This document shows, in pieces, positions 1 through 64,000 of a DNA stretch of 64,000 nucleotides (positions are counted from its first letter, which is position 1; each line of letters begins with the position of its first letter). The notes under the pieces were generated by a model, which worked only from the letters and a program-made list of their open reading frames with translations, searched no databases and had not been told where the DNA came from. Source of the DNA: Pseudomonas fluorescens (GTDB lineage Bacteria; Pseudomonadota; Gammaproteobacteria; Pseudomonadales; Pseudomonadaceae); the NCBI RefSeq assembly GCF_900636825.1, contig NZ_LR134318.1, forward strand, positions 4,263,501 through 4,327,500, given 5' to 3'. The position numbers and the translations under genes were made by a program.

Positions 1-1
1 G

Positions 2-187
2 CTGCCGCGCGGCACGCACGATTTCAAGAAATTCATTCGCCCGTCCGAGCTCGGCGCCTGGAGCCGCATGGCCGGCCTGACCGTCAAGGACATCATCGGC
101 CTGACCTACAACCCGCTGACCAAGCACTACAAGCTGGCCAACGACGTTGACGTCAACTACATGATCCAGACCCTGCGCGAGGAATAA
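2..187 (+). CDS. ubiG: UbiG, ubiquinone 3-O-methyltransferase (C-terminal end only)
   Basis: The window opens inside this gene, and only the last 61 codons up to the TAA at 185-187 are present. The translated tail ([17 protein letters not shown], then [20 protein letters not shown]) is typical of the UbiG SAM-dependent methyltransferase C-terminus. UbiG performs both O-methylation steps of ubiquinone synthesis in the cytoplasm. The next gene begins four bases after the stop, so the two are probably co-transcribed. The ubiG-mupP-yciK order is the usual one in Pseudomonas. The catalytic Rossmann part is outside the window. Confidence 0.93.
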
Positions 188-191
188 GCCG

Positions 192-863
192 ATGGCCATC
201 AGAGCAGTTCTTTTCGACATGGACGGCACCCTGCTCGACACGGCGCCGGACTTCATTGCCATCTGCCAGGCAATGCGCGCGGATCGTGGCTTGCCGCCGA
301 TCAACGACAGGCACATCCGCGACGAGATTTCCGGCGGCGCCAAAGCCATGGTCGCGGTGACCTTTTCGATGGACCCGGAATCGCCCGGTTTCGAAGCGCT
401 GCGCCTGGAGTTTCTCGAGCGCTACCTGGTCGGCTGCGCCGTCCACAGCAAACTGTTCGACGGCATGGGCGAACTGCTCGCCGACATCGAAAAGGCCAAC
501 CTGATCTGGGGCGTGGTGACCAACAAACCGGTGCGTTTCGCCGAGCCGATCATGCAGCGGCTGGGGTTGGCCGAGCGATCGGCACTGCTGATCTGCCCGG
601 ACCACGTCAAGAACAGCAAACCGGATCCGGAGCCATTGATCCTGGCGTGCAAGACGCTTGATCTGGATCCATCGACGGTGCTGTTTGTCGGCGATGATCT
701 GCGCGATATCGAATCGGGCCGCGACGCCGGCACCAAAACCGCTGCGGTGACCTACGGCTATATTCACCCGGACGACAACCCACGGCATTGGGGTGCGGAC
801 GTGGTGGTGGATCATCCGTCGGAGTTGCGCAAAGTGCTCGATAGCGCGCTTTGCAGCTGCTGA
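192..863 (+). CDS. mupP: MupP, N-acetylmuramic acid 6-phosphate phosphatase (HAD family)
   Basis: The 223-residue protein belongs to the HAD phosphatase superfamily. Motif I is [10 protein letters not shown] with nucleophile Asp9 and acid/base Asp11; motif II is VVTNKP, motif III KNSKPDP, and motif IV GDDLRD. A GAGGA ribosome site precedes ATG 192. HAD proteins in this position after ubiG were first named phosphoglycolate phosphatase. In Pseudomonas this locus was later shown to encode MupP, which dephosphorylates MurNAc-6-P in the peptidoglycan recycling route to UDP-MurNAc that bypasses MurA and affects fosfomycin and beta-lactam tolerance. The assignment rests on family and synteny; the sequence alone cannot exclude a Gph activity. 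Confidence 0.85.
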
Positions 864-870
864 TCAAAGT

Positions 871-948
871 CAAAAGATCGTCCGAACGCGGCCCGAGCCT
901 GCGGCAGCTCCTACAGTTGTAGGAGCTGCCGCAGGATGCGATCTTTTA
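871..948. repeat. REPIN, family A, extended variant
   Basis: This is an inverted pair of REP units with the core GTAGGAGCTGCCGCAGG and outer arm GATCTTTT. The left arm carries about 14 extra bases (TCCGAACGCGGCCCG replaces a single C after GATCG), so the two arms differ in length. It lies between mupP and the SDR gene and could form a strong RNA hairpin. Confidence 0.9.
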
Positions 949-973
949 GCTATTAATGGATTATGAGGTTTGT

Positions 974-1714
974 ATGTTTGATTACTCCGCTCGCCCTGAA
1001 TTGCTCAAGGATCGGGTCATTCTGGTCACCGGTGCCGGGCGTGGCATTGGTGCGGCTGCGGCGAAAACCTATGCGGCCCACGGTGCGACTGTGCTGCTGC
1101 TGGGCAAGACCGAAGCCAATCTGACCCAGGTTTATGATGAAATCGAAGCCGCCGGTCATCCCCAGCCAGCAGTGATTCCGTTCAACCTTGAAACCGCCCT
1201 CCCTCATCAATACGACGAACTGGCGGCAATGATCGAGACCGAGTTCGGCCACCTCGACGGCTTGCTGCACAACGCTTCGATCATTGGCCCGCGCACGCCG
1301 ATCGAGCAACTGTCCGGCGAAAACTTCATGCGCGTCATGCAGGTCAACGTCAACGCGATGTTCATGCTGACCAGCACGCTGCTGCCGCTGCTGAAGCTGT
1401 CGCAGGATGCTTCGGTGGTATTCACCTCCAGCAGCGTCGGGCGCAAGGGTCGGGCTTACTGGGGCGCCTATGGCGTATCGAAGTTCGCCACCGAAGGTTT
1501 GATGCAAACGCTGGCCGACGAAGTCGAGGGCGTAGCGCCGGTCCGCTCCAACAGCATCAACCCGGGCGGCACGCGCACCAGCATGCGCGCGCAGGCCTAT
1601 CCGGGGGAAAACCCGCTGAATAACCCGACGCCCGAGGAGATCATGCCGGTCTACCTTTACCTGATGGGCCCGGACAGCACCGGCATCAACGGCCAGGCAT
1701 TCAACGCGCAATAG
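974..1714 (+). CDS. YciK-type short-chain dehydrogenase
   Basis: This is a classical SDR of 246 residues when started at ATG 974. An upstream in-frame ATG at 956 exists, but MFDYSARPELLKDR is the start common to Pseudomonas YciK proteins, and an AGG lies a suitable distance before 974. The cofactor motif GAGRGIG and the catalytic YGVSK motif (Tyr-x3-Lys) after a Ser-rich FTSSSVG strand are all present, so it should be an active NAD(P)-dependent oxidoreductase. It follows mupP after a REPIN. The substrate is unknown, and E. coli YciK has no settled role either. Confidence 0.85.
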   Translation: MFDYSARPELLKDRVILVTGAGRGIGAAAAKTYAAHGATVLLLGKTEANLTQVYDEIEAAGHPQPAVIPFNLETALPHQYDELAAMIETEFGHLDGLLHNASIIGPRTPIEQLSGENFMRVMQVNVNAMFMLTSTLLPLLKLSQDASVVFTSSSVGRKGRAYWGAYGVSKFATEGLMQTLADEVEGVAPVRSNSINPGGTRTSMRAQAYPGENPLNNPTPEEIMPVYLYLMGPDSTGINGQAFNAQ

Positions 1715-1735
1715 CTGCCATACGTCGCTTTTGTT

Positions 1736-1768
1736 GCCGCGGCAGATTCCTGCCGCGGCGCGTCTTTG
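1736..1768 (+). terminator. Intrinsic terminator after the yciK-type gene
   Basis: GCCGCGGCAG and CTGCCGCGGC form a perfect 10-bp stem around an ATTC loop, starting 22 bases after the SDR stop. The following T content is modest (GCGTCTTT), so termination may be partial. Confidence 0.6.
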
Positions 1769-2076
1769 CCGCTTGCAGGCAACCTAAGTTAGTCAATTTC
1801 CCAGCACTCGTCATCGCGGAAACCTTCCAAGCCTTTGATTCACAAAGGTTTAAATAAAAACGAACTGAATAGCATGACTTTCGCTCTAAATTTCCTCGAA
1901 GCATGCCGTGTGAAGGCAATGGGGCAAGACCGGTTTCGATAGCTTACTTATCGTCAGCCGGCAGACTAGACTTACGCCAAACGTCCTACGGGACTGATGG
2001 ATCAGTATGACGCGCAGCCCATAGCCGCTCTCACCCAGCCTGTAAGACAGACTTACTGCTTAGGGGCTCACGCCAT
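1769..2076 (+). other. Intergenic region upstream of the diguanylate cyclase gene
   Basis: No convincing gene is present in about 300 bp. The region is AT-richer around 1830-1880, where a promoter for the next gene could lie, but I cannot assign -35/-10 elements. At 2041-2057 there is an inverted repeat TGTAAG-N5-CTTACT that resembles a GacA box with a spacer one base too short. Confidence 0.4.
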
Positions 2077-3003
2077 ATGAAATCACCCTCCCAGACCAAT
2101 GCAATTGACTTTGACAGTGCCAAATTGCAACGCCTGGGCTTTGGTCGACTGCCTCCGCTGCTGGAGCGACCGACCAGCCTGGCGCAACTGCGCCAGCAAA
2201 TGAGCCTGCAACTGCAGACCAGCCTTGAACCGCAACGTATCCTCGGCCTGTTTTTCCGCGAAGTTCAGCGCCTGGTGCCGCTCGATGCGCTGAGCTATGT
2301 GCACAAGGGCAGCGAGTTGCGCCTGGAGTTCGGCACCCGCGGCCACCACTCGATCAGCTATACCCTGAGCCACGAAGGCGAGCATATGGGCGAAGTGGTG
2401 TTTCGCCGCAATCAGCGCTTCAGTGATCAGGAGCAAGGCCATCTGGAATCGCTGCTGTCTTCTTTGCTGTATCCGATGCGCAATGCCCTGCTCTATCGCG
2501 AGGCGACACAAAGCGCCCTGCGCGATCCGCTGACCGGTGCCGGCAACCGCATTGCCATGGAGCAGACGCTGCAACGCGAAATCGATATGTCCCGTCGCCA
2601 CCAGCAGCCGTTATCGTTGTTGATGCTCGACATCGACCACTTCAAACGGGTCAACGATAGCCATGGTCACGGCGCCGGCGATGACGTGCTCAAGGCGATG
2701 GCCGCCACCATCAAGGCGCAGTTGCGCAATGTCGATATGGTGTTCCGCTACGGCGGCGAAGAGTTTTTGATTCTGCTGTCCAACACCAACCGCGACGCCG
2801 CAGCCATGGTCGGCGAGCGGCTGCGCTACGCGACCCAGGCCGCCGAATATTATGCGGATGGCAAGTTGATCGAGCTAACGGTCAGCCTCGGCTGTTCGAC
2901 GCTGTTGCCGGGTGAATCGGCCGACAGCCTGCTACGTCGCGCCGACAACGCCTTGTATGTCGCCAAGCGTGAAGGCCGGAACCGGTTGACGATGGCGGGC
3001 TAG
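2077..3003 (+). CDS. Diguanylate cyclase (GGDEF protein, intact active and inhibitory sites)
   Basis: The protein has 308 residues. The first 140 or so form a sensory region without predicted membrane segments (VPLDALSYVHKG, possibly GAF-like). A GGDEF domain follows, with DPLTGAGNR, DIDHFKRVND and the catalytic GGEEF near residue 226. RNVD five residues before GGEEF is an RxxD inhibitory I-site, so it should make c-di-GMP from two GTP and be feedback-inhibited. The ribosome site is weak (AGGGG about 10 bases before ATG). Synteny matches the uncharacterised GGDEF gene PA3177 of P. aeruginosa. The input signal is unknown. Confidence 0.88.
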   Translation: MKSPSQTNAIDFDSAKLQRLGFGRLPPLLERPTSLAQLRQQMSLQLQTSLEPQRILGLFFREVQRLVPLDALSYVHKGSELRLEFGTRGHHSISYTLSHEGEHMGEVVFRRNQRFSDQEQGHLESLLSSLLYPMRNALLYREATQSALRDPLTGAGNRIAMEQTLQREIDMSRRHQQPLSLLMLDIDHFKRVNDSHGHGAGDDVLKAMAATIKAQLRNVDMVFRYGGEEFLILLSNTNRDAAAMVGERLRYATQAAEYYADGKLIELTVSLGCSTLLPGESADSLLRRADNALYVAKREGRNRLTMAG

Positions 3004-3027
3004 GTTTTTCACCCGACACAAAACGCT

Positions 3028-3114
3028 GCAGGAGTGAGCCTGCTCGCGATGACGATCTGACCTTCAACGATGAGTTGACGGATAGGCCGCTTTCGCGAGC
3101 AGGCTCACTCCTGC
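3028..3114. repeat. REPIN, family C
   Basis: Two inverted copies of GCAGGAGTGAGCCTGCTCGCGA are separated by about 43 bases. The element lies between convergent genes (diguanylate cyclase and undA) and may act as a bidirectional 3'-end hairpin. Confidence 0.9.
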
Positions 3115-3137
3115 ATTTTACGCGGTGTGCGAGTACA

Positions 3138-3932
3138 TCAGCTCTCGACTACTGCCCTGCGCTCTCGGCTGACCAGCAGACGCTCTGAACCTTCAAGCTG
3201 CATGCAGCGCTCCAGAAACAGGAACATATAGTCATAGCTTTTGCAGATGGCCTGGCGCAGTTCGGCCTGCAATGCCAGGCTCGGATTCATCCCGGCCAAT
3301 GTGCAGATGATTTCGAGCGCTTCCCATGGATGGGCGTCATCGTACTGGGCATGCATTTTCAACCATTTCATTGCACGCTTGCGGTCCTCCTCTGGAAACG
3401 CCGCAGCATAGACGCCCGTGGAACAGACGACCGCTGACCACTCCCCGGTCGCGCCTTCGATCGCATAGTTGGTCGCGGCAATGGCGACAATCAGCGAATC
3501 GGCAGAACTGGTGTGCCAGCACCAGTGACTCAGCGCGTGCAACTCAGGCGGCACTTGCTGAGCCTGAAGGTCTTCCAGGCTTACACCGTGCGCTCGGCTC
3601 CAATGCACCCAATAATCAGCATGATTGAGTTCGACGCGGATGTTACGCATCAGCCAGCGTCGCGCCATGTCTTCGCCCGGGTGACGGGCAAACCGCGTCT
3701 TGGTGAGATTCTGCGCCATGTACAACGCAAACTGCTCAACGACCGGCCAACCCCCGATCAGGTACTGACGCATGGTCTTGGCACTGAGCTTGTTATCACG
3801 CATGCGCAAGTAAAGTTCATGTTCGACAACCCGGCGCTTGCTCTCGCTGCAATCCTGAATGAGCTGTTGTGCCCAGCCAGGATAACTTGCAGCTTCCATG
3901 AGGGGTCCGGTTCGATTGAATGTGTCGATCAC
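3138..3932 (-). CDS. undA: UndA, medium-chain fatty acid decarboxylase forming 1-undecene
   Basis: The 264-residue protein is a TenA/heme-oxygenase-like helical non-heme iron enzyme. From memory it is nearly identical to P. protegens Pf-5 UndA, for example GGWPVVEQFALYMAQNLTK and RNIRVELNHADYWVHW. The ligands reported for UndA fall at the same numbers here: Glu101, His104 and His194, with Glu159 and Asp198 available for a second iron. UndA uses O2 to turn lauric and similar C10-C14 acids into terminal alkenes such as the volatile 1-undecene. The start is GTG at 3932 with an AGGAG site eight bases upstream. It lies alone between two c-di-GMP genes with REP elements at its 3' side. Confidence 0.88.
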   Translation of the reverse strand: MIDTFNRTGPLMEAASYPGWAQQLIQDCSESKRRVVEHELYLRMRDNKLSAKTMRQYLIGGWPVVEQFALYMAQNLTKTRFARHPGEDMARRWLMRNIRVELNHADYWVHWSRAHGVSLEDLQAQQVPPELHALSHWCWHTSSADSLIVAIAATNYAIEGATGEWSAVVCSTGVYAAAFPEEDRKRAMKWLKMHAQYDDAHPWEALEIICTLAGMNPSLALQAELRQAICKSYDYMFLFLERCMQLEGSERLLVSRERRAVVES

Positions 3933-3978
3933 TGTTCGGCTCCTTTTGATTTGTGATTATAAGGATCGGCTGGAGATT

Positions 3979-6438
3979 TCAACGGAACGTGCCAGGCGCT
4001 TTGAATAACAGCGGCTGCGGTCTGGCGGGGCGACTTTGCAAACTGTCACAGGTAAACAACTGCGGACGTTCTATGACATAACCCTGAGCGAAGTCCACGC
4101 CAATTTCAAGCAAGGCCTGCTCGATCTGAGTTGTTTCAACGAACTCCGCAATTGTCTGCTTACCCATGACATGCCCGATGTGATTGATCACTTCGACCAT
4201 TGCGCGGTTAATCGGGTCGTCCAGCATGTCCTTAACGAAACTCCCGTCGATCTTCAGGAAGTCTACAGGTAAATGTTTCAGATAAGCGAATGAAGACATT
4301 CCGGCACAAAAGTCATCTAAGGAGAAATAGCACCCTAACCCTTTGAGTTCATTAATAAATCTAATTGCGCTGCCCAGATTTGAAATTGCACTGGTTTCTG
4401 TAATTTCAAAACAAATCATTTCAGGCGGAATTGCGTAGTTAACAAACTGCTCTCGCAGGAAGTGCAAAAACGCGTCATCTCCTATAGTAATGCCTGACAG
4501 ATTAATCGCACACATTGCCAAAGGCTCATCATGTTCCTGGGCAATACATTGAGCAATTACCTTAAATACGTTTTGCACTACCCAACGATCCAACTGACTC
4601 ATCAAACCATAACGTTCGGCCGCCGGGATAAAGCTGTCAGGCAAAATCATCCGACCGGCTTCATCATGTAAGCGCAACAAAATCTCGATGTGCGCACCTT
4701 TACCGGCCTGAGGTTTGAGAGGAGCAATCTCTTGGGCGTACAGACAAAAGCGGTCTTCTTCCAGCGCCATATGCAGGCGCTGCACCCACGCCATTTCGCC
4801 AAAACGCAGGGACAATTCGGAGTCATCGGCGTGATACACCTGCACGCGGTTGCGCCCTTTCTCTTTGGCCATGTAGCAGGCCATGTCGGCGGCGCGCAGT
4901 GAGGCTTCGAGGGTCGTCGGGGTCTGGGCAATGTGGACCAGACCGATGCTGACAGTGGTCAGGAACGGCCGTCCCTTCCACACAAAGTGGAGGTTTTGCA
5001 CCGTCTGCCGCAAGCTCTCGGCGATCTTTTCCGCCGCCTCCAGCGAGCAGTTCTCCAGCAAGATGCCGAACTCGTCACCGCCCAGCCGCGCCAGGGTGTC
5101 ACCCTCACGCAAACCTGATTGCAGCAACGTGCAGATATGCCGCAACAACTCATCGCCCGCCGCATGGCCGCAGGTGTCGTTGACCAGTTTGAATTGATCC
5201 AGATCGAGGAACATCAACGCGTGCCGACCGGCCTGGCGTGTCAGATTGTGCAACGCCTGCTCCAGGCGATATTCGAACTCGCGCCGGTTGGCCAGCCCGG
5301 TCAATGCATCGTGGGTGGCCTGCCACGACAGATTGGCGATGTACTGACGTTCCTGCGTCATGTCATGCAGCACCAGCACCGTGCCGCTGACCTTGCCAGC
5401 ATTGCGGATCGGCGCACCGACCAGGGTCACCGACACCGTGCTGCCATCCAGACGCTGGATCAACTTTGAATGCTCGCTGCCACCGCTGAGCTTGCCGCTG
5501 AGAATATGCTCGATCAGGGTCAGGCCTTCCGCCTGGGCATTGTCGTCCAGCAAGTTGAACAGCGAAGCCAGCGGCAGACCGGCGGCCTGCTCGGCCTTCC
5601 AGTGCGTCATGGCTTCGGCGGCAGGGTTCATATAGTCGATCGCGCCGTTGACGTCGGTGGTGATGACCCCGTCGCCGATTGATTGCAGCGTCACGTGCGC
5701 GCGATCCTTTTCCAGTTGCAGCGCCTCGGCAAAGGCGTGGCGCTGCTTGAGCAGTTTGTGGGTACGCAGCAGGGCCAGCATGATCAACCCCAGCGCCGTT
5801 GCCAGGTTTGTGAACAGCAACAGCCGCATGATCATGCGCGAGCCTTCGCCCAGCGCATCGCTGAAGGCTTTCGCTGCAGGCGTCACGCCGTCATTGATGG
5901 CGAAGATGCGCGCCTTCCAGTGGCGAATATCAGCGTCCGTGGCAACATTCCCGACAATGTTGCGATGCATTTCCTGCGCTACCGCGTCCAGCTCGACCAG
6001 GTAAGCATCGCCCAGCGTCCAGCGATCGATGGCCGTCTCCAGATAACTGAAATGACGGAAATTCAAATACAACCAGATCAGGCTGGAGACATCGTCTGGA
6101 TGGTTTCCACCTTTGAGAATGCCCTCTCGTGCAGCCGGGAGATCAGGCGGCTGGCGATCCAGCGCCAACCGCAACTGGTGCCCGCCTTGCGGCACCGCAA
6201 TCGCGTCCGTGTACTTGTGAAAAATAGCTTCGTCGCGACTGTCGGCATACAGGTTCAGGTAGTAGATCGCGTCTTTCTGGCCTTTGGACCAGAGGCTCTC
6301 GCCTGCGACATAGCCGCGCACGGCCGAGAGCACATAAAGACTGACCCCTCCCAATATGGCCTGAAACACCACGACGGCAATAAATGGCCAGACGATGCCC
6401 AACAACCGTGGGGTCCCCAGAGTCCGCTTTTGATTCAT
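3979..6438 (-). CDS. rbdA: RbdA-type membrane PAS-GGDEF-EAL protein
   Basis: The protein has 819 residues. A membrane segment at about 12-35 and a second at about 205-225 bracket a periplasmic sensor region, followed by PAS (about 240-365), GGDEF and EAL domains. The cyclase motif is intact (LGGDEF near 454) with an REGD I-site. The phosphodiesterase domain has EILLRL near 583 in place of EAL(L), which is a tolerated variant, plus NLSG, EITET, DDFCAG and QGY, so it is probably active. Length, architecture and the adjoining ABC exporter match P. aeruginosa PA0861/PA0860. RbdA there degrades c-di-GMP, is stimulated by GTP and promotes biofilm dispersal. An AAGGA site precedes the ATG. Confidence 0.8.
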   Translation of the reverse strand: MNQKRTLGTPRLLGIVWPFIAVVVFQAILGGVSLYVLSAVRGYVAGESLWSKGQKDAIYYLNLYADSRDEAIFHKYTDAIAVPQGGHQLRLALDRQPPDLPAAREGILKGGNHPDDVSSLIWLYLNFRHFSYLETAIDRWTLGDAYLVELDAVAQEMHRNIVGNVATDADIRHWKARIFAINDGVTPAAKAFSDALGEGSRMIMRLLLFTNLATALGLIMLALLRTHKLLKQRHAFAEALQLEKDRAHVTLQSIGDGVITTDVNGAIDYMNPAAEAMTHWKAEQAAGLPLASLFNLLDDNAQAEGLTLIEHILSGKLSGGSEHSKLIQRLDGSTVSVTLVGAPIRNAGKVSGTVLVLHDMTQERQYIANLSWQATHDALTGLANRREFEYRLEQALHNLTRQAGRHALMFLDLDQFKLVNDTCGHAAGDELLRHICTLLQSGLREGDTLARLGGDEFGILLENCSLEAAEKIAESLRQTVQNLHFVWKGRPFLTTVSIGLVHIAQTPTTLEASLRAADMACYMAKEKGRNRVQVYHADDSELSLRFGEMAWVQRLHMALEEDRFCLYAQEIAPLKPQAGKGAHIEILLRLHDEAGRMILPDSFIPAAERYGLMSQLDRWVVQNVFKVIAQCIAQEHDEPLAMCAINLSGITIGDDAFLHFLREQFVNYAIPPEMICFEITETSAISNLGSAIRFINELKGLGCYFSLDDFCAGMSSFAYLKHLPVDFLKIDGSFVKDMLDDPINRAMVEVINHIGHVMGKQTIAEFVETTQIEQALLEIGVDFAQGYVIERPQLFTCDSLQSRPARPQPLLFKAPGTFR

Positions 6439-6598
6439 GAGATTCCTTGGTAAGCACTGCCCGCTCGTCTTCCGGACGAAATCGCTAAGACGAGACTAGG
6501 TGGGGTTGCCACTCTAGGCAAGCGACGTTATCTCGATGGCGTGATCTACCGCCCGGATCAACTGTGGTTTGTCATTCATCCCGCAAAGAGATGAAATC
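6439..6598. other. Promoter region of rbdA
   Basis: This is the upstream part of a 312-bp gap between the divergent start of rbdA and the convergent 3' end of the ABC exporter. It must hold the rbdA promoter, which I cannot place with confidence. No repeats or RNA gene were seen. Confidence 0.4.
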
Positions 6599-6775
6599 AT
6601 GCAATCGGACCCCTCATCGACTCCAAAGGTCATTTCAAAACCTGAGCCGCCGCAAGCCTCAATTCATCAAGCGCTATCGGACGAATTTGATCTCCTGGCC
6701 GGTCTTTGGATGCGCAGGGTGCAGAACTGGGGAAGTTTTTTGGAGATGAGCTACAACCGCTGCAAATGCCCATAA
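6599..6775 (+). CDS. Possible 58-residue small ORF, doubtful
   Basis: ATG 6599 follows an AAAGAG stretch, and the frame stays open for 58 codons (MQSDPSSTPKVISKPEPPQA at its N-terminus). It runs 25 bases into the 3' end of the ABC exporter on the other strand. Codon use is not strongly Pseudomonas-like and I recognise no family. It is listed because the gap otherwise holds no gene on this strand. Confidence 0.22.
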   Translation: MQSDPSSTPKVISKPEPPQASIHQALSDEFDLLAGLWMRRVQNWGSFLEMSYNRCKCP

Positions 6776-8577
6776 AGCTTGGCGTACAAGCCACCATCAG
6801 CGATGAGTTGCTGATGGTCGCCATCCTCGGCCACTTGTCCGCCATCAAACACCAGCACCCGATCGGCTTGCTTCACCGCTGACAAGCGGTGGGCAATGAT
6901 CAGGGTGGTGCGGCCGTTGAGAAAGCGCGCCATGGCCTGGTGCAGGTTGTACTCGGTGGCGGCGTCCAGGGCCGATGTGGCTTCGTCGAGGATTACCACT
7001 TTCGGCTCGGCCAGGATCATTCGCGCTATCGCCAGGCGTTGGCGTTGCCCGCCGGACAAACGCACACCGGAACGGCCGACGATACTGTCGAGGCCGTCCG
7101 GCAGTGCACGTATCGCCGGCTCCAGCTGAGCAATCTCCAGCGCTTGCCAACAGGCTTCGTCGCTGCGCATGCGGCCCATGGTCAGATTCGCGCGCACGGT
7201 GTCGTTGAACAACGCCGGATGTTGCAAGACCACGGCAACGTTTTCCCGGACCGTTTCCAGGCCGATCTCCTGTTGCGTCGAACCGCCGAAGCGGATGGTT
7301 CCGGACAATGGCGTGTACAGCCCGAGCAGCAACTGCACGAGGGTGCTTTTACCGCCACCACTGGCACCGACAATCGCGACTTTTTCACCGGGCGCGATGG
7401 ACAGATCGAGCTGATCCAGCACCAGTTCATCGCCGTAACCGAAGCTCAGGCCCTGAATCTGAATACCGACGGTGTCACGGCCCTTGAACGGATCGACCCC
7501 GCCGGGATACCGCGGCTCATCGGCCCGCGCCAGCAATTCGTTGATCCGCGACAGGGCACCGCCGGCAGCGTAATAGGCGTATTGCAGGTTCAGCAGTTGT
7601 TCCACCGGCCCGATCATGAACCACAGGTAGCTGAACACCGCGAGCATCTGGCCGATCGACAGATCCGAGAACAGCACCGTGAGCATGGCCGCCGCGCGAA
7701 AAATGTCGATGCCGAATTGGAACAGCAGACCGCTGGCGCGGTTGGAGGCGTCGGTTTTCCACTGCGAATTGATCGCATAGTTACGCACTTCCTGGGCACG
7801 CAAGCCGAGGCGTCCAAGGAAATAGCCCTGGCGATTGCCGGCGCGCACTTCCTGAATCGCATCCAGAGTTTCGCTCAGCGCCTGAGTGAATCGCGACGTG
7901 CTGTCGTTCTCGAGTTTCTTCAGATGCTTGACGCGTTTGCCCAGTTGCACCGTGGCGTAGATCACCAGCGGATTGAACAGCAGAATCAGCAGCGCCAGTT
8001 TCCAGTGCATCCACATCAGAATGCTGGCGGTGCCGACCAGCGTGAGCATCGCCACGAGGAAGCGGCTGAGGGTTTCGCCGACAAATTTGTCGAGTGTATC
8101 CAGATCGGTGACCAGATGCGTAGTCACCGTGCCGCTGCCGAGGCTTTCGTATTCTCCCAGGGAAATCCGCTTGAGCCGTTCGATCAGACGCACGCGAATG
8201 CGATAGACGATGTCCTTGGCCAGCCGTGCGAACAGCCGCGACTGCAACACGCCAAAGCACAAAGCGCTGCAACGCAAGGTCAGCGTGACCACCAGCATCA
8301 AACCGATGTAACCCGCCGCTTGCTGCCACATGCTCGGCAGAAAGTGATTCATGACCTTCAGCGCGGCATCACCGTGGCCAAGCAAGACTTCGTCGACCAG
8401 CAACGGCAGCAGCAACGGAATCGGCACGCTGCACAGCGTCGCCAGCACGGCCACGCCGTTGGCGATCCACAGGGATTTTTTGTGATGAAGTGCCAGTCGC
8501 CGGACTTCAGCCCAGCTCAGCCGGTCGACACGCTTTACGGCTGGCGTGTCATCGGCCCGGTCAGACACAGGCCGCAC
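6751..8577 (-). CDS. ABC exporter, fused membrane and ATPase domains (MsbA/multidrug type)
   Basis: The 608-residue half-transporter should act as a homodimer in the inner membrane. Six transmembrane helices occupy about residues 35-330. The nucleotide-binding domain has Walker A GASGGGKST near 405, signature LSGGQRQR near 505, Walker B VVILDEATSALD near 525 and the switch histidine in IIAHRLS. The substrate cannot be told; relatives export lipids, drugs or peptides. The gene corresponds to PA0860 beside rbdA. GTG 8577 sits one base after a GGAG, so the in-frame GTG at 8568 with a better spacing is an equally good start. It overlaps the end of the DsbA-like gene upstream and may be translationally coupled to it. 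Confidence 0.85.
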   Translation of the reverse strand: MRPVSDRADDTPAVKRVDRLSWAEVRRLALHHKKSLWIANGVAVLATLCSVPIPLLLPLLVDEVLLGHGDAALKVMNHFLPSMWQQAAGYIGLMLVVTLTLRCSALCFGVLQSRLFARLAKDIVYRIRVRLIERLKRISLGEYESLGSGTVTTHLVTDLDTLDKFVGETLSRFLVAMLTLVGTASILMWMHWKLALLILLFNPLVIYATVQLGKRVKHLKKLENDSTSRFTQALSETLDAIQEVRAGNRQGYFLGRLGLRAQEVRNYAINSQWKTDASNRASGLLFQFGIDIFRAAAMLTVLFSDLSIGQMLAVFSYLWFMIGPVEQLLNLQYAYYAAGGALSRINELLARADEPRYPGGVDPFKGRDTVGIQIQGLSFGYGDELVLDQLDLSIAPGEKVAIVGASGGGKSTLVQLLLGLYTPLSGTIRFGGSTQQEIGLETVRENVAVVLQHPALFNDTVRANLTMGRMRSDEACWQALEIAQLEPAIRALPDGLDSIVGRSGVRLSGGQRQRLAIARMILAEPKVVILDEATSALDAATEYNLHQAMARFLNGRTTLIIAHRLSAVKQADRVLVFDGGQVAEDGDHQQLIADGGLYAKLYGHLQRL

Positions 8578-9196
8578 GCTCCAGCCAGCGGCCGAGCAAC
8601 GGCGACAGCTCGCTAAGCGGTTGGTAGCCGTTGGTCAGCAACGCCAATTGACCATTGCGCTCGGCCAGCAGGGTCGGGAAACCGGCGATGCCGAGATCCT
8701 GCACCCAACTGAAATCGGCCTGCGTCGCTTTGTGTTGCTCGGCATGATCGAACAACGCGGCAAATTCGATACGCGGCACACCGGCCTGCTCGGCCAGTTC
8801 GACCAGTACGCTGGCTTGAGTGACGTCGCGCCCTTCGACATAAAACGCCTGCTGGATCAGGCCCACCAGCGTCCACGCGCAATCCGGCGCCAGACTGCGC
8901 GCGGTGACGATCGCGCGGCAGGCAGGCTCGGTGTCGTAGACAAAACCGTCGGGCAGCGCGCCCTCCAGCTTGAACGGCTGGCCGGTGGCCTCGGTGACCG
9001 CTTGCCAGTGTTCAAGAATGTAGCGCCGCGTGGTCGGCTCCAGCGCCGAACCACTGCCGGTGCGCAAACCGCCGACCACCAGATGCAGTTCGACACCCGC
9101 TGCCTGCGCCTGCTCGACCAGTGCCTTGGCCACCGGAGCAAAACCCCAGCACCACGAACACATCGGATCCATCACATAGAGCAGGCGCGCAGACAT
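8561..9196 (-). CDS. DsbA-family (FrnE-like) thioredoxin-fold protein
   Basis: The protein has 211 residues, and MSARLLYVMDPMCSWCWGF places a CxxC pair at Cys13 and Cys16 at the end of the first beta strand. There is no signal peptide, so it acts in the cytoplasm, as FrnE-type DsbA relatives do. The role is likely thiol-disulfide exchange or isomerisation; a glutathione-S-transferase kappa-like role is also possible. It starts three bases after the trhO stop and its own end overlaps the ABC exporter, giving a tight trhO-dsbA-like-ABC operon on the minus strand. Confidence 0.82.
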   Translation of the reverse strand: MSARLLYVMDPMCSWCWGFAPVAKALVEQAQAAGVELHLVVGGLRTGSGSALEPTTRRYILEHWQAVTEATGQPFKLEGALPDGFVYDTEPACRAIVTARSLAPDCAWTLVGLIQQAFYVEGRDVTQASVLVELAEQAGVPRIEFAALFDHAEQHKATQADFSWVQDLGIAGFPTLLAERNGQLALLTNGYQPLSELSPLLGRWLERAACV

Positions 9197-9198
9197 GA

Positions 9199-10140
9199 TT
9201 AAGCCTCGGTGGATGCTTGCTTATAGTTGTAGCCGATCGGATGCGGCTGGTTGCGCGCCTTGGCCAGTTCGATCTGCTTCTGCCGATCGATGGCACTGCG
9301 CCGGGTCTTCTCGCTCAGTTTGTCCCAGCAGTGCGGGCAGCTGATGCCGGCCACGTAATGCTCGGACGCGCGATCTTCAACGCTGACCGGTGTGCGGCAG
9401 GCATGACATTGATCGTAGTCGCCTTCGCTGAGGTCGTGGCGCACGGTCACGCGGTTGTCGAACACAAAGCAGTCGCCCTGCCACTTGGTTTCTTCCTGCG
9501 GTACCTCTTCGAGGTATTTCAGGATGCCGCCCTTGAGGTGATAAACCTCTTCAAAACCTTCGCCGAGCATGTAGCTCGAGGCTTTTTCACAGCGGATGCC
9601 GCCGGTGCAGAACATCGCGACTTTCTTGTGCACCGCCGGGTCGAAGTGTTCTTTGATGTAGTCGGGGAATTCGCGAAAACTGGTGGTTTTCGGATCGATA
9701 GCGCCTTCGAAAGTGCCGATCGACACTTCGTAATCGTTGCGCGTGTCGATCAGCAGCACTTCCGGATCGCTGATCAGCGCGTTCCAGTCCTGCGGCTCGA
9801 CGTAGGTGCCGACCTTTTTGTTCGGGTCAACGCCTTCAACGCCGAGGGTGACGATCTCTTTTTTCAGCTTGACCTTGGTGCGGTAGAACGGCTGCTCGTC
9901 GCAGTACGATTCCTTGTGATCGATATCGATCATGCGTGGATCGTTCTTGAGCCAGGCGAGCAGGCCGTCGATGCCTTCGCGGGTGCCGGAAACGGTGCCG
10001 TTGATGCCTTCTTCGGCAATCAGCAGAGTGCCTTTGATGCCGTTGTCGACCATCGCTTGCAGCAACGGCTCGCGCAGGTTGACGTAATCTTCGAGGGTGA
10101 CGAACTTATACAGTGCCGCCACGACAATCGGTTGTGTCAT
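9199..10140 (-). CDS. trhO: TrhO, oxygen-dependent tRNA uridine-34 hydroxylase
   Basis: The 313-residue protein is of the YceA/TrhO family: an N-terminal ferredoxin-like domain ([20 protein letters not shown]), a rhodanese domain with the active-site loop [15 protein letters not shown], and a Cys-rich C-terminal region ([16 protein letters not shown]). TrhO hydroxylates U34 of certain tRNAs to ho5U using O2, the first step toward cmo5U/mo5U. GGAG lies nine bases before the ATG. It is probably the first gene of the operon running into the DsbA-like and ABC genes. Confidence 0.9.
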
Positions 10141-10186
10141 GGGTATTTCTCCAGGTGGCTACCCTCGCAAAGGGTGAACCGGATTC

Positions 10187-10215
10187 AAAAAAAACGCGCC
10201 GGCTAAGCGGCGCGT
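10187..10215 (-). terminator. Intrinsic terminator at the end of the bolA operon
   Basis: On the minus strand an 8-bp GC stem (ACGCGCCG with CGGCGCGT) is followed by a run of eight T. It would stop transcripts coming from bolA before the trhO promoter. Confidence 0.75.
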
Positions 10216-10234
10216 CGGGATTTTAGCAAAAAAG

Positions 10235-10316
10235 CAGCTACAAGCTCCAAGCTTAAAGCGGCAAGCAGTACGTCGCTGCTTTTGATTCTGCTTGCAGCTT
10301 GCAACTTGCAGCTTAC
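10235..10316. repeat. AAGCTTGCAGCTTG-type imperfect inverted repeat
   Basis: The segment has repeated AGCTTG/CAAGCT words, with GCAAGCAG on the left and CTGCTTGCAGCTTGCAACTT on the right. It differs from the three REP families of the window. It sits just downstream of the bolA stop. Confidence 0.6.
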
Positions 10317-10612
10317 CGCTGCTTTCCTCCCGCACAAGTCGGCGACGCCGGGGCGGCGCCAGCTTGTGCCCATTCCTGCGGGGTGTAGGTGTGCAGCGCC
10401 AACGCATGGAACTCGCCCATCAACTCGCCGAGCGTGCCGTAGACTTTCTGGTGGCGCTTGACCCGGCTCAGGCCTTCGAACTGCTCGCTGACGACCACCG
10501 CCTTGTAATGGGTCTGCAACCCACGACTGTGCATGTGGCTTTCATCCAGCACCTGCAGATGTTCGGGCTGTAACAGGGCCAGCGTCGATTCGATGCGTTG
10601 TTGCATGGTCAT
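10313..10612 (-). CDS. bolA: BolA-family protein
   Basis: The 99-residue protein (start ATG 10612, six bases after GGAG; GTG 10613 and ATG 10604 are alternatives) shows the BolA fold with the RGLQTHYKAVVVSEQFEG strand and RHQKVY signature. BolA proteins bind monothiol glutaredoxins and 2Fe-2S clusters and influence morphology and biofilm genes. The position next to the DUF2059 gene and fumC matches the PA0857-PA0854 region of P. aeruginosa. It follows the DUF2059 gene by 12 bases, so the two form an operon. Confidence 0.85.
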   Translation of the reverse strand: MTMQQRIESTLALLQPEHLQVLDESHMHSRGLQTHYKAVVVSEQFEGLSRVKRHQKVYGTLGELMGEFHALALHTYTPQEWAQAGAAPASPTCAGGKQR

Positions 10613-10624
10613 CACGAACTCCGC

Positions 10625-11146
10625 TTACTTCTTCTTGGCCGGCGCAGCAGCGCCTTTCGGGTCCAGCTCTTTGGTCATGTCATCGAGCAGCTTGTTGACA
10701 ACAGGCACAGCGCTTTCCAGTTTGGCCTGGGTCATCTGCGCCGATTGCTGGGTCAGCTGGGGCATTTTTTCCAGGACTTTCTTGCCCAGTGGCGACTGGT
10801 AGAACGCGACCAGATCCTTGAGCTCGGATTCGCTGAAGTTACTGGTGTAGAGCTTGACCATGTCCGGCTTCAGCTTGTTCCAGCCGATGGCCTGGTCCAG
10901 GGCGGCGTTAGCCTTGGCCTGATAGGTTTCCAGTACGGCTTTCTTGGCCTCCGGGGCTTTGGTCTGCTCAAAACGCTGAGCGAACATTTGCTGCACTTGC
11001 ATGTACACCGGAGTGCCGAGTTTGTCAGCGTGGGCCAGCGTCAGGAAAGCTTCGGCACTGGCGTTGTGGCTGGCGGTATCGGCAAGCACCTGGCCGCTGG
11101 CGCAAACCAGTGCAACCGCGGTACAGATGGCGCGAAGACGAGTCAT
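10625..11146 (-). CDS. Secreted DUF2059 protein
   Basis: The 173-residue protein has a signal peptide (MTRLRAICTAVALVCASGQVL, cleavage after LA-D). The start is ATG 11146, because an AAGGA lies just upstream, rather than the longer open frame. The mature part is helical, with the DUF2059 signature around YTSNFSESELKDLVAFYQSP, and ends in a Lys-rich tail (AAAPAKKK). It should be periplasmic; its function is unknown. It is first in an operon with bolA. Confidence 0.8.
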   Translation of the reverse strand: MTRLRAICTAVALVCASGQVLADTASHNASAEAFLTLAHADKLGTPVYMQVQQMFAQRFEQTKAPEAKKAVLETYQAKANAALDQAIGWNKLKPDMVKLYTSNFSESELKDLVAFYQSPLGKKVLEKMPQLTQQSAQMTQAKLESAVPVVNKLLDDMTKELDPKGAAAPAKKK

Positions 11147-11339
11147 CGAGTTTCCTTTTAAGCAAAGCGAGGTCAAACCCCAAGGGCGACCATTCTGCGC
11201 CTAAAAAACGCTGCGGCTCAACCCCCGAGCCTTGCCACGCTTGATTGGCCGGGTTTGAGCGGTCAACAATCGGTCCGATTGAACCACCGGGGCCGATCCC
11301 GGCCTAAACTGCGCAAACAGACCAACAGGAGTGTGCACG

Positions 11340-12734
11340 ATGAGCCGTATCGAAACCGACAGCCTGGGCCAGATCGATGTCCCGGACGACGCTTACTGGG
11401 GTGCTCAGACGCAACGCTCGCTGATCAACTTCGCCATCGGTCAGGAACGCATGCCACTGCCGGTATTGCACGCCCTGGCCCTGATCAAGAAAGCTGCGGC
11501 GCGGGTCAACGACCGCAACGGCGATCTCCCCGCCGACATCGCCCGCCTGATCGAACAGGCCGCCGACGAAGTCCTGGCCGGCGAGCATGAAGACCAGTTT
11601 CCGCTAGTGGTCTGGCAGACTGGCAGCGGCACCCAGAGCAACATGAACGTCAACGAAGTGATCGCCGGTCGCGCCAATGAGCTGGCCGGCAATCCGCGCG
11701 GCGGCAAGGCGCCGGTGCACCCGAACGATCACGTCAACCGCTCGCAAAGCTCCAACGACTGCTTCCCGACGGCCATGAGCATCGCCACCGCCAAAGCGGT
11801 GCACGAACAACTGCTGCCGGCCATCGCCGAGTTGTCCGGTGGCCTCGCCGAACTGGCGGCACGCCACATGAAGCTGGTGAAAACCGGACGCACGCACATG
11901 ATGGACGCGACGCCGATCACTTTCGGTCAGGAGCTGTCCGGGTTCATCGCGCAACTCGATTACGCCGAGCGCGCCATCCGCGCAGCGCTGCCGGCCGTCT
12001 GCGAACTGGCACAAGGCGGCACCGCCGTCGGCACGGGACTGAACTCGCCGCACGGTTTCGGCGAAGCGATTGCCGCCGAATTGGCGGCGCTGTCCGGCCT
12101 GCCCTTCGTCACGGCGCCGAACAAGTTCGCCGCTTTGGCCGGTCATGAGCCGCTGGTGACCCTGTCCGGTGCGCTGAAAACCCTCGCCGTTGCACTCATG
12201 AAAATCGCCAACGATCTGCGCCTGCTCGGCTCCGGGCCGCGCGCCGGTTTCGCCGAAGTGAAGCTGCCGGCCAACGAACCGGGCAGCTCGATCATGCCCG
12301 GCAAGGTGAATCCGACTCAGTGCGAGGCGCTGTCGATGCTCGCCTGCCAAGTGCTCGGCAATGACGTGGCAATTGGTTTCGCCGCGAGCCAGGGGCATTT
12401 GCAGTTGAACGTGTTCAAACCGGTGATCATTCACAACCTGCTGCAATCGATCCGACTGCTCGGCGATGGCTGCAGCAACTTCCAGGAGCACTGCATCGCC
12501 GGGCTGGAACCGGATGCAGAGGTCATGGCCAAACACCTTGAACGTGGTTTGATGCTGGTCACCGCGCTGAACCCGCACATCGGCTATGACAAATCGGCAG
12601 AGATCGCCAAGAAGGCCTACAGCGAAGGGCTGACCTTGCGCGAGGCGGCGTTGCAGCTGGGTTATCTGACCGATGAAGAGTTCGATGCGTGGGTGCGGCC
12701 GGAGAACATGATCGAGGCTGGCGCCAAGGGCTAA
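11340..12734 (+). CDS. fumC: Class II fumarate hydratase (FumC)
   Basis: The 464-residue enzyme of the fumarase/aspartase superfamily interconverts fumarate and malate without an iron-sulfur cluster. The family signature [16 protein letters not shown] and the substrate-binding segments [10 protein letters not shown] and [10 protein letters not shown] are intact. ATG 11340 is chosen because GGAG lies eight bases before it; the upstream GTG 11331 is too close to that site. Pseudomonas usually carries two fumC genes, one iron-repressed with sodA. This one, beside bolA and a DUF2059 gene, corresponds to the other (PA0854-like). It is divergent from the DUF2059/bolA operon. Confidence 0.92.
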
Positions 12735-12738
12735 GAGC

Positions 12739-12836
12739 AAAAAGATCGTCCGAACGCGGCCCGAGCCTGCGGCAGCTCCTACAGTTGGAATGCATTTCCC
12801 CTGTAGGAGCTGCCGCAGGCTTCGATCTTTTGATCG
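12739..12836. repeat. REPIN, family A, extended variant
   Basis: This inverted pair of family A units lies between the convergent fumC and DMT transporter genes. The left arm has the same 14-base extension as the element at 871. Confidence 0.9.
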
Positions 12837-13790
12837 TCAGGCCATTTTCAAACGCCGTGCTCTGAGCCCAGCGATCAACGAAGGCCCCAACGCCACCAGC
12901 GCCGAACCCAGCACCACCAACACCGCCCCGCCATAACCGAGCGCATTGATCTGCTCGGCATGCACGTATTCCGGCCAGATCCGCGCCGCAATCGCCACTG
13001 CAACAAATGTCACCAACGGCGTGATCGCCAACGTCGCACTGACTCGCGACGCCTCCCAGTGCGCCAGCGCTTCGGCAAATGCGCCGTAGGCGATCAACGT
13101 ATTCAGGCAGCACGCCAGTAACAGCCAGCCTTGCAACGGGCTCAACTGCAACGTCTCAAGCGGATGCACCCACGGTGTCAGCAACAACGCGCAAAACAGA
13201 TAGATCACCATCATCACCTGCAGCGAATTCCACACCGTCAGCAATTGCTTCTGCCCCAACGCGTAAAACGTCCACACCGTTGAGGCCAGCAGCACCAGCA
13301 GGACGCCCGCGGTGTAATCCGACAATGACGTCAGCAACTCGGCCAGGCGCTGGTTGAAGAACAGGCCAAAGCCGACCAGCAACACCAGCAGGCCAATGCC
13401 CTGGCCGATACTGAAACGCTCCTTGAACACAAACAGGCTGGCGATCAGCAACATGATCGGGCCCATCTGCACTACCAGTTGTGCGGTGCCGGGGCTGAGC
13501 AGATTGAGACCCATCAGATACAACACGTAATTGCCGACCAGGCCCAGCACGGCCATCAGCACCAGCCAGCCGCCCTTGGGGCCGAGCACCTTGCGACTCG
13601 GCAGGCGTCCGACCGAGGCCAGGTAAATGAACAGACAGCCGCCGGACACCAGCAAGCGAAACCAGGTCACCGTGACCGGATCCATCACCAGCAGCACCTG
13701 TTTGAGTTTGATCGGCAGAATGCCCCACAGCAACGCGGTCAGCAGCGCCAGGAACAATCCATATACCCAGCGCCCCGAAGAAATGTGCAT
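12837..13790 (-). CDS. DMT-superfamily (EamA) transporter
   Basis: The 317-residue inner-membrane protein has ten predicted transmembrane segments made of two EamA repeats (about 10-140 and 160-300), with LTALLWGILPIKLKQ as the first helix and the typical EXXXP-like PVTVTWFRL segment. DMT carriers of this size export amino acids, purines or other metabolites; the substrate is not deducible. It is monocistronic, and a REPIN lies at its 3' side. Confidence 0.8.
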   Translation of the reverse strand: MHISSGRWVYGLFLALLTALLWGILPIKLKQVLLVMDPVTVTWFRLLVSGGCLFIYLASVGRLPSRKVLGPKGGWLVLMAVLGLVGNYVLYLMGLNLLSPGTAQLVVQMGPIMLLIASLFVFKERFSIGQGIGLLVLLVGFGLFFNQRLAELLTSLSDYTAGVLLVLLASTVWTFYALGQKQLLTVWNSLQVMMVIYLFCALLLTPWVHPLETLQLSPLQGWLLLACCLNTLIAYGAFAEALAHWEASRVSATLAITPLVTFVAVAIAARIWPEYVHAEQINALGYGGAVLVVLGSALVALGPSLIAGLRARRLKMA

Positions 13791-14000
13791 GCGAACCCCA
13801 AAAGCCTGCTGACAAGAACGCCCATTCTAGGCGCGACACGGCGCGCAACACAGGGACAGTTACGCACAGGCCGCGAATAAAACTGTGCGGGTCGCAGCAG
13901 GAAACCGACGCGCAGCCGTTGATCGGCCCGCCGGGCGCGCCAAGTGCTTCAGGCATAAGCTCATTGCAGACTTTTCAATGCACTGATCAGGGAGACCGAC
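13791..14000. other. Intergenic region between divergent DMT transporter and DUF6316 genes
   Basis: About 210 bp, presumably holding both promoters. No repeat or clear operator was seen. An AGGGAGA ribosome site for the plus-strand gene lies at its right end. Confidence 0.4.
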
Positions 14001-14192
14001 ATGTACACGATGCGCGCCGAGGACAGCGCCCCCGCCACCCGCTTTCGCAGCGACCGCGTGTGCCGGGTCAACGGCGAACTGTATTTCAGCACTCGGGAAA
14101 ATACCCTTGAAGGGCCGTATGACAGCCAGGTCATTGACCAGGAAATCCAGGCTTATATAGCGCGGATGCAACAGCAGGATTCCAGGCGCTGA
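14001..14192 (+). CDS. Small DUF6316-like protein
   Basis: The 63-residue soluble protein (MYTMRAEDSAPATRFRSDRV at the N-terminus) has an ELYFSTREN...GPYDS segment resembling a single WW-like beta unit found in short Pseudomonas proteins. A strong AGGGAGA site lies eight bases before the ATG. No membrane segment or cysteine pair is present. Its function is unknown. Confidence 0.7.
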   Translation: MYTMRAEDSAPATRFRSDRVCRVNGELYFSTRENTLEGPYDSQVIDQEIQAYIARMQQQDSRR

Positions 14193-14203
14193 ACCGAGGT
14201 GAT

Positions 14204-14278
14204 CCCATCGCTGGCAAGCCAGCTCCCACAGGATTTTTGACATATACAAACCTGTGGGAGCTGGCTTGCCAGCGATGG
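14204..14278. repeat. REPIN, family B
   Basis: This near-perfect inverted repeat of CCATCGCTGGCAAGCCAGCT (with CCCACAGG) lies between the DUF6316 gene and the convergent thiolase gene. Confidence 0.92.
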
Positions 14279-14308
14279 CGATCTGACCGACGACAACGAA
14301 CGCAGGAT

Positions 14309-15493
14309 TTAGCGCACCGCCTCAAACAACCCACTCGCCCCCATCCCGCCGCCCACGCACATGGTGACGATGCCGTAACGCAGATTGCGCCGTTGCAGCT
14401 CACGCACCAAATGCCCGACCTGCCGCGATCCGGTCATGCCGAACGGATGGCCGATGGAAATCGAGCCGCCATTGACGTTGTATTTCTCGTTGTCGATCTC
14501 CAGCCGATCGCGGCTGTAAAGGCACTGCGAAGCGAACGCCTCGTTAAGTTCCCACAAGTCGATATCCGCCACCTGCAAGCCTTTGGCCTTGAGCAGCTTG
14601 GGCACCGAAAACACCGGGCCGATGCCCATTTCATCCGGCTCGCACCCGGCAACGGTGAAGCCGCGAAAGAACGCTTTCGGCTTGAGCCCCAGCGCGAGTG
14701 CTTTCTCCAGGCTCATCACCAAGGTCATCGACGCACCATCGGACAGTTGCGATGAATTGCCCGCTGTCACCGATCCATCCTCGGCGAACACCGGTTTCAG
14801 CCCGGCAAGACTTTCAGAGGTGGTGTCCGGGCGGTTGCAGTCGTCGCGATCGACCACGCCGTCGAGAATCTGCACCTCACCGGTATTTTTGTCCTCGACG
14901 CGATACTGCACCGGCATCGGCACGATTTCGTCGTTGAACAGCCCGGCCGCCTGGGCCTGAGCGGTACGTATCTGGCTCTGCAACGCATAACGATCCTGCG
15001 CTTCACGGCTGACGCCATAACGCCGAGCGACCACTTCGGCCGTTTGCCCCATCGTGTAATAGATCCCCGGCGTCTGCTGCTTGAGCAGCGGGTTGATCAG
15101 GTGATCGGTATTGACGCTCTTCATCGTCAGGCTGATCGATTCGACGCCGCCAGCGACAATGATGTCGCTGCAACCCGAGGCAATCTGATTGGCTGCAATT
15201 GCAATCGCCTGCAGGCCCGATGAACAGAAACGGTTGAGGGTCATCCCCGCTGTGCCGGTGCCCAGACGCGACAGCACCGCGACATTGCGGCCAATGTTGT
15301 AGCCCTGCGCGCCTTCGTTGGAACCGGCGCCGACGATGCAATCCTCGACGCTGGCCGGGTCGATGTCGTTGCGTGCCAGCAAGGCATTGACACAATGAGC
15401 CGCCATATCATCGGGGCGGGTCTGGTTGAACTTGCCGCGAAACGATTTGGCCAGGCCAGTCCGCACGCTGTCGACGATCACCACTTCACGCAT
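14309..15493 (-). CDS. Acetyl-CoA C-acyltransferase (thiolase)
   Basis: The 394-residue enzyme has all thiolase motifs: nucleophile Cys in NRFCSSGLQ (about residue 90), WELNEAFA, the histidine in GHPFGMTGSR (about 350) and the second cysteine in CVGGGMGAS (about 380). It cleaves 3-ketoacyl-CoA or condenses acetyl-CoA. The start at ATG 15493 (MREVVIVDSVRTG) follows an AGG at normal spacing; a longer open frame upstream is not used. No fatty-acid or PHB partner gene adjoins it, so the pathway is open; FadI/AtoB-type roles are both possible. Confidence 0.88.
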   Translation of the reverse strand: MREVVIVDSVRTGLAKSFRGKFNQTRPDDMAAHCVNALLARNDIDPASVEDCIVGAGSNEGAQGYNIGRNVAVLSRLGTGTAGMTLNRFCSSGLQAIAIAANQIASGCSDIIVAGGVESISLTMKSVNTDHLINPLLKQQTPGIYYTMGQTAEVVARRYGVSREAQDRYALQSQIRTAQAQAAGLFNDEIVPMPVQYRVEDKNTGEVQILDGVVDRDDCNRPDTTSESLAGLKPVFAEDGSVTAGNSSQLSDGASMTLVMSLEKALALGLKPKAFFRGFTVAGCEPDEMGIGPVFSVPKLLKAKGLQVADIDLWELNEAFASQCLYSRDRLEIDNEKYNVNGGSISIGHPFGMTGSRQVGHLVRELQRRNLRYGIVTMCVGGGMGASGLFEAVR

Positions 15494-15595
15494 GGCATAC
15501 CTCATTATCGGGTTCGGTTGAGAGTGGACCGAGCATAAGTCCACCTTCTTGCCGACCGCGAGGATCATTCACCCGGCGTATGCGCGGCCATCGCT

Positions 15596-17110
15596 TCAGC
15601 CTTTGCGCTTCTTGGCCTTCTTCTCGGATTTCTCGAAGGCGTCTTCCAGAGCGCGGTTGATCGTGCGCAGCACTTTGACCCGCGCCCAGCGCTTGTCATT
15701 GGCCTCGACCAGCGTCCACGGAGCGATCTCCGAACTGGTGCGATCAACCATGTCGCCGACGGCCGCACGATAGGCGTCCCACTTTTCCCGATTGCGCCAG
15801 TCGTCTTCGGTGATTTTGAAGCGCTTGAAGGAGATTTCTTCGCGCTCTTGAAAGCGCTCCATCTGCGTATCTTTGTCGATGGCCAGCCAGAACTTGACCA
15901 CGATTACACCGGCGTCGGCCAATTGCTCTTCGAAATCATTGATCTCGCCATAGGCGCGCAGCCAGTCCGCCGGCGTGCAAAAGCCCTCGATGCGTTCCAC
16001 CAGCACGCGGCCGTACCACGAGCGATCGAACACGGTGAACTTGCCCCGCGCCGGGATATGCCGCCAGAACCGCCACAAATAGGGTTGCGCGCGTTCTTCT
16101 TCGGTCGGTGCGGCAATCGGCACGATGTTGTACTGACGCGGATCGAGCGCCGCCGCGACCCGGCGAATCGCCCCGCCCTTGCCCGCCGCATCGTTGCCTT
16201 CGAACACTGCGACCAAGGCGTGGCGGCGCATGCGTTTGTCGCGCATCAGCCCGGACAACCGCGCCTGCTCGTTGATCAGTTGTTCCTGATAGTCTTTCTT
16301 GTCGAGGCGCTGAGTGAGATCGAGGCTGTCGAGCAGGTTCAATTGGTCGACCGCTGCACCCAGCGGCGCGGCGCTGACGTCATGCGGGTTGACGTCGGCA
16401 CGCTTGAGCGCACTTTGCAGGCCCTCAAGCAGAATCTTGCCGACCGCCAGGCTGCGGTAATTGGCATCGACACCTTCGATGATGTGCCACGGCGCATAGT
16501 CGCGACTGGTGCGGCGCAACACGCGCTCGCCGTACTTGACGAACTTGTCGTAGGTTTGCGATTGCTGCCAGTCGAGCGGGCTGATGCGCCAGCTGTGCAA
16601 CGGATCATCCGCGAGCGCTTTGAGCCGCGCCTTCATTTGCTTCTTGGACAGGTGAAACCAGAACTTGAAGATCAGCGCGCCCTCATCGCAGAGCATCTTT
16701 TCCAGACGTTCGGCGCCGGCAATCGCCTGATCCAGACGCGGATCCTTGAACAAGCCGTGCACCCTGCCCTGCAGCATCTGGCTGTACCAGTTACCGAAGA
16801 AAATCCCCATCCGCCCCTTGGCCGGGAGCATCCGCCAATAGCGCCAGGCCGGTGGCCGCGCCAGCTCTTCATCGGTCTGTTGATCGAATGTGCGCACTTC
16901 GATCAGGCGTGGGTCCATCCATTCGTTGAGCAACTTGACCGTCTCGCCCTTGCCCGCGCCTTCGATGCCGTTGATCAACACGATCACCGGGAAACGCTTT
17001 TGCTGCTGCAACTCGAATTGCGCTTCGAGCAAGGCTTCGCGCAGTGCGGGGACTGCCGCCTCGTAGGTGTCGTTGTCGATGGCGTGACCGATTTCAGCGG
17101 ATTCAAACAT
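15596..17110 (-). CDS. pap: Polyphosphate:AMP phosphotransferase, two-domain PPK2
   Basis: The protein has 504 residues with two tandem PPK2 kinase domains. Walker A loops are INGIEGAGKGET near residue 48 and FEGNDAAGKGGA near 305. Each domain also has its lid module (YWRMLPAKGRMG; FWRHIPARGKF) and an FDRSWYGRV-type motif in the second. Two-domain class II PPK2 enzymes such as P. aeruginosa PA3455 phosphorylate AMP to ADP with polyphosphate. ATG 17110 has a GGAG eight bases before it and is preferred to the longer frame. The C-terminus is Lys-rich. Confidence 0.9.
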   Translation of the reverse strand: MFESAEIGHAIDNDTYEAAVPALREALLEAQFELQQQKRFPVIVLINGIEGAGKGETVKLLNEWMDPRLIEVRTFDQQTDEELARPPAWRYWRMLPAKGRMGIFFGNWYSQMLQGRVHGLFKDPRLDQAIAGAERLEKMLCDEGALIFKFWFHLSKKQMKARLKALADDPLHSWRISPLDWQQSQTYDKFVKYGERVLRRTSRDYAPWHIIEGVDANYRSLAVGKILLEGLQSALKRADVNPHDVSAAPLGAAVDQLNLLDSLDLTQRLDKKDYQEQLINEQARLSGLMRDKRMRRHALVAVFEGNDAAGKGGAIRRVAAALDPRQYNIVPIAAPTEEERAQPYLWRFWRHIPARGKFTVFDRSWYGRVLVERIEGFCTPADWLRAYGEINDFEEQLADAGVIVVKFWLAIDKDTQMERFQEREEISFKRFKITEDDWRNREKWDAYRAAVGDMVDRTSSEIAPWTLVEANDKRWARVKVLRTINRALEDAFEKSEKKAKKRKG

Positions 17111-17423
17111 GGGACGGCTCCTTCCAGGGTTCAGCAAGACTAGCGGATTGGGCATGACCGCAGGGCAGAAATTCCAACGAACTCAGGACTGGGTGAGGAC
17201 TTTGTGGTGAGGGGATTTATCCCCGACCGGCTGCGCAGCAGTCGTAAATCCGGAAAATGCGGCTTGCTACGCAAATCGGGTTGGATGGTTTGGGGACTGC
17301 TGCGCAGCCCATCGGGGATAAATCCCCTCGCTACAAGACTCTCTACGCCGCGACCTTTGCGCTGGATCAGGCAGCCCCCGCCCGATCGGCTAGAATGGCC
17401 GCCTTGTAATCGCCGAGCCAGCC
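17111..17423. other. Intergenic region between pap and mnmC
   Basis: About 310 bp between divergent genes. Most of it is a long inverted repeat (17205-17334). The remaining 80 bp before mnmC presumably hold its promoter. No gene was seen. Confidence 0.5.
17205..17334. repeat. Long inverted repeat, GGGGATTTATCCCC type
   Basis: The left arm GAGGGGATTTATCCCCGA plus GGCTGCGCAGCAGT pairs with the right arm ACTGCTGCGCAGCC plus TCGGGGATAAATCCCCTC. Each arm is itself palindromic, with about 65 bases between the arms. The sequence is not related to the GTAGGAGC-type REPs of this window but has the same REPIN-like architecture. Confidence 0.85.
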
Positions 17424-19403
17424 ATGAAAGCCGAAATGCCCCACGCCCAACTCGATTGGGATGAACAAGGACGCCCGCGTTCGCGAGTGTTCGATGACGT
17501 GTATTTTTCCGACAAGTCGGGGCTGGATGAAACCCGTTACGTGTTCCTCGAGCAAAACCGTCTGGCTGAGCGTTTCGCCGCGTTGCCTGCCGGCGGGCGC
17601 CTCGTCATTGGCGAAACCGGTTTCGGCACCGGGCTGAATTTTCTCTGCGCATGGCAGCTGTTCGAACAACACGCGCGGGCCGGTGCGTGCTTGCATTTTG
17701 TCAGCGTCGAAAAGTACCCGCTGACGCCTGCGGATCTGCAACGAGCCTTGGCGCTGTGGCCAGAACTCAAGCCATTGGCCGATCAGTTGCTCAGGCATTA
17801 CGTAGCCATTCACCAAGGCTTTCAGCGCATCACCCTGGCCAAGGGCCGCGTGACACTGACGCTGCTGATCGGCGATGCACTCGAGCAGTTGCCACAGCTG
17901 GATGGGCAAATTGACGCATGGTTTCTCGACGGGTTCGCCCCGGCGAAAAACCCTGACATGTGGACCGCCGAACTGTTCGCTGAACTGGCGCGACTGGCAG
18001 CGCCCGGCTCGACCATCAGCACCTTCACCAGCACCGGTTGGGTGCGGCGTTTGCTCAATGCGGCCGGATTCAAAATGAAACGCACGCCCGGCATCGGCCA
18101 CAAGTGGGAAATCCTGCGCGGCGAGTTTCTCGGCTGGCCTGCGGGCGTCACACCGCCAGCCTCCGAAAAACCGTGGTTTGCCCGCCCCGCCCGCCTCAAC
18201 TCAGAGCGGCGGGCACTGGTGATCGGCGCCGGCCTCGCCGGTTGCGCCAGCGCGTCGAGCCTCGCCGCACGCGGCTGGCAGGTGACGCTGCTGGAACGCC
18301 ACGACGGCGTGGCGCAAGAAGCTTCGGGTAACCCGCAAGGTGTGCTGTATCTGAAGTTATCGGCCCACGGCACCGCGTTGTCGCAACTGATCGTCAGCGG
18401 TTTCGGCTACACCCGACGCCTGCTGGAAACCCTGCATCGCGGCACCGATTGGGACAACTGCGGCGTGCTGCAACTGGCGTTCAATGCCAAGGAGGCCGAG
18501 CGTCATGCGCAGTTGGCGGCGGCGTTCCCCGAAGACCTGCTGCACTGGCTCGACCAACCCGAAGCGCAATCGCGCGCCGGCGTGGGCGTGGCCCATGGCG
18601 GTTTGTATTATCCCGAAGGCGGCTGGGTGCATCCGCCCGCGCTGTGCCAGGCGCAGATCGCCCATCCGCACGTCGAGTTGCTCAGTCATCGCGAGGTGCT
18701 GGAACTGCGCAAGATCGATGATCAGTGGCAAGCTTTCGACGGTGAACATTTGCTCGCCAGTGCGCCCGTCGTAATCCTGGCTGGCGCCGCCGAAATCAAA
18801 CGCTTTGCGCAGAGCGCCGAGCTGCCGCTCAAACGCATCCGCGGGCAAATCACACGCTTGGCTGAAACCGCGCAAAGTCGCGCGTTAGCCACAGTGGTCT
18901 GCGCTGAAGGCTACGTCGCCCCGGCGCGGCTGGGCGAACACACGCTCGGCGCCAGTTTCGACTTCAACAGCGACGACCTGACGCCAACCACTGCCGAACA
19001 CCTTGGCAATCTGGCAATGCTTGAAGAAATCTCCAGCGATCTGCTGGCGCGTCTCGACGTCAGCCAGCAAGCGCCCGAAGGTCTGCAGGGGCGTGCGGCC
19101 TTTCGCTGCACCAGTCCGGACTATCTGCCCATCGTCGGCCCTCTCGCCGATCGCGAACCATTTCTCGAAATCTACGCGGCGCTGAGGAAGGATGCGCGCC
19201 AAGTCCCAGACATCCCATGCCCGTGGCTCGACGGTTTGTATATCAACAGTGGCCACGGTTCACGTGGCCTGATCACCGCGCCGCTGTCCGGCGAATTGCT
19301 TGCCGCCTGGCTAAATGACGAACCGTTGCCATTGCCTCGCAGCGTCGCAGAGGCCTGTCACCCAAACCGCTTTGTCTTGCGCCAACTGATCCGGGGCAAG
19401 TGA
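17424..19403 (+). CDS. mnmC: MnmC, bifunctional tRNA mnm5s2U34 enzyme
   Basis: The protein has 659 residues. The N-terminal SAM-dependent methyltransferase (about 1-240, with GETGFGTGLNFLCAW and DAWFLDGFAPAKNPDMW) methylates nm5U34. The C-terminal FAD oxidoreductase (about 260-640, with ALVIGAGLAGCASASSLAA) removes the carboxymethyl group from cmnm5U34. Both halves are intact and the length is normal for the fusion. It acts on wobble uridines of tRNAs after MnmE/MnmG. The gene appears monocistronic. Confidence 0.93.
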   Translation: MKAEMPHAQLDWDEQGRPRSRVFDDVYFSDKSGLDETRYVFLEQNRLAERFAALPAGGRLVIGETGFGTGLNFLCAWQLFEQHARAGACLHFVSVEKYPLTPADLQRALALWPELKPLADQLLRHYVAIHQGFQRITLAKGRVTLTLLIGDALEQLPQLDGQIDAWFLDGFAPAKNPDMWTAELFAELARLAAPGSTISTFTSTGWVRRLLNAAGFKMKRTPGIGHKWEILRGEFLGWPAGVTPPASEKPWFARPARLNSERRALVIGAGLAGCASASSLAARGWQVTLLERHDGVAQEASGNPQGVLYLKLSAHGTALSQLIVSGFGYTRRLLETLHRGTDWDNCGVLQLAFNAKEAERHAQLAAAFPEDLLHWLDQPEAQSRAGVGVAHGGLYYPEGGWVHPPALCQAQIAHPHVELLSHREVLELRKIDDQWQAFDGEHLLASAPVVILAGAAEIKRFAQSAELPLKRIRGQITRLAETAQSRALATVVCAEGYVAPARLGEHTLGASFDFNSDDLTPTTAEHLGNLAMLEEISSDLLARLDVSQQAPEGLQGRAAFRCTSPDYLPIVGPLADREPFLEIYAALRKDARQVPDIPCPWLDGLYINSGHGSRGLITAPLSGELLAAWLNDEPLPLPRSVAEACHPNRFVLRQLIRGK

Positions 19404-19452
19404 AAAGCGCGGCCCGTCCACTGGTCAGGCAAGCGCCCTTATAACCTTTCGT

Positions 19453-19489
19453 TCTAAAACTCCCGCAACCGCACCGGGTCAGTTTTAGA
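19453..19489 (+). promoter_or_regulatory. Leader hairpin upstream of the NAGGN operon
   Basis: TCTAAAACT and AGTTTTAGA are perfect 9-bp inverted arms around CCCG...CGGG, giving a long stem about 62 bp before the asnO-type start. No T-run follows, so it is not a standard terminator. It may be a protein-binding palindrome or an mRNA leader structure of this osmotically controlled operon. Confidence 0.45.
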
Positions 19490-19551
19490 GTACCGGCCAT
19501 GTCGGCCGCTAAAGCAACACCCTCCCCAACGGAAAAACCGGTAAGGATTTT

Positions 19552-21324
19552 ATGTGCGGATTAGCTGGCGAGTTACGTTTTGATCAACAACCTGCAGACC
19601 TTGCAGCGATCGAGAGAATCACCCATCACCTGGCCCCTCGCGGCCCCGACGCGTGGGGCTTTCATGCCCAAGGGCCGATTGCCCTGGGCCATCGACGCCT
19701 GAAAATCATGGACCTGTCGGACGGCTCGGCGCAGCCGATGATCGACAGCCAACTCGGCCTGTCACTGGCCTTCAACGGCGCGATCTACAACTTTCCGGAA
19801 TTGCGTGCCGAGCTCGAAGCGCTGGGCTATGCGTTCTACTCCGGTGGCGACACCGAAGTGCTGCTCAAGGGTTATCACGCCTGGGGCGAAGCACTGCTGC
19901 CGAAACTCAACGGCATGTTCGCGTTCGCTATCTGGGAGCGCGATGCCAAGCGTCTGTTCATCGCCCGCGACCGTCTCGGCGTAAAGCCGTTGTATCTGTC
20001 GCGCACCGGCCAGCGTTTGCGCTTTGCTTCGGCGCTGCCGGCCCTGCTCAAGGGCGGCGACATCAACCCGATCCTCGATCCGGTGGCGCTCAATCACTAT
20101 TTGAATTTTCACGCTGTGGTTCCCGCGCCGCGCACGTTGCTGGCCGGCATTGAAAAGCTGCCGCCAGCGACGTGGATGCGCGTTGAGGCCGATGGTCGCA
20201 CCGAGCAGAAAACCTGGTGGACGCTGCCGTATGGCCCGCGCGAAGACGAGAAAAATCTCAAGCTCGAAGACTGGGTTGATCGCGTCCTCGACAGCACCCG
20301 CGAGGCGGTGGCGATTCGTCAGCGTGCGGCGGTGGATGTCGGCGTGTTGCTGTCGGGTGGTGTCGATTCGAGCATGCTCGTCGGCCTGCTGCGTGAAGTC
20401 GGCGTCGAGAATCTGTCGACCTTCTCCATCGGTTTCCAGGATGCCGGTGGTGAGCGTGGCGACGAATTTCAGTATTCCGATCTGATCGCCAAGCACTACG
20501 GCACCCAGCATCATCAGTTGCGCATCGATGAGAAAGAGATCATCGAGCAACTGCCCGCTGCGTTCCGCGCGATGAGCGAGCCGATGGTCAGTCACGATTG
20601 CATCGCGTTCTATCTGTTGTCCCGCGAAGTGGCCAAGCATTGCAAAGTGGTGCAGAGCGGCCAGGGAGCGGATGAGTTGTTCGCCGGTTATCACTGGTAT
20701 CCGCAAGTGGATGGCGCGGCCGATCCTTATGCCGCCTATCGCGATGCGTTCTTCGACCGCAGCTACGACGATTACGCCGCTACGGTGCAACCGCAATGGC
20801 TGACGGCGCATGACGCCGCCGGTGACTTCGTCAAGGAACATTTCGCCCAGCCTGGCGCCGAGGCTGCGGTGGATAAAGCCCTGCGTCTGGACAGCACGGT
20901 GATGCTGGTCGATGACCCGGTCAAACGCGTCGACAACATGACCATGGCCTGGGGGCTGGAAGCGCGTACGCCGTTTCTCGACTATCGACTGGTCGAACTG
21001 TCGGCCCAGGTGCCCGGCCAATTCAAGCTGCCCGACGGTGGCAAACAGGTGCTTAAAGAAGCCGCGCGCCGCGTCATCCCGAGCGAAGTGATCGACCGCA
21101 AGAAAGGCTACTTCCCGGTTCCCGGCCTCAAACACTTGCAGGGCGACACGCTGAACTGGGTACGCGAACTGCTGCTGGATCCGAGTCAGGATCGCGGCCT
21201 GTTCAACCCGACCATGCTCGACAAGCTTTTGACTGATCCACAAGGCCAACTGACCCCGTTGCGCGGTTCGAAACTGTGGCAGCTGGCGGCTCTGAACCTG
21301 TGGCTCAGTGAACAAGGAATCTGA
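19552..21324 (+). CDS. asnO: N-acetylglutaminylglutamine amidotransferase (asparagine-synthetase type)
   Basis: The protein has 590 residues. The N-terminal class II glutaminase begins MCGLAGELRF, so Cys2 is the nucleophile after Met removal. The C-terminal ATP-pyrophosphatase domain has LLSGGVDSSMLVGLL near residue 268. Being the first gene of the asnO-ngg-peptidase trio, it should amidate N-acetylglutaminylglutamine to the osmolyte NAGGN. An AAGGA site precedes the ATG. The operon is osmotically induced in P. aeruginosa. The asnO symbol follows usage in Sinorhizobium/Pseudomonas annotation. Confidence 0.88.
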   Translation: MCGLAGELRFDQQPADLAAIERITHHLAPRGPDAWGFHAQGPIALGHRRLKIMDLSDGSAQPMIDSQLGLSLAFNGAIYNFPELRAELEALGYAFYSGGDTEVLLKGYHAWGEALLPKLNGMFAFAIWERDAKRLFIARDRLGVKPLYLSRTGQRLRFASALPALLKGGDINPILDPVALNHYLNFHAVVPAPRTLLAGIEKLPPATWMRVEADGRTEQKTWWTLPYGPREDEKNLKLEDWVDRVLDSTREAVAIRQRAAVDVGVLLSGGVDSSMLVGLLREVGVENLSTFSIGFQDAGGERGDEFQYSDLIAKHYGTQHHQLRIDEKEIIEQLPAAFRAMSEPMVSHDCIAFYLLSREVAKHCKVVQSGQGADELFAGYHWYPQVDGAADPYAAYRDAFFDRSYDDYAATVQPQWLTAHDAAGDFVKEHFAQPGAEAAVDKALRLDSTVMLVDDPVKRVDNMTMAWGLEARTPFLDYRLVELSAQVPGQFKLPDGGKQVLKEAARRVIPSEVIDRKKGYFPVPGLKHLQGDTLNWVRELLLDPSQDRGLFNPTMLDKLLTDPQGQLTPLRGSKLWQLAALNLWLSEQGI

Positions 21325-21327
21325 TTG

Positions 21328-23076
21328 ATGAAACCCCATGCCACGTCCATCAACCAACGCCTGCTGCGTGGTCAGGCCCCGTCGTATGAACGTCTACAGG
21401 CGCGCTTGGCCGAAGACGGCAGCGAGCCTCCCTCCGCTCCGATTGCCGTGCATTGCGGCTGGGGCCGTCTGCTGATTGGCCACACGTTCCCCGATCCCGC
21501 CTCGCTGGCGCATGAACTGCTTAACGAGCAGCCCGGCGAGCGCGACATTGCCTTGTATGTCGCCGCACCCCAGCAGATTCTCGGCCTGGAGCCGACCCAG
21601 CTGTTTCTCGACCCGTCCGATACTCTGCGGTTGTGGTTTAGCGATTATCGTCAGGCTACTCGTGTCTTTCGCGGCTTCCGCATTCGCCGTGCACAGAGCG
21701 ACACGGACTGGCAAGGCATCAACCGGTTGTACCAGGCGCGCGGCATGTTGCCGATCGACCCGGCATTGCTCACGCCACATCATCAGGGCGGGCCGGTGTA
21801 TTGGCTCGCGGAAGATGAGGACAGCGGTGCGGTGATTGGCAGCGTCATGGGCCTGAATCATCAGAACGCGTTCAACGATCCCGAACACGGCAGCAGTCTG
21901 TGGTGCCTGGCGGTGGATCCGCACTGCTCGCGCCCCGGTGTCGGCGAAGTGCTGGTGCGGCATCTGGTCGAGCACTTCATGAGTCGCGGTCTGGCTTATC
22001 TGGATCTGTCGGTTCTGCACGACAATCGTCAGGCGAAAAATCTCTACGCCAAGCTGGGTTTCCGCAACTTGCCGACCTTCGCGATCAAGCGCAAGAACGG
22101 CATCAACCAGCCGCTGTTTCTTGGCCCGGGTCCGGAGGCGCAGTTCAATCCTTACGCGCGGATTATCGTCGAAGAAGCGCACCGACGCGGCATCGATGTG
22201 CAGGTGGACGATGCCGATGCCGGGCTGTTCACCCTCAGCCATGGCGGGCGTCGCGTGCGATGCCGTGAGTCGCTGAGTGACCTGACCAGCGCCATCAGCA
22301 TGACCTTGTGTCAGGACAAAAGTCTGACGCACAAGGTGCTCAAAGCCGCTGGCCTGAAGCTGCCATCGCAGCAATTGGCCGGCAACGCCGACGACAACCT
22401 GGCCTTTCTCGACGAGCACCAAAGGGTGGTAGTCAAGCCGCTCGATGGCGAACAAGGTCAAGGCGTGGCGGTGGACTTGCGCACCATCGAAGAAGTGCAG
22501 CAGGCCATCGAAAGCGCCAGGCAATTTGACAGCCGCGTGCTGCTCGAGAGCTTTCACGAAGGGCTCGATCTGCGCATCGTGGTGATCGGTTTTGAAGTGG
22601 TCGCAGCCGCCATTCGCAAGCCAGCTGAAGTGGTCGGCGATGGCCAGCATTCCATTGGTGCGCTGATCGAGGCGCAGAGCCGTCGTCGCCAGGCGGCCAC
22701 CAGCGGCGAAAGCAAGATCCCGCTGGATCACGAAACCGAGCGCACCTTGCAGGCGGCCGGTTACGACTACGACAGCATTCTGCCGGCAGGTGAGCATCTG
22801 TTCGTGCGTCGGACTGCCAATCTGCACACCGGCGGTACGCTGGAAGACGTGACGGACATTCTCCATCCGACGCTGGTCGACGCGGCGGTGCGGGCAGCGC
22901 GGGCGCTGGATATCCCGATGGTTGGCCTGGACTTGATGATGCCTGCGGCAGATCAGCCCGAGTACGTATTCATCGAAGCCAACGAACGGGCCGGATTGGC
23001 CAATCACGAACCGCAACCGACGGCGGAGCGCTTTGTCGATTTGCTGTTTCCGCACAGTCAGCCGGCGGTCTCTTGA
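21328..23076 (+). CDS. ngg: N-acetylglutaminylglutamine synthetase
   Basis: The 582-residue fusion has an N-terminal GNAT acetyltransferase domain (about 110-250, with LWCLAVDPHCSRPGVGEVLV and LHDNRQAKNLYAKLGF) and a C-terminal ATP-grasp ligase domain (about 300-575, with VVKPLDGEQGQGVAVDL and FIEANERAGL). It makes the N-acetylated Gln-Gln dipeptide, which the preceding gene amidates. ATG 21328 lies three bases after the asnO stop, so translation is coupled. Confidence 0.9.
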   Translation: MKPHATSINQRLLRGQAPSYERLQARLAEDGSEPPSAPIAVHCGWGRLLIGHTFPDPASLAHELLNEQPGERDIALYVAAPQQILGLEPTQLFLDPSDTLRLWFSDYRQATRVFRGFRIRRAQSDTDWQGINRLYQARGMLPIDPALLTPHHQGGPVYWLAEDEDSGAVIGSVMGLNHQNAFNDPEHGSSLWCLAVDPHCSRPGVGEVLVRHLVEHFMSRGLAYLDLSVLHDNRQAKNLYAKLGFRNLPTFAIKRKNGINQPLFLGPGPEAQFNPYARIIVEEAHRRGIDVQVDDADAGLFTLSHGGRRVRCRESLSDLTSAISMTLCQDKSLTHKVLKAAGLKLPSQQLAGNADDNLAFLDEHQRVVVKPLDGEQGQGVAVDLRTIEEVQQAIESARQFDSRVLLESFHEGLDLRIVVIGFEVVAAAIRKPAEVVGDGQHSIGALIEAQSRRRQAATSGESKIPLDHETERTLQAAGYDYDSILPAGEHLFVRRTANLHTGGTLEDVTDILHPTLVDAAVRAARALDIPMVGLDLMMPAADQPEYVFIEANERAGLANHEPQPTAERFVDLLFPHSQPAVS

Positions 23077-23099
23077 TTACCTGGTGGCTGCACTGACGC

Positions 23100-23170
23100 C
23101 ATCGCTGGCAAGCCAGCTCCCAAAGTTCCGGCGGTATACACAACAATGTGGGAGCTGGCTTGCCAGCGAT
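23100..23170. repeat. REPIN, family B
   Basis: Inverted ATCGCTGGCAAGCCAGCTCCCA units lie between ngg and the peptidase gene, inside the NAGGN operon. The hairpin could lower expression of the third gene relative to the first two. Confidence 0.9.
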
Positions 23171-23242
23171 GAGGACCGATCAGGCGCCACAAATCCCTCT
23201 CTCATCGAAACCATCGATGTGCTCAACCCATCAGGAGTTTCC

Positions 23243-24439
23243 ATGACCATGACCACACAAATCCCTGAACCGGATCTTAACTACCTGCAAAAAGTCCTGC
23301 TGGAAATGCTCGCCATCCCCAGCCCTACGGGCTTCACCGACACCATCGTGCGCTATGTCGCCGAGCGTCTCGAGGAGTTGGGCATCCCTTTCGAAATGAC
23401 CCGGCGCGGCACCATTCGCGCCACGCTCAAAGGCAAGAAAAACAGCCCTGACCGTGCGGTTTCGGCGCACCTCGATACCATCGGCGCCGCCGTACGCGCG
23501 ATCAAAGACAACGGTCGCCTGACCCTCGCGCCGGTGGGCTGCTGGTCGAGTCGTTTTGCCGAGGGCAGCCGTGTCAGCCTGTTTACCGACACCGGCGTGA
23601 TTCGCGGTAGCGTGCTGCCGTTGATGGCTTCCGGGCATGCGTTCAATACGCAGGTGGATGAGATGCCGATCAGTTGGGATCATGTCGAGCTGCGACTCGA
23701 CGCCTACTGCGCGACCCGCGCCGATTGCGACTCGTTGGGCATCAGCGTCGGCGACGTGGTGGCGTTCGACCCGTTGCCGGAGTTCACCGAAAGCGGCCAT
23801 ATCAGCGCGCGCCATCTTGATGACAAGGCCGGTGTAGCGGCATTGCTTGCCGCGCTGAAGGCCATCATCGACAGCGGTCAGGAACTCATGATCGACTGTC
23901 ACCCGCTGTTCACCATCACCGAAGAAACCGGCAGCGGCGCGGCGGCGGCATTGCCGTGGGACGTCAGCGAGTTTGTCGGTATCGACATTGCGCCAGTGGC
24001 ACCGGGGCAACACTCGAGCGAACACGCGGTAAGCGTGGCGATGCAGGATTCCGGCGGGCCGTATGACTATCACCTGTCGCGGCATCTGCTGCGTCTGGCC
24101 AGTGAAAACGAGTTGCCGGTGCGTCGCGATATGTTTCGCTATTACTTCAGCGATGCACATTCGGCGGTAACGGCGGGCCACGACATTCGTACCGCCCTGC
24201 TCGCCTTCGGCTGCGACGCGACCCATGGCTACGAACGGACTCACATCGACAGCCTCGCTGCGCTCAGCCGCCTGCTTGGCGCGTACATCCTCAGCCCGCC
24301 CGTATTCGCCAGCGACGCGGCGCCGGCGAATGCTTCGCTGGACCGCTTCAGTCATCAGATCGAACATGACACACAGATGGAAAGCGAAACGCGGGTACCG
24401 CCGGTGGACAGCCTGGTCGGGCATCGTTCCGACAGCTAA
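23243..24439 (+). CDS. M42-family peptidase of the NAGGN osmoprotectant system
   Basis: The 398-residue zinc aminopeptidase-like protein (M42/M20 fold) has metal ligands in the AVSAHLDTIGAA, ARHLDDKAGVAA and TEETGSGAA motifs. ATG 23243 is preceded by CAGGAG; a longer upstream open frame is a REP read-through. Members fused to this operon are annotated as NAGGN-system peptidases and may degrade the osmolyte dipeptide when osmotic stress ends. That role is inferred from gene context. Confidence 0.85.
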   Translation: MTMTTQIPEPDLNYLQKVLLEMLAIPSPTGFTDTIVRYVAERLEELGIPFEMTRRGTIRATLKGKKNSPDRAVSAHLDTIGAAVRAIKDNGRLTLAPVGCWSSRFAEGSRVSLFTDTGVIRGSVLPLMASGHAFNTQVDEMPISWDHVELRLDAYCATRADCDSLGISVGDVVAFDPLPEFTESGHISARHLDDKAGVAALLAALKAIIDSGQELMIDCHPLFTITEETGSGAAAALPWDVSEFVGIDIAPVAPGQHSSEHAVSVAMQDSGGPYDYHLSRHLLRLASENELPVRRDMFRYYFSDAHSAVTAGHDIRTALLAFGCDATHGYERTHIDSLAALSRLLGAYILSPPVFASDAAPANASLDRFSHQIEHDTQMESETRVPPVDSLVGHRSDS

Positions 24440-24461
24440 GTCAGCGTTGTCGGGAAAACTC

Positions 24462-24592
24462 CCATCGCTAGCAGGGCTAGCTCCCACAGGGGGACGCTTT
24501 CAAATGTAGGAGCAGATGCTTTTCAAATGTGGGAGCCGCCAGCTCTCACAGGGAAATGCTTTTCACTGTGGGAGCCAGCCCTGCTGGCGATT
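24462..24592. repeat. Degenerate REP cluster, family B-like
   Basis: Four diverged half-units (ATCGCTAGCAGGGCTAGCTCCCACAG, AAATGTAGGAGCAG, AATGTGGGAGCCGCCAGCTCTCACAG, TGTGGGAGCCAGCCCTGCTGGCGAT) lie in a row. They look like a decayed or rearranged REP array. Confidence 0.75.
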
Positions 24593-24672
24593 TGGCCAGA
24601 ACAGGCACCACAAAACTGGCAGGCTAACCGCAATCGCCGTAGCATCCCGCCATTGATTTGACCGAGGTGCCC

Positions 24673-24900
24673 ATGCTCATCCCTTACGACGCTCTTGAAG
24701 TCGATACCCTCACCCGCCTTATCGAGGATTTCGTCACCCGTGACGGCACCGACAATGGCGACGACACGCCGCTGGAAACCCGCGTACTGCGCGTGCGTCA
24801 GGCGTTGACGAAAGGTCAGGCGCTGATCGTTTTCGACCCGGAAAGCGAGCAATGTCAGTTGATGCTCAAGCACGATGTGCCCAAGCATCTGTTTGATTAA
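24673..24900 (+). CDS. YheU-family small protein
   Basis: The 75-residue acidic protein begins MLIPYDALEVDTLTRLIEDF and continues with VTRDGTDNGD, the UPF0270/YheU signature. It starts at ATG 24673, with GAGG five bases upstream. Its function is unknown across the family. It converges on rsmI, with three bases between the stop codons. Confidence 0.88.
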   Translation: MLIPYDALEVDTLTRLIEDFVTRDGTDNGDDTPLETRVLRVRQALTKGQALIVFDPESEQCQLMLKHDVPKHLFD

Positions 24901-24903
24901 GCC

Positions 24904-25089
24904 TCAGCGGACCTTTTCGATCGCCTGCTTGCGCTTGATCCGGTCATAGACTTCGGAGCGATGCACGTTGACGTGCTGTGGCGCCTCGACGCCGAAGCGC
25001 ACGCTGGAACCGTTCACCGACAGAACGCGCAAGGTTATGTCATCGCCGATGGAAATCAACTCACCGACAACACGGCTGAGTACTAGCAT
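24904..25089 (-). CDS. rsmI: RsmI, CsrA/RsmA-family RNA-binding regulator
   Basis: The 61-residue CsrA homologue starts [20 protein letters not shown]. It keeps the RNA-contacting N-terminal strand and Arg44 in VHRSEVY, so it can probably bind GGA motifs near ribosome sites. It differs from the usual RsmA (MLILTRRVGETL) and RsmE and fits the third paralogue, RsmI, of P. putida and P. fluorescens. AAGGA lies nine bases before the ATG. It represses or stabilises target mRNAs and is titrated by RsmX/Y/Z RNAs in the Gac system. The paralogue name rests on sequence recall and position. Confidence 0.8.
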
Positions 25090-25225
25090 GGGTTTCGTCC
25101 TTCAGGGTTTACGAACCCTGAAGATGCGCGGCTTGCGGCGGCTCTTCAATGCATGGCGAGCAAATCAGTCTTGCCTTACAGACTGGTTAACGCCAAGCCG
25201 TAAGACGTTTCCCACACACCACGGT

Positions 25226-25558
25226 TCAGGCAGCGGAAAACCGTGGCCCGAACAGAATCACGCTGGCGCCGATCACGCACAACGCCACACCGAGCCAGTC
25301 CGAACCCAATGGGCGTACGCGCTCGACCACCATCAGCCAGCCGATTGAAGCCACGATATAAATCCCGCCATACGCCGCATACGCCCGACCGGCGTAGTTG
25401 GCTTCGACACGGGTCAGCAGCAGCGCGAACAACGTCAGACTGAGCAGCGCAGGGATCACCCACAATGCACTTTTGCCTTGGCGCAGCCACATGAAAAAAG
25501 CAAAGCAACCGGCGATTTCAAACAGCGCCGCGAGGAAGAACCACAGGTAATTGAGCAT
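25226..25558 (-). CDS. YnfA-family inner-membrane protein
   Basis: The 110-residue protein has four transmembrane helices, begins [20 protein letters not shown] and contains the [14 protein letters not shown] segment of the UPF0060/YnfA family, distant relatives of small multidrug resistance transporters. A role in efflux is suggested for some members but not certain here. The ribosome site is weak. It ends 136 bp before rsmI begins on the same strand, so the two probably have separate promoters. Confidence 0.85.
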
Positions 25559-25621
25559 TCACGTGTCTCGACAGGGTGGCCATTGCGGCCACCCTAACGA
25601 TGTGACACTGGGCGGGCAAGA

Positions 25622-26437
25622 TCAGCCGTTGTTTTGTTTGGCCTTGGCGCGCATTTTGTCGGCCATGGTGGTCATCTCGTTGTAAAGCAGTTGCGGATTC
25701 TTCTGCTTGATGGCCCAGGCCATGCGCCCTTGTTCGTGGGGCAGAATCATGAACTCCCCGGCAGCGACTTGCTGATAGATATAGTCGGCGATATCGGCCG
25801 CGGTGATCGGCGAGCTTTCCAGCAACTTGCCGACCTGTGCTTTCATTGCTGGTGTCGGGCCGCGGAAAGAGTCGAGCAAGTTGGTCTGGAAGAACGATGG
25901 GCAGACCACGTGGACGCCGACCTCCTGTTGCGCCAACTCGATCAGCAGACTTTCCGACAACGCCACAACGCCGGCCTTGGCGACGTTGTAGTTGCTCATC
26001 GCTGGCCCTTGCATCAAAGCCGCCATTGACGCGATGTTGATGATCTTGCCCTTGCTCTGTTCGAGCAGCGGCAGGAACGCCTTGCAACCCTTGACCACAC
26101 CCATCAGGTTGATCGCGATCTGCCAGTCCCAGTCTTCCAGCGACAGTTCGTTGAAGAATCCGCCCGAGGCCACGCCGGCGTTGTTGACGATGACGTCGAT
26201 GCCGCCCAGCTTCTCTTCGCAGGCCTGGGCAAACGCAGTGAGCTGGCTGTAGTCACGCACGTCACAGCGCTGGATGAAACCGTCGCCGCCGGCCTCGCGA
26301 ACGAGCTTCAAGGTTTCCTGCAGGCCGGGCTCGCTGACGTCGGATAACGCCAGTTTCCAGCCTTCGCGCGCCCAGCGCAGCGCGATTTCGCGACCCAGGC
26401 CCGAGCCCGCGCCAGTGATCATCATGCGGTTTTGCAT
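25622..26437 (-). CDS. Short-chain dehydrogenase
   Basis: The 271-residue classical SDR has TGAGSGLG for cofactor binding, NNAG in NNAGVASGG, Ser in INIASMAALMQG and YNVAK for catalysis. The start is ATG 26437 (MQNRMMITGAGSG); the longer open frame upstream crosses a REP. The C-terminal tail (KMRAKAKQNNG) is polar and Lys-rich. Similar proteins are annotated as acyl- or retinol-type dehydrogenases, but the substrate is unknown. Confidence 0.85.
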   Translation of the reverse strand: MQNRMMITGAGSGLGREIALRWAREGWKLALSDVSEPGLQETLKLVREAGGDGFIQRCDVRDYSQLTAFAQACEEKLGGIDVIVNNAGVASGGFFNELSLEDWDWQIAINLMGVVKGCKAFLPLLEQSKGKIINIASMAALMQGPAMSNYNVAKAGVVALSESLLIELAQQEVGVHVVCPSFFQTNLLDSFRGPTPAMKAQVGKLLESSPITAADIADYIYQQVAAGEFMILPHEQGRMAWAIKQKNPQLLYNEMTTMADKMRAKAKQNNG

Positions 26438-26767
26438 AGCAGAGAACCTTGTTGTTCCGAGGAAGATGCGCCGAGTGTAGCGAAGGTTCTCTGTGCGCCC
26501 ACGCTCCATCAAGTTGCTGAATGCAAGGCCAAAAGATCGCAGCCTGCGGCAGCTCCTAGATGGATTCATGTAGCAGCTATCGAGTGCAACGAGGCTGCGA
26601 TCTTTACGCTGCAAAGGAAATAAGCAACTAATCCAAATACCTTAAAAAAACATTGAATTTTTTGTCACCTGCAACAGTCGGAAACAATAAGCCGCCTGGA
26701 ATTACTTAGTCTCCAGTCGCCCCTTGAACGCAAGACTTTTCGCAACTCTCTCAACAAGGAAATCGAC
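26438..26767. other. Intergenic region between an SDR gene and the DUF3309 gene
   Basis: About 330 bp between divergent genes. It holds a decayed REPIN at 26531-26605 and an A/T-rich stretch at 26640-26680 likely to contain the DUF3309 promoter. Confidence 0.45.
26531..26605. repeat. REPIN, family A, asymmetric
   Basis: The left arm is the standard AAAAGATCGCAGCCTGCGGC. The right arm has the GAGTGCAACGAGGCTGCGATC form found in the arrays at 32648 and 39093. The arms therefore come from two sub-lineages. Confidence 0.8.
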
Positions 26768-26920
26768 ATGGGCACAATTCTTATCATCATCCTGATCCTG
26801 TTGCTGATCGGTGGTCTGCCGGTCTTCCCGCACTCCAGAAGTTGGGGTTATGGCCCGTCGGGCATCATCGGCGTAGTGCTGGTCGTGTTGTTGGTGCTGT
26901 TGCTACTTGGCCGGATATAA
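26768..26920 (+). CDS. DUF3309 small hydrophobic peptide
   Basis: The 50-residue protein, too short for most gene callers, starts MGTILIIILILLLIGGLPVF, has a central WGYGPSG turn and a second hydrophobic helix ending LLLLGRI. This is the DUF3309 layout of two membrane helices. An AAGGA site lies nine bases before the ATG and a strong terminator follows, so it is a single-gene unit. DUF3309 genes are often stress-inducible, but the function is unknown. Confidence 0.85.
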   Translation: MGTILIIILILLLIGGLPVFPHSRSWGYGPSGIIGVVLVVLLVLLLLGRI

Positions 26921-26933
26921 CCATTTAACCGGC

Positions 26934-26968
26934 AAAAAAAAAGAGGCCCTTTTCAGGGCCTCTTTTTT
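26934..26968. terminator. Bidirectional intrinsic terminator
   Basis: AAGAGGCCCT and AGGGCCTCTT pair around TTTC, with A-run and T-run flanks. It can stop both the DUF3309 transcript and that of the sulfatase gene on the other strand. Confidence 0.92.
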
Positions 26969-27006
26969 TATCGCTTTTTTATCGGTGGACTTTGCCTTTG
27001 CAGTGT

Positions 27007-29100
27007 TTAGTCCGGCTTGCCGTTAATCACACCGGCAGTGTTGTCCATCAGGCTTTTAGTCGCCGTCTGCAGGAACGCTTCGAGTTTGTGTTTCAGCTCC
27101 GCAGTACGCGGCGCGTCAGCAATGACCTCGGCACTTGGGGTGGCGCCCAATTGGTACTGATAGATTTTTGCCGACATGTCCTTGTCTTTCGGCAGCACCA
27201 GAATCTGGTCAGCCGTGACGATGGCGGTGGTCTGCTCGCTGCCCGACGGTTTGATCACGCCGAAACCGGTGTCACCTTCCGGCAGATTGAGCAAGTCACG
27301 GCCCCAGCATTGATGACGTACTTCGCCGCCGAGACGCCCCATGATGGTCGGCACGATATCGATCTGCGTCCCCACGGTGTGGTTACGGGTGCCGAATTTC
27401 TCCTGCATGCCCGGCGCAATCATCAACATCGGCACGTTGAATCGACCCAAGTCCATTTCAGTAATCTGGCGCTCGTTACCGAATCCGTGGTCACCGACGA
27501 TGACGAACAGCGTTTCCTTGAAGTACGGCTCTTTACGCGCCTTTTCGAAGAACTGGCCCAGCGCCCAATCGGAGTAGCGCATGGCGGTCAGGTGTTCGTT
27601 GAGGCTGCCACGGTCGGTCACACGCTCGACCGGCAATGGCGACGGCAATGCGTATGGGGTGTGGTTGGACAAGGTTTGCAGCAGCGCATAGAACGGCTTG
27701 CCGTTTTCCCGCGCCTTCAATTCGATCAGACCGCGATCGAACATGTCCTGGTCGGACACGCCCCAGGTCGGATCGGAGAACACCGGGTCGACGAAGTCGT
27801 TACGGCCAACGAAGTTGGTCATGCCCTGATTGCTGAAGAACCCCGACTGGTTGTCCCAGGCGAAGTCACCGTTGTAGACATAGACGTCGTCGAAGTCACG
27901 CGCGCTGAGCAACTGCGGCAGACCGGACAGTTTGTGGCTGCCTTCCGGGGTCTGCATCAGGTATTCGAAACCCGGCAGATTGGGGAAGCAGGCCATGGTC
28001 GCGAACATGCCCTGGTGGGTGTGCGTGCCGTTGGAGAAGAAGCGGTCGAACAGCAGGCCTTCCTTCGACAGTTTGTCCAGGTAAGGGGTGATGTTGCCCG
28101 GCGCGCCCAGTGCACCGACCGAGTGACCGGCCATGCTTTCCATCAGGATCACGACGACGTTCTTGATCGGCAGGGTCTTGTCGGCCGGCGGCGTGTAGTC
28201 GCGGCGCACGGCAGCGATGTCGGCGTCGACCAGTTTGTCGTCTGGCATGACCAGCATCTCGCGTACCACTTTCTGCGCTTCTTCTTGCGGCAGCGTGGCT
28301 TTCCAGATGTTGTCGCGGTCTTCGCCCATGCGGTCCTTGGCGGCGGCGATCAACGACAACGTGCCATTGAGGCCGAGCTGGTTGGCGAAGTTGGAATCGG
28401 TGGTGTAGACGTCCCCCCAACGCATTGGCGGGCCCTGACGCAAAGTGCCGCGGGCGGCAATTACGCAAATCAGCAAACACACCACGAACACCGCCAGGCG
28501 GGTGTACCACGGCGCTACCTGACGGGTGCCGACGCTGCCGCCGCTGAATGGGCCGCGTGGCCGCGTTGCGCGATCGGCGCCTTTGAACGCCAGGGTCAGA
28601 ATTACCGTACCGACGACCCAGGCCAGCAGATAACGCACGACCGGGAAACCGTACCAAAGCATGCTCGCCACGGTTTTCGGGTCTTCCTTCACGTACTGGA
28701 ACACCAGACCGTTGAGGCGCTGGTGAAACTCGCGGTAGAAGTCCATCTCCATCAGACCGAGGAACAGTGCGATGCTCGACGCGACGGTCAGCCACAACCG
28801 GAAAAAGCCGCGCGCGGCCATGGCGCGGGCACTGAACAGCGCCAGCACCAGCGGAATGCAAAGGTAGACTACCAGGCGCAGGTCGAAACGCAGGCCATTG
28901 GCGAACGCTTCGAAGAAAGTCGCAGCCGGGGTATCAAGGATCATCTCGCGGTTGTAGACCAGCAGCGCGAGGCGCAGCACGGAAAACATCACCATCATGA
29001 CCAGCGCACAAAGTAACGTGTAGGCCAGATGCGATTTGACGGTCGGTTGCAGCAGGCGAGCAGAAGATCGCTGCTGATTCAGGGCGTCCGGGTTTGCCAT
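27007..29100 (-). CDS. LTA-synthase-like membrane sulfatase/phosphotransferase
   Basis: The protein has 697 residues. Five transmembrane helices (about 28-220) precede a large periplasmic alkaline-phosphatase-fold domain (about 320-600). Catalytic features are VVVILMESMAGHS, the nucleophile Thr region SNGTHTHQGMFA, and GDHGFG. The family includes LtaS and the Gram-negative phosphoglycerol transferases MdoB/OpgB. With no teichoic acids in Pseudomonas, a role in decorating periplasmic glucans or another envelope glycan with phosphoglycerol is plausible but inferred. It is monocistronic, with a shared terminator downstream. Confidence 0.85.
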   Translation of the reverse strand: MANPDALNQQRSSARLLQPTVKSHLAYTLLCALVMMVMFSVLRLALLVYNREMILDTPAATFFEAFANGLRFDLRLVVYLCIPLVLALFSARAMAARGFFRLWLTVASSIALFLGLMEMDFYREFHQRLNGLVFQYVKEDPKTVASMLWYGFPVVRYLLAWVVGTVILTLAFKGADRATRPRGPFSGGSVGTRQVAPWYTRLAVFVVCLLICVIAARGTLRQGPPMRWGDVYTTDSNFANQLGLNGTLSLIAAAKDRMGEDRDNIWKATLPQEEAQKVVREMLVMPDDKLVDADIAAVRRDYTPPADKTLPIKNVVVILMESMAGHSVGALGAPGNITPYLDKLSKEGLLFDRFFSNGTHTHQGMFATMACFPNLPGFEYLMQTPEGSHKLSGLPQLLSARDFDDVYVYNGDFAWDNQSGFFSNQGMTNFVGRNDFVDPVFSDPTWGVSDQDMFDRGLIELKARENGKPFYALLQTLSNHTPYALPSPLPVERVTDRGSLNEHLTAMRYSDWALGQFFEKARKEPYFKETLFVIVGDHGFGNERQITEMDLGRFNVPMLMIAPGMQEKFGTRNHTVGTQIDIVPTIMGRLGGEVRHQCWGRDLLNLPEGDTGFGVIKPSGSEQTTAIVTADQILVLPKDKDMSAKIYQYQLGATPSAEVIADAPRTAELKHKLEAFLQTATKSLMDNTAGVINGKPD

Positions 29101-29357
29101 GTCGTTTTAGGACCCATTGAAAGTTGAAGTTGCAAAATACAGCGGCGCCATGCCCTCTTTTGGCCATTCCAGGCCCCGGGGCTTGCGCGGTGCGCAAATG
29201 TTGCACGATCACCCGCACCATTGCTATTGATTACTGCGCCACTGCCGGGCACTTTCATTTAGAGCCGTGCAAGCAGACAAACAGCGCGGGCGAATTGTCT
29301 TGAACGCTTTGTGAAAATTTCGTTCAACGCATATCTGGAAACACAATATAGATACAA
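29101..29357. other. Intergenic region upstream of the sulfatase gene
   Basis: About 260 bp holding the sulfatase promoter region. I see no repeat. An AT-rich segment at 29310-29365 may contain promoter elements. Confidence 0.4.
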
Positions 29358-29387
29358 AACAAAACGCCCCGATTCGATCGGGGCGTT
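29358..29387 (-). terminator. Intrinsic terminator after the START-domain gene
   Basis: On the minus strand ACGCCCC/GGGGCGT form a stem around GATCGAATC, followed by TTTTGTTTTG. Confidence 0.85.
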
Positions 29388-29404
29388 CTGTTTCCGGCGC
29401 GAAA

Positions 29405-30010
29405 TTACTTCTCGGCGCGTTCTTTGAGCGCCTTGAGCGTGTTGAACGGAGCTTCAACCACGAACTTGTTGGCGACCATGGCCGGCACGCTACCGCCCGG
29501 CTCGGTGTGTACTTGATAGGTCACTTCAACCTGATCGCCCTTGGGCACAAACTTCCAGAAGCCTTTGACGGCGGCGACGCGCACGAAGCCCTTTTCTTCA
29601 GGAATGTATTTCGGCACGCCTTCAAGGTTGCGGGTCAGGCTGCCATCGGCACCTTCGACTGTGGTGACTTTGATCACCGAGTCACGCGGGGTCACCGGCC
29701 AAGGCGTATTGAACTGGCTGTAGGTCCAGCTCTGATCGCCTTCATGCTTGAGCAGTTTCTGGCTCTTGCACTCGTGAATCCAGGCGCAGGCGCCGGAGAC
29801 GTCCTCCTGCAAGGCGCGCAGTTTGGCGACGGTGGTTTTCATCAACGCGACGCCCTGATAGGACTTGTAGTCCGAACCCGGCACTTCACTCAGGGAGACC
29901 TTGATGCCGTCTTCGTTCTTGGCAACTTTCCAGTCTTCAGCTCGGGCGACCGATGTCGCCAGCACAGCGGTCAAACCACACAACACGGCGATACGATGCA
30001 GCGAACCCAT
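29405..30010 (-). CDS. Secreted START-domain lipid-binding protein
   Basis: The 201-residue protein has a signal peptide (MGSLHRIAVLCGLTAVLATS, cleavage near ARA-E) and a START/SRPBCC domain: EDWKVAKNEDGIKV, DVSGACAWIHECKSQKLL, NTPWPVTPRDSV. The start ATG 30010 has an AAGGA site. START proteins in Pseudomonas are periplasmic and bind hydrophobic ligands; the ligand is unknown. The gene ends in its own terminator. Confidence 0.85.
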   Translation of the reverse strand: MGSLHRIAVLCGLTAVLATSVARAEDWKVAKNEDGIKVSLSEVPGSDYKSYQGVALMKTTVAKLRALQEDVSGACAWIHECKSQKLLKHEGDQSWTYSQFNTPWPVTPRDSVIKVTTVEGADGSLTRNLEGVPKYIPEEKGFVRVAAVKGFWKFVPKGDQVEVTYQVHTEPGGSVPAMVANKFVVEAPFNTLKALKERAEK

Positions 30011-30051
30011 AGTTTTATTCCTTATTGTTGAAGTTCCGTTGATTGGACACA

Positions 30052-30306
30052 TCATGCCGCCGTCATTTGCTCCCACCAGCCGATCAGTCTGATGGCTTCT
30101 TCCGAGCTGCTACCGCAGGTTTCAACATCGGCGGTGAAGCCCGAACAGACTGCCGGACGCTCCGGACGACCGAAAATGTTGCACAGGTTTTCGTCCGAGA
30201 GTTGTACGCAACGTTCGCCGGCCGGCTTTCCATTGGGCATGCCGGGAATCGGTGAACTGATTGACGGGGCGATGCAGCAAGCGCCGCAGCCTTCACGGCA
30301 TTTCAT
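30052..30306 (-). CDS. YkgJ-family cysteine-cluster protein
   Basis: The 84-residue protein starts at ATG 30306 (MKCREGCGACCIAPSIS). The Cys pattern CxxxCxxCC, followed by Cys residues near 33, 42, 54 and 64, is the CxxCxxCC/YkgJ signature thought to bind zinc or an iron-sulfur cluster. Its function is unknown. It lies 41 bp upstream of the START gene on the same strand. A PsrA-like palindrome sits about 60 bp before the start codon. Confidence 0.8.
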   Translation of the reverse strand: MKCREGCGACCIAPSISSPIPGMPNGKPAGERCVQLSDENLCNIFGRPERPAVCSGFTADVETCGSSSEEAIRLIGWWEQMTAA

Positions 30307-30365
30307 GACGGAAAATCCTCGCATGGAGCGATGTGCCAAAAGAGACGCGGAACAGAGTAACCGCT

Positions 30366-30379
30366 GAAACGGCTGTTTC
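30366..30379. promoter_or_regulatory. PsrA-like operator upstream of the YkgJ gene
   Basis: GAAAC-GGCT-GTTTC matches the (G/C)AAAC-N4-GTTT(G/C) form I recall for the fatty-acid-responsive TetR regulator PsrA. The outer bases (CTGAAAC, GTTTCAA) extend the symmetry. It is a short site, so a chance match is possible. Confidence 0.4.
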
Positions 30380-30472
30380 AAATTGTCTGCACCGGGGTTT
30401 TATGCGATTAGCCAATGTGACTGAGCAGTCTCCGACAAAGTGTCTTATCTGCTGTCCCAGGCTGATTGATTT

Positions 30473-30946
30473 TTACTGCTTGAATTCGAATTCCAATGCC
30501 GCACCTTCGACGTCGTGGCGTTCTTCGTTGCGCAGTTGCAACTGCATTTCGTTGCTGAGCAAACGGCCGTTGAGTTGAAAGCCACTGTTTCTCTCACCGA
30601 ACATTTGCGGCAGGATCGGCTCGCGTTTCGGCATCTCGACGGTGCCTTCAGGTTTCAACTCTTCAACCATGTCTTTGGGCAGACTCAGATCGAGCTTGGC
30701 CGTCGGCAACTTGGTCTTCGCCACTTCGCGCGCAGACTTGGACTTGGACGCAATGGGCGCGCGTTTCTTGACGGTCTTTTGAGTTCGGGCTTTTTTTGCC
30801 GGGGCCTTTTGCGCCGCGGCCGCGGGCTTTTGGGCCGTGCTCGTTACTGCCGGTTTTTCCTGCACGGCGGCTGCCATGACCGCAGGCGCATGCCCGATCA
30901 TCAGCAAACACAACAAGACACCGACGGCAGGAACAATAGCTTTCAT
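30473..30946 (-). CDS. Secreted Lys/Ala-rich protein of unknown function
   Basis: The 157-residue protein has a signal peptide (MKAIVPAVGVLLCLLMIGHA), a low-complexity Ala/Lys/Pro stretch (AAAAQKAPAKKARTQKTVKK, about 35-75) and a more ordered acidic C-terminal half ending EGAALEFEFKQ. Such proteins are sometimes mislabelled translation initiation factor 2 because of the Lys/Ala region. It is restricted to Pseudomonas relatives as far as I recall. Its function is unknown. Confidence 0.65.
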   Translation of the reverse strand: MKAIVPAVGVLLCLLMIGHAPAVMAAAVQEKPAVTSTAQKPAAAAQKAPAKKARTQKTVKKRAPIASKSKSAREVAKTKLPTAKLDLSLPKDMVEELKPEGTVEMPKREPILPQMFGERNSGFQLNGRLLSNEMQLQLRNEERHDVEGAALEFEFKQ

Positions 30947-31025
30947 GGACCCAACGAGACTAACGGCAGAGGGCCATATGCTCGCTCGTTAAGCGTTACA
31001 AGACAAGCAGCCGCTGGGCATCTGT

Positions 31026-32465
31026 TCAGAATCCGCCTGCCGTTTCCTGACAGAGTTGAGTGGCCAACAGGCCCAGCGTCATCAATGCCCGCTCCGCTTC
31101 GCGATTCCATGGAATGCCACAATTGAGACGTATGCAGTGGTTGAACTGCTCGGTATTACTGAAGATCAGCCCCGGTGCGATGCTGATGCCTTGTTGCAAT
31201 GCGCGGATGTGCAATTCCTGGGTATTCACCCTTCCCGGCAAGCTGACCCATAGAATGAAACCACCGGTGGGTCGGGTCATTTGCGTGCCTTCAGGGAAAT
31301 GCTGTTGCACCGCCAACTGGAAGGCGCTGAGGTTCTTCCGATACTCCTGACGGATGTAGCGTAAATGCCGGTCATATCCGCCGTTTTCCAGATAGGCGGC
31401 AATCGCCATTTGCGTCACGCTGCACGCTGAGTGAGTGCTGAAGGTTTGCAGGCGCTGGATTTCCTGCTGGTATTTGCCGGGGATCATCCAGCCGATGCGC
31501 ACACCGGGTGACAGGGTCTTGGAAAAACTTGAACAGTAGATCACCCGATCCAGCCGATCATAGGCTTTGAGTGCTTTGGTGCGGCCCTGCTCGAACATCA
31601 ATTCGCCGTAGATATCGTCTTCGACAATTTGAATATCGAAATCCGAGGCCAGGCGCAGCAGTTGCTTCTGGCGCTCTTCAGGCATGGTGCCACCCAGCGG
31701 ATTGCTCAGCCGCGTGGTCAGCACCAAAGCCTTGATCGACCATTGGTTGGCAGCCAGTTGCAGGGCTTCGAGACTCATGCCGGTGGCGGGATCGCTGGGG
31801 ATCTCGATGACTTTCAGGCCGAGCAGATCAGCCAGTTGCAGCAGGCCGTAGTACGTCGGCGATTCAGCGGCGATCAGATCGCCCGGCCGAGTCAACACAC
31901 GCAGGGACATTTGCAAGGCATCGACACAGCCGTGGGTGATCACCACTTCCGATGGATCGACCACCACGCCGGCGTCACGCATGCGAATCGCCACTTGCCG
32001 GCGCAGCGGCTCGAAACCGGGACTGAACATGTAACTGAATGCGCGCGGGCTGTGGAAACGAGTCACTTTCGCCAACTGCTGATGCAGCGCGCGCACCGGC
32101 AGATAGTCAACGCTGGGCACCGCTGCTCCGAGTGGAAACACACCTTCACGGCGCGATTCGACCAGTACCTGTTGAATGATACTGCTGCGCGTGACCAGAC
32201 CCGGCCGTTCGACCCTGGCGATGTCCGGCGTCGGCGCCGTCAACGCCGGTGTCTGGTGCACGTAATAACCAGACTGCGGGCGTGCGCGGATCAGCCCCTG
32301 ATCTTCGAGATTGGCGTACGCCTGCAACACCGTCGCATGGCTGACATTGAGCTGCGAGCTCATCTTGCGCACCGAAGGCACGCGCTCCCCCGGTTGATAG
32401 ACACCACGGCGAATGTCTTCGGCCAGTTGCTGAGCAATACGTTGGTAGAGCAAGAGATTGGTCAT
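31026..32465 (-). CDS. MocR-family regulator (GntR HTH plus aminotransferase domain)
   Basis: The protein has 479 residues. The N-terminal GntR winged helix is at about 1-70 (GERVPSVRKMSSQLNVSHAT). The C-terminal fold type I aminotransferase domain has the PLP lysine in SSFSKTLSPGVRIGW, plus the EDDIYGELMF and RLNCGIP motifs. MocR proteins (PdxR, GabR) bind PLP and usually control vitamin B6, GABA or amino-acid genes. No such gene adjoins it, so the target is unknown. Direct repeats about 50-80 bp upstream look like its own operator. The ribosome site is poor. Confidence 0.85.
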   Translation of the reverse strand: MTNLLLYQRIAQQLAEDIRRGVYQPGERVPSVRKMSSQLNVSHATVLQAYANLEDQGLIRARPQSGYYVHQTPALTAPTPDIARVERPGLVTRSSIIQQVLVESRREGVFPLGAAVPSVDYLPVRALHQQLAKVTRFHSPRAFSYMFSPGFEPLRRQVAIRMRDAGVVVDPSEVVITHGCVDALQMSLRVLTRPGDLIAAESPTYYGLLQLADLLGLKVIEIPSDPATGMSLEALQLAANQWSIKALVLTTRLSNPLGGTMPEERQKQLLRLASDFDIQIVEDDIYGELMFEQGRTKALKAYDRLDRVIYCSSFSKTLSPGVRIGWMIPGKYQQEIQRLQTFSTHSACSVTQMAIAAYLENGGYDRHLRYIRQEYRKNLSAFQLAVQQHFPEGTQMTRPTGGFILWVSLPGRVNTQELHIRALQQGISIAPGLIFSNTEQFNHCIRLNCGIPWNREAERALMTLGLLATQLCQETAGGF

Positions 32466-32511
32466 GACGCAGCACTCGATTTCACGGGCATTTTATTCTT
32501 GTGTGAAACAA

Positions 32512-32545
32512 TACCGGAACAGTTTAGAAGTGTACTGGGACAGTT
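32512..32545. promoter_or_regulatory. Direct repeats, likely MocR operator
   Basis: TACCGGAACAGTT (32512-32524) and TACTGGGACAGTT (32533-32545) differ at two positions and start 21 bp apart, two helical turns. MocR regulators such as PdxR and GabR bind direct repeats, so autoregulation of the gene beginning at 32465 is likely. Confidence 0.5.
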
Positions 32546-32615
32546 ACCACAATACTCGACCATACAGTGCAGTGTCAGCTACCGACTGTACTGATTTGTG
32601 CGCTGTTCGACAGGC
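32546..32615. other. Short spacer between MocR operator and terminator
   Basis: About 70 bp with further ACTGTACTG- and ACAGTGCAGTGTC-like words that echo the neighbouring direct repeats. No gene is present. With the operator, terminator and REPIN array it makes up the 595-bp gap between the MocR and OmpA-like genes. Confidence 0.4.
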
Positions 32616-32641
32616 GAAAAAAAGCCCGGTATTGCCGGGCT
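32616..32641 (-). terminator. Intrinsic terminator of the PBP-DUF4398-OmpA operon
   Basis: On the minus strand AGCCCGG/CCGGGCT pair around a short loop and are followed by seven T. It stops transcripts coming from the OmpA-like gene after they have passed through the REPIN array. Confidence 0.8.
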
Positions 32642-32647
32642 GCTTCC

Positions 32648-33030
32648 AGGATCCAAGTCAAAATCAAAAGATCGCAGGCTTCGCCAGCTCCTGCAGTATC
32701 TGCATCTCTTGTAGGAGCTGACGAGTGCAACGAGGCTGCGATCTCTTGATTGTGTTTCTCAGGATCAAGATCAAAAGATCGCAGGCTTCGCCAGCTCCTA
32801 CAGTATCTGCATCCCTTGTAGGAGCTGACGAGTGCAACGAGACTGCGATCTTTTGATTGTGTTTTTCAGGATCAAGATCAAAAGATCGCAGGCTTCGCCA
32901 GCTCCTACAGAGGGCGCCGCGTATCTGCATCCCTTGTAGGAGCTGACGAGTGCAACGAGGCTGCGATCTTTTGATTGTGTTTTTTCAGGATCAAGATCAA
33001 AAGATCGCAGGCTTCGCCAGCTCCTACAGA
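32648..33030. repeat. Tandem array of family A REPINs (3.5 units)
   Basis: Units begin at 32648, 32761, 32868 and 32987 (periods 113, 107 and 119). Each has AGATCGCAGGCTTCGCCAGC on the left and GAGCTGACGAGTGCAACGAG (with G/ACTGCGATCT) on the right, joined by TTGATTGTGTTT-TCAGGATCAAGATC. The last unit is only a left arm. Unit 3 carries a small insertion (GAGGGCGCCGC) in its loop. Confidence 0.95.
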
Positions 33031-33060
33031 GGAGCGTCAATCCGGGTTGGCAGGCGCAAT

Positions 33061-33873
33061 TCAGCGGGGGGCGCCGAGTTGGCCTTTTTCGTCGGAGAAC
33101 ACGATCTCCACACGACGGTTCTGTGCCCGCCCACGCTCGGAGGCGTTGACGTCCACCGGGTATTCATCGCCATAACCCTCGACCTTGATGCGCTTGTCAT
33201 CGATGCCCAGATCCATAAGCACATTGGCCACCGACTGTGCACGGTCACGGGACAGTTTGAGGTTTTCCTGCTTGCCGCCGGTGCTGTCGGTATAACCCTC
33301 GATGCGGACCACGCGTTTCGGGTTCAACTGCAAGAACTGGACGATTTTCAGCACCACACGGTTGGCCGAGTTCTTCAGCTCCGCCTCACCTGTGTCGAAC
33401 AGCACATCGCCCAAGGTCATGACCAGACCACGGTCGGTCTGGGTCGTGGCGAGGGCGACAATTTGCTCTTCCAGCCATTTGCCCTGTTGCTGCACGCTGA
33501 GCAGTTTCGACTCGCGCAGGGCCAGTTGCAGACGCTGCCGCTCCAGTTCCAGCTTGGCTGCACGCTCTTCGTTGAGTACCTGATTGGTGTGTTCGCGGGC
33601 GATTTCGCTGTAACGCTGGCTGAGGTAGGCGTAATGCACCACGTCCGAACCGCTGCCCCAGTAGGTCGACAGGCGATCGGCGCGAGCCAGGGACTCGCCG
33701 GCACGGATCACGTCTTTCGGGGCGATACGCAGAACATTGGAGTCTTCTTTGACTGTCTGGAAATCGGCACCGGCCTCTTGCAAAGCGGATTCACTGTGTT
33801 GCCCGGCGCAGCCATAAAGGCTGGCGCAACCGGCCAGGATCAGACCGCCGATGACTTTGGAGGTGAGGCTCAT
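33061..33873 (-). CDS. OmpA-like lipoprotein with DUF4398-type N-terminal region
   Basis: The 270-residue protein has a lipoprotein signal peptide (lipobox LAGC at Cys16), a helical coiled region (about 55-150, RAAKLELERQRLQLALRESK) and a C-terminal OmpA peptidoglycan-binding domain (about 155-260, with DVLFDTGEAELKNSA, GYTDSTGG and NLKLSRDRAQSV). It should anchor the outer membrane to peptidoglycan. The start overlaps the DUF4398 stop by four bases, after a GGGAGG site. It is last in a three-gene operon. Confidence 0.85.
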   Translation of the reverse strand: MSLTSKVIGGLILAGCASLYGCAGQHSESALQEAGADFQTVKEDSNVLRIAPKDVIRAGESLARADRLSTYWGSGSDVVHYAYLSQRYSEIAREHTNQVLNEERAAKLELERQRLQLALRESKLLSVQQQGKWLEEQIVALATTQTDRGLVMTLGDVLFDTGEAELKNSANRVVLKIVQFLQLNPKRVVRIEGYTDSTGGKQENLKLSRDRAQSVANVLMDLGIDDKRIKVEGYGDEYPVDVNASERGRAQNRRVEIVFSDEKGQLGAPR

Positions 33874-34226
33874 TGGGCACCTCCCAGTTGCTTGCGCAGA
33901 CGGGTGATGCGAGTGTTGAGCAGATTCAATTGTTCTTCGCTTTTGTGCGTCAGCACTTTGGCTTCGGCCAGACGAGCATCCAGTTCGGCCTGCTCGGCAC
34001 GCATGCGCGCATTTCGATAGGACTCGTCCGCCATGTTGCCTTTGGCGCGGTCGTACTTGGCTTCGGCCAGTTTCATTTCCGGCACTTCATCTGCGGTGGC
34101 GCCGACGGCCTTGGCCTGCGTGATGGCCTGCTCGGTCAGGCGCATCTGTTCACTGGGTGCCGGATCGGTTGCGCAACCGGCCAGGGCCAGAACGGCCACA
34201 GCCGCGAAAAGAGGTCGAATACTCAC
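33870..34226 (-). CDS. DUF4398 lipoprotein
   Basis: The 118-residue protein has a lipobox LAGC (Cys18) and a mature part that is one long charged helical region (EMKLAEAKYDRAKGNMADES), the DUF4398 pattern. It starts with GTG after AAGGATT. It probably associates with the OmpA-like lipoprotein encoded next, with which it shares the helical domain. Its function is unknown. Confidence 0.82.
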   Translation of the reverse strand: MSIRPLFAAVAVLALAGCATDPAPSEQMRLTEQAITQAKAVGATADEVPEMKLAEAKYDRAKGNMADESYRNARMRAEQAELDARLAEAKVLTHKSEEQLNLLNTRITRLRKQLGGAQ

Positions 34227-34235
34227 TGGGAATCC

Positions 34236-35057
34236 TTACTGTTTTGGGGCACTGACGGGTTGTTGCGGCTGTTGCTGCTGCGCCTTCCAGCGCTCGATGT
34301 TGCGTTGCAGTGCAGCTTCCGTCAGTCCGGACGCGGGCAATTCTGTCATCTTTTTGGCTAGCTGTCCGCGCAACCACGGATCGTTGCAGGCCGAGTTATG
34401 GGAAACCGCAAGGAACAGACCCGGCCGGTCGATGGGTTGTTCGAACGTCGACAGGTCATCAGCCATACCCAACGCCTGCGCGGCGGCGAGCCCCGAGTAT
34501 CGTCCGGCGAGTACAAATTCCACCTCACCGAGCAGCAGTTTCTGCAGGGCTTGAGTGAGGTTGGCTGTCTTGGTCAGGGTCAGATTCTGCTCAGCGAAAG
34601 TAATAAATGCCTGAGTCATTCGAGACTTTTCCGACACTGCACCGGGGTGCCCGTGCAGGTCAGCGGCTTCGCCGTAGACCAGAGTCGAGCCTTTGCGCGT
34701 CCACACCAGATAGTCATTTTCCAGCAGCGGCGGGTGAATGAAATCGAAGTTTTCCAGCTCATTCAGCGTCAGCGGCGCGTCGGCGAGCATGTCCATGCGT
34801 CCGCTGCGCACTTCATCCAGCGCCTGCGAGCGTTTGCCGGCGTAGAGCAGATCGACTTTGATGCCGAGATCTTTCGCCACCTGTCGCAACAGGTCGGCAC
34901 TGGCGCCGATCAACTGCTTGGGATTTTGCGGATCCTGCCAAAGATACGGCGGCGCATCCGGGCTGCCGGTAACGACCAGGCGCTCGCATTTGCCAGTGGC
35001 CATGGCCAAACCTGGCAACAGGGCCAATCCCAACAACCATCTGCAGCGCAGGTCCAT
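34236..35057 (-). CDS. Periplasmic solute-binding protein, amino-acid (PBP3) type
   Basis: The 273-residue protein has a signal peptide (MDLRCRWLLGLALLPGLAMA) and a bilobed family 3 binding domain (VVTGSPDAPPYLWQ, DLLRQVAKDLGIKVDLLYAG, GRMDMLADAPLT). The C-terminus is Gln/Pro-rich. No permease or ATPase gene is nearby, so it may act as a sensor or in envelope biology with the two lipoproteins instead of in uptake. It is the first gene of the operon, with GGAG before the ATG. Confidence 0.8.
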   Translation of the reverse strand: MDLRCRWLLGLALLPGLAMATGKCERLVVTGSPDAPPYLWQDPQNPKQLIGASADLLRQVAKDLGIKVDLLYAGKRSQALDEVRSGRMDMLADAPLTLNELENFDFIHPPLLENDYLVWTRKGSTLVYGEAADLHGHPGAVSEKSRMTQAFITFAEQNLTLTKTANLTQALQKLLLGEVEFVLAGRYSGLAAAQALGMADDLSTFEQPIDRPGLFLAVSHNSACNDPWLRGQLAKKMTELPASGLTEAALQRNIERWKAQQQQPQQPVSAPKQ

Positions 35058-35086
35058 GGCGGAACGCTCCTACTCAAATCCAAGAC

Positions 35087-35115
35087 AAAAAAAAGCCCGA
35101 CCAACAGGCCGGGCT
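35087..35115 (-). terminator. Intrinsic terminator of etfBA
   Basis: On the minus strand AGCCCGG...CGGGCT form a stem followed by eight T, 22 bp after the etfA stop. Confidence 0.88.
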
Positions 35116-35137
35116 CTTTATAAGTGAAGCAGCCGGA

Positions 35138-36067
35138 TTAGACCAGCTTCTCCAGCTCAGGGATTGCTTCGAACAGATCCGCCACGAGACCGTAATCGGC
35201 CACCTGGAAGATCGGCGCTTCTTCGTCCTTGTTGATCGCAACGATCACTTTGGAGTCCTTCATACCGGCCAAGTGCTGGATCGCGCCGGAGATACCGACG
35301 GCAATGTACAGCTGTGGCGCGACGATCTTGCCGGTCTGACCGACCTGCATGTCGTTCGGTACGAAACCTGCGTCGACGGCGGCGCGCGAAGCACCCACCG
35401 CAGCGCCCAGCTTGTCGGCCAGGGCGTACAGGTGTTTGAAGTTGTCGCCGTTCTGCATGCCGCGGCCGCCGGAAACGACGATCTTGGCAGCGGTCAATTC
35501 CGGACGATCGGACTTGGCCAGTTCTTCGCCAACGAAGCTCGAAGTACCCGCGTCGTGTGCAGCGCCGACTGCTTCAACAGCCGCCGAACCACCTTCAGCA
35601 GCAACCGGGTCGAAACCGGTGGCACGCACGGTGATCACTTTGATCGCGGCGGTCGATTGCACGGTAGCGATGGCGTTACCGGCGTAGATCGGACGCTTGA
35701 AAGTGTCAGCGCTTTCGACCGAGATGATCTCGGAGATCTGGTCAACGTCCAGCTGCGCGGCAACGCGTGGCAGGATGTTTTTGCCGTTGGAGGTCGCGGC
35801 AGCCAGGATGTGGCTGTAGCCAGCGCCAAGCTCTGCAACCAGTGGAGCAATGTTTTCCGGCAGCTGATGCGCGTAAGCGGCGTTGTCAGCGTTCAGGACT
35901 TTGCTCACGCCAGCGATTTTCGCAGCGGCTTCAGCCACGGCGCCAGCGCCTTGGCCTGCAACCAGAACGTGAATGTCGCCGCCGATTTTGGCAGCAGCAG
36001 CCACGGTGTTCAGTGTGGCCGGGGCCAGCACTTTGTTGTCGTGTTCAGCAATAACCAAGATAGTCAT
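35138..36067 (-). CDS. etfA: Electron transfer flavoprotein alpha subunit
   Basis: The 309-residue protein has the C-terminal FAD-binding ETF-alpha signature ([38 protein letters not shown]). It pairs with EtfB and carries electrons from acyl-CoA and other dehydrogenases to ETF-ubiquinone oxidoreductase, whose gene is divergently encoded next door. It starts directly after the etfB stop codon. Confidence 0.95.
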
Positions 36068-36817
36068 TTAGATTACCTTCGCTTCGTTCTTGAGTTTTTC
36101 AACCAGTTCAGCCACCGACTTGACCTTGATGCCCGCGCTGCGTGCAGCCGGCGCTTCGACTTTCAGGGTCTTGTTGGTGGAGGCGGTGGAAACGCCCAAA
36201 GCGTCCGGAGTCAGCACTTCGAGAGGCTTCTTCTTGGCTTTCATGATGTTTGGCAGGGACGCGTAGCGCGGCTCGTTCAAACGCAGGTCGGTGGTGACGA
36301 TGGCTGGCAGTTTCAGCGAAACAGTCTGCGCGCCGCCGTCGATTTCGCGGGTCACGGCAACGCTGTCGCCGGAGACTTCGACTTTCGAAGCGAACGTGCC
36401 CTGACCGTAGCCGCTCAGTGCAGCGAGCATCTGGCCGGTCTGGTTGTTGTCGCTGTCGATGGCCTGCTTGCCGAGGATCACCAGCTGAGGCTGTTCCTTG
36501 TCGACCACAGCCTTGAGCAGCTTGGCCACGGCGAGCGAAGTCAGCTCTTCAGCGGATTCGACGAGGACGGCACGGTCGGCACCCAGAGCCAGTGCGGTAC
36601 GCAGCTGCTCCTGAGCGGTGGTCGGGCCGATGGAGACGACGACGATTTCAGTCGCAACGCCCTTCTCTTTCAGGCGTACGGCTTCTTCCACGGCGATTTC
36701 GCAGAATGGGTTCATCGACATCTTCACGTTGGCGAGGTCGACGCCGGAATTGTCCGCCTTGACGCGGACCTTGACGTTGTAATCCACAACGCGTTTGACA
36801 GCTACAAGAACCTTCAT
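36068..36817 (-). CDS. etfB: Electron transfer flavoprotein beta subunit
   Basis: The 249-residue protein begins [20 protein letters not shown] and contains the ETF-beta signature [19 protein letters not shown] and the AMP-binding [10 protein letters not shown] segment. It is first in the etfBA operon, with GAGGA seven bases before the ATG. It is divergent from the ETF-QO gene across a 549-bp control region. Confidence 0.95.
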
Positions 36818-37194
36818 GGATTCCTCGTTACTCTCCGGTGAAAAGAAAGTCGCCTAGGCGTACCTGGCGGTTGATGCTCATCAGGCTAAAGGGCACCTCT
36901 GAAAACGCCGACATGGCTGCGAAGTGGCTGCACAGAGCGGAGGCTGCGACCGTTCGTCAGGGGTGACCGGACAGTCATGGACCTTCACGCTGTGTAAAAT
37001 GCGCGCCGGACCTGCGCTGCGCATCACCTTCCTGTGCCTGTGCCCTGTCTTTAGAGGTGCTCTTCAAACCGCCAGTCTGCCTACGACGAGCGCAAAACCG
37101 CCCGTATCTTGACCGGAACGCCTATTCCGGTCAATACAGCAAAATGACCATTCATAAGCCGCGCTTCTTTGATTTCTCTGGGCTGGAGCCGATT
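36818..37194. other. Control region between etfB and ETF-QO, left part
   Basis: This is the left 377 bp of a 549-bp gap. It must contain the etfBA promoter, which I cannot place. There is no convincing gene. Confidence 0.5.
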
Positions 37195-37208
37195 CAAACA
37201 AACGTTTG
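37195..37208. promoter_or_regulatory. PsrA-like operator at the ETF-QO promoter
   Basis: CAAAC-AAAC-GTTTG matches the (G/C)AAAC-N4-GTTT(G/C) site form of PsrA and lies directly upstream of the -35 element. From memory, PsrA controls etf genes and beta-oxidation genes in P. aeruginosa, which makes this site credible. Confidence 0.6.
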
Positions 37209-37210
37209 TA

Positions 37211-37239
37211 TTGGACGCTGAGAGTGGTGTAGATATAAT
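37211..37239 (+). promoter_or_regulatory. Sigma-70 promoter of the ETF-QO gene
   Basis: TTGGAC (37211-37216) and TATAAT (37234-37239) are separated by 17 bp. Transcription would start near 37246, leaving a leader of about 120 nt. Confidence 0.75.
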
Positions 37240-37278
37240 GCGCCGCCTAGAGAGAAAGGTGGGTTTCGCGTGGTTGCG

Positions 37279-37295
37279 TTTGACGTTAACGTAAA
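37279..37295. promoter_or_regulatory. Palindrome TTGACGTTAACGTAA in the ETF-QO leader
   Basis: ACGTTAACGT is a perfect 10-bp palindrome with further partial symmetry outside. It resembles the LiuR-type (MerR family) sites I recall for branched-chain amino-acid catabolic genes. It lies downstream of the predicted start point, where binding would repress. Confidence 0.4.
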
Positions 37296-37366
37296 GGCAA
37301 TTCAGATGCGAGATCGAACCTCCAAATTAGAAAAAAAACTGTTGAGCCTTGAGTAGGAGATAGCCT

Positions 37367-39031
37367 GTGGAACGCGAATACATGGAATTCGACGTGGTCA
37401 TCGTCGGTGCCGGCCCCGCTGGCTTGTCCGCCGCCTGCCGTGTGAAGCAGAAGGCCGCCGAAGCCGGTAAGGAAATCAGCGTCTGCGTGGTCGAAAAAGG
37501 CTCCGAAGTCGGCGCACACATTCTGTCCGGTGCGGTGTTCGAACCCCGTGCTCTGAATGAATTGTTCCCGGACTGGAAAGAACTCGGCGCACCGCTGAAC
37601 ACGCCAGTAACCCGCGACGACATCTTCGTCCTGAAAAATGCCGACAGCGCGCAGAAAATCCCCGACTTCTTTGTGCCCAAGACCATGCACAACGAAGGCA
37701 ACTACATCATTTCCCTCGGCAACCTGTGCCGCTGGCTGGCTCAGCAGGCGGAGAACCTCGGCGTAGAAATCTACCCCGGCTTCGCCGCTCAGGAAGCGCT
37801 GATCGACGAGCAAGGCGTGGTTCGCGGGATCATTACCGGTGAACTCGGCGTCGATCGCGAAGGCAACCCGAAAGAAGGCCTGTACACCCCGGGCATGGAA
37901 CTGCGTGGCAAATACACGCTGTTCGCCGAGGGCTGCCGCGGCCACATCGGCAAGCAACTGATCAAGCGCTACAACCTCGACAGCGATGCCGACGCCCAGC
38001 ACTACGGCATCGGCCTGAAAGAAATCTGGGAAATCGATCCGGCCAAACACCAGCCAGGCCTGGTGGTGCACACCGCCGGTTGGCCGCTGGACATCATGGG
38101 CACCGAAAACACCGGCGGCTCGTTCCTCTATCACCTGGAAAACAACCAGGTGGTGGTCGGTCTTATCGTTGATCTGTCCTACAGCAACACGTATCTGTCG
38201 CCGTTCGACGAATTCCAGCGCCTCAAGCATCACCCGGTGCTCAAGCAATATCTGGAAGGCGGCAAACGTGTCAGCTACGGCGCTCGCGCCATTGCCAAGG
38301 GCGGCCTGAATTCGCTGCCGAAAATGGTCTTCAAGGGCGGCGCACTGATCGGTTGCGATCTCGGCACTTTGAATTTCGCCAAGATCAAAGGCAGCCACAC
38401 CGCGATGAAATCAGGCATGCTCGCCGCCGACTCCGTCGCCGATGCGCTGTTCGCCGAGCAGGACTGCACGCTGGAGTTGACCTCTTACGTTGACGCGTTC
38501 AAGAACAGCTGGCTACACGAAGAACTGTTCGCCAGCCGCAACTTCGGTGCGGCAATCCACAAGTTCGGCGCGATCGTCGGCGGTGGTTTCAACTGGCTCG
38601 ATCAGAACATCTTCGGCGGCAAACTGCCGTTTACCCTGCGCGACAACAAGCCAGATTACGCCTGCCTCAAGCTGGCCGCTGACTGCAAGAAAATCGATTA
38701 CCCGAAACCCGACGGCAAGCTCAGCTTCGACAAACTCAGCTCGGTGTTCATCTCCGGTACCAACCATGAAGAAGAACAGCCTTGCCACTTGAAGCTGACC
38801 GACCCGAGCATCCCGATGAGCAAGAACCTGCCGCTGTACGACGAACCGGCGCAGCGCTACTGCCCGGCCGGCGTGTACGAGGTGATTACCAAGGAAGACG
38901 GCGAGAAGCGCTTCCAGATCAACGCGCAGAACTGCGTGCACTGCAAGACCTGTGACATCAAGGATCCTGCGCAGAACATCACGTGGGTGGCGCCGGAAGG
39001 TGCTGGCGGGCCGACTTACCCGAATATGTAA
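37367..39031 (+). CDS. Electron transfer flavoprotein-ubiquinone oxidoreductase
   Basis: The 554-residue enzyme is membrane-associated. An N-terminal FAD fold (FDVVIVGAGPAGLSAACRVK), a middle ubiquinone-binding region and a C-terminal 4Fe-4S segment (YCPAGVYEV and CVHCKTCDIKDP) are all present. It passes electrons from EtfAB to the quinone pool. The start is GTG 37367 (MEREYMEFD), supported by TAGGAG seven bases upstream; the later ATG lacks a site. Confidence 0.95.
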   Translation: MEREYMEFDVVIVGAGPAGLSAACRVKQKAAEAGKEISVCVVEKGSEVGAHILSGAVFEPRALNELFPDWKELGAPLNTPVTRDDIFVLKNADSAQKIPDFFVPKTMHNEGNYIISLGNLCRWLAQQAENLGVEIYPGFAAQEALIDEQGVVRGIITGELGVDREGNPKEGLYTPGMELRGKYTLFAEGCRGHIGKQLIKRYNLDSDADAQHYGIGLKEIWEIDPAKHQPGLVVHTAGWPLDIMGTENTGGSFLYHLENNQVVVGLIVDLSYSNTYLSPFDEFQRLKHHPVLKQYLEGGKRVSYGARAIAKGGLNSLPKMVFKGGALIGCDLGTLNFAKIKGSHTAMKSGMLAADSVADALFAEQDCTLELTSYVDAFKNSWLHEELFASRNFGAAIHKFGAIVGGGFNWLDQNIFGGKLPFTLRDNKPDYACLKLAADCKKIDYPKPDGKLSFDKLSSVFISGTNHEEEQPCHLKLTDPSIPMSKNLPLYDEPAQRYCPAGVYEVITKEDGEKRFQINAQNCVHCKTCDIKDPAQNITWVAPEGAGGPTYPNM

Positions 39032-39049
39032 GTCGACTCGCTGAACAAA

Positions 39050-39076
39050 GAGGCTCCCGAACCGGGGGCCTTTTTG
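39050..39076 (+). terminator. Intrinsic terminator after ETF-QO
   Basis: AGGCTCCCG pairs with CGGGGGCCT (one G-T pair) around AAC, followed by TTTTGTT. Confidence 0.85.
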
Positions 39077-39092
39077 TTGCCCAAAATTTCCC

Positions 39093-39193
39093 CCGTAGGA
39101 GCTGTCGAGTGAAACGAGGCTGCGATCTTTTGATATTGCTTTTGAAAGACAGAATCAAAAGATCGCAGCCTCGTTTCACTCGACAGCTCCTAC
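39093..39193. repeat. REPIN, family A sub-lineage
   Basis: A nearly perfect inverted repeat of GTAGGAGCTGTCGAGTGAAA and CGAGGCTGCGATCTTTTGAT, about 44 bases per arm. It lies between the convergent ETF-QO and AraC genes. Confidence 0.93.
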
Positions 39194-39209
39194 ATGAACT
39201 AGTGATGAC

Positions 39210-40100
39210 TCAAGCAGCGCGCTCGTCTCCGGGGCTGCGTTCGAAGTAGCGTTTGTACTCGCGGCTGAACTGCGATGTGCTCTGATACCCGACCCGATGC
39301 GCCACCTGCGCCACGCCCAGCCCTTCAGCCACCAACAGCGTCTGCGCCTTCAACAAGCGTAAGCGTTTCAGATACTGCACCGGCGACAACAACGTGCTGC
39401 GTTTGAAATGCTCATGAAAGGTCGACACGCTCATATTCGCGCAACCGGCCAGCGTCTCGACGTTCAACGGCTCGGTGTAATGTGCATGCAGATGACTGAT
39501 CGACGCCGCCACCCGCGCAAACTGCCCCTGCTGTTCGACCAGCGCGCGCAACACATCTGCTTGCGGCCCACGAAGCGCGACGAACAACAACTCACGCACC
39601 CGCGCCGGCCCGAGAATCTGGCATTCCAGCGGATCGTGCAGGCAACTCAGCAGGCGCTCAACGCAGCCGCGCATGCCATCGTCGAGCACCACCGAAGTCA
39701 TCGATTCTGGCGTCTGTGCCGGAATATGCCGCCCCGGCGCCAGCCCCATGGCCAGCACCAACTCACCGAGCAGCACGCGATCAATTGCCACCGACACACC
39801 GAGCAACGGCGCGTCCGGCAGGGCGAACGTCTCGCATTCGAACGGCACTGGCAGCGCCTGAATCAGATAGTGCCCAGCGCCATATTCCATCGTGCGCGGG
39901 CCGAGAAACGCCAGTTTGCTGCCCTGGGCGATGATCATCAGGCTCGGCTCGTAAATATGCGGGCCGCGCGCGACATCGCAACTGGCGCGCAGCACTTGCA
40001 CCCCAGGCAATCCGGTCTGGCTGTAACCATCGCGCTGCGCGAGCGGTTCGATCAGCGAAACCAGGCGGGCATTGGCATCGAGATGACGGGTTAATTGCAT
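39210..40100 (-). CDS. AraC-family regulator
   Basis: The 296-residue protein has an N-terminal AraC_N domain (about 20-170, YEPSLMIIAQGSKLAFLG) and a C-terminal double helix-turn-helix (about 195-290, LAGCANMSVSTFHEHFKRST and VAHRVGYQSTSQFSREYKRY). The start is ATG 40100 with a weak GAAG site; a GTG at 40124 is possible. It is divergent from an alcohol dehydrogenase gene, its likely target. The aldehyde or alcohol inducer is unknown. Confidence 0.85.
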   Translation of the reverse strand: MQLTRHLDANARLVSLIEPLAQRDGYSQTGLPGVQVLRASCDVARGPHIYEPSLMIIAQGSKLAFLGPRTMEYGAGHYLIQALPVPFECETFALPDAPLLGVSVAIDRVLLGELVLAMGLAPGRHIPAQTPESMTSVVLDDGMRGCVERLLSCLHDPLECQILGPARVRELLFVALRGPQADVLRALVEQQGQFARVAASISHLHAHYTEPLNVETLAGCANMSVSTFHEHFKRSTLLSPVQYLKRLRLLKAQTLLVAEGLGVAQVAHRVGYQSTSQFSREYKRYFERSPGDERAA

Positions 40101-40291
40101 CGAATAAGTCTTCGTAAAAATCACGGAAAAAGGGATGAAAACATCATCGCAGATCCGCCGGCCAATGCGATCGCCGAAACCCGCATGCCGGAGAATTAGG
40201 CATGAGACCCGGAGGAATCGTCATGGCCGCACCCGCCCCCGGCGCCCAGAATTCACCGCCTCACTTGTCACTGTTTTTTGCGAGGTCATCC

Positions 40292-41344
40292 ATGTACACC
40301 GCCATCGGCTATGCCGCCCAATCGGCCACCACTCCCCTCGCCCCGATGAAGTTCGAACGCCGCAGCCCGCGCGCCGACGATGTCGCCATCGAAATTCTTT
40401 ATTGTGGCGTTTGCCACTCCGACATCCATCAGGCTCGCAACGAATGGGGCATCGCTGTCTATCCGCTGATGCCCGGCCACGAGATCGTCGGAAAAGTCAC
40501 CGCCATCGGTACGAATGTCACCCGCCACAAAGTAGGCGATCTGGTAGGCGTCGGCTGCATGGTCGACTCCTGCCGCAGCTGCGAGGCCTGCCAGGCAAAC
40601 CTCGAGCAATATTGTCTCGAAGGCCCGACCATGACTTACGCCACGCCAGACCGCGTGGACGGCAGCAACACCATGGGCGGTTATTCGGACAGCATCGTTG
40701 TCAGCGAACACTTTGTGGTGCGCATCCCGGAACGTCTGGCATTGGCCAGCGCCGCGCCGATTCTCTGCGCCGGCATCACCACTTATTCGCCGCTCAAGCA
40801 TTACGGCGTCAAGGCTGGCGACAAGGTCGGGATTCTCGGCATGGGTGGTTTGGGCCACATGGGCATCAAGTTCGCCAAAGCGATGGGCGCCGAAGTCACG
40901 CTGTTCACCCGCTCGGCGAGCAAGGCAGAGGAAGGCCGTCGCCAAGGTGCTGATCATGTGATCGTGTCCACCGACGCCGAGCAAATGAAGGCTGCGGCCG
41001 GTTACTTCGATTTTCTGCTCGACACCATTCCGGTGCAGCACGACCTTAACCCCTACCTCGACACCCTGCGTTTTGACGGCGTGCACATTCTGGTCGGCCT
41101 GATCGAACCGATCGATCCGCCAGTGCACGCGGCCAAACTGGTGCTGGGGCGTCGGGTATTGGCCGGTTCGTTGATCGGTGGCGTTGCCGAAACCCAGGAA
41201 GTGCTGGATTTCTGCGCCGAACACAACATCACTTGCGACATCGAAATGCTCGACATCCGCCAGATCAACGAGGCTTATGCGCGAATGATCGCCGGCGACG
41301 TGAAGTACCGTTTCGTGATCGACATGGCAACGCTCAAGGTTTAA
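40292..41344 (+). CDS. Zinc NAD(P)-dependent alcohol dehydrogenase (YahK/CAD type)
   Basis: The 350-residue medium-chain dehydrogenase has catalytic zinc residues in YCGVCHSDIH and PGHEIVG, the structural zinc pattern C-x2-C-x2-C-x7-C in CRSCEACQANLEQYC, and NADP-type binding loop GILGMGGLGHMGIK. It resembles the E. coli YahK broad aldehyde reductases. ATG 40292 follows GAGG at normal spacing. Its stop overlaps the stop of the IclR gene by four bases. Confidence 0.88.
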   Translation: MYTAIGYAAQSATTPLAPMKFERRSPRADDVAIEILYCGVCHSDIHQARNEWGIAVYPLMPGHEIVGKVTAIGTNVTRHKVGDLVGVGCMVDSCRSCEACQANLEQYCLEGPTMTYATPDRVDGSNTMGGYSDSIVVSEHFVVRIPERLALASAAPILCAGITTYSPLKHYGVKAGDKVGILGMGGLGHMGIKFAKAMGAEVTLFTRSASKAEEGRRQGADHVIVSTDAEQMKAAAGYFDFLLDTIPVQHDLNPYLDTLRFDGVHILVGLIEPIDPPVHAAKLVLGRRVLAGSLIGGVAETQEVLDFCAEHNITCDIEMLDIRQINEAYARMIAGDVKYRFVIDMATLKV

Positions 41345-42144
41345 GCCTTTAAACCGAGTTCAGCCGACAGCCGGGCTGTGACCTCTTTGATCAGGGGAAT
41401 CAGCTCGGCCATTTTCTCCAGCGGCATGTACGGTACGGTGCTGGCGATACTGATCGCCGCCACGATGCCTTTGCTCGCATCCCGAATCGGCGCCGCCACG
41501 CAGCGGATCGACGGTTCGTTGTCTTCCAGATCGAACGCGTAGCCACCGGCGACGTATTCGGTCATGCGCTGCTCCAGCTGTTCCCAGGATTGCTGCGGAT
41601 GCTGCGGCCAGAACTGACTTTTCCCACCCGCCGGCAGGCTGATGTCGTACAGCCGCTGCCAATCTTTCGGCGCGTCATCGAGCATCAGCGCCTTGCCTAT
41701 CCCGGTGCGTGCCAGCGGCATGCGATGGCCAACGCGCGAGCGCATCTCCGGGCCATTGCGCCCCGGATTTTTCAGCAGATACAGAACCTCGTCGCCTTCG
41801 CGAATGCCCAGGTGCACGGTGTCGCCGGTGAGCGCCGACAACTCGTCCAGGTACGGCGCGGCCAGGGTCACCAGCGGCAATTCTTCGCGGGCCTGGAAAC
41901 CCAGTTCTATCAGCTTCGGCCCAAGCAGATACCCGATCTGCGGCACTACGCGCAGATAGCGTTCGTCGACCAGGCAACTGGCCAGACGATGGGTGGTGCT
42001 GCGCGTGGTGCCGATCAGCCGGGCGATTTCCTTGAGATCACGGGCGCCGCTGGCCACCGCATGCACCACCCCCAGGCCGCGCAATAGCGTCTGGGTACCG
42101 GTGGGCGCGGCGTCCTTGGTTTTTTCCGGGGCGTCTTCCTGCAT
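41341..42144 (-). CDS. IclR-family regulator of the galactonate operon
   Basis: The 267-residue protein has an N-terminal winged helix (about 15-80, GLGVVHAVASGARDLKEIAR) and a C-terminal IclR effector domain (about 95-260, ALTGDTVHLGIREGDEVLYL). It is last in the dgoK-dgoA-dgoD-MFS operon, so it very likely controls that operon with galactonate or a derivative as effector. The start ATG 42144 is inferred from family alignment; a longer frame has no better site. The TCCCATATTTTGGGA palindromes at 46634 and 58353 are candidate targets. Confidence 0.85.
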   Translation of the reverse strand: MQEDAPEKTKDAAPTGTQTLLRGLGVVHAVASGARDLKEIARLIGTTRSTTHRLASCLVDERYLRVVPQIGYLLGPKLIELGFQAREELPLVTLAAPYLDELSALTGDTVHLGIREGDEVLYLLKNPGRNGPEMRSRVGHRMPLARTGIGKALMLDDAPKDWQRLYDISLPAGGKSQFWPQHPQQSWEQLEQRMTEYVAGGYAFDLEDNEPSIRCVAAPIRDASKGIVAAISIASTVPYMPLEKMAELIPLIKEVTARLSAELGLKA

Positions 42145-42205
42145 ATCCAGCCTTTTACCGTTGAGCGAGGGAACGGGCGGCATTATGGTCGCCCGACGCA
42201 GACCA

Positions 42206-43516
42206 CTACAACTCGATACGTTCGACCTTGCCGACCAACAGCACGTAGGACAAGGCACCTACCAGCGCAAGCACCGCGATGTAGGTAATCGCCGGCGCGA
42301 ACGAATCGCCGCTGGCGAGGAAGCCGATCACGATCGGTGTAGCGATGGCCGACAGGTTGCCGATGAAGTTGAACACGCCACCGGTCAGACCGAGCAACCG
42401 CGCCGGCGCCAGGGTCGAAACCAGCGACCAGGTGATCGAAGCCAGACCGTTACCGAAGAACGCCAGTGCGAGGAAGGCAATCACCAGCGGCGTCGACTCG
42501 ACAAAGTTGGCGCCAATGATCGAGGTCGAAATCAACAACCCACCAATGATCGGCAGCTTGCGCGCGAAGCCGACGGTATATCCACGGCGGATCAGGAAGT
42601 CGGAAAAGAATCCCGAACACAGCACACCGACGAACGCGGCAAGAAATGGCAGCGACGCGAGCAGCCCGGACTTGATGAAGTCCATGCCACGATATTTCAC
42701 CAGGTAGGTGGGGAACCAGGTGAGGAAAAACCACAGCGTCGAATTCAGGCAGAACTGGCCGAGGTAGATGCCCCACAACTTGCGTTTGCTCAGGACAATG
42801 CCCAAATCCGTCCAACTGAATTTGGCCTTGGCCTTGGCGGTTTCCGCCTGGATATCGACCAGCCCGCCACCTTCGCGGATCAGATCGATTTCCGCTTCGT
42901 TGACGCCTTTGAAATCCCGGGGTTCGCGATACACCGCGTACCAGATCAGCGCCCAGAGAATGCCCACCGCGCCGGTTGCGACGAACACCATGTGCCAGCC
43001 GAACGCGTGTTGCAGCCACGCCAGCACCGGGGTCAGAAATGCCAGACCGACAAACTGCCCGGAGGTATAGAAGCCGATGGCCGTGGCGCGTTCGCGCTCG
43101 GGAAACCAAGTGGTGACCACGCGGCTGTTGATCGGATAGGCCGGTGCTTCCAGCGCACCAACGGCCATGCGCAGGACGAACAGAGCGATGAAGCTGCTGA
43201 CGAAACCGAGCATCACCGTGGCCACCGACCACAGCAGCAGCGCGACGCTGTAGAGGATCCGCGGCGGCACCCGATCCACCAGCCAGCCGCCGGGAATCTG
43301 CATCGCGGCGTAAGTCCAACCGAAGGCGGAGAAAATCAGGCCGACGTGAACCGGATCGATGCCCAGCTCGCTGGTCAGCGCCGGCGCGGCAATCGACAGG
43401 TTGCTGCGGTCGAGGTAGTTGATGACCACGGTGATAAACAGCAACACCATGATGAAAAACCGCTTGCGGCTAGGCGTGACTAAAGACGCCTGCCCGGAAA
43501 GGGTGTGCGTTTGCAT
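42206..43516 (-). CDS. dgoT: MFS sugar-acid transporter (galactonate, DgoT-like)
   Basis: The 436-residue permease of the anion:cation symporter group in the major facilitator superfamily has twelve transmembrane segments and the conserved YLDRSNLSIA start of helix 1. The same subfamily holds E. coli DgoT and GudP/ExuT. Lying between dgoD and the IclR gene, it should import D-galactonate with protons. GAGG lies eight bases before the ATG. Confidence 0.8.
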   Translation of the reverse strand: MQTHTLSGQASLVTPSRKRFFIMVLLFITVVINYLDRSNLSIAAPALTSELGIDPVHVGLIFSAFGWTYAAMQIPGGWLVDRVPPRILYSVALLLWSVATVMLGFVSSFIALFVLRMAVGALEAPAYPINSRVVTTWFPERERATAIGFYTSGQFVGLAFLTPVLAWLQHAFGWHMVFVATGAVGILWALIWYAVYREPRDFKGVNEAEIDLIREGGGLVDIQAETAKAKAKFSWTDLGIVLSKRKLWGIYLGQFCLNSTLWFFLTWFPTYLVKYRGMDFIKSGLLASLPFLAAFVGVLCSGFFSDFLIRRGYTVGFARKLPIIGGLLISTSIIGANFVESTPLVIAFLALAFFGNGLASITWSLVSTLAPARLLGLTGGVFNFIGNLSAIATPIVIGFLASGDSFAPAITYIAVLALVGALSYVLLVGKVERIEL

Positions 43517-43579
43517 GAGAGATGCCTCTTTTTATGTTTGTTGAGGTCATGACGCAGATCTCCCATCCATGGAGATCAA

Positions 43580-43685
43580 TTGTGGGAGCTGGCTTGCCGG
43601 AACGCCGCATCGCAGCGATAGCGGTAAATCTGTCACATCAGTGTTGGACGTGCCGCCGTCATCGCTGGCAAGCCAGCTCCCACAG
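43580..43685. repeat. REPIN, family B
   Basis: TGTGGGAGCTGGCTTGCC on the left (with a degraded tip) and CATCGCTGGCAAGCCAGCTC on the right. It sits between dgoD and the transporter gene inside the dgo operon and may reduce downstream expression. Confidence 0.85.
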
Positions 43686-43710
43686 GGTTTTGTGGTGTGT
43701 CAGGGACGAC

Positions 43711-44859
43711 TCACCACTCGGCAAAGCTGCCATCGGCATGACGCCAGATCGGGTTGCGCCAGCGGTGGCCGACTGCCGCGCGCTCGATCACGTATTCCTC
43801 GTTGATCTCGATGCCGAGCCCCGGGCCGTTGGGGATTTTTACGAAGCCCTTGTCGTAATCGAAGACGCGCGGGTCTTTCACGTAGTCGAGCAGGTCGTTG
43901 CTCTCGTTGTAATGAATGCCCAGGCTTTGCTCCTGGATAAACGCGTTGTAACAAGCGGCGTCCAGTTGCAAACAGGCGGCCAGCGCGATCGGCCCCAGCG
44001 GGCAATGCAGCGCCAGCGCCACGTCGTAGGCTTCAGCCATGTTGGCGATCTTGCGGGTTTCGGTGATGCCGCCCGCATGAGACGCATCAGGCTGGATGAT
44101 GTCGACGTAGCCTTCGCTCAACACGCGTTTAAAGTCCCAGCGCGAGAACAACCGCTCGCCGAGCGCAATCGGTGTGCTGGTCAGCGGCGCCAGTTCTTTC
44201 AGGGCCTCGTAGTTTTCGCTGAGCACCGGCTCTTCGATAAACATCAGTTTGTACGGGTCGAGTTCCTTCATCAGCACTTTGGCCATCGGCTTGTGCACGC
44301 GACCATGGAAGTCGACGCCGATACCGACGTTCGGCCCGACGGCGTCACGCACGGCGGCGACGTTGGCCAGCGCCAGATCAACCTTCTCGAAGGTGTCGAG
44401 GAACTGCAGCTCTTCGGTGCCGTTCATTTTCACCGCGGTGAAACCTCGGCTCACCGCTTCTTTCGCTGCACGTGCGGTGTCGGCCGGGCGGTCGCCGCCG
44501 ATCCACGAATACACACGAATCTTGTCTCGCACCTGGCCACCGAGCAGGTCACTCACCGACACCCCGAGCGCCTTGCCCTTGATGTCCCACAGCGCCTGAT
44601 CGATACCGGCCAGCGCGCTCATATGGATCGCGCCGCCCCGGTAGAAGCCCCCGCGATACAGCACGGTCCAGATGTCTTCGATATTGCGTGGGTCTTTGCC
44701 GATCAGGTAGTCGGACAATTCTTCTACGGCAGCAGCCACGGTGTGCGCCCGGCCTTCGACCACGGGTTCGCCCCAACCAGTCACACCCTCATCGGTTTCG
44801 ACCTTGAGGAAGCACCAGCGCGGCGGGACGATGAAGGTCGTGAGTTTGGTGATTTTCAT
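43711..44859 (-). CDS. dgoD: D-galactonate dehydratase
   Basis: The 382-residue enolase-superfamily enzyme is close to E. coli DgoD over its full length (shared [68 protein letters not shown], and the C-terminal [16 protein letters not shown]). It removes water from D-galactonate to give 2-dehydro-3-deoxygalactonate. Mg2+ ligands are in DFHG, EEP and the AGER-like ALGERLFS motif. Confidence 0.93.
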
Positions 44860-44921
44860 CTCTGCTCTCTTTTGTAAATGCAGCTTTTATTAGATGCAGC
44901 GCACGCGGCGCCGGAAAAGTC

Positions 44922-45542
44922 TTAACGAAGCGCTTTCCATGCGGCCACATAGGCCTTGGCATTGACTGCCACTTGCTCTGGCGTCATGCCCGGTTTGAAC
45001 AGGCCGGAACCGAGACCGAAACCTTTCACGCCAGCGTCGATGAACGCCTGCATGTTGTCCGGCGTGATGCCGCCGACCGGCGCCAGCACGGTCCCGGACG
45101 GCAACACCGCGAGCCAGGCCTTGACGACCGCCGGGCTCATTTGTTCGGCCGGAAACAGCTTGAGAACGTCGGCGCCCTCGGCTAGTGCCGCGAAGGCTTC
45201 GGTCGGCGTTGCCACGCCTGGCGACAGGAACAGCCCCGCCGCTTTCGCCGCGCGCAAAACCTTGGCATCGCTGTGCGGCATGACGATCACTTGGCCGCCA
45301 GCCGCTTTTACCTGTTCGACCTGTTCCAGGGTCAACACTGTGCCAGCGCCGATCAGGCAATCGGCGGGCAGTGCATCGCGCAGGATGCGGATACTTTCGT
45401 ACGGCGAAGGGGAATTGAGCGGTACTTCGATGACGCGAAATCCGGCGGCATACAGGACTTCTCCGACAGCGGCAGCTTGCTGCGGGTGCAGGCCACGCAG
45501 AATCGCGATCAGACCGTTTTGTGCCAGTGCTTGCTTGAGCAT
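44922..45542 (-). CDS. dgoA: 2-Dehydro-3-deoxy-6-phosphogalactonate aldolase
   Basis: The 206-residue class I aldolase of the KDPG/KDPGal family has LIAILRGLHPQQA, GAGTVLTLEQVEQVKAAGGQ, the Schiff-base lysine in DVLKLFPAEQ, and VGGITPDN. It splits KDPGal to pyruvate and glyceraldehyde-3-phosphate. GGAGG lies before the ATG and it follows dgoK by 19 bases. Confidence 0.92.
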   Translation of the reverse strand: MLKQALAQNGLIAILRGLHPQQAAAVGEVLYAAGFRVIEVPLNSPSPYESIRILRDALPADCLIGAGTVLTLEQVEQVKAAGGQVIVMPHSDAKVLRAAKAAGLFLSPGVATPTEAFAALAEGADVLKLFPAEQMSPAVVKAWLAVLPSGTVLAPVGGITPDNMQAFIDAGVKGFGLGSGLFKPGMTPEQVAVNAKAYVAAWKALR

Positions 45543-45561
45543 GTCAGGCCTCCAGTCAGGG

Positions 45562-46551
45562 TTAACGGGATGAGGAATCGATCAATCCGGCGGCCAGCGC
45601 CAGTCGCCACAGACCACGCTCGGTGGCCTGCTCGGCCAACGTCACGTTGGCAAACCCACAGGTGTCGAGGGCACGGCTGTAGCGCGAACAAAGTTGCGCG
45701 TTGCCGATGAGGACGATCGAAGGGAGATTGGGATTGTCGCGGCGATTGCGCTGCACATTGGCCAGCGCTGTCAGTTCGTGGCCGATCATCAGGCCGGACA
45801 GATAATCCGCCTGCGCGGTCGGGCTCAGCTCCCCGGTCAGGCCAAGCGTACGCGCGCTGAACAGCGTCGACAGCACGCCGAGCGCACCGTCCGCCGACTG
45901 CGCGACCTGCACGCCCCGGTCAAATGCCGGAGCATCGAACGCTGCGCCTTGCTGCTGGGTTCGCCCCAGAATGCTGTGTTCACTGAGCACCGCGAACACT
46001 TCGCCGGTCATGAACGTGTCGAAATGGGTGATGCAGCCATCGACTACGTTTACCCATTTGGAATGACTGCCCGGCAGACCGATCAGCAGATTGTTGCCGG
46101 TCTCGAGGGGCAGATTCTGCAGCACGCCAAGGACTTGGGTTTCTTCGCCGCGCATGACATTCGGCAACCGCGAACGCTGAATCACGCCCGGCACGATATG
46201 CACACGGCTGCCGCGAAGACTCGTCACTGTTTGTAGGGAATTTCCGAGATTGGCGACATTTGCTGGCGTATCGCAGTAGGCCGCTTCACGCCAGCCCTGC
46301 GCACTGCCGACCATGCCGCACGCGATCACCGGCAGATCCGGCTGCGCGTCGAGCCAATCACCGCAGGCCTCATCGAAAGCCAGCTCAAAGCCGTCGACGC
46401 ATTCGCGACCATTGATGATCCGCGGAGTCTTCGGCAGTTGCATGATCCCGGAAGACAGCGAGCGCTGCTCCAGCACCACACCGTCCGCCGCGAGTTTGTA
46501 AGCACGTAATGAGGTGGTCCCCCAATCGAGCGCGATCAATTGCGCCTGCAT
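45562..46551 (-). CDS. dgoK: 2-Dehydro-3-deoxygalactonokinase
   Basis: The 329-residue DgoK-family kinase (MQAQLIALDWGTTSLRAYKL, GLPGSHSKWV) uses ATP to phosphorylate 2-dehydro-3-deoxygalactonate at C6. It is first in the dgo operon, with AGGTGAAG before the ATG and a well-defined promoter and palindrome upstream. Confidence 0.92.
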   Translation of the reverse strand: MQAQLIALDWGTTSLRAYKLAADGVVLEQRSLSSGIMQLPKTPRIINGRECVDGFELAFDEACGDWLDAQPDLPVIACGMVGSAQGWREAAYCDTPANVANLGNSLQTVTSLRGSRVHIVPGVIQRSRLPNVMRGEETQVLGVLQNLPLETGNNLLIGLPGSHSKWVNVVDGCITHFDTFMTGEVFAVLSEHSILGRTQQQGAAFDAPAFDRGVQVAQSADGALGVLSTLFSARTLGLTGELSPTAQADYLSGLMIGHELTALANVQRNRRDNPNLPSIVLIGNAQLCSRYSRALDTCGFANVTLAEQATERGLWRLALAAGLIDSSSR

Positions 46552-46589
46552 CGCTTCACCTGTTTTGTTTTTGGCAGTGAGTGCGACGG

Positions 46590-46649
46590 ACTATAAACCC
46601 AGGAGGGCTAAAATCTCAATATATAAATATCAGTCCCATATTTTGGGAC
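46590..46649 (-). promoter_or_regulatory. dgo operon promoter and palindromic operator
   Basis: Reading on the minus strand: palindrome GTCCCAAAATATGGGAC (46633-46649), then TTGAGA (46614-46619) as -35, an 18-bp spacer, and TATAGT (46590-46595) as -10. The start point would be near 46583, about 32 nt before dgoK. An almost identical arrangement recurs at 58309-58367. Confidence 0.7.
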
Positions 46650-46655
46650 GAAAGC

Positions 46656-46729
46656 AAAAAAGATCGCAGCCTGCGGCAGCTCCTACAGTCGTTACCTTGT
46701 GTAGGAGCTGCCGCAAGCTGCGATCTTTA
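46656..46729. repeat. REPIN, family A
   Basis: AAAAGATCGCAGCCTGCGGC and its inverted copy, between the dgo promoter and the downstream end of the GNAT gene. Confidence 0.92.
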
Positions 46730-46735
46730 AAAAAC

Positions 46736-47218
46736 CTAGTTACCTTCCGCGAAATCGCGCAATACCTTGCCATCCATGCGATATCGCACCCACTCTTCCT
46801 GCGGCTGTGCACCGAGTGATTTGTAGAATTCGATAGCCGGGGTATTCCAGTCGAGGACGCTCCATTCGAAGCGGCCGCAGTCGTTGTCGCAAGCGATTTT
46901 TGCCAGGTGGCGCAGCAGGGTCTTGCCGGCACCGCCGCCGCGTTGTTCCGGGGTGATATAGAGGTCTTCGAGGTACAGGCAATTGCTGCCGAGCCACGTC
47001 GAATAGCTGAAAAAGAACACGGCAAAACCGATCGGCAGGCCGTCGCGCAGGCAGATCAAGCCGTGGGCGGTGGCGCCTTCGCCGAACAGGCTGCGCTCGA
47101 TGTCGGTGACGCTGGCGATGACTTCGTGGCGAGCCTTTTCGAAATCTGCGAGTTCAGTAATGAACGCAAGAATTTGCGGGGCATCGCTGGGGGTCGCCGA
47201 GCGTATTTCGATCGTCAT
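46736..47218 (-). CDS. GNAT acetyltransferase, diamine-acetyltransferase-like
   Basis: The 160-residue GNAT protein has the acetyl-CoA loop in TPEQRGGGAGKTLLRHLAKI and the YLEDLYITPEQRGGG and VLDWNTPAIEFYKSLGA segments seen in spermidine/spermine acetyltransferase-like proteins. The true substrate (polyamine, thialysine or other amine) is unknown. AAGG lies before the ATG. Confidence 0.82.
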   Translation of the reverse strand: MTIEIRSATPSDAPQILAFITELADFEKARHEVIASVTDIERSLFGEGATAHGLICLRDGLPIGFAVFFFSYSTWLGSNCLYLEDLYITPEQRGGGAGKTLLRHLAKIACDNDCGRFEWSVLDWNTPAIEFYKSLGAQPQEEWVRYRMDGKVLRDFAEGN

Positions 47219-47644
47219 GGACGGGCCTTGTATGCAATTTAAAACATCATACTAAGGCGCACAGCGGCGCTCGTCACATGGCAAACATACTGACCCGTCC
47301 GATTTGGTAAATACCGTTGCCCCTGTAGGAGCGAGCCTGCTCGCGAATGCGTCTTTCAGTCAGCCCTCGATTCAGCTGACGGAATGCCTTCCCCGAGCAG
47401 GCTCGCTCCCACAGTGGATGCCTTGCCGCCAATCAGGCACCGGATGGCACGACCTCGCAGGCGCTCCTGACGGCTTTGTGCGTGGCGCTGGCAAATTGGC
47501 TAATCACCGTCGGCCGATTGCTCTGGCGCAGATTTCATCTCGAGACCGCAACGCTGGTTTAGACCGTTCGTCGCGCTTCAGGCACCAATCCGTAAAAATG
47601 GCTGACCAACAAAGTGTGAGGATTCCAATCACTGGAGAAGCCCT
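47219..47644. other. Intergenic region with a REPIN
   Basis: About 425 bp between divergent genes. The REPIN at 47322-47414 is the only recognisable element. Open frames read through the REP are not considered genes. The last 150 bp presumably carry the promoter of the small secreted protein. Confidence 0.5.
47322..47414. repeat. REPIN, family C
   Basis: CTGTAGGAGCGAGCCTGCTC followed by GCGA, and the inverted CGAGCAGGCTCGCTCCCACAG, about 45 bases apart. Confidence 0.9.
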
Positions 47645-47989
47645 ATGATTCCGTCAAGGTTGACCGCTTTCGTATTCAGCGCCCTGCTTTGCCCTGCAGT
47701 TTTCGCCGCCTCCGCTACCGCGGCGGGCACTGGCCCGACCGATCCGACCCCACCACGCGCCCCCGCGATCAACAGTGCTCCCGGCATGAACACCGATGGC
47801 TCCGGCGTGCCGCTGATCAATCAGCCGCCCGCCACCGGGACTGACCCGCGCACGCAAGGCAGCGACCCGGGACGTCAGGGCGGCATGAACACGCCCGACG
47901 CTCCTAACGCCACACCCGACAATGCCGGGCCGGGTGTGGGTTCGAAAACCACCACCGGTGGCTCCGGTTCCGAAGGTTCCGGTCAGTAG
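47645..47989 (+). CDS. Secreted Pro/Gly-rich small protein
   Basis: The 114-residue protein has a signal peptide (MIPSRLTAFVFSALLCPAVFA), then a disordered, Pro/Gly/Thr/Asn-rich mature chain (PPATGTDPRTQGSDPGRQGG) without cysteines or recognisable domain. Periplasmic or exported; function unknown. It is followed by two small cytoplasmic genes on the same strand. Confidence 0.6.
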   Translation: MIPSRLTAFVFSALLCPAVFAASATAAGTGPTDPTPPRAPAINSAPGMNTDGSGVPLINQPPATGTDPRTQGSDPGRQGGMNTPDAPNATPDNAGPGVGSKTTTGGSGSEGSGQ

Positions 47990-48032
47990 TTCGCCGACGC
48001 GAGCGCCCTATTCACTCCATGAAGAGGTAACC

Positions 48033-48287
48033 ATGAACGTCGACAAAGACCTGGAAAAAGAAGTCCTCACCCGCTTGCTGCACGCGCACCCCAATGGTTT
48101 GGGCAAAGAGGTGCTGGACAACTACCGGGGCGAGAAAACCGTCGCCAACACCCTCGCCGCCCTGCAGGATCGCGGACTGATTCACCACGGCCATGTGACC
48201 TGCAGTGAAGCGGGCGAACACTCGCTGACCCTGCCGATCAAGCTGAGTGCCGCCGGCGTTGAAGCCGCGCGCAAACTCGATAGCTAA
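48033..48287 (+). CDS. Small winged-helix-like protein
   Basis: The 84-residue protein (MNVDKDLEKEVLTRLLHAHP) has a pattern of helix, turn, helix, beta wing (TVANTLAALQDRGLIHHGHV) that resembles a minimal winged helix. The start ATG 48033 has GAAGAGG before it. Its function is unknown; a DNA-binding role is an inference from the fold pattern only. Confidence 0.6.
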   Translation: MNVDKDLEKEVLTRLLHAHPNGLGKEVLDNYRGEKTVANTLAALQDRGLIHHGHVTCSEAGEHSLTLPIKLSAAGVEAARKLDS

Positions 48288-48320
48288 GCGCACTGATCGC
48301 TTGACTATGTAATTGCTTGA

Positions 48321-48358
48321 CCCCGTAGGAGCTGCCGCAGGCTGCGATCTTTTGATCT
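48321..48358. repeat. Single REP, family A
   Basis: A lone CGTAGGAGCTGCCGCAGG with the GCGATCTTTTGATCTTG tail; no inverted partner nearby. Confidence 0.85.
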
Positions 48359-48435
48359 TGTAATCTTCAATGAAAGGTTGAAACCTGCGGTAGTCAACAC
48401 AGCTGATAACAATCACTGAAGCAAGGAGTAATCCC

Positions 48436-48816
48436 ATGCCTCGTGGAAGCAAAGACAAATACACCAGTGAACAGAAGCGCAAGGCCGAGCACATCGAAGA
48501 CAGCTACGAGAAAAAAGGCGTGTCGAAAGATGAAGCCGAGGCGCGGGCCTGGGCAACGGTCAACAAACAATCGGGTGGCGGCGAAAAGTCCGGCGGTTCG
48601 GGCCGCAAAAAGCCCGCGAGTGCGAAGTCGGAAGATCGCAAAGAGTCTTCGCGACGCGCGGTTGCCAGCCGCAAGGGTCACTCGCGCAACAGCGAGACTT
48701 CGAAGGATACGCAGACCGTCGATAGCCTGATGAAAGAAGCCCGGGCGAAGAACATTCCGGGGCGGTCTTCCATGCGCAAGCAAGAGTTGATCGAGGCGTT
48801 GCGCAAGGCCAGTTAA
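48436..48816 (+). CDS. Basic small protein with Rho-N-like C-terminal domain
   Basis: The 126-residue, highly charged protein has an N-terminal part MPRGSKDKYTSEQKRKAEHI resembling plasmid-stabilisation-annotated Pseudomonas proteins, a Gly/Ser/Lys linker, and a C-terminal SAP/Rho-N-like helix pair (SLMKEARAKNIPGRSSMRKQ). It probably binds nucleic acid. AAGGAG lies seven bases before the ATG. It is not on a plasmid here, so the name plasmid stabilisation is unhelpful. Confidence 0.7.
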   Translation: MPRGSKDKYTSEQKRKAEHIEDSYEKKGVSKDEAEARAWATVNKQSGGGEKSGGSGRKKPASAKSEDRKESSRRAVASRKGHSRNSETSKDTQTVDSLMKEARAKNIPGRSSMRKQELIEALRKAS

Positions 48817-48825
48817 ATGACGCCC

Positions 48826-48903
48826 ACTGTAGGAGCTGCCGAAGGCTGCGATCTGTTGATCTTGAAAAGCTAAAGATCGCAGCCTTCGGCAGCTCCTACA
48901 GTA
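48826..48903. repeat. REPIN, family A
   Basis: ACTGTAGGAGCTGCCGAAGG with its GCTGCGATC tail and the inverted partner, sharing the GCCTTCGGC tip sub-type. Confidence 0.92.
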
Positions 48904-48924
48904 GATTTGTGACGACACAGTTCC

Positions 48925-48952
48925 AATGTGGGAGCGGGCCTGCTCGCGAGGG
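48925..48952. repeat. Single REP, family C
   Basis: A lone TGTGGGAGCGGGCCTGCTCG unit just downstream of the kinase stop codon. Confidence 0.85.
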
Positions 48953-48959
48953 TTTCAGA

Positions 48960-49889
48960 TCAGCCGCCGCAGGACTCGCGGATAAACGCATCCACCTCAG
49001 CCGCCACGGGTGCGGTCGCAGGTCCCCAGCGCGTTACTGCCAACGCAGCTGCCGCATTCGCCCGCCGCGCTGCTCCATGCGCTTCAAGCCCCCGCGCCAG
49101 CCCGGCAATGAATACCCCGGCATGCGCATCCCCGGCGCCATTGCTGTCCACCGCTCTCACGGCAAACCCCGGCACTTGTCGACGCTCACCACGCTGTTGA
49201 ATCCAGCAGCCCTGCGGCCCATCGCGGACCACGATCAAGGCCTTTTCCGGCAACACCTCAGCGAGACGCTCCATAGCTGCGCCAATCCCGGCCGCCCCGG
49301 TAAAGCGCAGCGCCTCAACGCTGTTGCTGGTCCACACATCGATGCGCGGCAACAACGCTTGCGTCAACGGCGCTTCAGGCGATTCCACCAAGGGTCCCGG
49401 ATCGAACACCACGTTGATGGACGAGGGCAGCGCCAGTGTCCAGTCGAGCAACGCTTGCGCCTTGCCTTTCTGCACCAGGCTGTAGCCGCTGAGATAAACG
49501 TAATCGCCTGCCACTGCTGCGACGCTATTGAGGTCTGCCTCGCTGATCTCGCCTTCGGCACCGATGTAGGAAACGAAACTGCGCTCGGCCGACGCATCGG
49601 TCAACGCCACGCACAAACCGGTGTCGCGCGACGCGGGCTTGCGCAGCCCGATCTGAATGCCTTCGGCGTTCATTGCCTGGCGCGCCAGATCGCCAAAGCG
49701 ACCGGTGCCGTGGCGCCCGAGATAGACCACCGGCAAGCCATTGCGCACCGCCGCCGCCATCACATTGAAACCGCCGCCCGCTTCGAAACCCGCCGACTGC
49801 GCGAGCACATCACCGCCAATCTGCGGCAATTTTTCCACGGCCATGACCAGGTCGATGATGACCTGGCCGGTGTGCAACATTTTAGGCAT
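48960..49889 (-). CDS. PfkB-family sugar or nucleoside kinase (YegV-like)
   Basis: The 309-residue ribokinase-fold enzyme has the PfkB signature VDSNGAGDAHAGVFIAGLAR (catalytic Asp in GAGD) and N-terminal GG motif GFEAGGGFNVMAAAVRNG. The start ATG 49889 overlaps the permease stop by eight bases, so the two are coupled. Within this cluster it should phosphorylate the sugar released by the ADP-ribosylglycohydrolase-like enzyme. The substrate is unknown; E. coli YegV is the closest contextual analogue. Confidence 0.82.
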   Translation of the reverse strand: MPKMLHTGQVIIDLVMAVEKLPQIGGDVLAQSAGFEAGGGFNVMAAAVRNGLPVVYLGRHGTGRFGDLARQAMNAEGIQIGLRKPASRDTGLCVALTDASAERSFVSYIGAEGEISEADLNSVAAVAGDYVYLSGYSLVQKGKAQALLDWTLALPSSINVVFDPGPLVESPEAPLTQALLPRIDVWTSNSVEALRFTGAAGIGAAMERLAEVLPEKALIVVRDGPQGCWIQQRGERRQVPGFAVRAVDSNGAGDAHAGVFIAGLARGLEAHGAARRANAAAALAVTRWGPATAPVAAEVDAFIRESCGG

Positions 49890-51348
49890 GAGCGTTCTCG
49901 GGTTGCGCGGCGCGGCGATCCCTGGCCCCGCCGAGTACAAGGTAAATGCCACCGGCGACAACAAAGGTGACGATCCAGCCGAGACCGTTATGGCCCAGCC
50001 ATGAGTCGGACAGGAAGCCCTTGAACCAGACGTTCTCGGCCGTGGTGCCGATGGTGGTGAAACTGAAGCCAAGCACGATGGCAATCGCCCACGCGCCAAA
50101 TGCGCGCCACTCGATGCCGCCGCGATACCAATAGGCGCTGCTCGGACTCACATCCAGCAGGTCTTTCGGGCTGTAGTAATGACGGTGAATCAGGTCGACA
50201 ACGAAGATCCCGACCCAAGCGGTAATCGGCACTGCCAGCAGCGAAATGAAGGTAATGAACGGGCCGTAGAAACTGTCGGCGATCAGCATGAAGTAGATCG
50301 AACCGGCAAAGATCGCGACGATATCGACGACCACGGCATAGACGCGTTTGACCTTCAGCCCGAGGGTCAGCGTGGTCAGGCCGGCGGAATATACCGACAG
50401 GTTGTTCGACAGCAGCAAGCCACCGAACGCGGTGATCAGGTACGGCACGGCCATCCACGTCGGCAGCATGTCGCGGATTGCCACAATCGGATCGGTTGCA
50501 GAAGCGAGGTCGTTGTTACCCACCGAGAGCAAGCCGCCGAGGGTGATCAACAGCACCAGCGGAATGCCCGCGCCAAACGCCGCCGATGCGACCAGGCGCA
50601 CGGCTTTGACGCTGCGATGCTGATAGCGCGACATGTCAGCGCCAGCGTTCGCCCAACCGATACCAGTGCCGGCGGCCATGGTGCCGATGCCGATGATCAT
50701 CGCGCTCAGCGGCGCGGGCGTGGCGTTGAATACGGCGCTCCAGTCGATGGTCGCGCAAAGGAAACCGCCGACCAGAATGTTCAGCGCGCCGAACACGTAA
50801 GTCGCCCATTTCTGGATGACCAGCAGGGTCGCGTGGCCGAGACCGGAAACCGCCAGGGTGAGCAGCACGAAAATCGCGATGAAGATCAGCGTCAGTACCG
50901 GCGCACTCTTCGCTTCCACTGGCGAACCGAACAGGATCGAGCACAGCGACAGCAGCACGAACGCGGCGGTGGTGGTGTTCACGGTTTCCCAGCCCAGGCG
51001 CGACATCAGCGAGACCAGGGTCGGACCGATATTGCCGCGTACGCCGAAGATCGCGCGCGACAGTGTCAGGCTCGGGGCGCGGCCACGTCGACCCGCAATC
51101 GAGATGATCCCGACCACCGCGAACGAACCGGCGGCACCGATGATCGCCACGATGATTGCTTGCCAGATCGCCAGCCCACGAAACGCGACCAGGGTCGCGC
51201 CCAGCGGCAGGCCGAGAATGGAAATATTGGCCGCGAACCAGACCCAGAACAATTGCAGCGGATGGCCGTTGCACTCGGCTTCCGGCACCGGCTCGATGCC
51301 ACGGGTTTCCAGTTGCCCGGCGCTTTGCCCGGCGGTTGATGAACTCAT
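49882..51348 (-). CDS. NCS1-family nucleobase/nucleoside permease
   Basis: The 488-residue inner-membrane carrier has twelve transmembrane helices and is of the purine-cytosine permease family (N-terminal FWVWFAANISILGLPLGATL, GIGWANAGADMSRYQHRSVK). NCS1 proteins import cytosine, purines, allantoin, hydantoins or nucleosides with H+ or Na+. AGGAG precedes the ATG. It takes the place that YegT has in the E. coli cluster. Confidence 0.85.
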   Translation of the reverse strand: MSSSTAGQSAGQLETRGIEPVPEAECNGHPLQLFWVWFAANISILGLPLGATLVAFRGLAIWQAIIVAIIGAAGSFAVVGIISIAGRRGRAPSLTLSRAIFGVRGNIGPTLVSLMSRLGWETVNTTTAAFVLLSLCSILFGSPVEAKSAPVLTLIFIAIFVLLTLAVSGLGHATLLVIQKWATYVFGALNILVGGFLCATIDWSAVFNATPAPLSAMIIGIGTMAAGTGIGWANAGADMSRYQHRSVKAVRLVASAAFGAGIPLVLLITLGGLLSVGNNDLASATDPIVAIRDMLPTWMAVPYLITAFGGLLLSNNLSVYSAGLTTLTLGLKVKRVYAVVVDIVAIFAGSIYFMLIADSFYGPFITFISLLAVPITAWVGIFVVDLIHRHYYSPKDLLDVSPSSAYWYRGGIEWRAFGAWAIAIVLGFSFTTIGTTAENVWFKGFLSDSWLGHNGLGWIVTFVVAGGIYLVLGGARDRRAAQPENAHA

Positions 51349-51407
51349 TGAAAATGCTCCTGTTTGCCATTCTTGTGTTTATGGGCAATTGAATACCTGC
51401 ACCTCTC

Positions 51408-51523
51408 CCCTGTAGGAGCTGCCGCAGGCTGCGATCTTCTGATCTTGATTTTATAGCGACAGAAGGCTGCCGAAGATCAAAAGATCGTCCGATCGCGGCC
51501 CGAGCCTTCGGCAGCTCCTACAC
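51408..51523. repeat. REPIN, family A, extended variant
   Basis: The left unit is standard. The right unit has the extended CGTCCGATCGCGGCCCGAGC form. It separates the ADP-ribosylglycohydrolase gene from the permease gene. Confidence 0.9.
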
Positions 51524-51531
51524 AGGGTTCC

Positions 51532-52530
51532 TCAGCGTAGGTTGAGGAGTCCTTTCACGAGGGGTTCCAGGTCAAGACGATTAACCGCTTTCACCGTGTC
51601 GACCATTTCCCCAGGCCAACACTCAAGACCCAGGCAGGCCCCAAGCATGGCGCCGAGAATCGCCGCGATGGTATCGGTGTCGCCACCCAGACTGGCTGCC
51701 ATGCACAACGCGTCGAATGCGCTCATTTCACCGATCGCCACTTGCTGCGCCAGAGCGAATGAAACCACCACCGACTCCTGCGACGCCACCGACGTGCCGA
51801 TCACGTCATACAGCACATCGGCGAGCAGCGCTTTGTCGCTGTCGACACTGATACTGCGCGCCCAGCTGATGCGCGAGGCCATGCGCCCACCCGCGACCCA
51901 GTGGCCGTGGGCTTCGGCTTGCTGGGCAATGTGTTGACCGAGGTTCAACGCCTCGCCCAGATCCACGCCGTTGATCCCGGCAGAAACCACCGCCGCCACC
52001 GCCGCCGCGCTGGAAATGCCCAGCGTGGTGTTGTGGGTCACCTGACACGCCTGCACCACTGCGGCGATAAATTGCTCGGGTTCAGCAACATTTGCGGCAA
52101 TCCCGACCGGGGTAATGCGCATCGCCGCGCCATTGGTGGTGCCATAGCGCCCGGCTTCTTCCGGTGAATGTCCGGCGAGGATCATTTCAATCGCGCGTTT
52201 GGTCGAAGGGCCGAGCAAATCCTGCGAGCCCTTGGCCTGCATCTCGGCTTCCCACTCGATCAAACGCTGAGCGAGGATCGCCGGCTCGATGCGCCCCTGA
52301 CCTTCGACCAGCAACTCGCCGACCAGAATCGCCTGTTCGGTGTCGTCGGTGATCGAGCCTTTGGGCATATTCGCGGCGATGGGTTGCAGCGGGCCGGCGT
52401 CCTGCAGATCGGTGATCTGGCCAAAACGGCTCTTGATGGTTTCGCGGTTCAGCGACTGCGTCGGCATGCCCAGCGCATCACCCAGCGCCAGACCATAAAA
52501 AGCGCCAAGTGCACGGTTGAGCGCGGTCAT
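51532..52530 (-). CDS. ADP-ribosylglycohydrolase-family protein (YegU-like)
   Basis: The 332-residue protein of the DraG/ARH fold has intact dinuclear Mg2+ motifs: GSITDDTEQAIL near residue 55 and SLGGDTDTIAAILGA near 285. The start ATG 52530 overlaps the regulator stop by four bases. Family members cleave N-glycosidic bonds of ADP-ribosylated proteins or small molecules; in this catabolic context a free nucleoside-like N-glycoside is more likely. This is an inference from neighbours. Confidence 0.85.
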   Translation of the reverse strand: MTALNRALGAFYGLALGDALGMPTQSLNRETIKSRFGQITDLQDAGPLQPIAANMPKGSITDDTEQAILVGELLVEGQGRIEPAILAQRLIEWEAEMQAKGSQDLLGPSTKRAIEMILAGHSPEEAGRYGTTNGAAMRITPVGIAANVAEPEQFIAAVVQACQVTHNTTLGISSAAAVAAVVSAGINGVDLGEALNLGQHIAQQAEAHGHWVAGGRMASRISWARSISVDSDKALLADVLYDVIGTSVASQESVVVSFALAQQVAIGEMSAFDALCMAASLGGDTDTIAAILGAMLGACLGLECWPGEMVDTVKAVNRLDLEPLVKGLLNLR

Positions 52531-53240
52531 TTCGATTCTCCAAATTGCAGGTGCAGACGAAAGTGCACCGGGTCGAGCAGGCTCTCCACCTGCTCCATGA
52601 AACGGTTCTGCCGGTCGTACGTGGTGCGCAGGGCTTTGAGGAACACCGTGCCGACCGGTCGACCGAGCAGTTCGGCGTCTTCGGCGTTCAGCGGCTCGGC
52701 GCCGATCCACTGATCACCGCGCTCGCCGATGTAGCCGTACGCGGCGAGGGTGATGGTCAGAGAATTGTCGATCAGACCGACGCGCGGCAGGCTTTCCAGA
52801 CCGCCATTGGCCGGCATCAAAGAGCGTTCGAGAGAGACCAGCGTACCGTCGGTGGCGCGCCGGCGACGGTCGAGGGTGATGAATTGATCGGTGCCGAACC
52901 GCACCAGCAGATCCGGGCGCGTCACCGCTTCAAGGCGCAATACTTCAGTGTTGATCAGCGCCCCGCTGTCGGCCAGCGCTTGCGCCCAACCGCTGCGTTG
53001 GTCGAGGGCGACACCGTCGAAGGTGACGATGGAGCCGACCCCGCTCTGCGTGGCGATGTAATTGCGCCGCTTCAGTTCGGCCAGCGCTTCGCGCAAGGTG
53101 CCGCGGCTGACCTGGAATTCTTGAGCCAACTGATGTTCGCCGGGCAACAGGAAACCGTCCTCCATGAGGCCGCTTTCGATGCGCCGGACGAGTTCGTCGA
53201 CCACCCGTTGTTTCTTGTCAAATCGTACCTGTCTAATCAT
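52527..53240 (-). CDS. GntR-family (HutC/UTRA) regulator, YegW-like
   Basis: The 237-residue protein has an N-terminal GntR winged helix (about 8-75, ESGLMEDGFLLPGEHQLAQE, SRGTLREALAELKRRNYIAT) and a C-terminal UTRA effector domain. ATG 53240 is taken (MIRQVRFDKKQR); a TTG two codons earlier is possible and neither has a good ribosome site. It is first in the cluster and is its presumed repressor, released by a sugar phosphate or the imported compound. Confidence 0.83.
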   Translation of the reverse strand: MIRQVRFDKKQRVVDELVRRIESGLMEDGFLLPGEHQLAQEFQVSRGTLREALAELKRRNYIATQSGVGSIVTFDGVALDQRSGWAQALADSGALINTEVLRLEAVTRPDLLVRFGTDQFITLDRRRRATDGTLVSLERSLMPANGGLESLPRVGLIDNSLTITLAAYGYIGERGDQWIGAEPLNAEDAELLGRPVGTVFLKALRTTYDRQNRFMEQVESLLDPVHFRLHLQFGESK

Positions 53241-53246
53241 GTACAA

Positions 53247-53555
53247 ATTGATAACCGAAACGGGGCGCGGCGGGCAAGGGATATTTAAGGGAGGTGACCG
53301 GTGGGGGCGAAGATCAAAAGCAAAACCAAGAGCCCCTCACCCTAGCCCTCTCCCGGAGGGAGAGGGGACTGATTGGGGAATGCTGGCGAGATGCGGTGAC
53401 CTCAAAGTGTTGCGCCGTATCCGCAATCGACCTGTTGCCGAGTGATTGTCCAATCCGTAGTCAACTCGGTATTTCAGGTCGATGCAGAACGGGAGACACC
53501 TCGGTTGGCCCCCTCTCCCCCTGGGAGAGGGCTGGGGTGAGGGTAGCTTTTGACG
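53247..53555. other. Intergenic region with a CCCTCTCCC-type repeat
   Basis: About 310 bp. The left end must hold the promoter of the GntR-led operon. The rest is the inverted repeat at 53331-53545. No gene was seen. Confidence 0.5.
53331..53545. repeat. Inverted repeat of CTCACCCTAGCCCTCTCCC type
   Basis: CCCCTCACCCTAGCCCTCTC-type arm at 53333-53370 and an inverted GGGAGAGGGCTGGGGTGAGG arm near 53523-53543, about 150 bp apart. This dispersed element is common in many proteobacteria and is unrelated to the REPs elsewhere here. Confidence 0.8.
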
Positions 53556-54527
53556 TTAGCGCTGCTTAAGGCGGTCAATCACCACGGCCAGCAACAGAAT
53601 CGAACCACGGATCACATACTGATAAAACGTGTCGATGTTTTTCAGGTTCATCGCATTCTCGATGATCGCCAGAATCAACACCCCGGCAATCACATGGCGG
53701 ATCATGCCAATCCCTCCACTCAGCGAAACCCCGCCCAACACACAGGCAGAAATCACCGTCAGCTCGAAGCCCTGACCAATCATCGGCTGCCCGGAGGTCA
53801 TCCGCGACGCCAGAATCACACCCGCCAACGCGCCGATCACACCGTGCACCGCGAAGATGATGATTTTGGTGCGATCAACGTTGACGCCCGCCAGCAGCGC
53901 CGCTTCCTGGTTGCCACCGATGGCCATGGTGTTGCGCCCGTAGGTGGTGTAATTCAGCAGCCAGCCGAAAAACAGAAAGCAGACGATGGTGATCAGGATC
54001 GGCACCGGCACGCCGAACAACTGGCCGTTGCCGAACACGAAGAACGATTCCTGCGATACGCCCACCGCTTTGCCGTTGGCGAAAATGTACGCCAAGCCAC
54101 GGACGATCTGCATCGTCGCCAGCGTGGTGATCAGCGCATTGACGCGCAATTTGGCGATCACGATGCCGTTGATCAGCCCCACGATCAGGCCCATCACCAA
54201 TGCTGCGCTGACGCCGAGAAAGACGCTGTCGGTGTCGCGCATCACCACTGCCGCAACCACACCGGCACAGGCGATCACCGATCCGACCGAGAGGTCGAAA
54301 TGCCCGGACGCCAGGCAGTACAGCATGGTGCACGCCGCGATGCCGGTGGTGGAAATCGCAAGGCCCAGACCACGCATGTTCAGCGGCGAAAGAAAGTTAT
54401 CGATCAGCAGCGTGCAGGCGACAAAAATGCCGATCGCCGCCAGCAGCATGACCCAGTCATCGAGGAAGCGGCGCATGTCGAGCGGTTTGCGCTGGGTCGG
54501 CAGGGTTTCGTTTTGGGTAGTCATCAT
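53556..54527 (-). CDS. araH: Sugar ABC transporter permease (AraH type)
   Basis: The 323-residue permease has eight to ten transmembrane helices and the BPD-2/RbsC signature GNQEAALLAGVNVDRTKIII. Following araF and araG it is the membrane part of an L-arabinose/galactose-type importer. ATG 54527 is chosen because AGAGG lies five bases before it; GTG 54533 is also open. Confidence 0.87.
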   Translation of the reverse strand: MMTTQNETLPTQRKPLDMRRFLDDWVMLLAAIGIFVACTLLIDNFLSPLNMRGLGLAISTTGIAACTMLYCLASGHFDLSVGSVIACAGVVAAVVMRDTDSVFLGVSAALVMGLIVGLINGIVIAKLRVNALITTLATMQIVRGLAYIFANGKAVGVSQESFFVFGNGQLFGVPVPILITIVCFLFFGWLLNYTTYGRNTMAIGGNQEAALLAGVNVDRTKIIIFAVHGVIGALAGVILASRMTSGQPMIGQGFELTVISACVLGGVSLSGGIGMIRHVIAGVLILAIIENAMNLKNIDTFYQYVIRGSILLLAVVIDRLKQR

Positions 54528-54536
54528 AGTCACCTC

Positions 54537-56084
54537 TCAGTTCGCCACGCCGTCAGCGCGTTGGCGCGGCAAAGCCAGTTGCAGCAGGTTGGATTCGTTG
54601 GCCTGGTCGCGGTTGATTTCACCGCGCAAGGCGCCTTCGCACAGCACCAGAATACGGTCGGAGATGCCCATCACTTCCATCAGGTCGCTAGACACCACGA
54701 TCACCGAAATGCCGTCCGCGGCAAGGTTATGGATGATCTGGTAAATCTCGGCTTTGGCGCCGATGTCGATGCCGCGAGTGGGCTCGTCGAGCAGCAGGAC
54801 TTTCATCGGCATCGACAGCCAGCGACCGAGAATGGCTTTCTGCTGGTTGCCGCCGGAAAGAAATTTGATCTGCTGCCCGGCGTGCGGAGTTTTCACTTTC
54901 AGGGCTTTGATCTGCTTGTCGGCGTTGCCCTTTTCCCACAGGCCACGGATCAGACAGCCGAGGCCGGAATGCGCACCGCGCGCACTGATGTTGATGTTCT
55001 CGGCGACGCTGGCCAGCGGGATGATGCCTTCTTTCTTGCGGTCTTCCGGGCACAACAGAATGCCCGCAGCAATCGCATCACGCGGTGAACGCAATTTCAG
55101 TTCGTGACCACGCAATTCGAGACGGCCAGCGGTGTTGCGCTCAAGGCCACTGAGCAGGCGAAACAGTTCGGTGCGCCCTGCCCCGACCAGCCCGAACAGG
55201 CCAAGGATTTCGCCCTTGTGCGCCTCGAAACTGATCGGCTCGCGCAGCCCTGGACCGAGCAAACCGTCGACTTTCAATGCCACGGCGCCGCGCGGGCGAT
55301 GGCGGTAATCGTAGATATCCTGAATGTCGCGACCGACCATGCAGGTCACCAGTTGATCGTGGGTCAACTGACTCATGTCTTCGAACGTGCGCACATAGCG
55401 GCCATCCTTGAACACCGTGACGGCGTCGCAGATGCGGAAAACTTCTTCCATACGATGGGAAACATAGAGGACCACTTTGCCCTCATCGCGCAGGCGGCCG
55501 ATGATTGCCATCAAGCGGTCAATTTCCCGCGCCGAAAGGCTGCTGGTCGGTTCGTCAAAGGCAATCACATGGGCGCCGCGCGACAGTGCCTTGGCGATTT
55601 CCACCAATTGGCGTTGGCCCAGTGACAACCGCCCGACCTTGGTCTGCGGATCGATTTCATCGGCCAAGCCTTTGAGGCAATTCAAGGCTTTCTGGCGTAG
55701 CTCACTGCGATTGATCAAGCCGAAACTGGCCGGCAGATGGCCGAGGAACAGGTTCTCGGCCACGGTCATTTCCGGGACCAGATGCAATTCCTGGTGAATC
55801 ACTGCGACGCCGCTGCCGATGCTGTCGGCGGTGGACTTGAACGCCATCGCCTGCTCGCCGATCTGCAACTCGCCGCTGCTCGGGATGTAGGCACCGCCGA
55901 GAATCTTCAGCAGGGTCGATTTGCCGGCGCCGTTCTCGCCCATCAAGGCATGAACCTGACCCGGATGCGCGACGAAACTGATGCCGTCCAGCGCCTTCAC
56001 ACCCGGAAAGGTCTTGCCGATGCCGTTAAAGCGCAGGCTGCCACTGGCGCCGTGTTGTTCTTGTGTCTGTACTTGCGCGTGCAT
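54537..56084 (-). CDS. araG: Sugar ABC transporter ATPase, two domains (AraG type)
   Basis: The 515-residue protein has two ATP-binding domains. The first has [16 protein letters not shown] near residue 55 and [16 protein letters not shown]; the second has the usual degenerate A loop [16 protein letters not shown] and [16 protein letters not shown]. It is close to E. coli AraG throughout ([26 protein letters not shown]). It drives import of the sugar delivered by the binding protein. GAGG precedes the ATG. Confidence 0.9.
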
Positions 56085-56104
56085 AAAGCCACCTCTTCAC
56101 ACCG

Positions 56105-56130
56105 AAAAACGGCCCGGCTGCCCGGGCCGT
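56105..56130 (-). terminator. Intrinsic terminator between araF and araG
   Basis: On the minus strand ACGGCCCGG and CCGGGCCGT form a perfect 9-bp stem around a four-base loop, followed by TTTTTC. It lies between the binding-protein gene and the ATPase gene, so only part of the transcripts would continue, favouring excess binding protein. Confidence 0.8.
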
Positions 56131-56137
56131 CGCTGCC

Positions 56138-57142
56138 TCAGTTCCACAAGCCGATTTTTTCCAGCTCTTGCTTGAAGTTTTCGCGGGTGATCAGGGTGAC
56201 GTCATCCATGGCGGTGTACTTCGGCGGTTCTTTGCCGGCAGTGATCCACTCGTACATCATCTCGGCGGTCTTGTAGCCTTCGATGTGCGGGCTTGGCAGC
56301 ATCGAACCGAAGAAGCCGCTGTTAGGCTTTTTCAACTCGCCAATGGCGTCGGTGCCGTTGATGCCAATGCCGATCACGTTGGTCGCGGCAAAACCGGCCG
56401 CTTCGGTAGCCCGTACGCCGCCGAGCACGGTGTTGTCGTTCATGCCGCCGATGATCAGGTTTTTCGCCGCGCCTGGCAGTTTCACCAGCGCCGAGTTGGT
56501 GGCGTCCATGCTGCCAGGTACGTCGAGGGTTTTCAGCGCGGCGAAGAGGATGTGATCCTCAGGCATGCCGGCCTTCTTCAGAGCATCGACCGAACCGTCG
56601 GTGCGCTTCTTGCCAGTGTCGAGTTCGTTGTAGGTGTTGACCACCGCGTAGGTGTCTTTCCAGTCCCAGTTACGCTTCTTCGCTTCGGCGGCCATGGCGG
56701 CGCCCTGCTTCTGGCCGACTTCGAACGCAGCCATGCCCAGGTACGGCACGTCTTCCATGAATTTGCCGCTGGCATCGACGAAACGGTCGTCGACGGCGAT
56801 CACTTTGAGGTCATTGAGTTTGGCTTTGGCCATGATCGCCGGGCCGAGCGACACATCCGGTGGGCAGATCACAAAGCCCTTGGCGCCATTGGCGGCCAGG
56901 CTGTCGATAGCCGAGAGGGTTTTCTCGCCATCCGGCACGGCGATTTTGATCAGTTCAAAGCCTTTGTCCTTGGCGGCTTTCTCGGCAAAAGCCCATTCGG
57001 TCTGGAACCAAGGTTCTTCGGCCTGCTTGACCAGAAAACCGATCTTCACCGCGTCGGCGGCGAGCAGCGCACTGCTCAAGCTGAACGCAGTAACCGCCAG
57101 GGCAGTGCTGCACAGGGTACGAATCCCGAATCGACGTTTCAT
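56138..57142 (-). CDS. araF: Periplasmic sugar-binding protein (AraF type)
   Basis: The 334-residue protein has a signal peptide (about 1-28, ending SALLAADA) and a two-lobed periplasmic domain with strong similarity to E. coli AraF (KIGFLVKQAEEPWFQTEW, IKIAVPDGEKTLSAIDSLAA, NDNTVLGGVRATEAAGF). E. coli AraF binds L-arabinose, D-fucose and D-galactose. The same spectrum is plausible here and would fit the galactonate genes. Confidence 0.88.
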   Translation of the reverse strand: MKRRFGIRTLCSTALAVTAFSLSSALLAADAVKIGFLVKQAEEPWFQTEWAFAEKAAKDKGFELIKIAVPDGEKTLSAIDSLAANGAKGFVICPPDVSLGPAIMAKAKLNDLKVIAVDDRFVDASGKFMEDVPYLGMAAFEVGQKQGAAMAAEAKKRNWDWKDTYAVVNTYNELDTGKKRTDGSVDALKKAGMPEDHILFAALKTLDVPGSMDATNSALVKLPGAAKNLIIGGMNDNTVLGGVRATEAAGFAATNVIGIGINGTDAIGELKKPNSGFFGSMLPSPHIEGYKTAEMMYEWITAGKEPPKYTAMDDVTLITRENFKQELEKIGLWN

Positions 57143-57225
57143 CAGATGACTCCTTGTTATTTTTTTTGAGCAAGGTTTGCAAAGCGTTGAAGCGTGTTCT
57201 TACTGAAACAGTTGAAAATAGTCAT

Positions 57226-57239
57226 ATCGTATGATGATT
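57226..57239. promoter_or_regulatory. Shared 14-mer, likely operator of the FadR-type regulator
   Basis: ATCGTATGATGATT lies 84 bp upstream of the araF start. The identical 14-mer lies in the promoter of the FadR-type regulator gene (60133-60146). Around it TCATA-TCG-TATGA is palindromic. Confidence 0.6.
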
Positions 57240-57278
57240 GGATTTCAAGCGTAGTTCAGCGCTCAAAATCCGTTGTAT

Positions 57279-58097
57279 TCAGTCGTGGTACATCACCGAA
57301 CGTCCGCCATCGAGGGTGATACACGACGCGTTGATGAACGGCGCTTCATCACTGGCCAGAAAAACCGCGGTCATGGCCACTTCGATCGGCTGGCCGATGC
57401 GTTTCGGCGGGTGCAGATCGAACGCGCGCTGGCGCTCGGCATGCGGGTCGGCGAAACCGTTCCAGTAGTCGACGTTGAGCTGCGTTTCGATATACCCCGG
57501 GGCAATGGCGTTGACGCGAATGCCTTTGGCGGCATATTCGATGCCGAGTGCGCGGGTCAGCCCGAGTAAACCGTGTTTGGCCACCGGGTACGGAAAGCAG
57601 CCGGGGATGATGTGGCTGGAATGGGTCGAGGCGATGTTGATGATGCTGCCGACGCCCTGCTCGATCATCTGCGGCAGCACGGCTTTGCAGCCAAACCAGG
57701 CGCCATCCAGATCGATGGCGAAGCAGCGGCGCCAATCTTCTTCGGTCATCTGCAGCGGGTCGCGAAACACGTTGACCCCGGCACAGTTGATCAGTACATC
57801 GATGCGTCCGTGCCGTTCAACGGCAAGTCTGGCCATGGCGTGCAAGTCGCTCTGGGCTGAGACATCCGCCTGCATCGCCTGCACATCATGGCCCTGCTCG
57901 CGCCAATGCGCGGCGACGCGTTCAACTTTGTCGGCCTGGATATCGCTGATCACCAATTTGGCCTGCTGCGAGGCGAAAGCGGCGACGATGGCTTCGCCGA
58001 TGCCTTGAGCTGCACCGGTCAGCAACACCACTTTGTTGCGCAAACGCTCGCCCTTCGGCGGCGCAGGCACCGGCGGCAGCGAAAGAGGTTCAGCCAT
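57279..58097 (-). CDS. SDR sugar 1-dehydrogenase, probable
   Basis: The 272-residue classical SDR has TGAAQGIG for cofactor binding, NCAG, and YPVAKHG for catalysis with a preceding Ser in INIASTHSSH. Lying between a lactonase and an aldose importer, it most likely oxidises D-galactose, L-arabinose or D-fucose to the aldonolactone. AGGAGG lies eight bases before the ATG. A known alternative in Pseudomonas uses a Gfo/Idh-type galactose dehydrogenase, so the substrate remains an inference. Confidence 0.78.
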   Translation of the reverse strand: MAEPLSLPPVPAPPKGERLRNKVVLLTGAAQGIGEAIVAAFASQQAKLVISDIQADKVERVAAHWREQGHDVQAMQADVSAQSDLHAMARLAVERHGRIDVLINCAGVNVFRDPLQMTEEDWRRCFAIDLDGAWFGCKAVLPQMIEQGVGSIINIASTHSSHIIPGCFPYPVAKHGLLGLTRALGIEYAAKGIRVNAIAPGYIETQLNVDYWNGFADPHAERQRAFDLHPPKRIGQPIEVAMTAVFLASDEAPFINASCITLDGGRSVMYHD

Positions 58098-58254
58098 GGA
58101 TCAGGCCTCCTGTTTTGCGCGCGCAAAAAAACCGGCCATCAATCGATGTCCGGTTTTGGTGGCTGCGGCAATGCAACAGGCAGGCGTCGCTGACGGCATT
58201 GAGCCGTGGCGATACGCGGATCCCGCTTGCGCGGGCAATAAGAATTCGCTGCAT
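58090..58254 (-). CDS. Possible 54-residue leader ORF
   Basis: ATG 58254 has the same AGGTGAAG ribosome site and surroundings as dgoK. The frame (MQRILIARASGIRVSPRLNA at its start) runs to a TGA eight bases inside the SDR gene. It spans the attenuator-like terminator. It may be a leader peptide, or the stump of a lost gene that once followed the duplicated promoter. Confidence 0.4.
   Translation of the reverse strand: MQRILIARASGIRVSPRLNAVSDACLLHCRSHQNRTSIDGRFFCARKTGGLIHG
58125..58155 (-). terminator. Attenuator-like intrinsic terminator in the SDR leader
   Basis: On the minus strand AACCGG-A-CATC and GATG-G-CCGGTT pair around GATT, followed by seven T. It lies between the promoter at 58309-58338 and the SDR start codon, so it would stop most transcripts unless read through. 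Confidence 0.75.
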
Positions 58255-58308
58255 CACTTCACCTGTTTTGTTCTTTTTAAGTGTGAGTGCGTGTTACTGC
58301 TGGAGCCG

Positions 58309-58367
58309 ACTATAAACCCGACCGCCAAATAATCTCAATATATAATTTTGCATCCCATATTTTGGGA
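58309..58367 (-). promoter_or_regulatory. Second copy of the dgo-type promoter and operator
   Basis: On the minus strand TCCCAAAATATGGGA (58353-58367), TTGAGA (58333-58338), an 18-bp spacer and TATAGT (58309-58314). All spacings equal those of the dgo promoter. The palindrome begins one base beyond the lactonase stop codon. The start point would be near 58302. Confidence 0.7.
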
Positions 58368-58368
58368 T

Positions 58369-59244
58369 TTAACCAGCAAAACGCGTACAGAGTTTTCCTG
58401 CAACGTCGACGCGCATGCTCAACACCGCGCCATCCAGGGGATGGTTGAGCGGACTTTTCGCGCTGGTGATGTACAAGGTCTTCAGATCTTCACCACCGAA
58501 TACGCAACTGGTTGGGCGGCTGACCGGCAGATCGATTTTGCGATCCACTTGCCCATCCGGCGTCAGCCGCAACAGGCAACTGCCGTCCCAACGCGCGTTC
58601 CACACGTAGCCTTCGGCGTCCATTGCCGAGCCGTCGGGGCCACCGTTTTGCTCCGACGCGTAAAAGACCTGCGCGGCATCGAGACTGCCGTCGGTGCGGA
58701 TGAAATATCGATTGAGCGTGCCGTCGAGACTTTCACCAAACAGCAACGTGGTGCCGTCATCACTCCACAACAAGGTATTTGGAATGCCCAGCCCGAGCAG
58801 CAGCGGTGTCACGCGCTGGTCGGGATCGATGCGAAACAGGCCACCGGAGCGGCGGACGATCGACAGGTCTTCGCCCTGCTCGCCGATGTTGTTTTGCATG
58901 GTGCCGAGCCATAACCGGCCCAGCGCATCACAGCGGGCTTCGTTGGGCCGATTGCCGGGTTGCGGGTCGGCGACGCAGAATAACGTGAGACGCGGTTCGA
59001 GCCCTGGCGAGTCGAGATCAAGGCGATAGACGCCGCTGCTCAGTGTCACCAGTGCATCGCCGCTGTTGCAGGGAATGAATGCGGAAATGTGCTCGGGCAT
59101 TTGCCAGATCTGCACGTTCTGGCCGATCAGGCGCAAAGCCTGCTTGCCTGCAATATCGACCCAGTACAGCGCCTGGGTCGGCGCGTCCCAGAACGGGCCT
59201 TCACCAAGTTGCGCGCGGTGTTGGGTCAGAGCGGTGCACGACAT
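58369..59244 (-). CDS. SMP-30/gluconolactonase-family sugar lactonase
   Basis: The 291-residue six-bladed beta-propeller hydrolase has metal ligands expected in QLGEGPFW (Glu near 15), RPNEARCD, GIPNTLLWS and GGPDGSAMD. It should open an aldonolactone (galactono- or arabinono-lactone) to the acid. ATG 59244 (MSCTALTQHRAQ) is preferred since AAGGA sits seven bases upstream; ATG 59250 is too close to it. Confidence 0.87.
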   Translation of the reverse strand: MSCTALTQHRAQLGEGPFWDAPTQALYWVDIAGKQALRLIGQNVQIWQMPEHISAFIPCNSGDALVTLSSGVYRLDLDSPGLEPRLTLFCVADPQPGNRPNEARCDALGRLWLGTMQNNIGEQGEDLSIVRRSGGLFRIDPDQRVTPLLLGLGIPNTLLWSDDGTTLLFGESLDGTLNRYFIRTDGSLDAAQVFYASEQNGGPDGSAMDAEGYVWNARWDGSCLLRLTPDGQVDRKIDLPVSRPTSCVFGGEDLKTLYITSAKSPLNHPLDGAVLSMRVDVAGKLCTRFAG

Positions 59245-59276
59245 ATCCATTCCTTCATGTTCTTGTTGTTTTTCAT

Positions 59277-59365
59277 TGTAGGAGTGAGCCTGCTCGCGAT
59301 GGCGGTCTGTCAGGCGACATCATTGATATTGAACCACCGCTATCGCGAGCAGGCTCACTCCTACA
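59277..59365. repeat. REPIN, family C
   Basis: TGTAGGAGTGAGCCTGCTCG and its inverted copy, between the FadR-type regulator gene and the lactonase gene. Confidence 0.92.
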
Positions 59366-59378
59366 GAGGTACCGGGTT

Positions 59379-60095
59379 TCAGCTGGCTTTTTTGTCAGCC
59401 ATGACTTTCGGGTAAAAGCGTTTGATCGCCAGATCCGCATTGTCGATCAAGGTCATGCAGGCCCACACGCCACGTGCGGAATCCCGGGCGGCAATGGCGT
59501 CGGCCATGTCTTTGTGAATGGGAAGCGTGCGGCGCAATTCATCAGGATCAGCGGCAGAAACTTCGAACGAAACCGCGAGCAAAGCGCCGAGCGCCGGGAC
59601 CATTTGTTCGATGAACTGGTTATGGCTCGCAGCCAGAATGCATTCATGAAAGGACTGGTCGGCGCGGTTGTAATCGACATTACTGTCGACGGCGCGCTCA
59701 AGGGCGTTGTACGCCAACTGCACCGCGTCGATCTGTTCCTGGGTCGCGCGCTCGCAAGCCCAGCGCACCGCCATCGGCTCGATAGTGCGGCGCAGGTCGA
59801 GCAGGTCATCGACGAAGTTTTCCGGCAAGCCGTTGCGCGAAAGCCAACCGACGACTTGCGGATCGAACAGATTCCAGCGTCGCACCGGCAGGACGCGAGT
59901 GCCGACTTTCGGCCCCACTTCCAGCATGCCTTTAGCAACGAGGGTTTTGATTGCTTCGCGAATCACCGTGCGGCTGACACCGAGCTGCTCGCCCAGGTCG
60001 GCTTCGACTTTGATGGTCTGCCCAGGCTTGACCTGACCAGCAGCAAGCCAGCTGCCGAGCCAGTCGACCGTCGACGCATGAAAACTGCTGGACAT
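59379..60095 (-). CDS. GntR-family regulator, FadR/FCD subfamily
   Basis: The 238-residue protein has an N-terminal winged helix (about 10-75, EADLGEQLGVSRTVIREAIK) and a helical FCD effector domain (about 90-220, metal-binding DxxxH/H pattern). ATG 60095 follows GAGG. E. coli DgoR is of the same subfamily, so a galactonate-type effector is credible. It probably represses itself and araFGH through the 14-mer operators. Confidence 0.85.
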   Translation of the reverse strand: MSSSFHASTVDWLGSWLAAGQVKPGQTIKVEADLGEQLGVSRTVIREAIKTLVAKGMLEVGPKVGTRVLPVRRWNLFDPQVVGWLSRNGLPENFVDDLLDLRRTIEPMAVRWACERATQEQIDAVQLAYNALERAVDSNVDYNRADQSFHECILAASHNQFIEQMVPALGALLAVSFEVSAADPDELRRTLPIHKDMADAIAARDSARGVWACMTLIDNADLAIKRFYPKVMADKKAS

Positions 60096-60127
60096 GAACA
60101 CCTCAAAGCGGATCGCGTTGGGTGCCT

Positions 60128-60156
60128 ACGCTAATCATCATACGATTGAGTGTCAA
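60128..60156 (-). promoter_or_regulatory. Promoter and operator of the FadR-type regulator
   Basis: On the minus strand TTGACA (60151-60156), a 17-bp spacer, and TAGCGT (60128-60133). The 14-mer ATCGTATGATGATT (60133-60146) fills the spacer, which would block RNA polymerase when bound. Confidence 0.6.
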
Positions 60157-60160
60157 CGAC

Positions 60161-60234
60161 AAAAAAGATCGCAGCTCTCGGCAGTTCCCCGAGGTGTACA
60201 CCCTGTAGGAGCTGCCGAAGGCTGCGATCTTTTA
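60161..60234. repeat. REPIN, family A
   Basis: AAAAAAGATCGCAGCTCTCG on the left (slightly decayed) and GTAGGAGCTGCCGAAGGCTG on the right, between the regulator promoter and the DUF1285 stop. Confidence 0.9.
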
Positions 60235-60792
60235 AGGTTCGAGACCGATGCGAAAGAATTCGCCGCGACTCCAGACGCCAAGCCAACGCTGGCCGTCGAT
60301 TTCGCGGCTGACCGCCAGGTTCACCATTTGATAAAAGACATTGCGGTGAATCAGCGCCTCGAGATTGCTGCGCACATGAACATAGGGCGCGGGCTCTTGG
60401 GTTGTCGGATCGATTTCGACACGGATCGGATGCTCAGGCCCGGCCTCGGCGGTTTCCTCGACGTTGATGGTAAAGCGCAAAACCTGCGCCTCGCCCTCGC
60501 CTTCGACCTCAACGGAAATCGCCACAAACGGCGCATCGTCGACCTTGATTCCAACCTTCTCGACCGGGGTGATCAGGAAATAATCGTCACCATCGCGGCG
60601 GATGATGGTGGAGAACAGTTTGACCATCGGCTTGCGCCCGATCGGCGTGCCCAGGTAATACCAGGTGCCGTCACGGGCGATGCGCATGTCGATGTCGCCG
60701 CAAAAATCCGGATTCCATAAATGCACCGGCGGCAGGCCTTTGGTTTTGGGGATTTGTCCCAACAGGTCATTGGCTGTTTGCTGGCCACTCAT
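60232..60792 (-). CDS. DUF1285 protein
   Basis: The 186-residue cytoplasmic protein has the DUF1285 pattern: a segment around HLWNPDFCGDIDMRIARDGT, GTWYYLGTPIGRKPMVKLF, and DDYFLITPVEKVGIKVDDAP. The family is widespread in proteobacteria, and crystal structures are known but no function is. GAGGAGAACGCC lies before the ATG. It is 15 bases from the DUF4823 gene and probably co-transcribed with it. Confidence 0.85.
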   Translation of the reverse strand: MSGQQTANDLLGQIPKTKGLPPVHLWNPDFCGDIDMRIARDGTWYYLGTPIGRKPMVKLFSTIIRRDGDDYFLITPVEKVGIKVDDAPFVAISVEVEGEGEAQVLRFTINVEETAEAGPEHPIRVEIDPTTQEPAPYVHVRSNLEALIHRNVFYQMVNLAVSREIDGQRWLGVWSRGEFFRIGLEP

Positions 60793-60807
60793 GGCGTTCT
60801 CCTCGGA

Positions 60808-61413
60808 TTATTGGTTGCTGACTCCCAGCAGGCTGCGCGCGTACTGTGCCAGCGGCGGACCGATCAGGTCTTCGGGTTTATTGTCGTGGAACGTCAGTAA
60901 ACCGCCACGACTTTTGATGCGTGCAGTATCAATCAAATACTGCGTGCTGGTCTCGATCAACATGATCTGAATGACGCCGCCGTCGATGCCGAGACGATCC
61001 ACAGCTTCCTGATCGAGCCACTCATCGGAGTTGCCGATGCGATCATCAGCCTTGGCGAAACGCGTGTACAACAAATAATGCGCGCCGGCATCGCGAGCCT
61101 CGCCCATCGCCTGGTCGAGGCCTTCCGGCGCACGGGCGCGGCGAACCATCGGGAAATACTCGATGAAACCTTTGAACGCTTCTTCAGCGACCACATTGGG
61201 TCGAGGATAGGAACCACCCGGCGGCGCGAAAGCACCCTGAGCGATGTAAATGAACGAATCCGCCTGAATGCGGAAGTTGTTCACGCGACGGCTATCGCTG
61301 TGATCGAGCAAACCGGCGTCGCTCATCTGGTAGCGAGTGCCTTCGGCCATATCGCTGACAGTCATACAGCCGCCGAGCGCCAAAACGGCCAGCAGCAAAA
61401 CCAGGCTACGCAT
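60808..61413 (-). CDS. DUF4823 lipoprotein
   Basis: The 201-residue protein begins MRSLVLLLAVLALGGCMTVS with lipobox LGGC (Cys16) and continues with a DUF4823-type domain (ADSFIYIAQGAFAPPGGSYP, AGAHYLLYTRFAKADDR). ATG 61413 has GGAGGAATAGG upstream; the longer frame crosses a REP. It is an outer or inner membrane lipoprotein of unknown function. Confidence 0.83.
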   Translation of the reverse strand: MRSLVLLLAVLALGGCMTVSDMAEGTRYQMSDAGLLDHSDSRRVNNFRIQADSFIYIAQGAFAPPGGSYPRPNVVAEEAFKGFIEYFPMVRRARAPEGLDQAMGEARDAGAHYLLYTRFAKADDRIGNSDEWLDQEAVDRLGIDGGVIQIMLIETSTQYLIDTARIKSRGGLLTFHDNKPEDLIGPPLAQYARSLLGVSNQ

Positions 61414-61509
61414 CCTATTCCTCCAGAGGCCGGTGACGGAAAACCGGCGAATGGCCAGTGAATGCAGCTTTTGCGCCAGCTCTGATTCTTCGTTCAATGT
61501 TAAATCGCA

Positions 61510-61574
61510 TTCGCGAGCAGGCTCGCTCCCACACGGGATCGCTTTTAAATTGTGGGAGCGAGCCTGCTCGCGAA
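61510..61574. repeat. REPIN, family C
   Basis: TCGCGAGCAGGCTCGCTCCC and the inverted GGGAGCGAGCCTGCTCGCGA, close together (compact loop), between moaA and the DUF4823 gene. Confidence 0.92.
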
Positions 61575-61583
61575 AACGGCCGA

Positions 61584-62552
61584 TCAGCCGCCGATGATCT
61601 TCATGATGGTCGCGCCGCCCGAGAACGCCACTTCCTGCTTGTCGCCCAACGCCTTGACCAGCAAACGTTGAAGCGCCGGCAATGCCTGATGGCGCGGCTT
61701 GTCGAGGAGATCGCCGACATAGTGGCGGTTGCTCGACGACAGGCAGCCATGCAGCCAACCGGTCGAGGACAGGCGCAAGCGCGAACACGTACGGCAGAAC
61801 GGCACACTTTCATTGGCGATTACGCCGAAGTTGCCCATCCCCGCAATTGCATAGCGCACAGCGGTTGCGTCCACTGGCGCATCGGTTTGCGCGTATTCGT
61901 AGTGTTCGCCGATCAGCGCCAGCAACTGCTGCAGGCTGACGAATTGTTGCAGGAATGCGTTGGAGTCTTTGGCCAGATGCCCCATGCGCATCAGTTCGAT
62001 GAAGCGCAGTTCGAAGCCGCGTTCCAGGCAATAATCGAGCAACGGCATGACCTGATCGAGGTTCTGCCCACGCAAAGGCACCATGTTGACCTTGATCTTC
62101 ATCCCCGCCGCTGCCGCTTGATCCATGCCATCGAGCACCGTGGCCAGGTCACCGCCACGGGCAATGCTGCGGAAAGCGCTGGGGTCGAGGGTATCGAGGG
62201 AAACATTGATGCGGCGCAGACCGGCATCGACCAGTAGCGGAAGCTTCTTCGCAAGGAGTTGACCGTTGGTGGTCAGGCTGATGTCTTCCAGGCCCATCTG
62301 CCCGACAGCGGCCATGAAAGTTTCGAGCTTTGGACTTACCAGCGGCTCGCCACCGGTGATGCGCAGGCGCTCGATGCCAGCGGCTTCGATCAGATACGCC
62401 ACCCCGCGTGCCATGGCTTCGGCCGACATTTCATCCTGCGCAGCCACCAATCGCTTGCCGTCAGGCACGCAATAGGTACACGCGTAATTGCAGGCTGAGG
62501 TCAGGCTGATTCGCAAATTGCGAAAACGCCTGCCTTGACGGTCAACGATCAT
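61584..62552 (-). CDS. moaA: MoaA, GTP 3',8-cyclase
   Basis: The 322-residue radical SAM enzyme has the N-terminal cluster in CNYACTYC (Cys21, 25, 28) and the C-terminal cluster in CRTCSRLRLSSTGWLHGC. It carries out the first step of molybdenum cofactor synthesis together with MoaC. The C-terminus ends in Gly-Gly, as needed for activity. ATG 62552 has GGAG five bases upstream; the longer frame adds an unusual extension. Confidence 0.92.
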   Translation of the reverse strand: MIVDRQGRRFRNLRISLTSACNYACTYCVPDGKRLVAAQDEMSAEAMARGVAYLIEAAGIERLRITGGEPLVSPKLETFMAAVGQMGLEDISLTTNGQLLAKKLPLLVDAGLRRINVSLDTLDPSAFRSIARGGDLATVLDGMDQAAAAGMKIKVNMVPLRGQNLDQVMPLLDYCLERGFELRFIELMRMGHLAKDSNAFLQQFVSLQQLLALIGEHYEYAQTDAPVDATAVRYAIAGMGNFGVIANESVPFCRTCSRLRLSSTGWLHGCLSSSNRHYVGDLLDKPRHQALPALQRLLVKALGDKQEVAFSGGATIMKIIGG

Positions 62553-62689
62553 GATCACTCCGGCGAAAGAATTTCGAGCCGCTAAAACTTGACTCACAAA
62601 TCAAGTTTTAGCAAGCCCTATGCCTGAGTATATTCCTGCGGTACTGCGTCATGTAGGGAAATCACGGCGCAATAAGGCTGCTGAATAGC

Positions 62690-63328
62690 TCAGCTGCTCG
62701 GCGTTTCCGGATCGCGCTTGCGCTTGTTGCCCATGCGCACACCGATGTCCATCAGGAACTGGAAGAAACCCTCCTGATCTTCCAGCACGTTGCTCCAGAA
62801 TGGCGAGTGATACAGCGCAACAGCGCCGTGCACCAACGCCCAGGACGCGCAGTAATGGAAATACGGCGGCACGTCTTCGAGCTTGCCTTCGCTGATGCGG
62901 CCTTTGATCAGCAGGGTCAGACGTTCGAAGTTCGAGGCGCGGATCTTGTGCAACTCCTCGACCATCTCCGGCACCTGATTGCCTTTGACGACTTTCTCTT
63001 CGAGACGGTCGAACAGGCGATAACGCTGCGGATCGCGCATGCGGAATTCGAAGTAGGCGCGGGACAGCGCTTCCTTGTCCTTGTCGACATCAGCCGAATG
63101 CAGCAGCTCGTTCAAGTCGCGCTCGTAATCGAGCATCAGGCGCAGATAGATCTCGGCCTTGGATTTGAAGTGCTTGTAGATCGTGCCTTTGCCGATACCC
63201 ACGGCATCAGCAATCATCTCGACGGTGACACTGTCTTCACCTTGTTCGAGGAACAGCTTGAGCGCGGTATCGAGAATTTCCTGCTCGCGGCGACGAAATT
63301 CACGGACCTTACGAGGTTCTTTATGCAT
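62690..63328 (-). CDS. TetR-family regulator
   Basis: The 212-residue protein has an N-terminal TetR DNA-binding domain (about 15-65, FLEQGEDSVTVEMIADAVGI, GKGTIYKHFKSKAEIYLRLM) and an all-helical ligand-binding domain. The position next to rgsA and tatD matches P. aeruginosa PA2957. The start ATG 63328 has a poor site; TTG 63352 is possible. Ligand and targets are unknown. Confidence 0.83.
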   Translation of the reverse strand: MHKEPRKVREFRRREQEILDTALKLFLEQGEDSVTVEMIADAVGIGKGTIYKHFKSKAEIYLRLMLDYERDLNELLHSADVDKDKEALSRAYFEFRMRDPQRYRLFDRLEEKVVKGNQVPEMVEELHKIRASNFERLTLLIKGRISEGKLEDVPPYFHYCASWALVHGAVALYHSPFWSNVLEDQEGFFQFLMDIGVRMGNKRKRDPETPSS

Positions 63329-63542
63329 AAGAAAAAAGGTCTGAAGGGTCAAAATTCGAAGCCGCGTATTATGCCTAACTTGCGCAAAAAAGCACGGTTC
63401 ATCGACTGAATCTGTGTTTCTCGTTCATTTTGAGAACGTTTTCGGGGCAATGAGAACTCAACTGAAGCAAACGTATTCCAAATTTGTTTAAAAACCCCGG
63501 CCGCCTCACTGGACTGCACGCCAGACTGATCAATACTTGAAC
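63329..63542. other. Intergenic region upstream of the candidate small RNA
   Basis: About 214 bp. It holds the TetR promoter on the minus strand and, at its right end, a CAATACTT element (63531-63538) that could be a sigma-S type -10 for the small RNA. Confidence 0.45.
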
Positions 63543-63661
63543 TGTCGGCCGACATCTCCCCCAAGTGTCGCGCCGATAAAGGTACCAACGGACCGCGTGC
63601 CTTTGTTTTACTCCTAATGGTCTTAACCCGGATTCACCCCCCAGAACCCGGGTTTTTTTTG
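63543..63661 (+). ncRNA. rgsA: Candidate RgsA small RNA
   Basis: A strong intrinsic terminator (AACCCGG...CCGGGTT followed by eight T, ending at 63661) closes a region of about 120 nt without a credible plus-strand ORF. Upstream is a sigma-S-like CAATACTT box. In P. aeruginosa the RpoS- and Gac-linked RNA RgsA (P16, about 120 nt) lies between PA2958 and the tatD-family gene PA2959; the same neighbours are present here. The exact 5' end is a guess. The call rests on position, size and terminator. Confidence 0.6.
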
Positions 63662-63675
63662 CCTGCGATTTGACG

Positions 63676-63755
63676 TGTAGGAGCTGCCGCAGGCTGCGAT
63701 CTTTTGATCTGGCTTCTTTAAGAACAAAGATCGCAGCGTTCGGCAGCTCCTACAC
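63676..63755. repeat. REPIN, family A
   Basis: TGTAGGAGCTGCCGCAGGCT with tail and an inverted partner. The right arm overlaps the last bases of the tatD-family gene. Confidence 0.92.
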
Positions 63756-64000
63756 GGCAGATTGAACGGTGGCCAGCGGGAACAGGCGCTTGAAGTTCTC
63801 GGTAGTCTGTTCGGCAAAACGCTCGTAATTCTCGCCGCGCAACATCGCCAGAAACTCCGCCACTTCACGCACGTATTGCGGCAGGTTCGGCTTGCCACGA
63901 TAAGGAATCGGCGCCAGGTACGGCGAATCTGTTTCCACCAGCAGGCGATCCGCCGGAACCTTGCTCGCGACGTCGCGCAAGGCGTCGGCATTGCGGAACG
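63750..64000 (-). CDS. TatD-family metal-dependent DNase, C-terminal part
   Basis: The last 82 residues of a TatD/YcfH-type hydrolase are present; the start lies beyond the window end. The visible part has [20 protein letters not shown], the conserved aspartate motif of the family, and ends in [16 protein letters not shown]. These enzymes are 3'-5' exonucleases of the amidohydrolase fold. P. aeruginosa PA2959 is the counterpart. YcfH and TatD paralogues cannot be told apart from this fragment. Confidence 0.88.

Follow-up and report, generated by a model that had tools for sequence, protein, structure and literature searches.

A copied promoter-operator module in Pseudomonas that probably places galactose and galactonate operons under one IclR-family regulator

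Gene content of the two clusters

The window, the whole stretch of 64,000 nucleotides of Pseudomonas fluorescens DNA that was analysed, carries two groups of sugar-related genes, all on the minus strand, which were assigned by comparison with protein family models. Cluster A comprises dgoK, dgoA, dgoD, a dgoT-type gene of the MFS class and iclR. The dgoK product (45562..46551), 2-keto-3-deoxygalactonokinase, scores 326.6 bits with PF05035 (cut-off 25) and has no match in NCBIfam; dgoA (44922..45542) matches NF006600 at 292.5 bits (cut-off 207); dgoD (43711..44859), encoding galactonate dehydratase, matches NF010624 at 708.4 bits (cut-off 311); and the dgoT-like MFS transporter (42206..43516) matches the D-galactonate transporter model TIGR00893 at 419.8 bits (cut-off 395). 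In the IclR-family regulator encoded at 41341..42144, both the N-terminal winged helix-turn-helix domain (PF09339, 42.8 bits, cut-off 22) and the C-terminal effector domain (PF01614, 104.9 bits, cut-off 24) exceed their cut-offs. A zinc alcohol dehydrogenase gene (40202-41344), convergent to iclR, adjoins it in many relatives, whether iclR there follows dgoT or araH.

Cluster B begins with a FadR-type (GntR/FCD) regulator gene (59379..60095; PF07729, PF00392) and an SMP-30/gluconolactonase-like lactonase gene (58369..59250; PF08450, 246.2 bits), which lies just upstream of a second promoter. Behind that promoter follow genes for an SDR dehydrogenase (57279..58097; NF005469, 447.6 bits, cut-off 306), a periplasmic sugar-binding protein (56138..57142; PF00532, 180.2 bits, with no NCBIfam model at cut-off), an AraG-type ATPase (54537..56084; NF008442, 815.7 bits, cut-off 689) and an AraH-type permease (53556..54527; NF008441, 511.3 bits, cut-off 378).

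In the De Ley-Doudoroff route, galactose is oxidised to galactonate, which is then processed by DgoD, DgoK and DgoA (PMC6927180). The latter set is complete in cluster A, with NF010624, PF05035 and NF006600 all above cut-off. The putative dehydrogenase and lactonase of cluster B are placed by family alone (SDR and SMP-30); galactose and arabinose are proposed as the probable substrates of the SDR enzyme, a candidate 1-dehydrogenase, from gene context, and cluster B probably imports and putatively oxidises these sugars. Clusters A and B would then form successive stretches of one pathway, which explains why they should be under shared control. An earlier, sequence-only reading of this DNA had held that nothing in the coding regions accounts for a shared promoter, a statement that the proposed pathway does not support; its linking of galactonate breakdown with an aldose importer is supported, both promoters carrying the element described below and both operons probably serving one pathway.

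Two copies of one promoter-operator module

Upstream of dgoK and of the SDR gene lie two modules, both on the minus strand and 11.7 kb apart, that share a common layout: an operator, TCCCAAAATATGGGA, followed by 14 bp, TTGAGA, 18 bp, TATAGT, an A-rich tract, CAGGTGAAG, two bases and ATGCAG. The operator reads TCCCAAAATATGGGA because both copies act on the minus strand; in forward-strand letters it is TCCCATATTTTGGGA, found exactly at 46634-46648 and 58353-58367. At dgoK this palindrome (46634..46648), delimited by exact match and by column conservation over 57 distinct sites, precedes a promoter (46590..46619) with its -35 box TTGAGA at 46619-46614 and, across 18 bp, its -10 box TATAGT at 46595-46590. 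Downstream, alignment and motif counts define an A-rich AANAANAA tract (46572-46563) and the ribosome site CAGGTGAAG (46562-46554), together spanning 46554..46572 and common to the second copy. The second operator (58353..58367), located by exact match and by the end of the neighbouring ORF, begins one base past the lactonase stop codon and is followed by the SDR-ara operon promoter (58309..58338), again TTGAGA, 18 bp and TATAGT, with 10 of 12 consensus positions matched; a promoter scan of 57900-60400 returned one such site, where shuffled sequences gave a mean of 0.8.

Alignment of the two upstream regions confirms their similarity: a blastn search of the 64-kb window with 46552-46660 returned, besides the query itself, 58308-58367 (62 columns, 82%, E 2.7e-9) and 58257-58276 (20 columns, 95%, E 0.004), the next match in the window having an E-value of 2.1. 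The sequence-only reading had proposed about 100 bp of shared sequence, and of this the ribosome site with its start surroundings, the TTGAGA and TATAGT boxes and the 18-bp spacer stand, but not continuity, as the second copy holds some 16 extra bases between -10 and ribosome site that break the similarity. The palindrome had been put 15 bases from the -35 box; the gap measures 14 bp in both copies. The shared start surroundings likewise need qualification, since ATGCAG was copied but the second ATG is not the start of the SDR gene: the motif coincides with dgoK's own start (46551) in the first region, and the ATG of the second region, at 58254, precedes the SDR start (58097) by 157 bp and opens a short ORF.

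When TCCCATATTTTGGGA was scanned for with up to three mismatches, only the same two places were found in the window, giving four matches counting both strands, a number reached by one of 100 shuffles (mean 0.82). The exact operator occurs at no third place in the whole 6.03-Mb genome; one additional operator-like site, with two mismatches, lies at 2851634, and a search of this genome for half an operator plus the -35 block, allowing three mismatches, gave none beyond the two modules. No riboswitch or leader family of Rfam matched at either promoter at E-values up to 0.5. Elsewhere in the window, microRNA-family matches at 46660-46727 and 48825-48903 fall below their gathering scores, the former on an inverted GTAGGAGCTGCCGCA repeat that by eye appears REP-like, and the RgsA sRNA (RF00628, 177.7 bits) is encoded at 63459-63651.

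Conservation of the element across the genus

Among 199 Pseudomonas genomes, the loose pattern TCCCA-N5-TGGGA-N12..16-TTGA matched in 82, comprising 75 in which the full element is recognisable by eye, its gap measuring 14, and seven with chance-like matches only (G015, G018, G051, G092, G121, G132 and G171); a reversed pattern, used as control, matched in six genomes. DgoK was found in 129 of the 199, its matches running over one TGA in G006, G037, G044, G048, G059, G070 and G141. Coordinates place the strict element at a distance of 64-81 bp from the DgoK match in 65 of these 75 genomes. Upstream DNA of the other 64 dgoK genomes was scored with a 36-column matrix trained on 57 distinct strict sites, four MFS-type sites (see below) included: 61 scored between 33.2 and 61.3 bits, and three (G001, G164 and G172) had no element upstream of dgoK by this matrix (-52 to -62 bits). 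Second-best scores in long loci were below -10, except for a true second copy in L152. The element thus precedes dgoK in 126 of 129 dgoK genomes, and the palindrome and spacings that the sequence-only reading expected to find in related Pseudomonas are indeed kept; the 70 genomes without dgoK, searched with the strict pattern, contained no convincing match.

A sample of 80 loci, taken as the best of 299 Pseudomonas relatives, gave a similar picture, although it is not independent, because several of these loci share assemblies with the 199-genome set. A dgoK gene was present in 78, and 77 of these carry the element; three loci were set apart from this count, L203 and L205, which lack dgoK, and the 78th dgoK locus, L180, whose contig ends 76 bases before the gene. 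In 40 regions around strict sites, mostly from genomes with a single site, the element stands before dgoK or the SDR-ara operon with four exceptions. In these (L039, L053, L054 and L059) the operator occurs once more, joined to a variant promoter, before another MFS gene, the next gene in L053 and L059 resembling, by eye, a 2-hydroxyacid dehydrogenase gene; such MFS-type sites may mark a third target or, possibly, a paralogous regulator.

Of 210 distinct elements, a set that excludes the MFS-type sites apart from a shorter locus (L009) of the one in G085, 208 have TTGAGA and 206 have a TANNNT hexamer across a spacer of 18. Conservation is highest in the right arm of the operator and in the TTGAGAT block. 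In the 126 dgoK genomes the bases between -35 and -10 drift while operator and spacing stay, and the TTAYATATTGAGAT block, which contains the -35 box, is conserved beyond the need of a -35. A second palindrome over the -35 box, TTAYA-N3-TGAGA, hinted at by a distant homologue (L275), was considered and rejected, the dyad symmetry of this block over the 210 elements being background-like (0.36, within 0.02-0.46 over the centres tested).

A leader ORF and hairpin before the import operon

The copied ATG of cluster B opens a leader ORF of 54 codons (58090..58254, minus strand), which runs from ATGCAG to a stop inside ATGGCTGA, the SDR start. Within it lies a terminator-like hairpin with a T run (58125..58157; -18.7 kcal/mol for the fold of 58111-58161), although a simple terminator scan did not list it. 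The leader thus has the two features sought in an attenuator, an ORF and an intrinsic-terminator-like hairpin before the first gene. In 48 of 52 genomes with a window-type cluster B the copied ATG opens such an ORF, of 26 to 56 codons in nine lengths, and the stop falls at +8 relative to the SDR start in 36 genomes, at -3 in 11 and at +16 in one. A stem with T run is present between the two starts in 46 of the 48 ORF-bearing leaders, against 16 of 144 shuffles. The remaining four (L255, L260, L268 and L270) were set apart before ORFs and hairpins were counted; there the SDR gene starts directly at the copied ribosome site, and no such hairpin was found. Six leaders of a clade in which IclR is encoded behind araH also start the SDR gene at this site, and in this clade the SDR protein has the first residues of DgoK, MQAQ, at its N terminus, an indication that copying proceeded from dgo to ara. 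In raw counts, the AANAANAA tract, which we take to be of the type bound by Hfq/Crc, lies at the ribosome site in 52/52 window-type ara leaders, 6/6 of the other clade and 23/43 dgo leaders.

Translation of the leader ORF would run through the hairpin and end at the SDR start, so that expression of the operon would probably depend on the copied ribosome site. We offer tentatively, as a rather doubtful proposal, that the dgo promoter, copied along with the ribosome site and first codons of dgoK, placed a sequence-independent, Hfq/Crc-gated attenuator before the import operon. If this were true, leader translation would keep RNA polymerase past the terminator and hand ribosomes to the SDR start, and catabolite repression acting at a single start codon would shut off transcription of the whole operon. 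The ORF and hairpin may instead be leftovers with no regulatory role, for example a displaced lactonase terminator, a reading that is separate from the question of the regulator and that we hold to be quite conceivable, if still short of probable. It would accommodate the direct SDR starts in four of the 52 genomes and in the six other-clade leaders, as well as the failure of a conserved leader peptide, a candidate we rejected because variation is spread about evenly over the three codon positions and the reading frame through the hairpin differs between genomes. The other two frames over the same spans are open in 15 and 20 of the 48 genomes, and shuffles of four single leaders left the frame open in 16-36% of cases; the open frame alone is therefore not remarkable, but its fixed end is. 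A leftover would not be expected to stop within -3..+16 of the SDR start in 48/48 ORFs of nine lengths, nor does it account for translation passing straight into SDR where the ORF is missing; the leaders are, however, related, and the 48 are not independent cases.

Distribution of the IclR regulator and its association with the element

With homologues accepted at E <= 1e-70, the window's IclR protein is represented in 128 of the 199 genomes, comprising 125 that bear the element together with G001, G164 and G147; in the 126th element-bearing genome, G080, the iclR gene is split in two pieces. Among the 70 genomes without dgoK, only G147 has a homologue at this cut-off, and outside the genus a search at E <= 1e-68 matched one of 274 genomes of the class, which was the window's own. 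Because iclR usually forms an operon with one of its presumed targets, part of this co-occurrence reflects shared inheritance among related genomes.

Of 45 IclR sequences, representing part of the loci, 23 follow dgoT, 13 follow araH and nine have another or an unread neighbour, and the tree requires seven changes among these three labels. In 13 loci (L074-L086) iclR is not beside dgo and in most cases closes the ara operon instead, yet the dgo promoter retains the element in all 13; G168, for example, has dgoK at about 32 kb and iclR at 4.47 Mb. Three of the loci (L074, L079 and L080) end before the ara promoter and do not count among the eight whose ara side was read; seven of these eight have the element before the gene for the SDR or for the binding protein, its left arm weakened in most cases (36 to 58 bits). 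The eighth, L077 (G179), counts against the assignment: iclR lies behind araH, with no SDR match and no element in the upstream stretch. In L081 (G052) and L084 (G032) no ara or dgo genes were found beside iclR, and the distant dgo promoter again keeps the element.

The homologues of G001, G147 and G164 are only 51-53% identical to the window's protein, with RSTTHRL of the helix region invariant, and in 3/3 a weaker element (18.6-21.2 bits) immediately precedes iclR, with homologues of dgoA or of dgoK-dgoA following the gene. This placement connects the motif with IclR by a route that does not involve the dgoK promoter. G172 (L150), the only dgoK genome with no IclR match, retains dgoK-dgoA and has no element; decay of the whole locus explains this joint absence equally well, because dgoD and dgoT are gone from it. 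At that locus dgoD, dgoT and iclR were not found beside dgoK-dgoA, which apparently lie directly behind a GNAT-type gene.

A predicted two-operon regulon and its alternatives

The regulator common to both promoters is most probably the IclR protein of 41341-42144, as the sequence-only reading had suggested from a single genome; its distribution, the persistence of the dgo element where iclR has left and the weaker element before distant iclR genes all argue for this assignment. On these comparisons we favour, as the probable explanation of the whole, a galactose/galactonate regulon of Pseudomonas defined by two copies of one promoter module and controlled by IclR, most likely through repression. 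Cluster B, with the lactonase just upstream, would take up and oxidise D-galactose and probably L-arabinose; cluster A (dgoKADT) would follow the De Ley-Doudoroff route from galactonate to pyruvate and glyceraldehyde 3-phosphate. IclR, whose gene closes the dgo operon, would bind TCCCA-N5-TGGGA at a putative site centred near -58, a position estimated for a transcription start some seven bases beyond the -10 box, and would probably also contact the adjoining TTAYATATTGAGAT block with its -35 box. Repression would be lifted by galactonate or 2-keto-3-deoxygalactonate, turning both operons on together.

The promoter is close to consensus and the block covering its -35 box is conserved, a combination that suggests repression. 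When dgoKAD of P. fluorescens SBW25 was supplied with its native promoter, P. putida grew slowly on galactose after a 52-h lag, and the portion of that report consulted mentions no regulator gene in the construct (PMC6927180). This outcome fits repression, on the assumption that the host, KT2440, lacks IclR, but the long lag counts against it.

A position near -58 would be suitable for an activator as well, and the same regulon might be run by the same IclR protein in the opposite sense, recruiting RNA polymerase from about -58 in the presence of galactonate, which we regard as possible though unlikely. PcaU/PobR-type IclR proteins are activators, and PcaU operators combine a palindrome with a further direct repeat. 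Comparable features here are the position of the operator upstream of the -35 box, the concentration of conservation in the right arm and TTGAGAT block, and the self-similarity of the right arm, which is best at offsets of 19-20 bp (0.52; next 0.41) and recalls that additional repeat. To be set against them are boxes so close to consensus (10/12), unusual in an activator-dependent promoter, and the SBW25 promoter's delivery of enough dgoKAD for slow growth of P. putida (PMC6927180).

Control of both promoters by the FadR-type protein (59379-60095) would parallel E. coli, where DgoR, a GntR/FadR repressor of dgo, responds to D-galactonate (PMC12288454), and its gene does adjoin cluster B. Homologues at E <= 1e-70 occur in 65 of the 199 genomes, all element-bearing, but are missing from 61 of the 126 element-bearing genomes. 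Operators of the FadR subfamily contain TKGT-N3-ACMA boxes (PMC4494728), which are absent from the operator described here; the window contains a single such site, at 27662 (mean of 2.47 by chance), which is near neither promoter. We therefore reject this protein as the common regulator, on distribution and on the missing type of site, and give the possibility very little weight. Twelve genomes have the FadR-type gene at 71-77% identity in a position remote from dgo or on a different contig. That the promoter was simply duplicated and kept by chance, with no common regulator, is scarcely credible: the copies do have their leader and start codon in common, as expected of a copied segment, but the operator and its spacing persist at dgoK in 126 genomes in which the -35/-10 interval drifts, conservation was not confined to copies that are nearly identical overall, and a weaker element precedes iclR homologues only about half identical.

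Relation to known systems and implications

The proposed regulon resembles E. coli dgo in having a local regulator of galactonate breakdown. In E. coli, two closely spaced inverted repeats overlap the promoter, and D-galactonate is the effector of DgoR, a protein unrelated to IclR (PMC12288454). DgoR belongs to the GntR/FadR family, uses TKGT/ACMA-type sites and controls dgo, whereas here an IclR protein would act through TCCCA-N5-TGGGA on two operons. Within the IclR family the window's protein can be likened to KdgR, on the protein alone: the NCBIfam model NF011671 covers nearly its whole length at 103.5 bits, far below the cut-off of 275 and so outside the KdgR family as modelled, and the KdgR effector domain (1ysp) is among its matches of solved structure. 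It also matches TIGR02431, the PcaR/PcaU/PobR group, at 92.5 bits (cut-off 284.75), but that group serves aromatic-acid pathways, unlike the setting found here. As for the cluster B leader, the trp and his leader peptides offer a parallel, in that ribosomes translating a short ORF ahead of the first gene likewise pass through a terminator-like hairpin; here, in distinction, the peptide is unconserved, the stop couples to the next start and an A-rich tract of the presumed Hfq/Crc type is present.

No description of this regulon or operator was found in openly licensed literature, among the matches listed. We regard the predicted regulon as new, comparatively well supported and of a known kind; the leader of cluster B may be unusual. 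IclR seems to take in Pseudomonas the place that FadR-type DgoR has in E. coli. For oxidative galactose use in this large genus, associated with plants and soil, the comparisons made here would name the regulator, its operator and a pair of target operons, a regulon that would be useful for engineering strains to grow on galactose, and the leader ORF may represent a device for transcript control built by copying a promoter together with its start codon.
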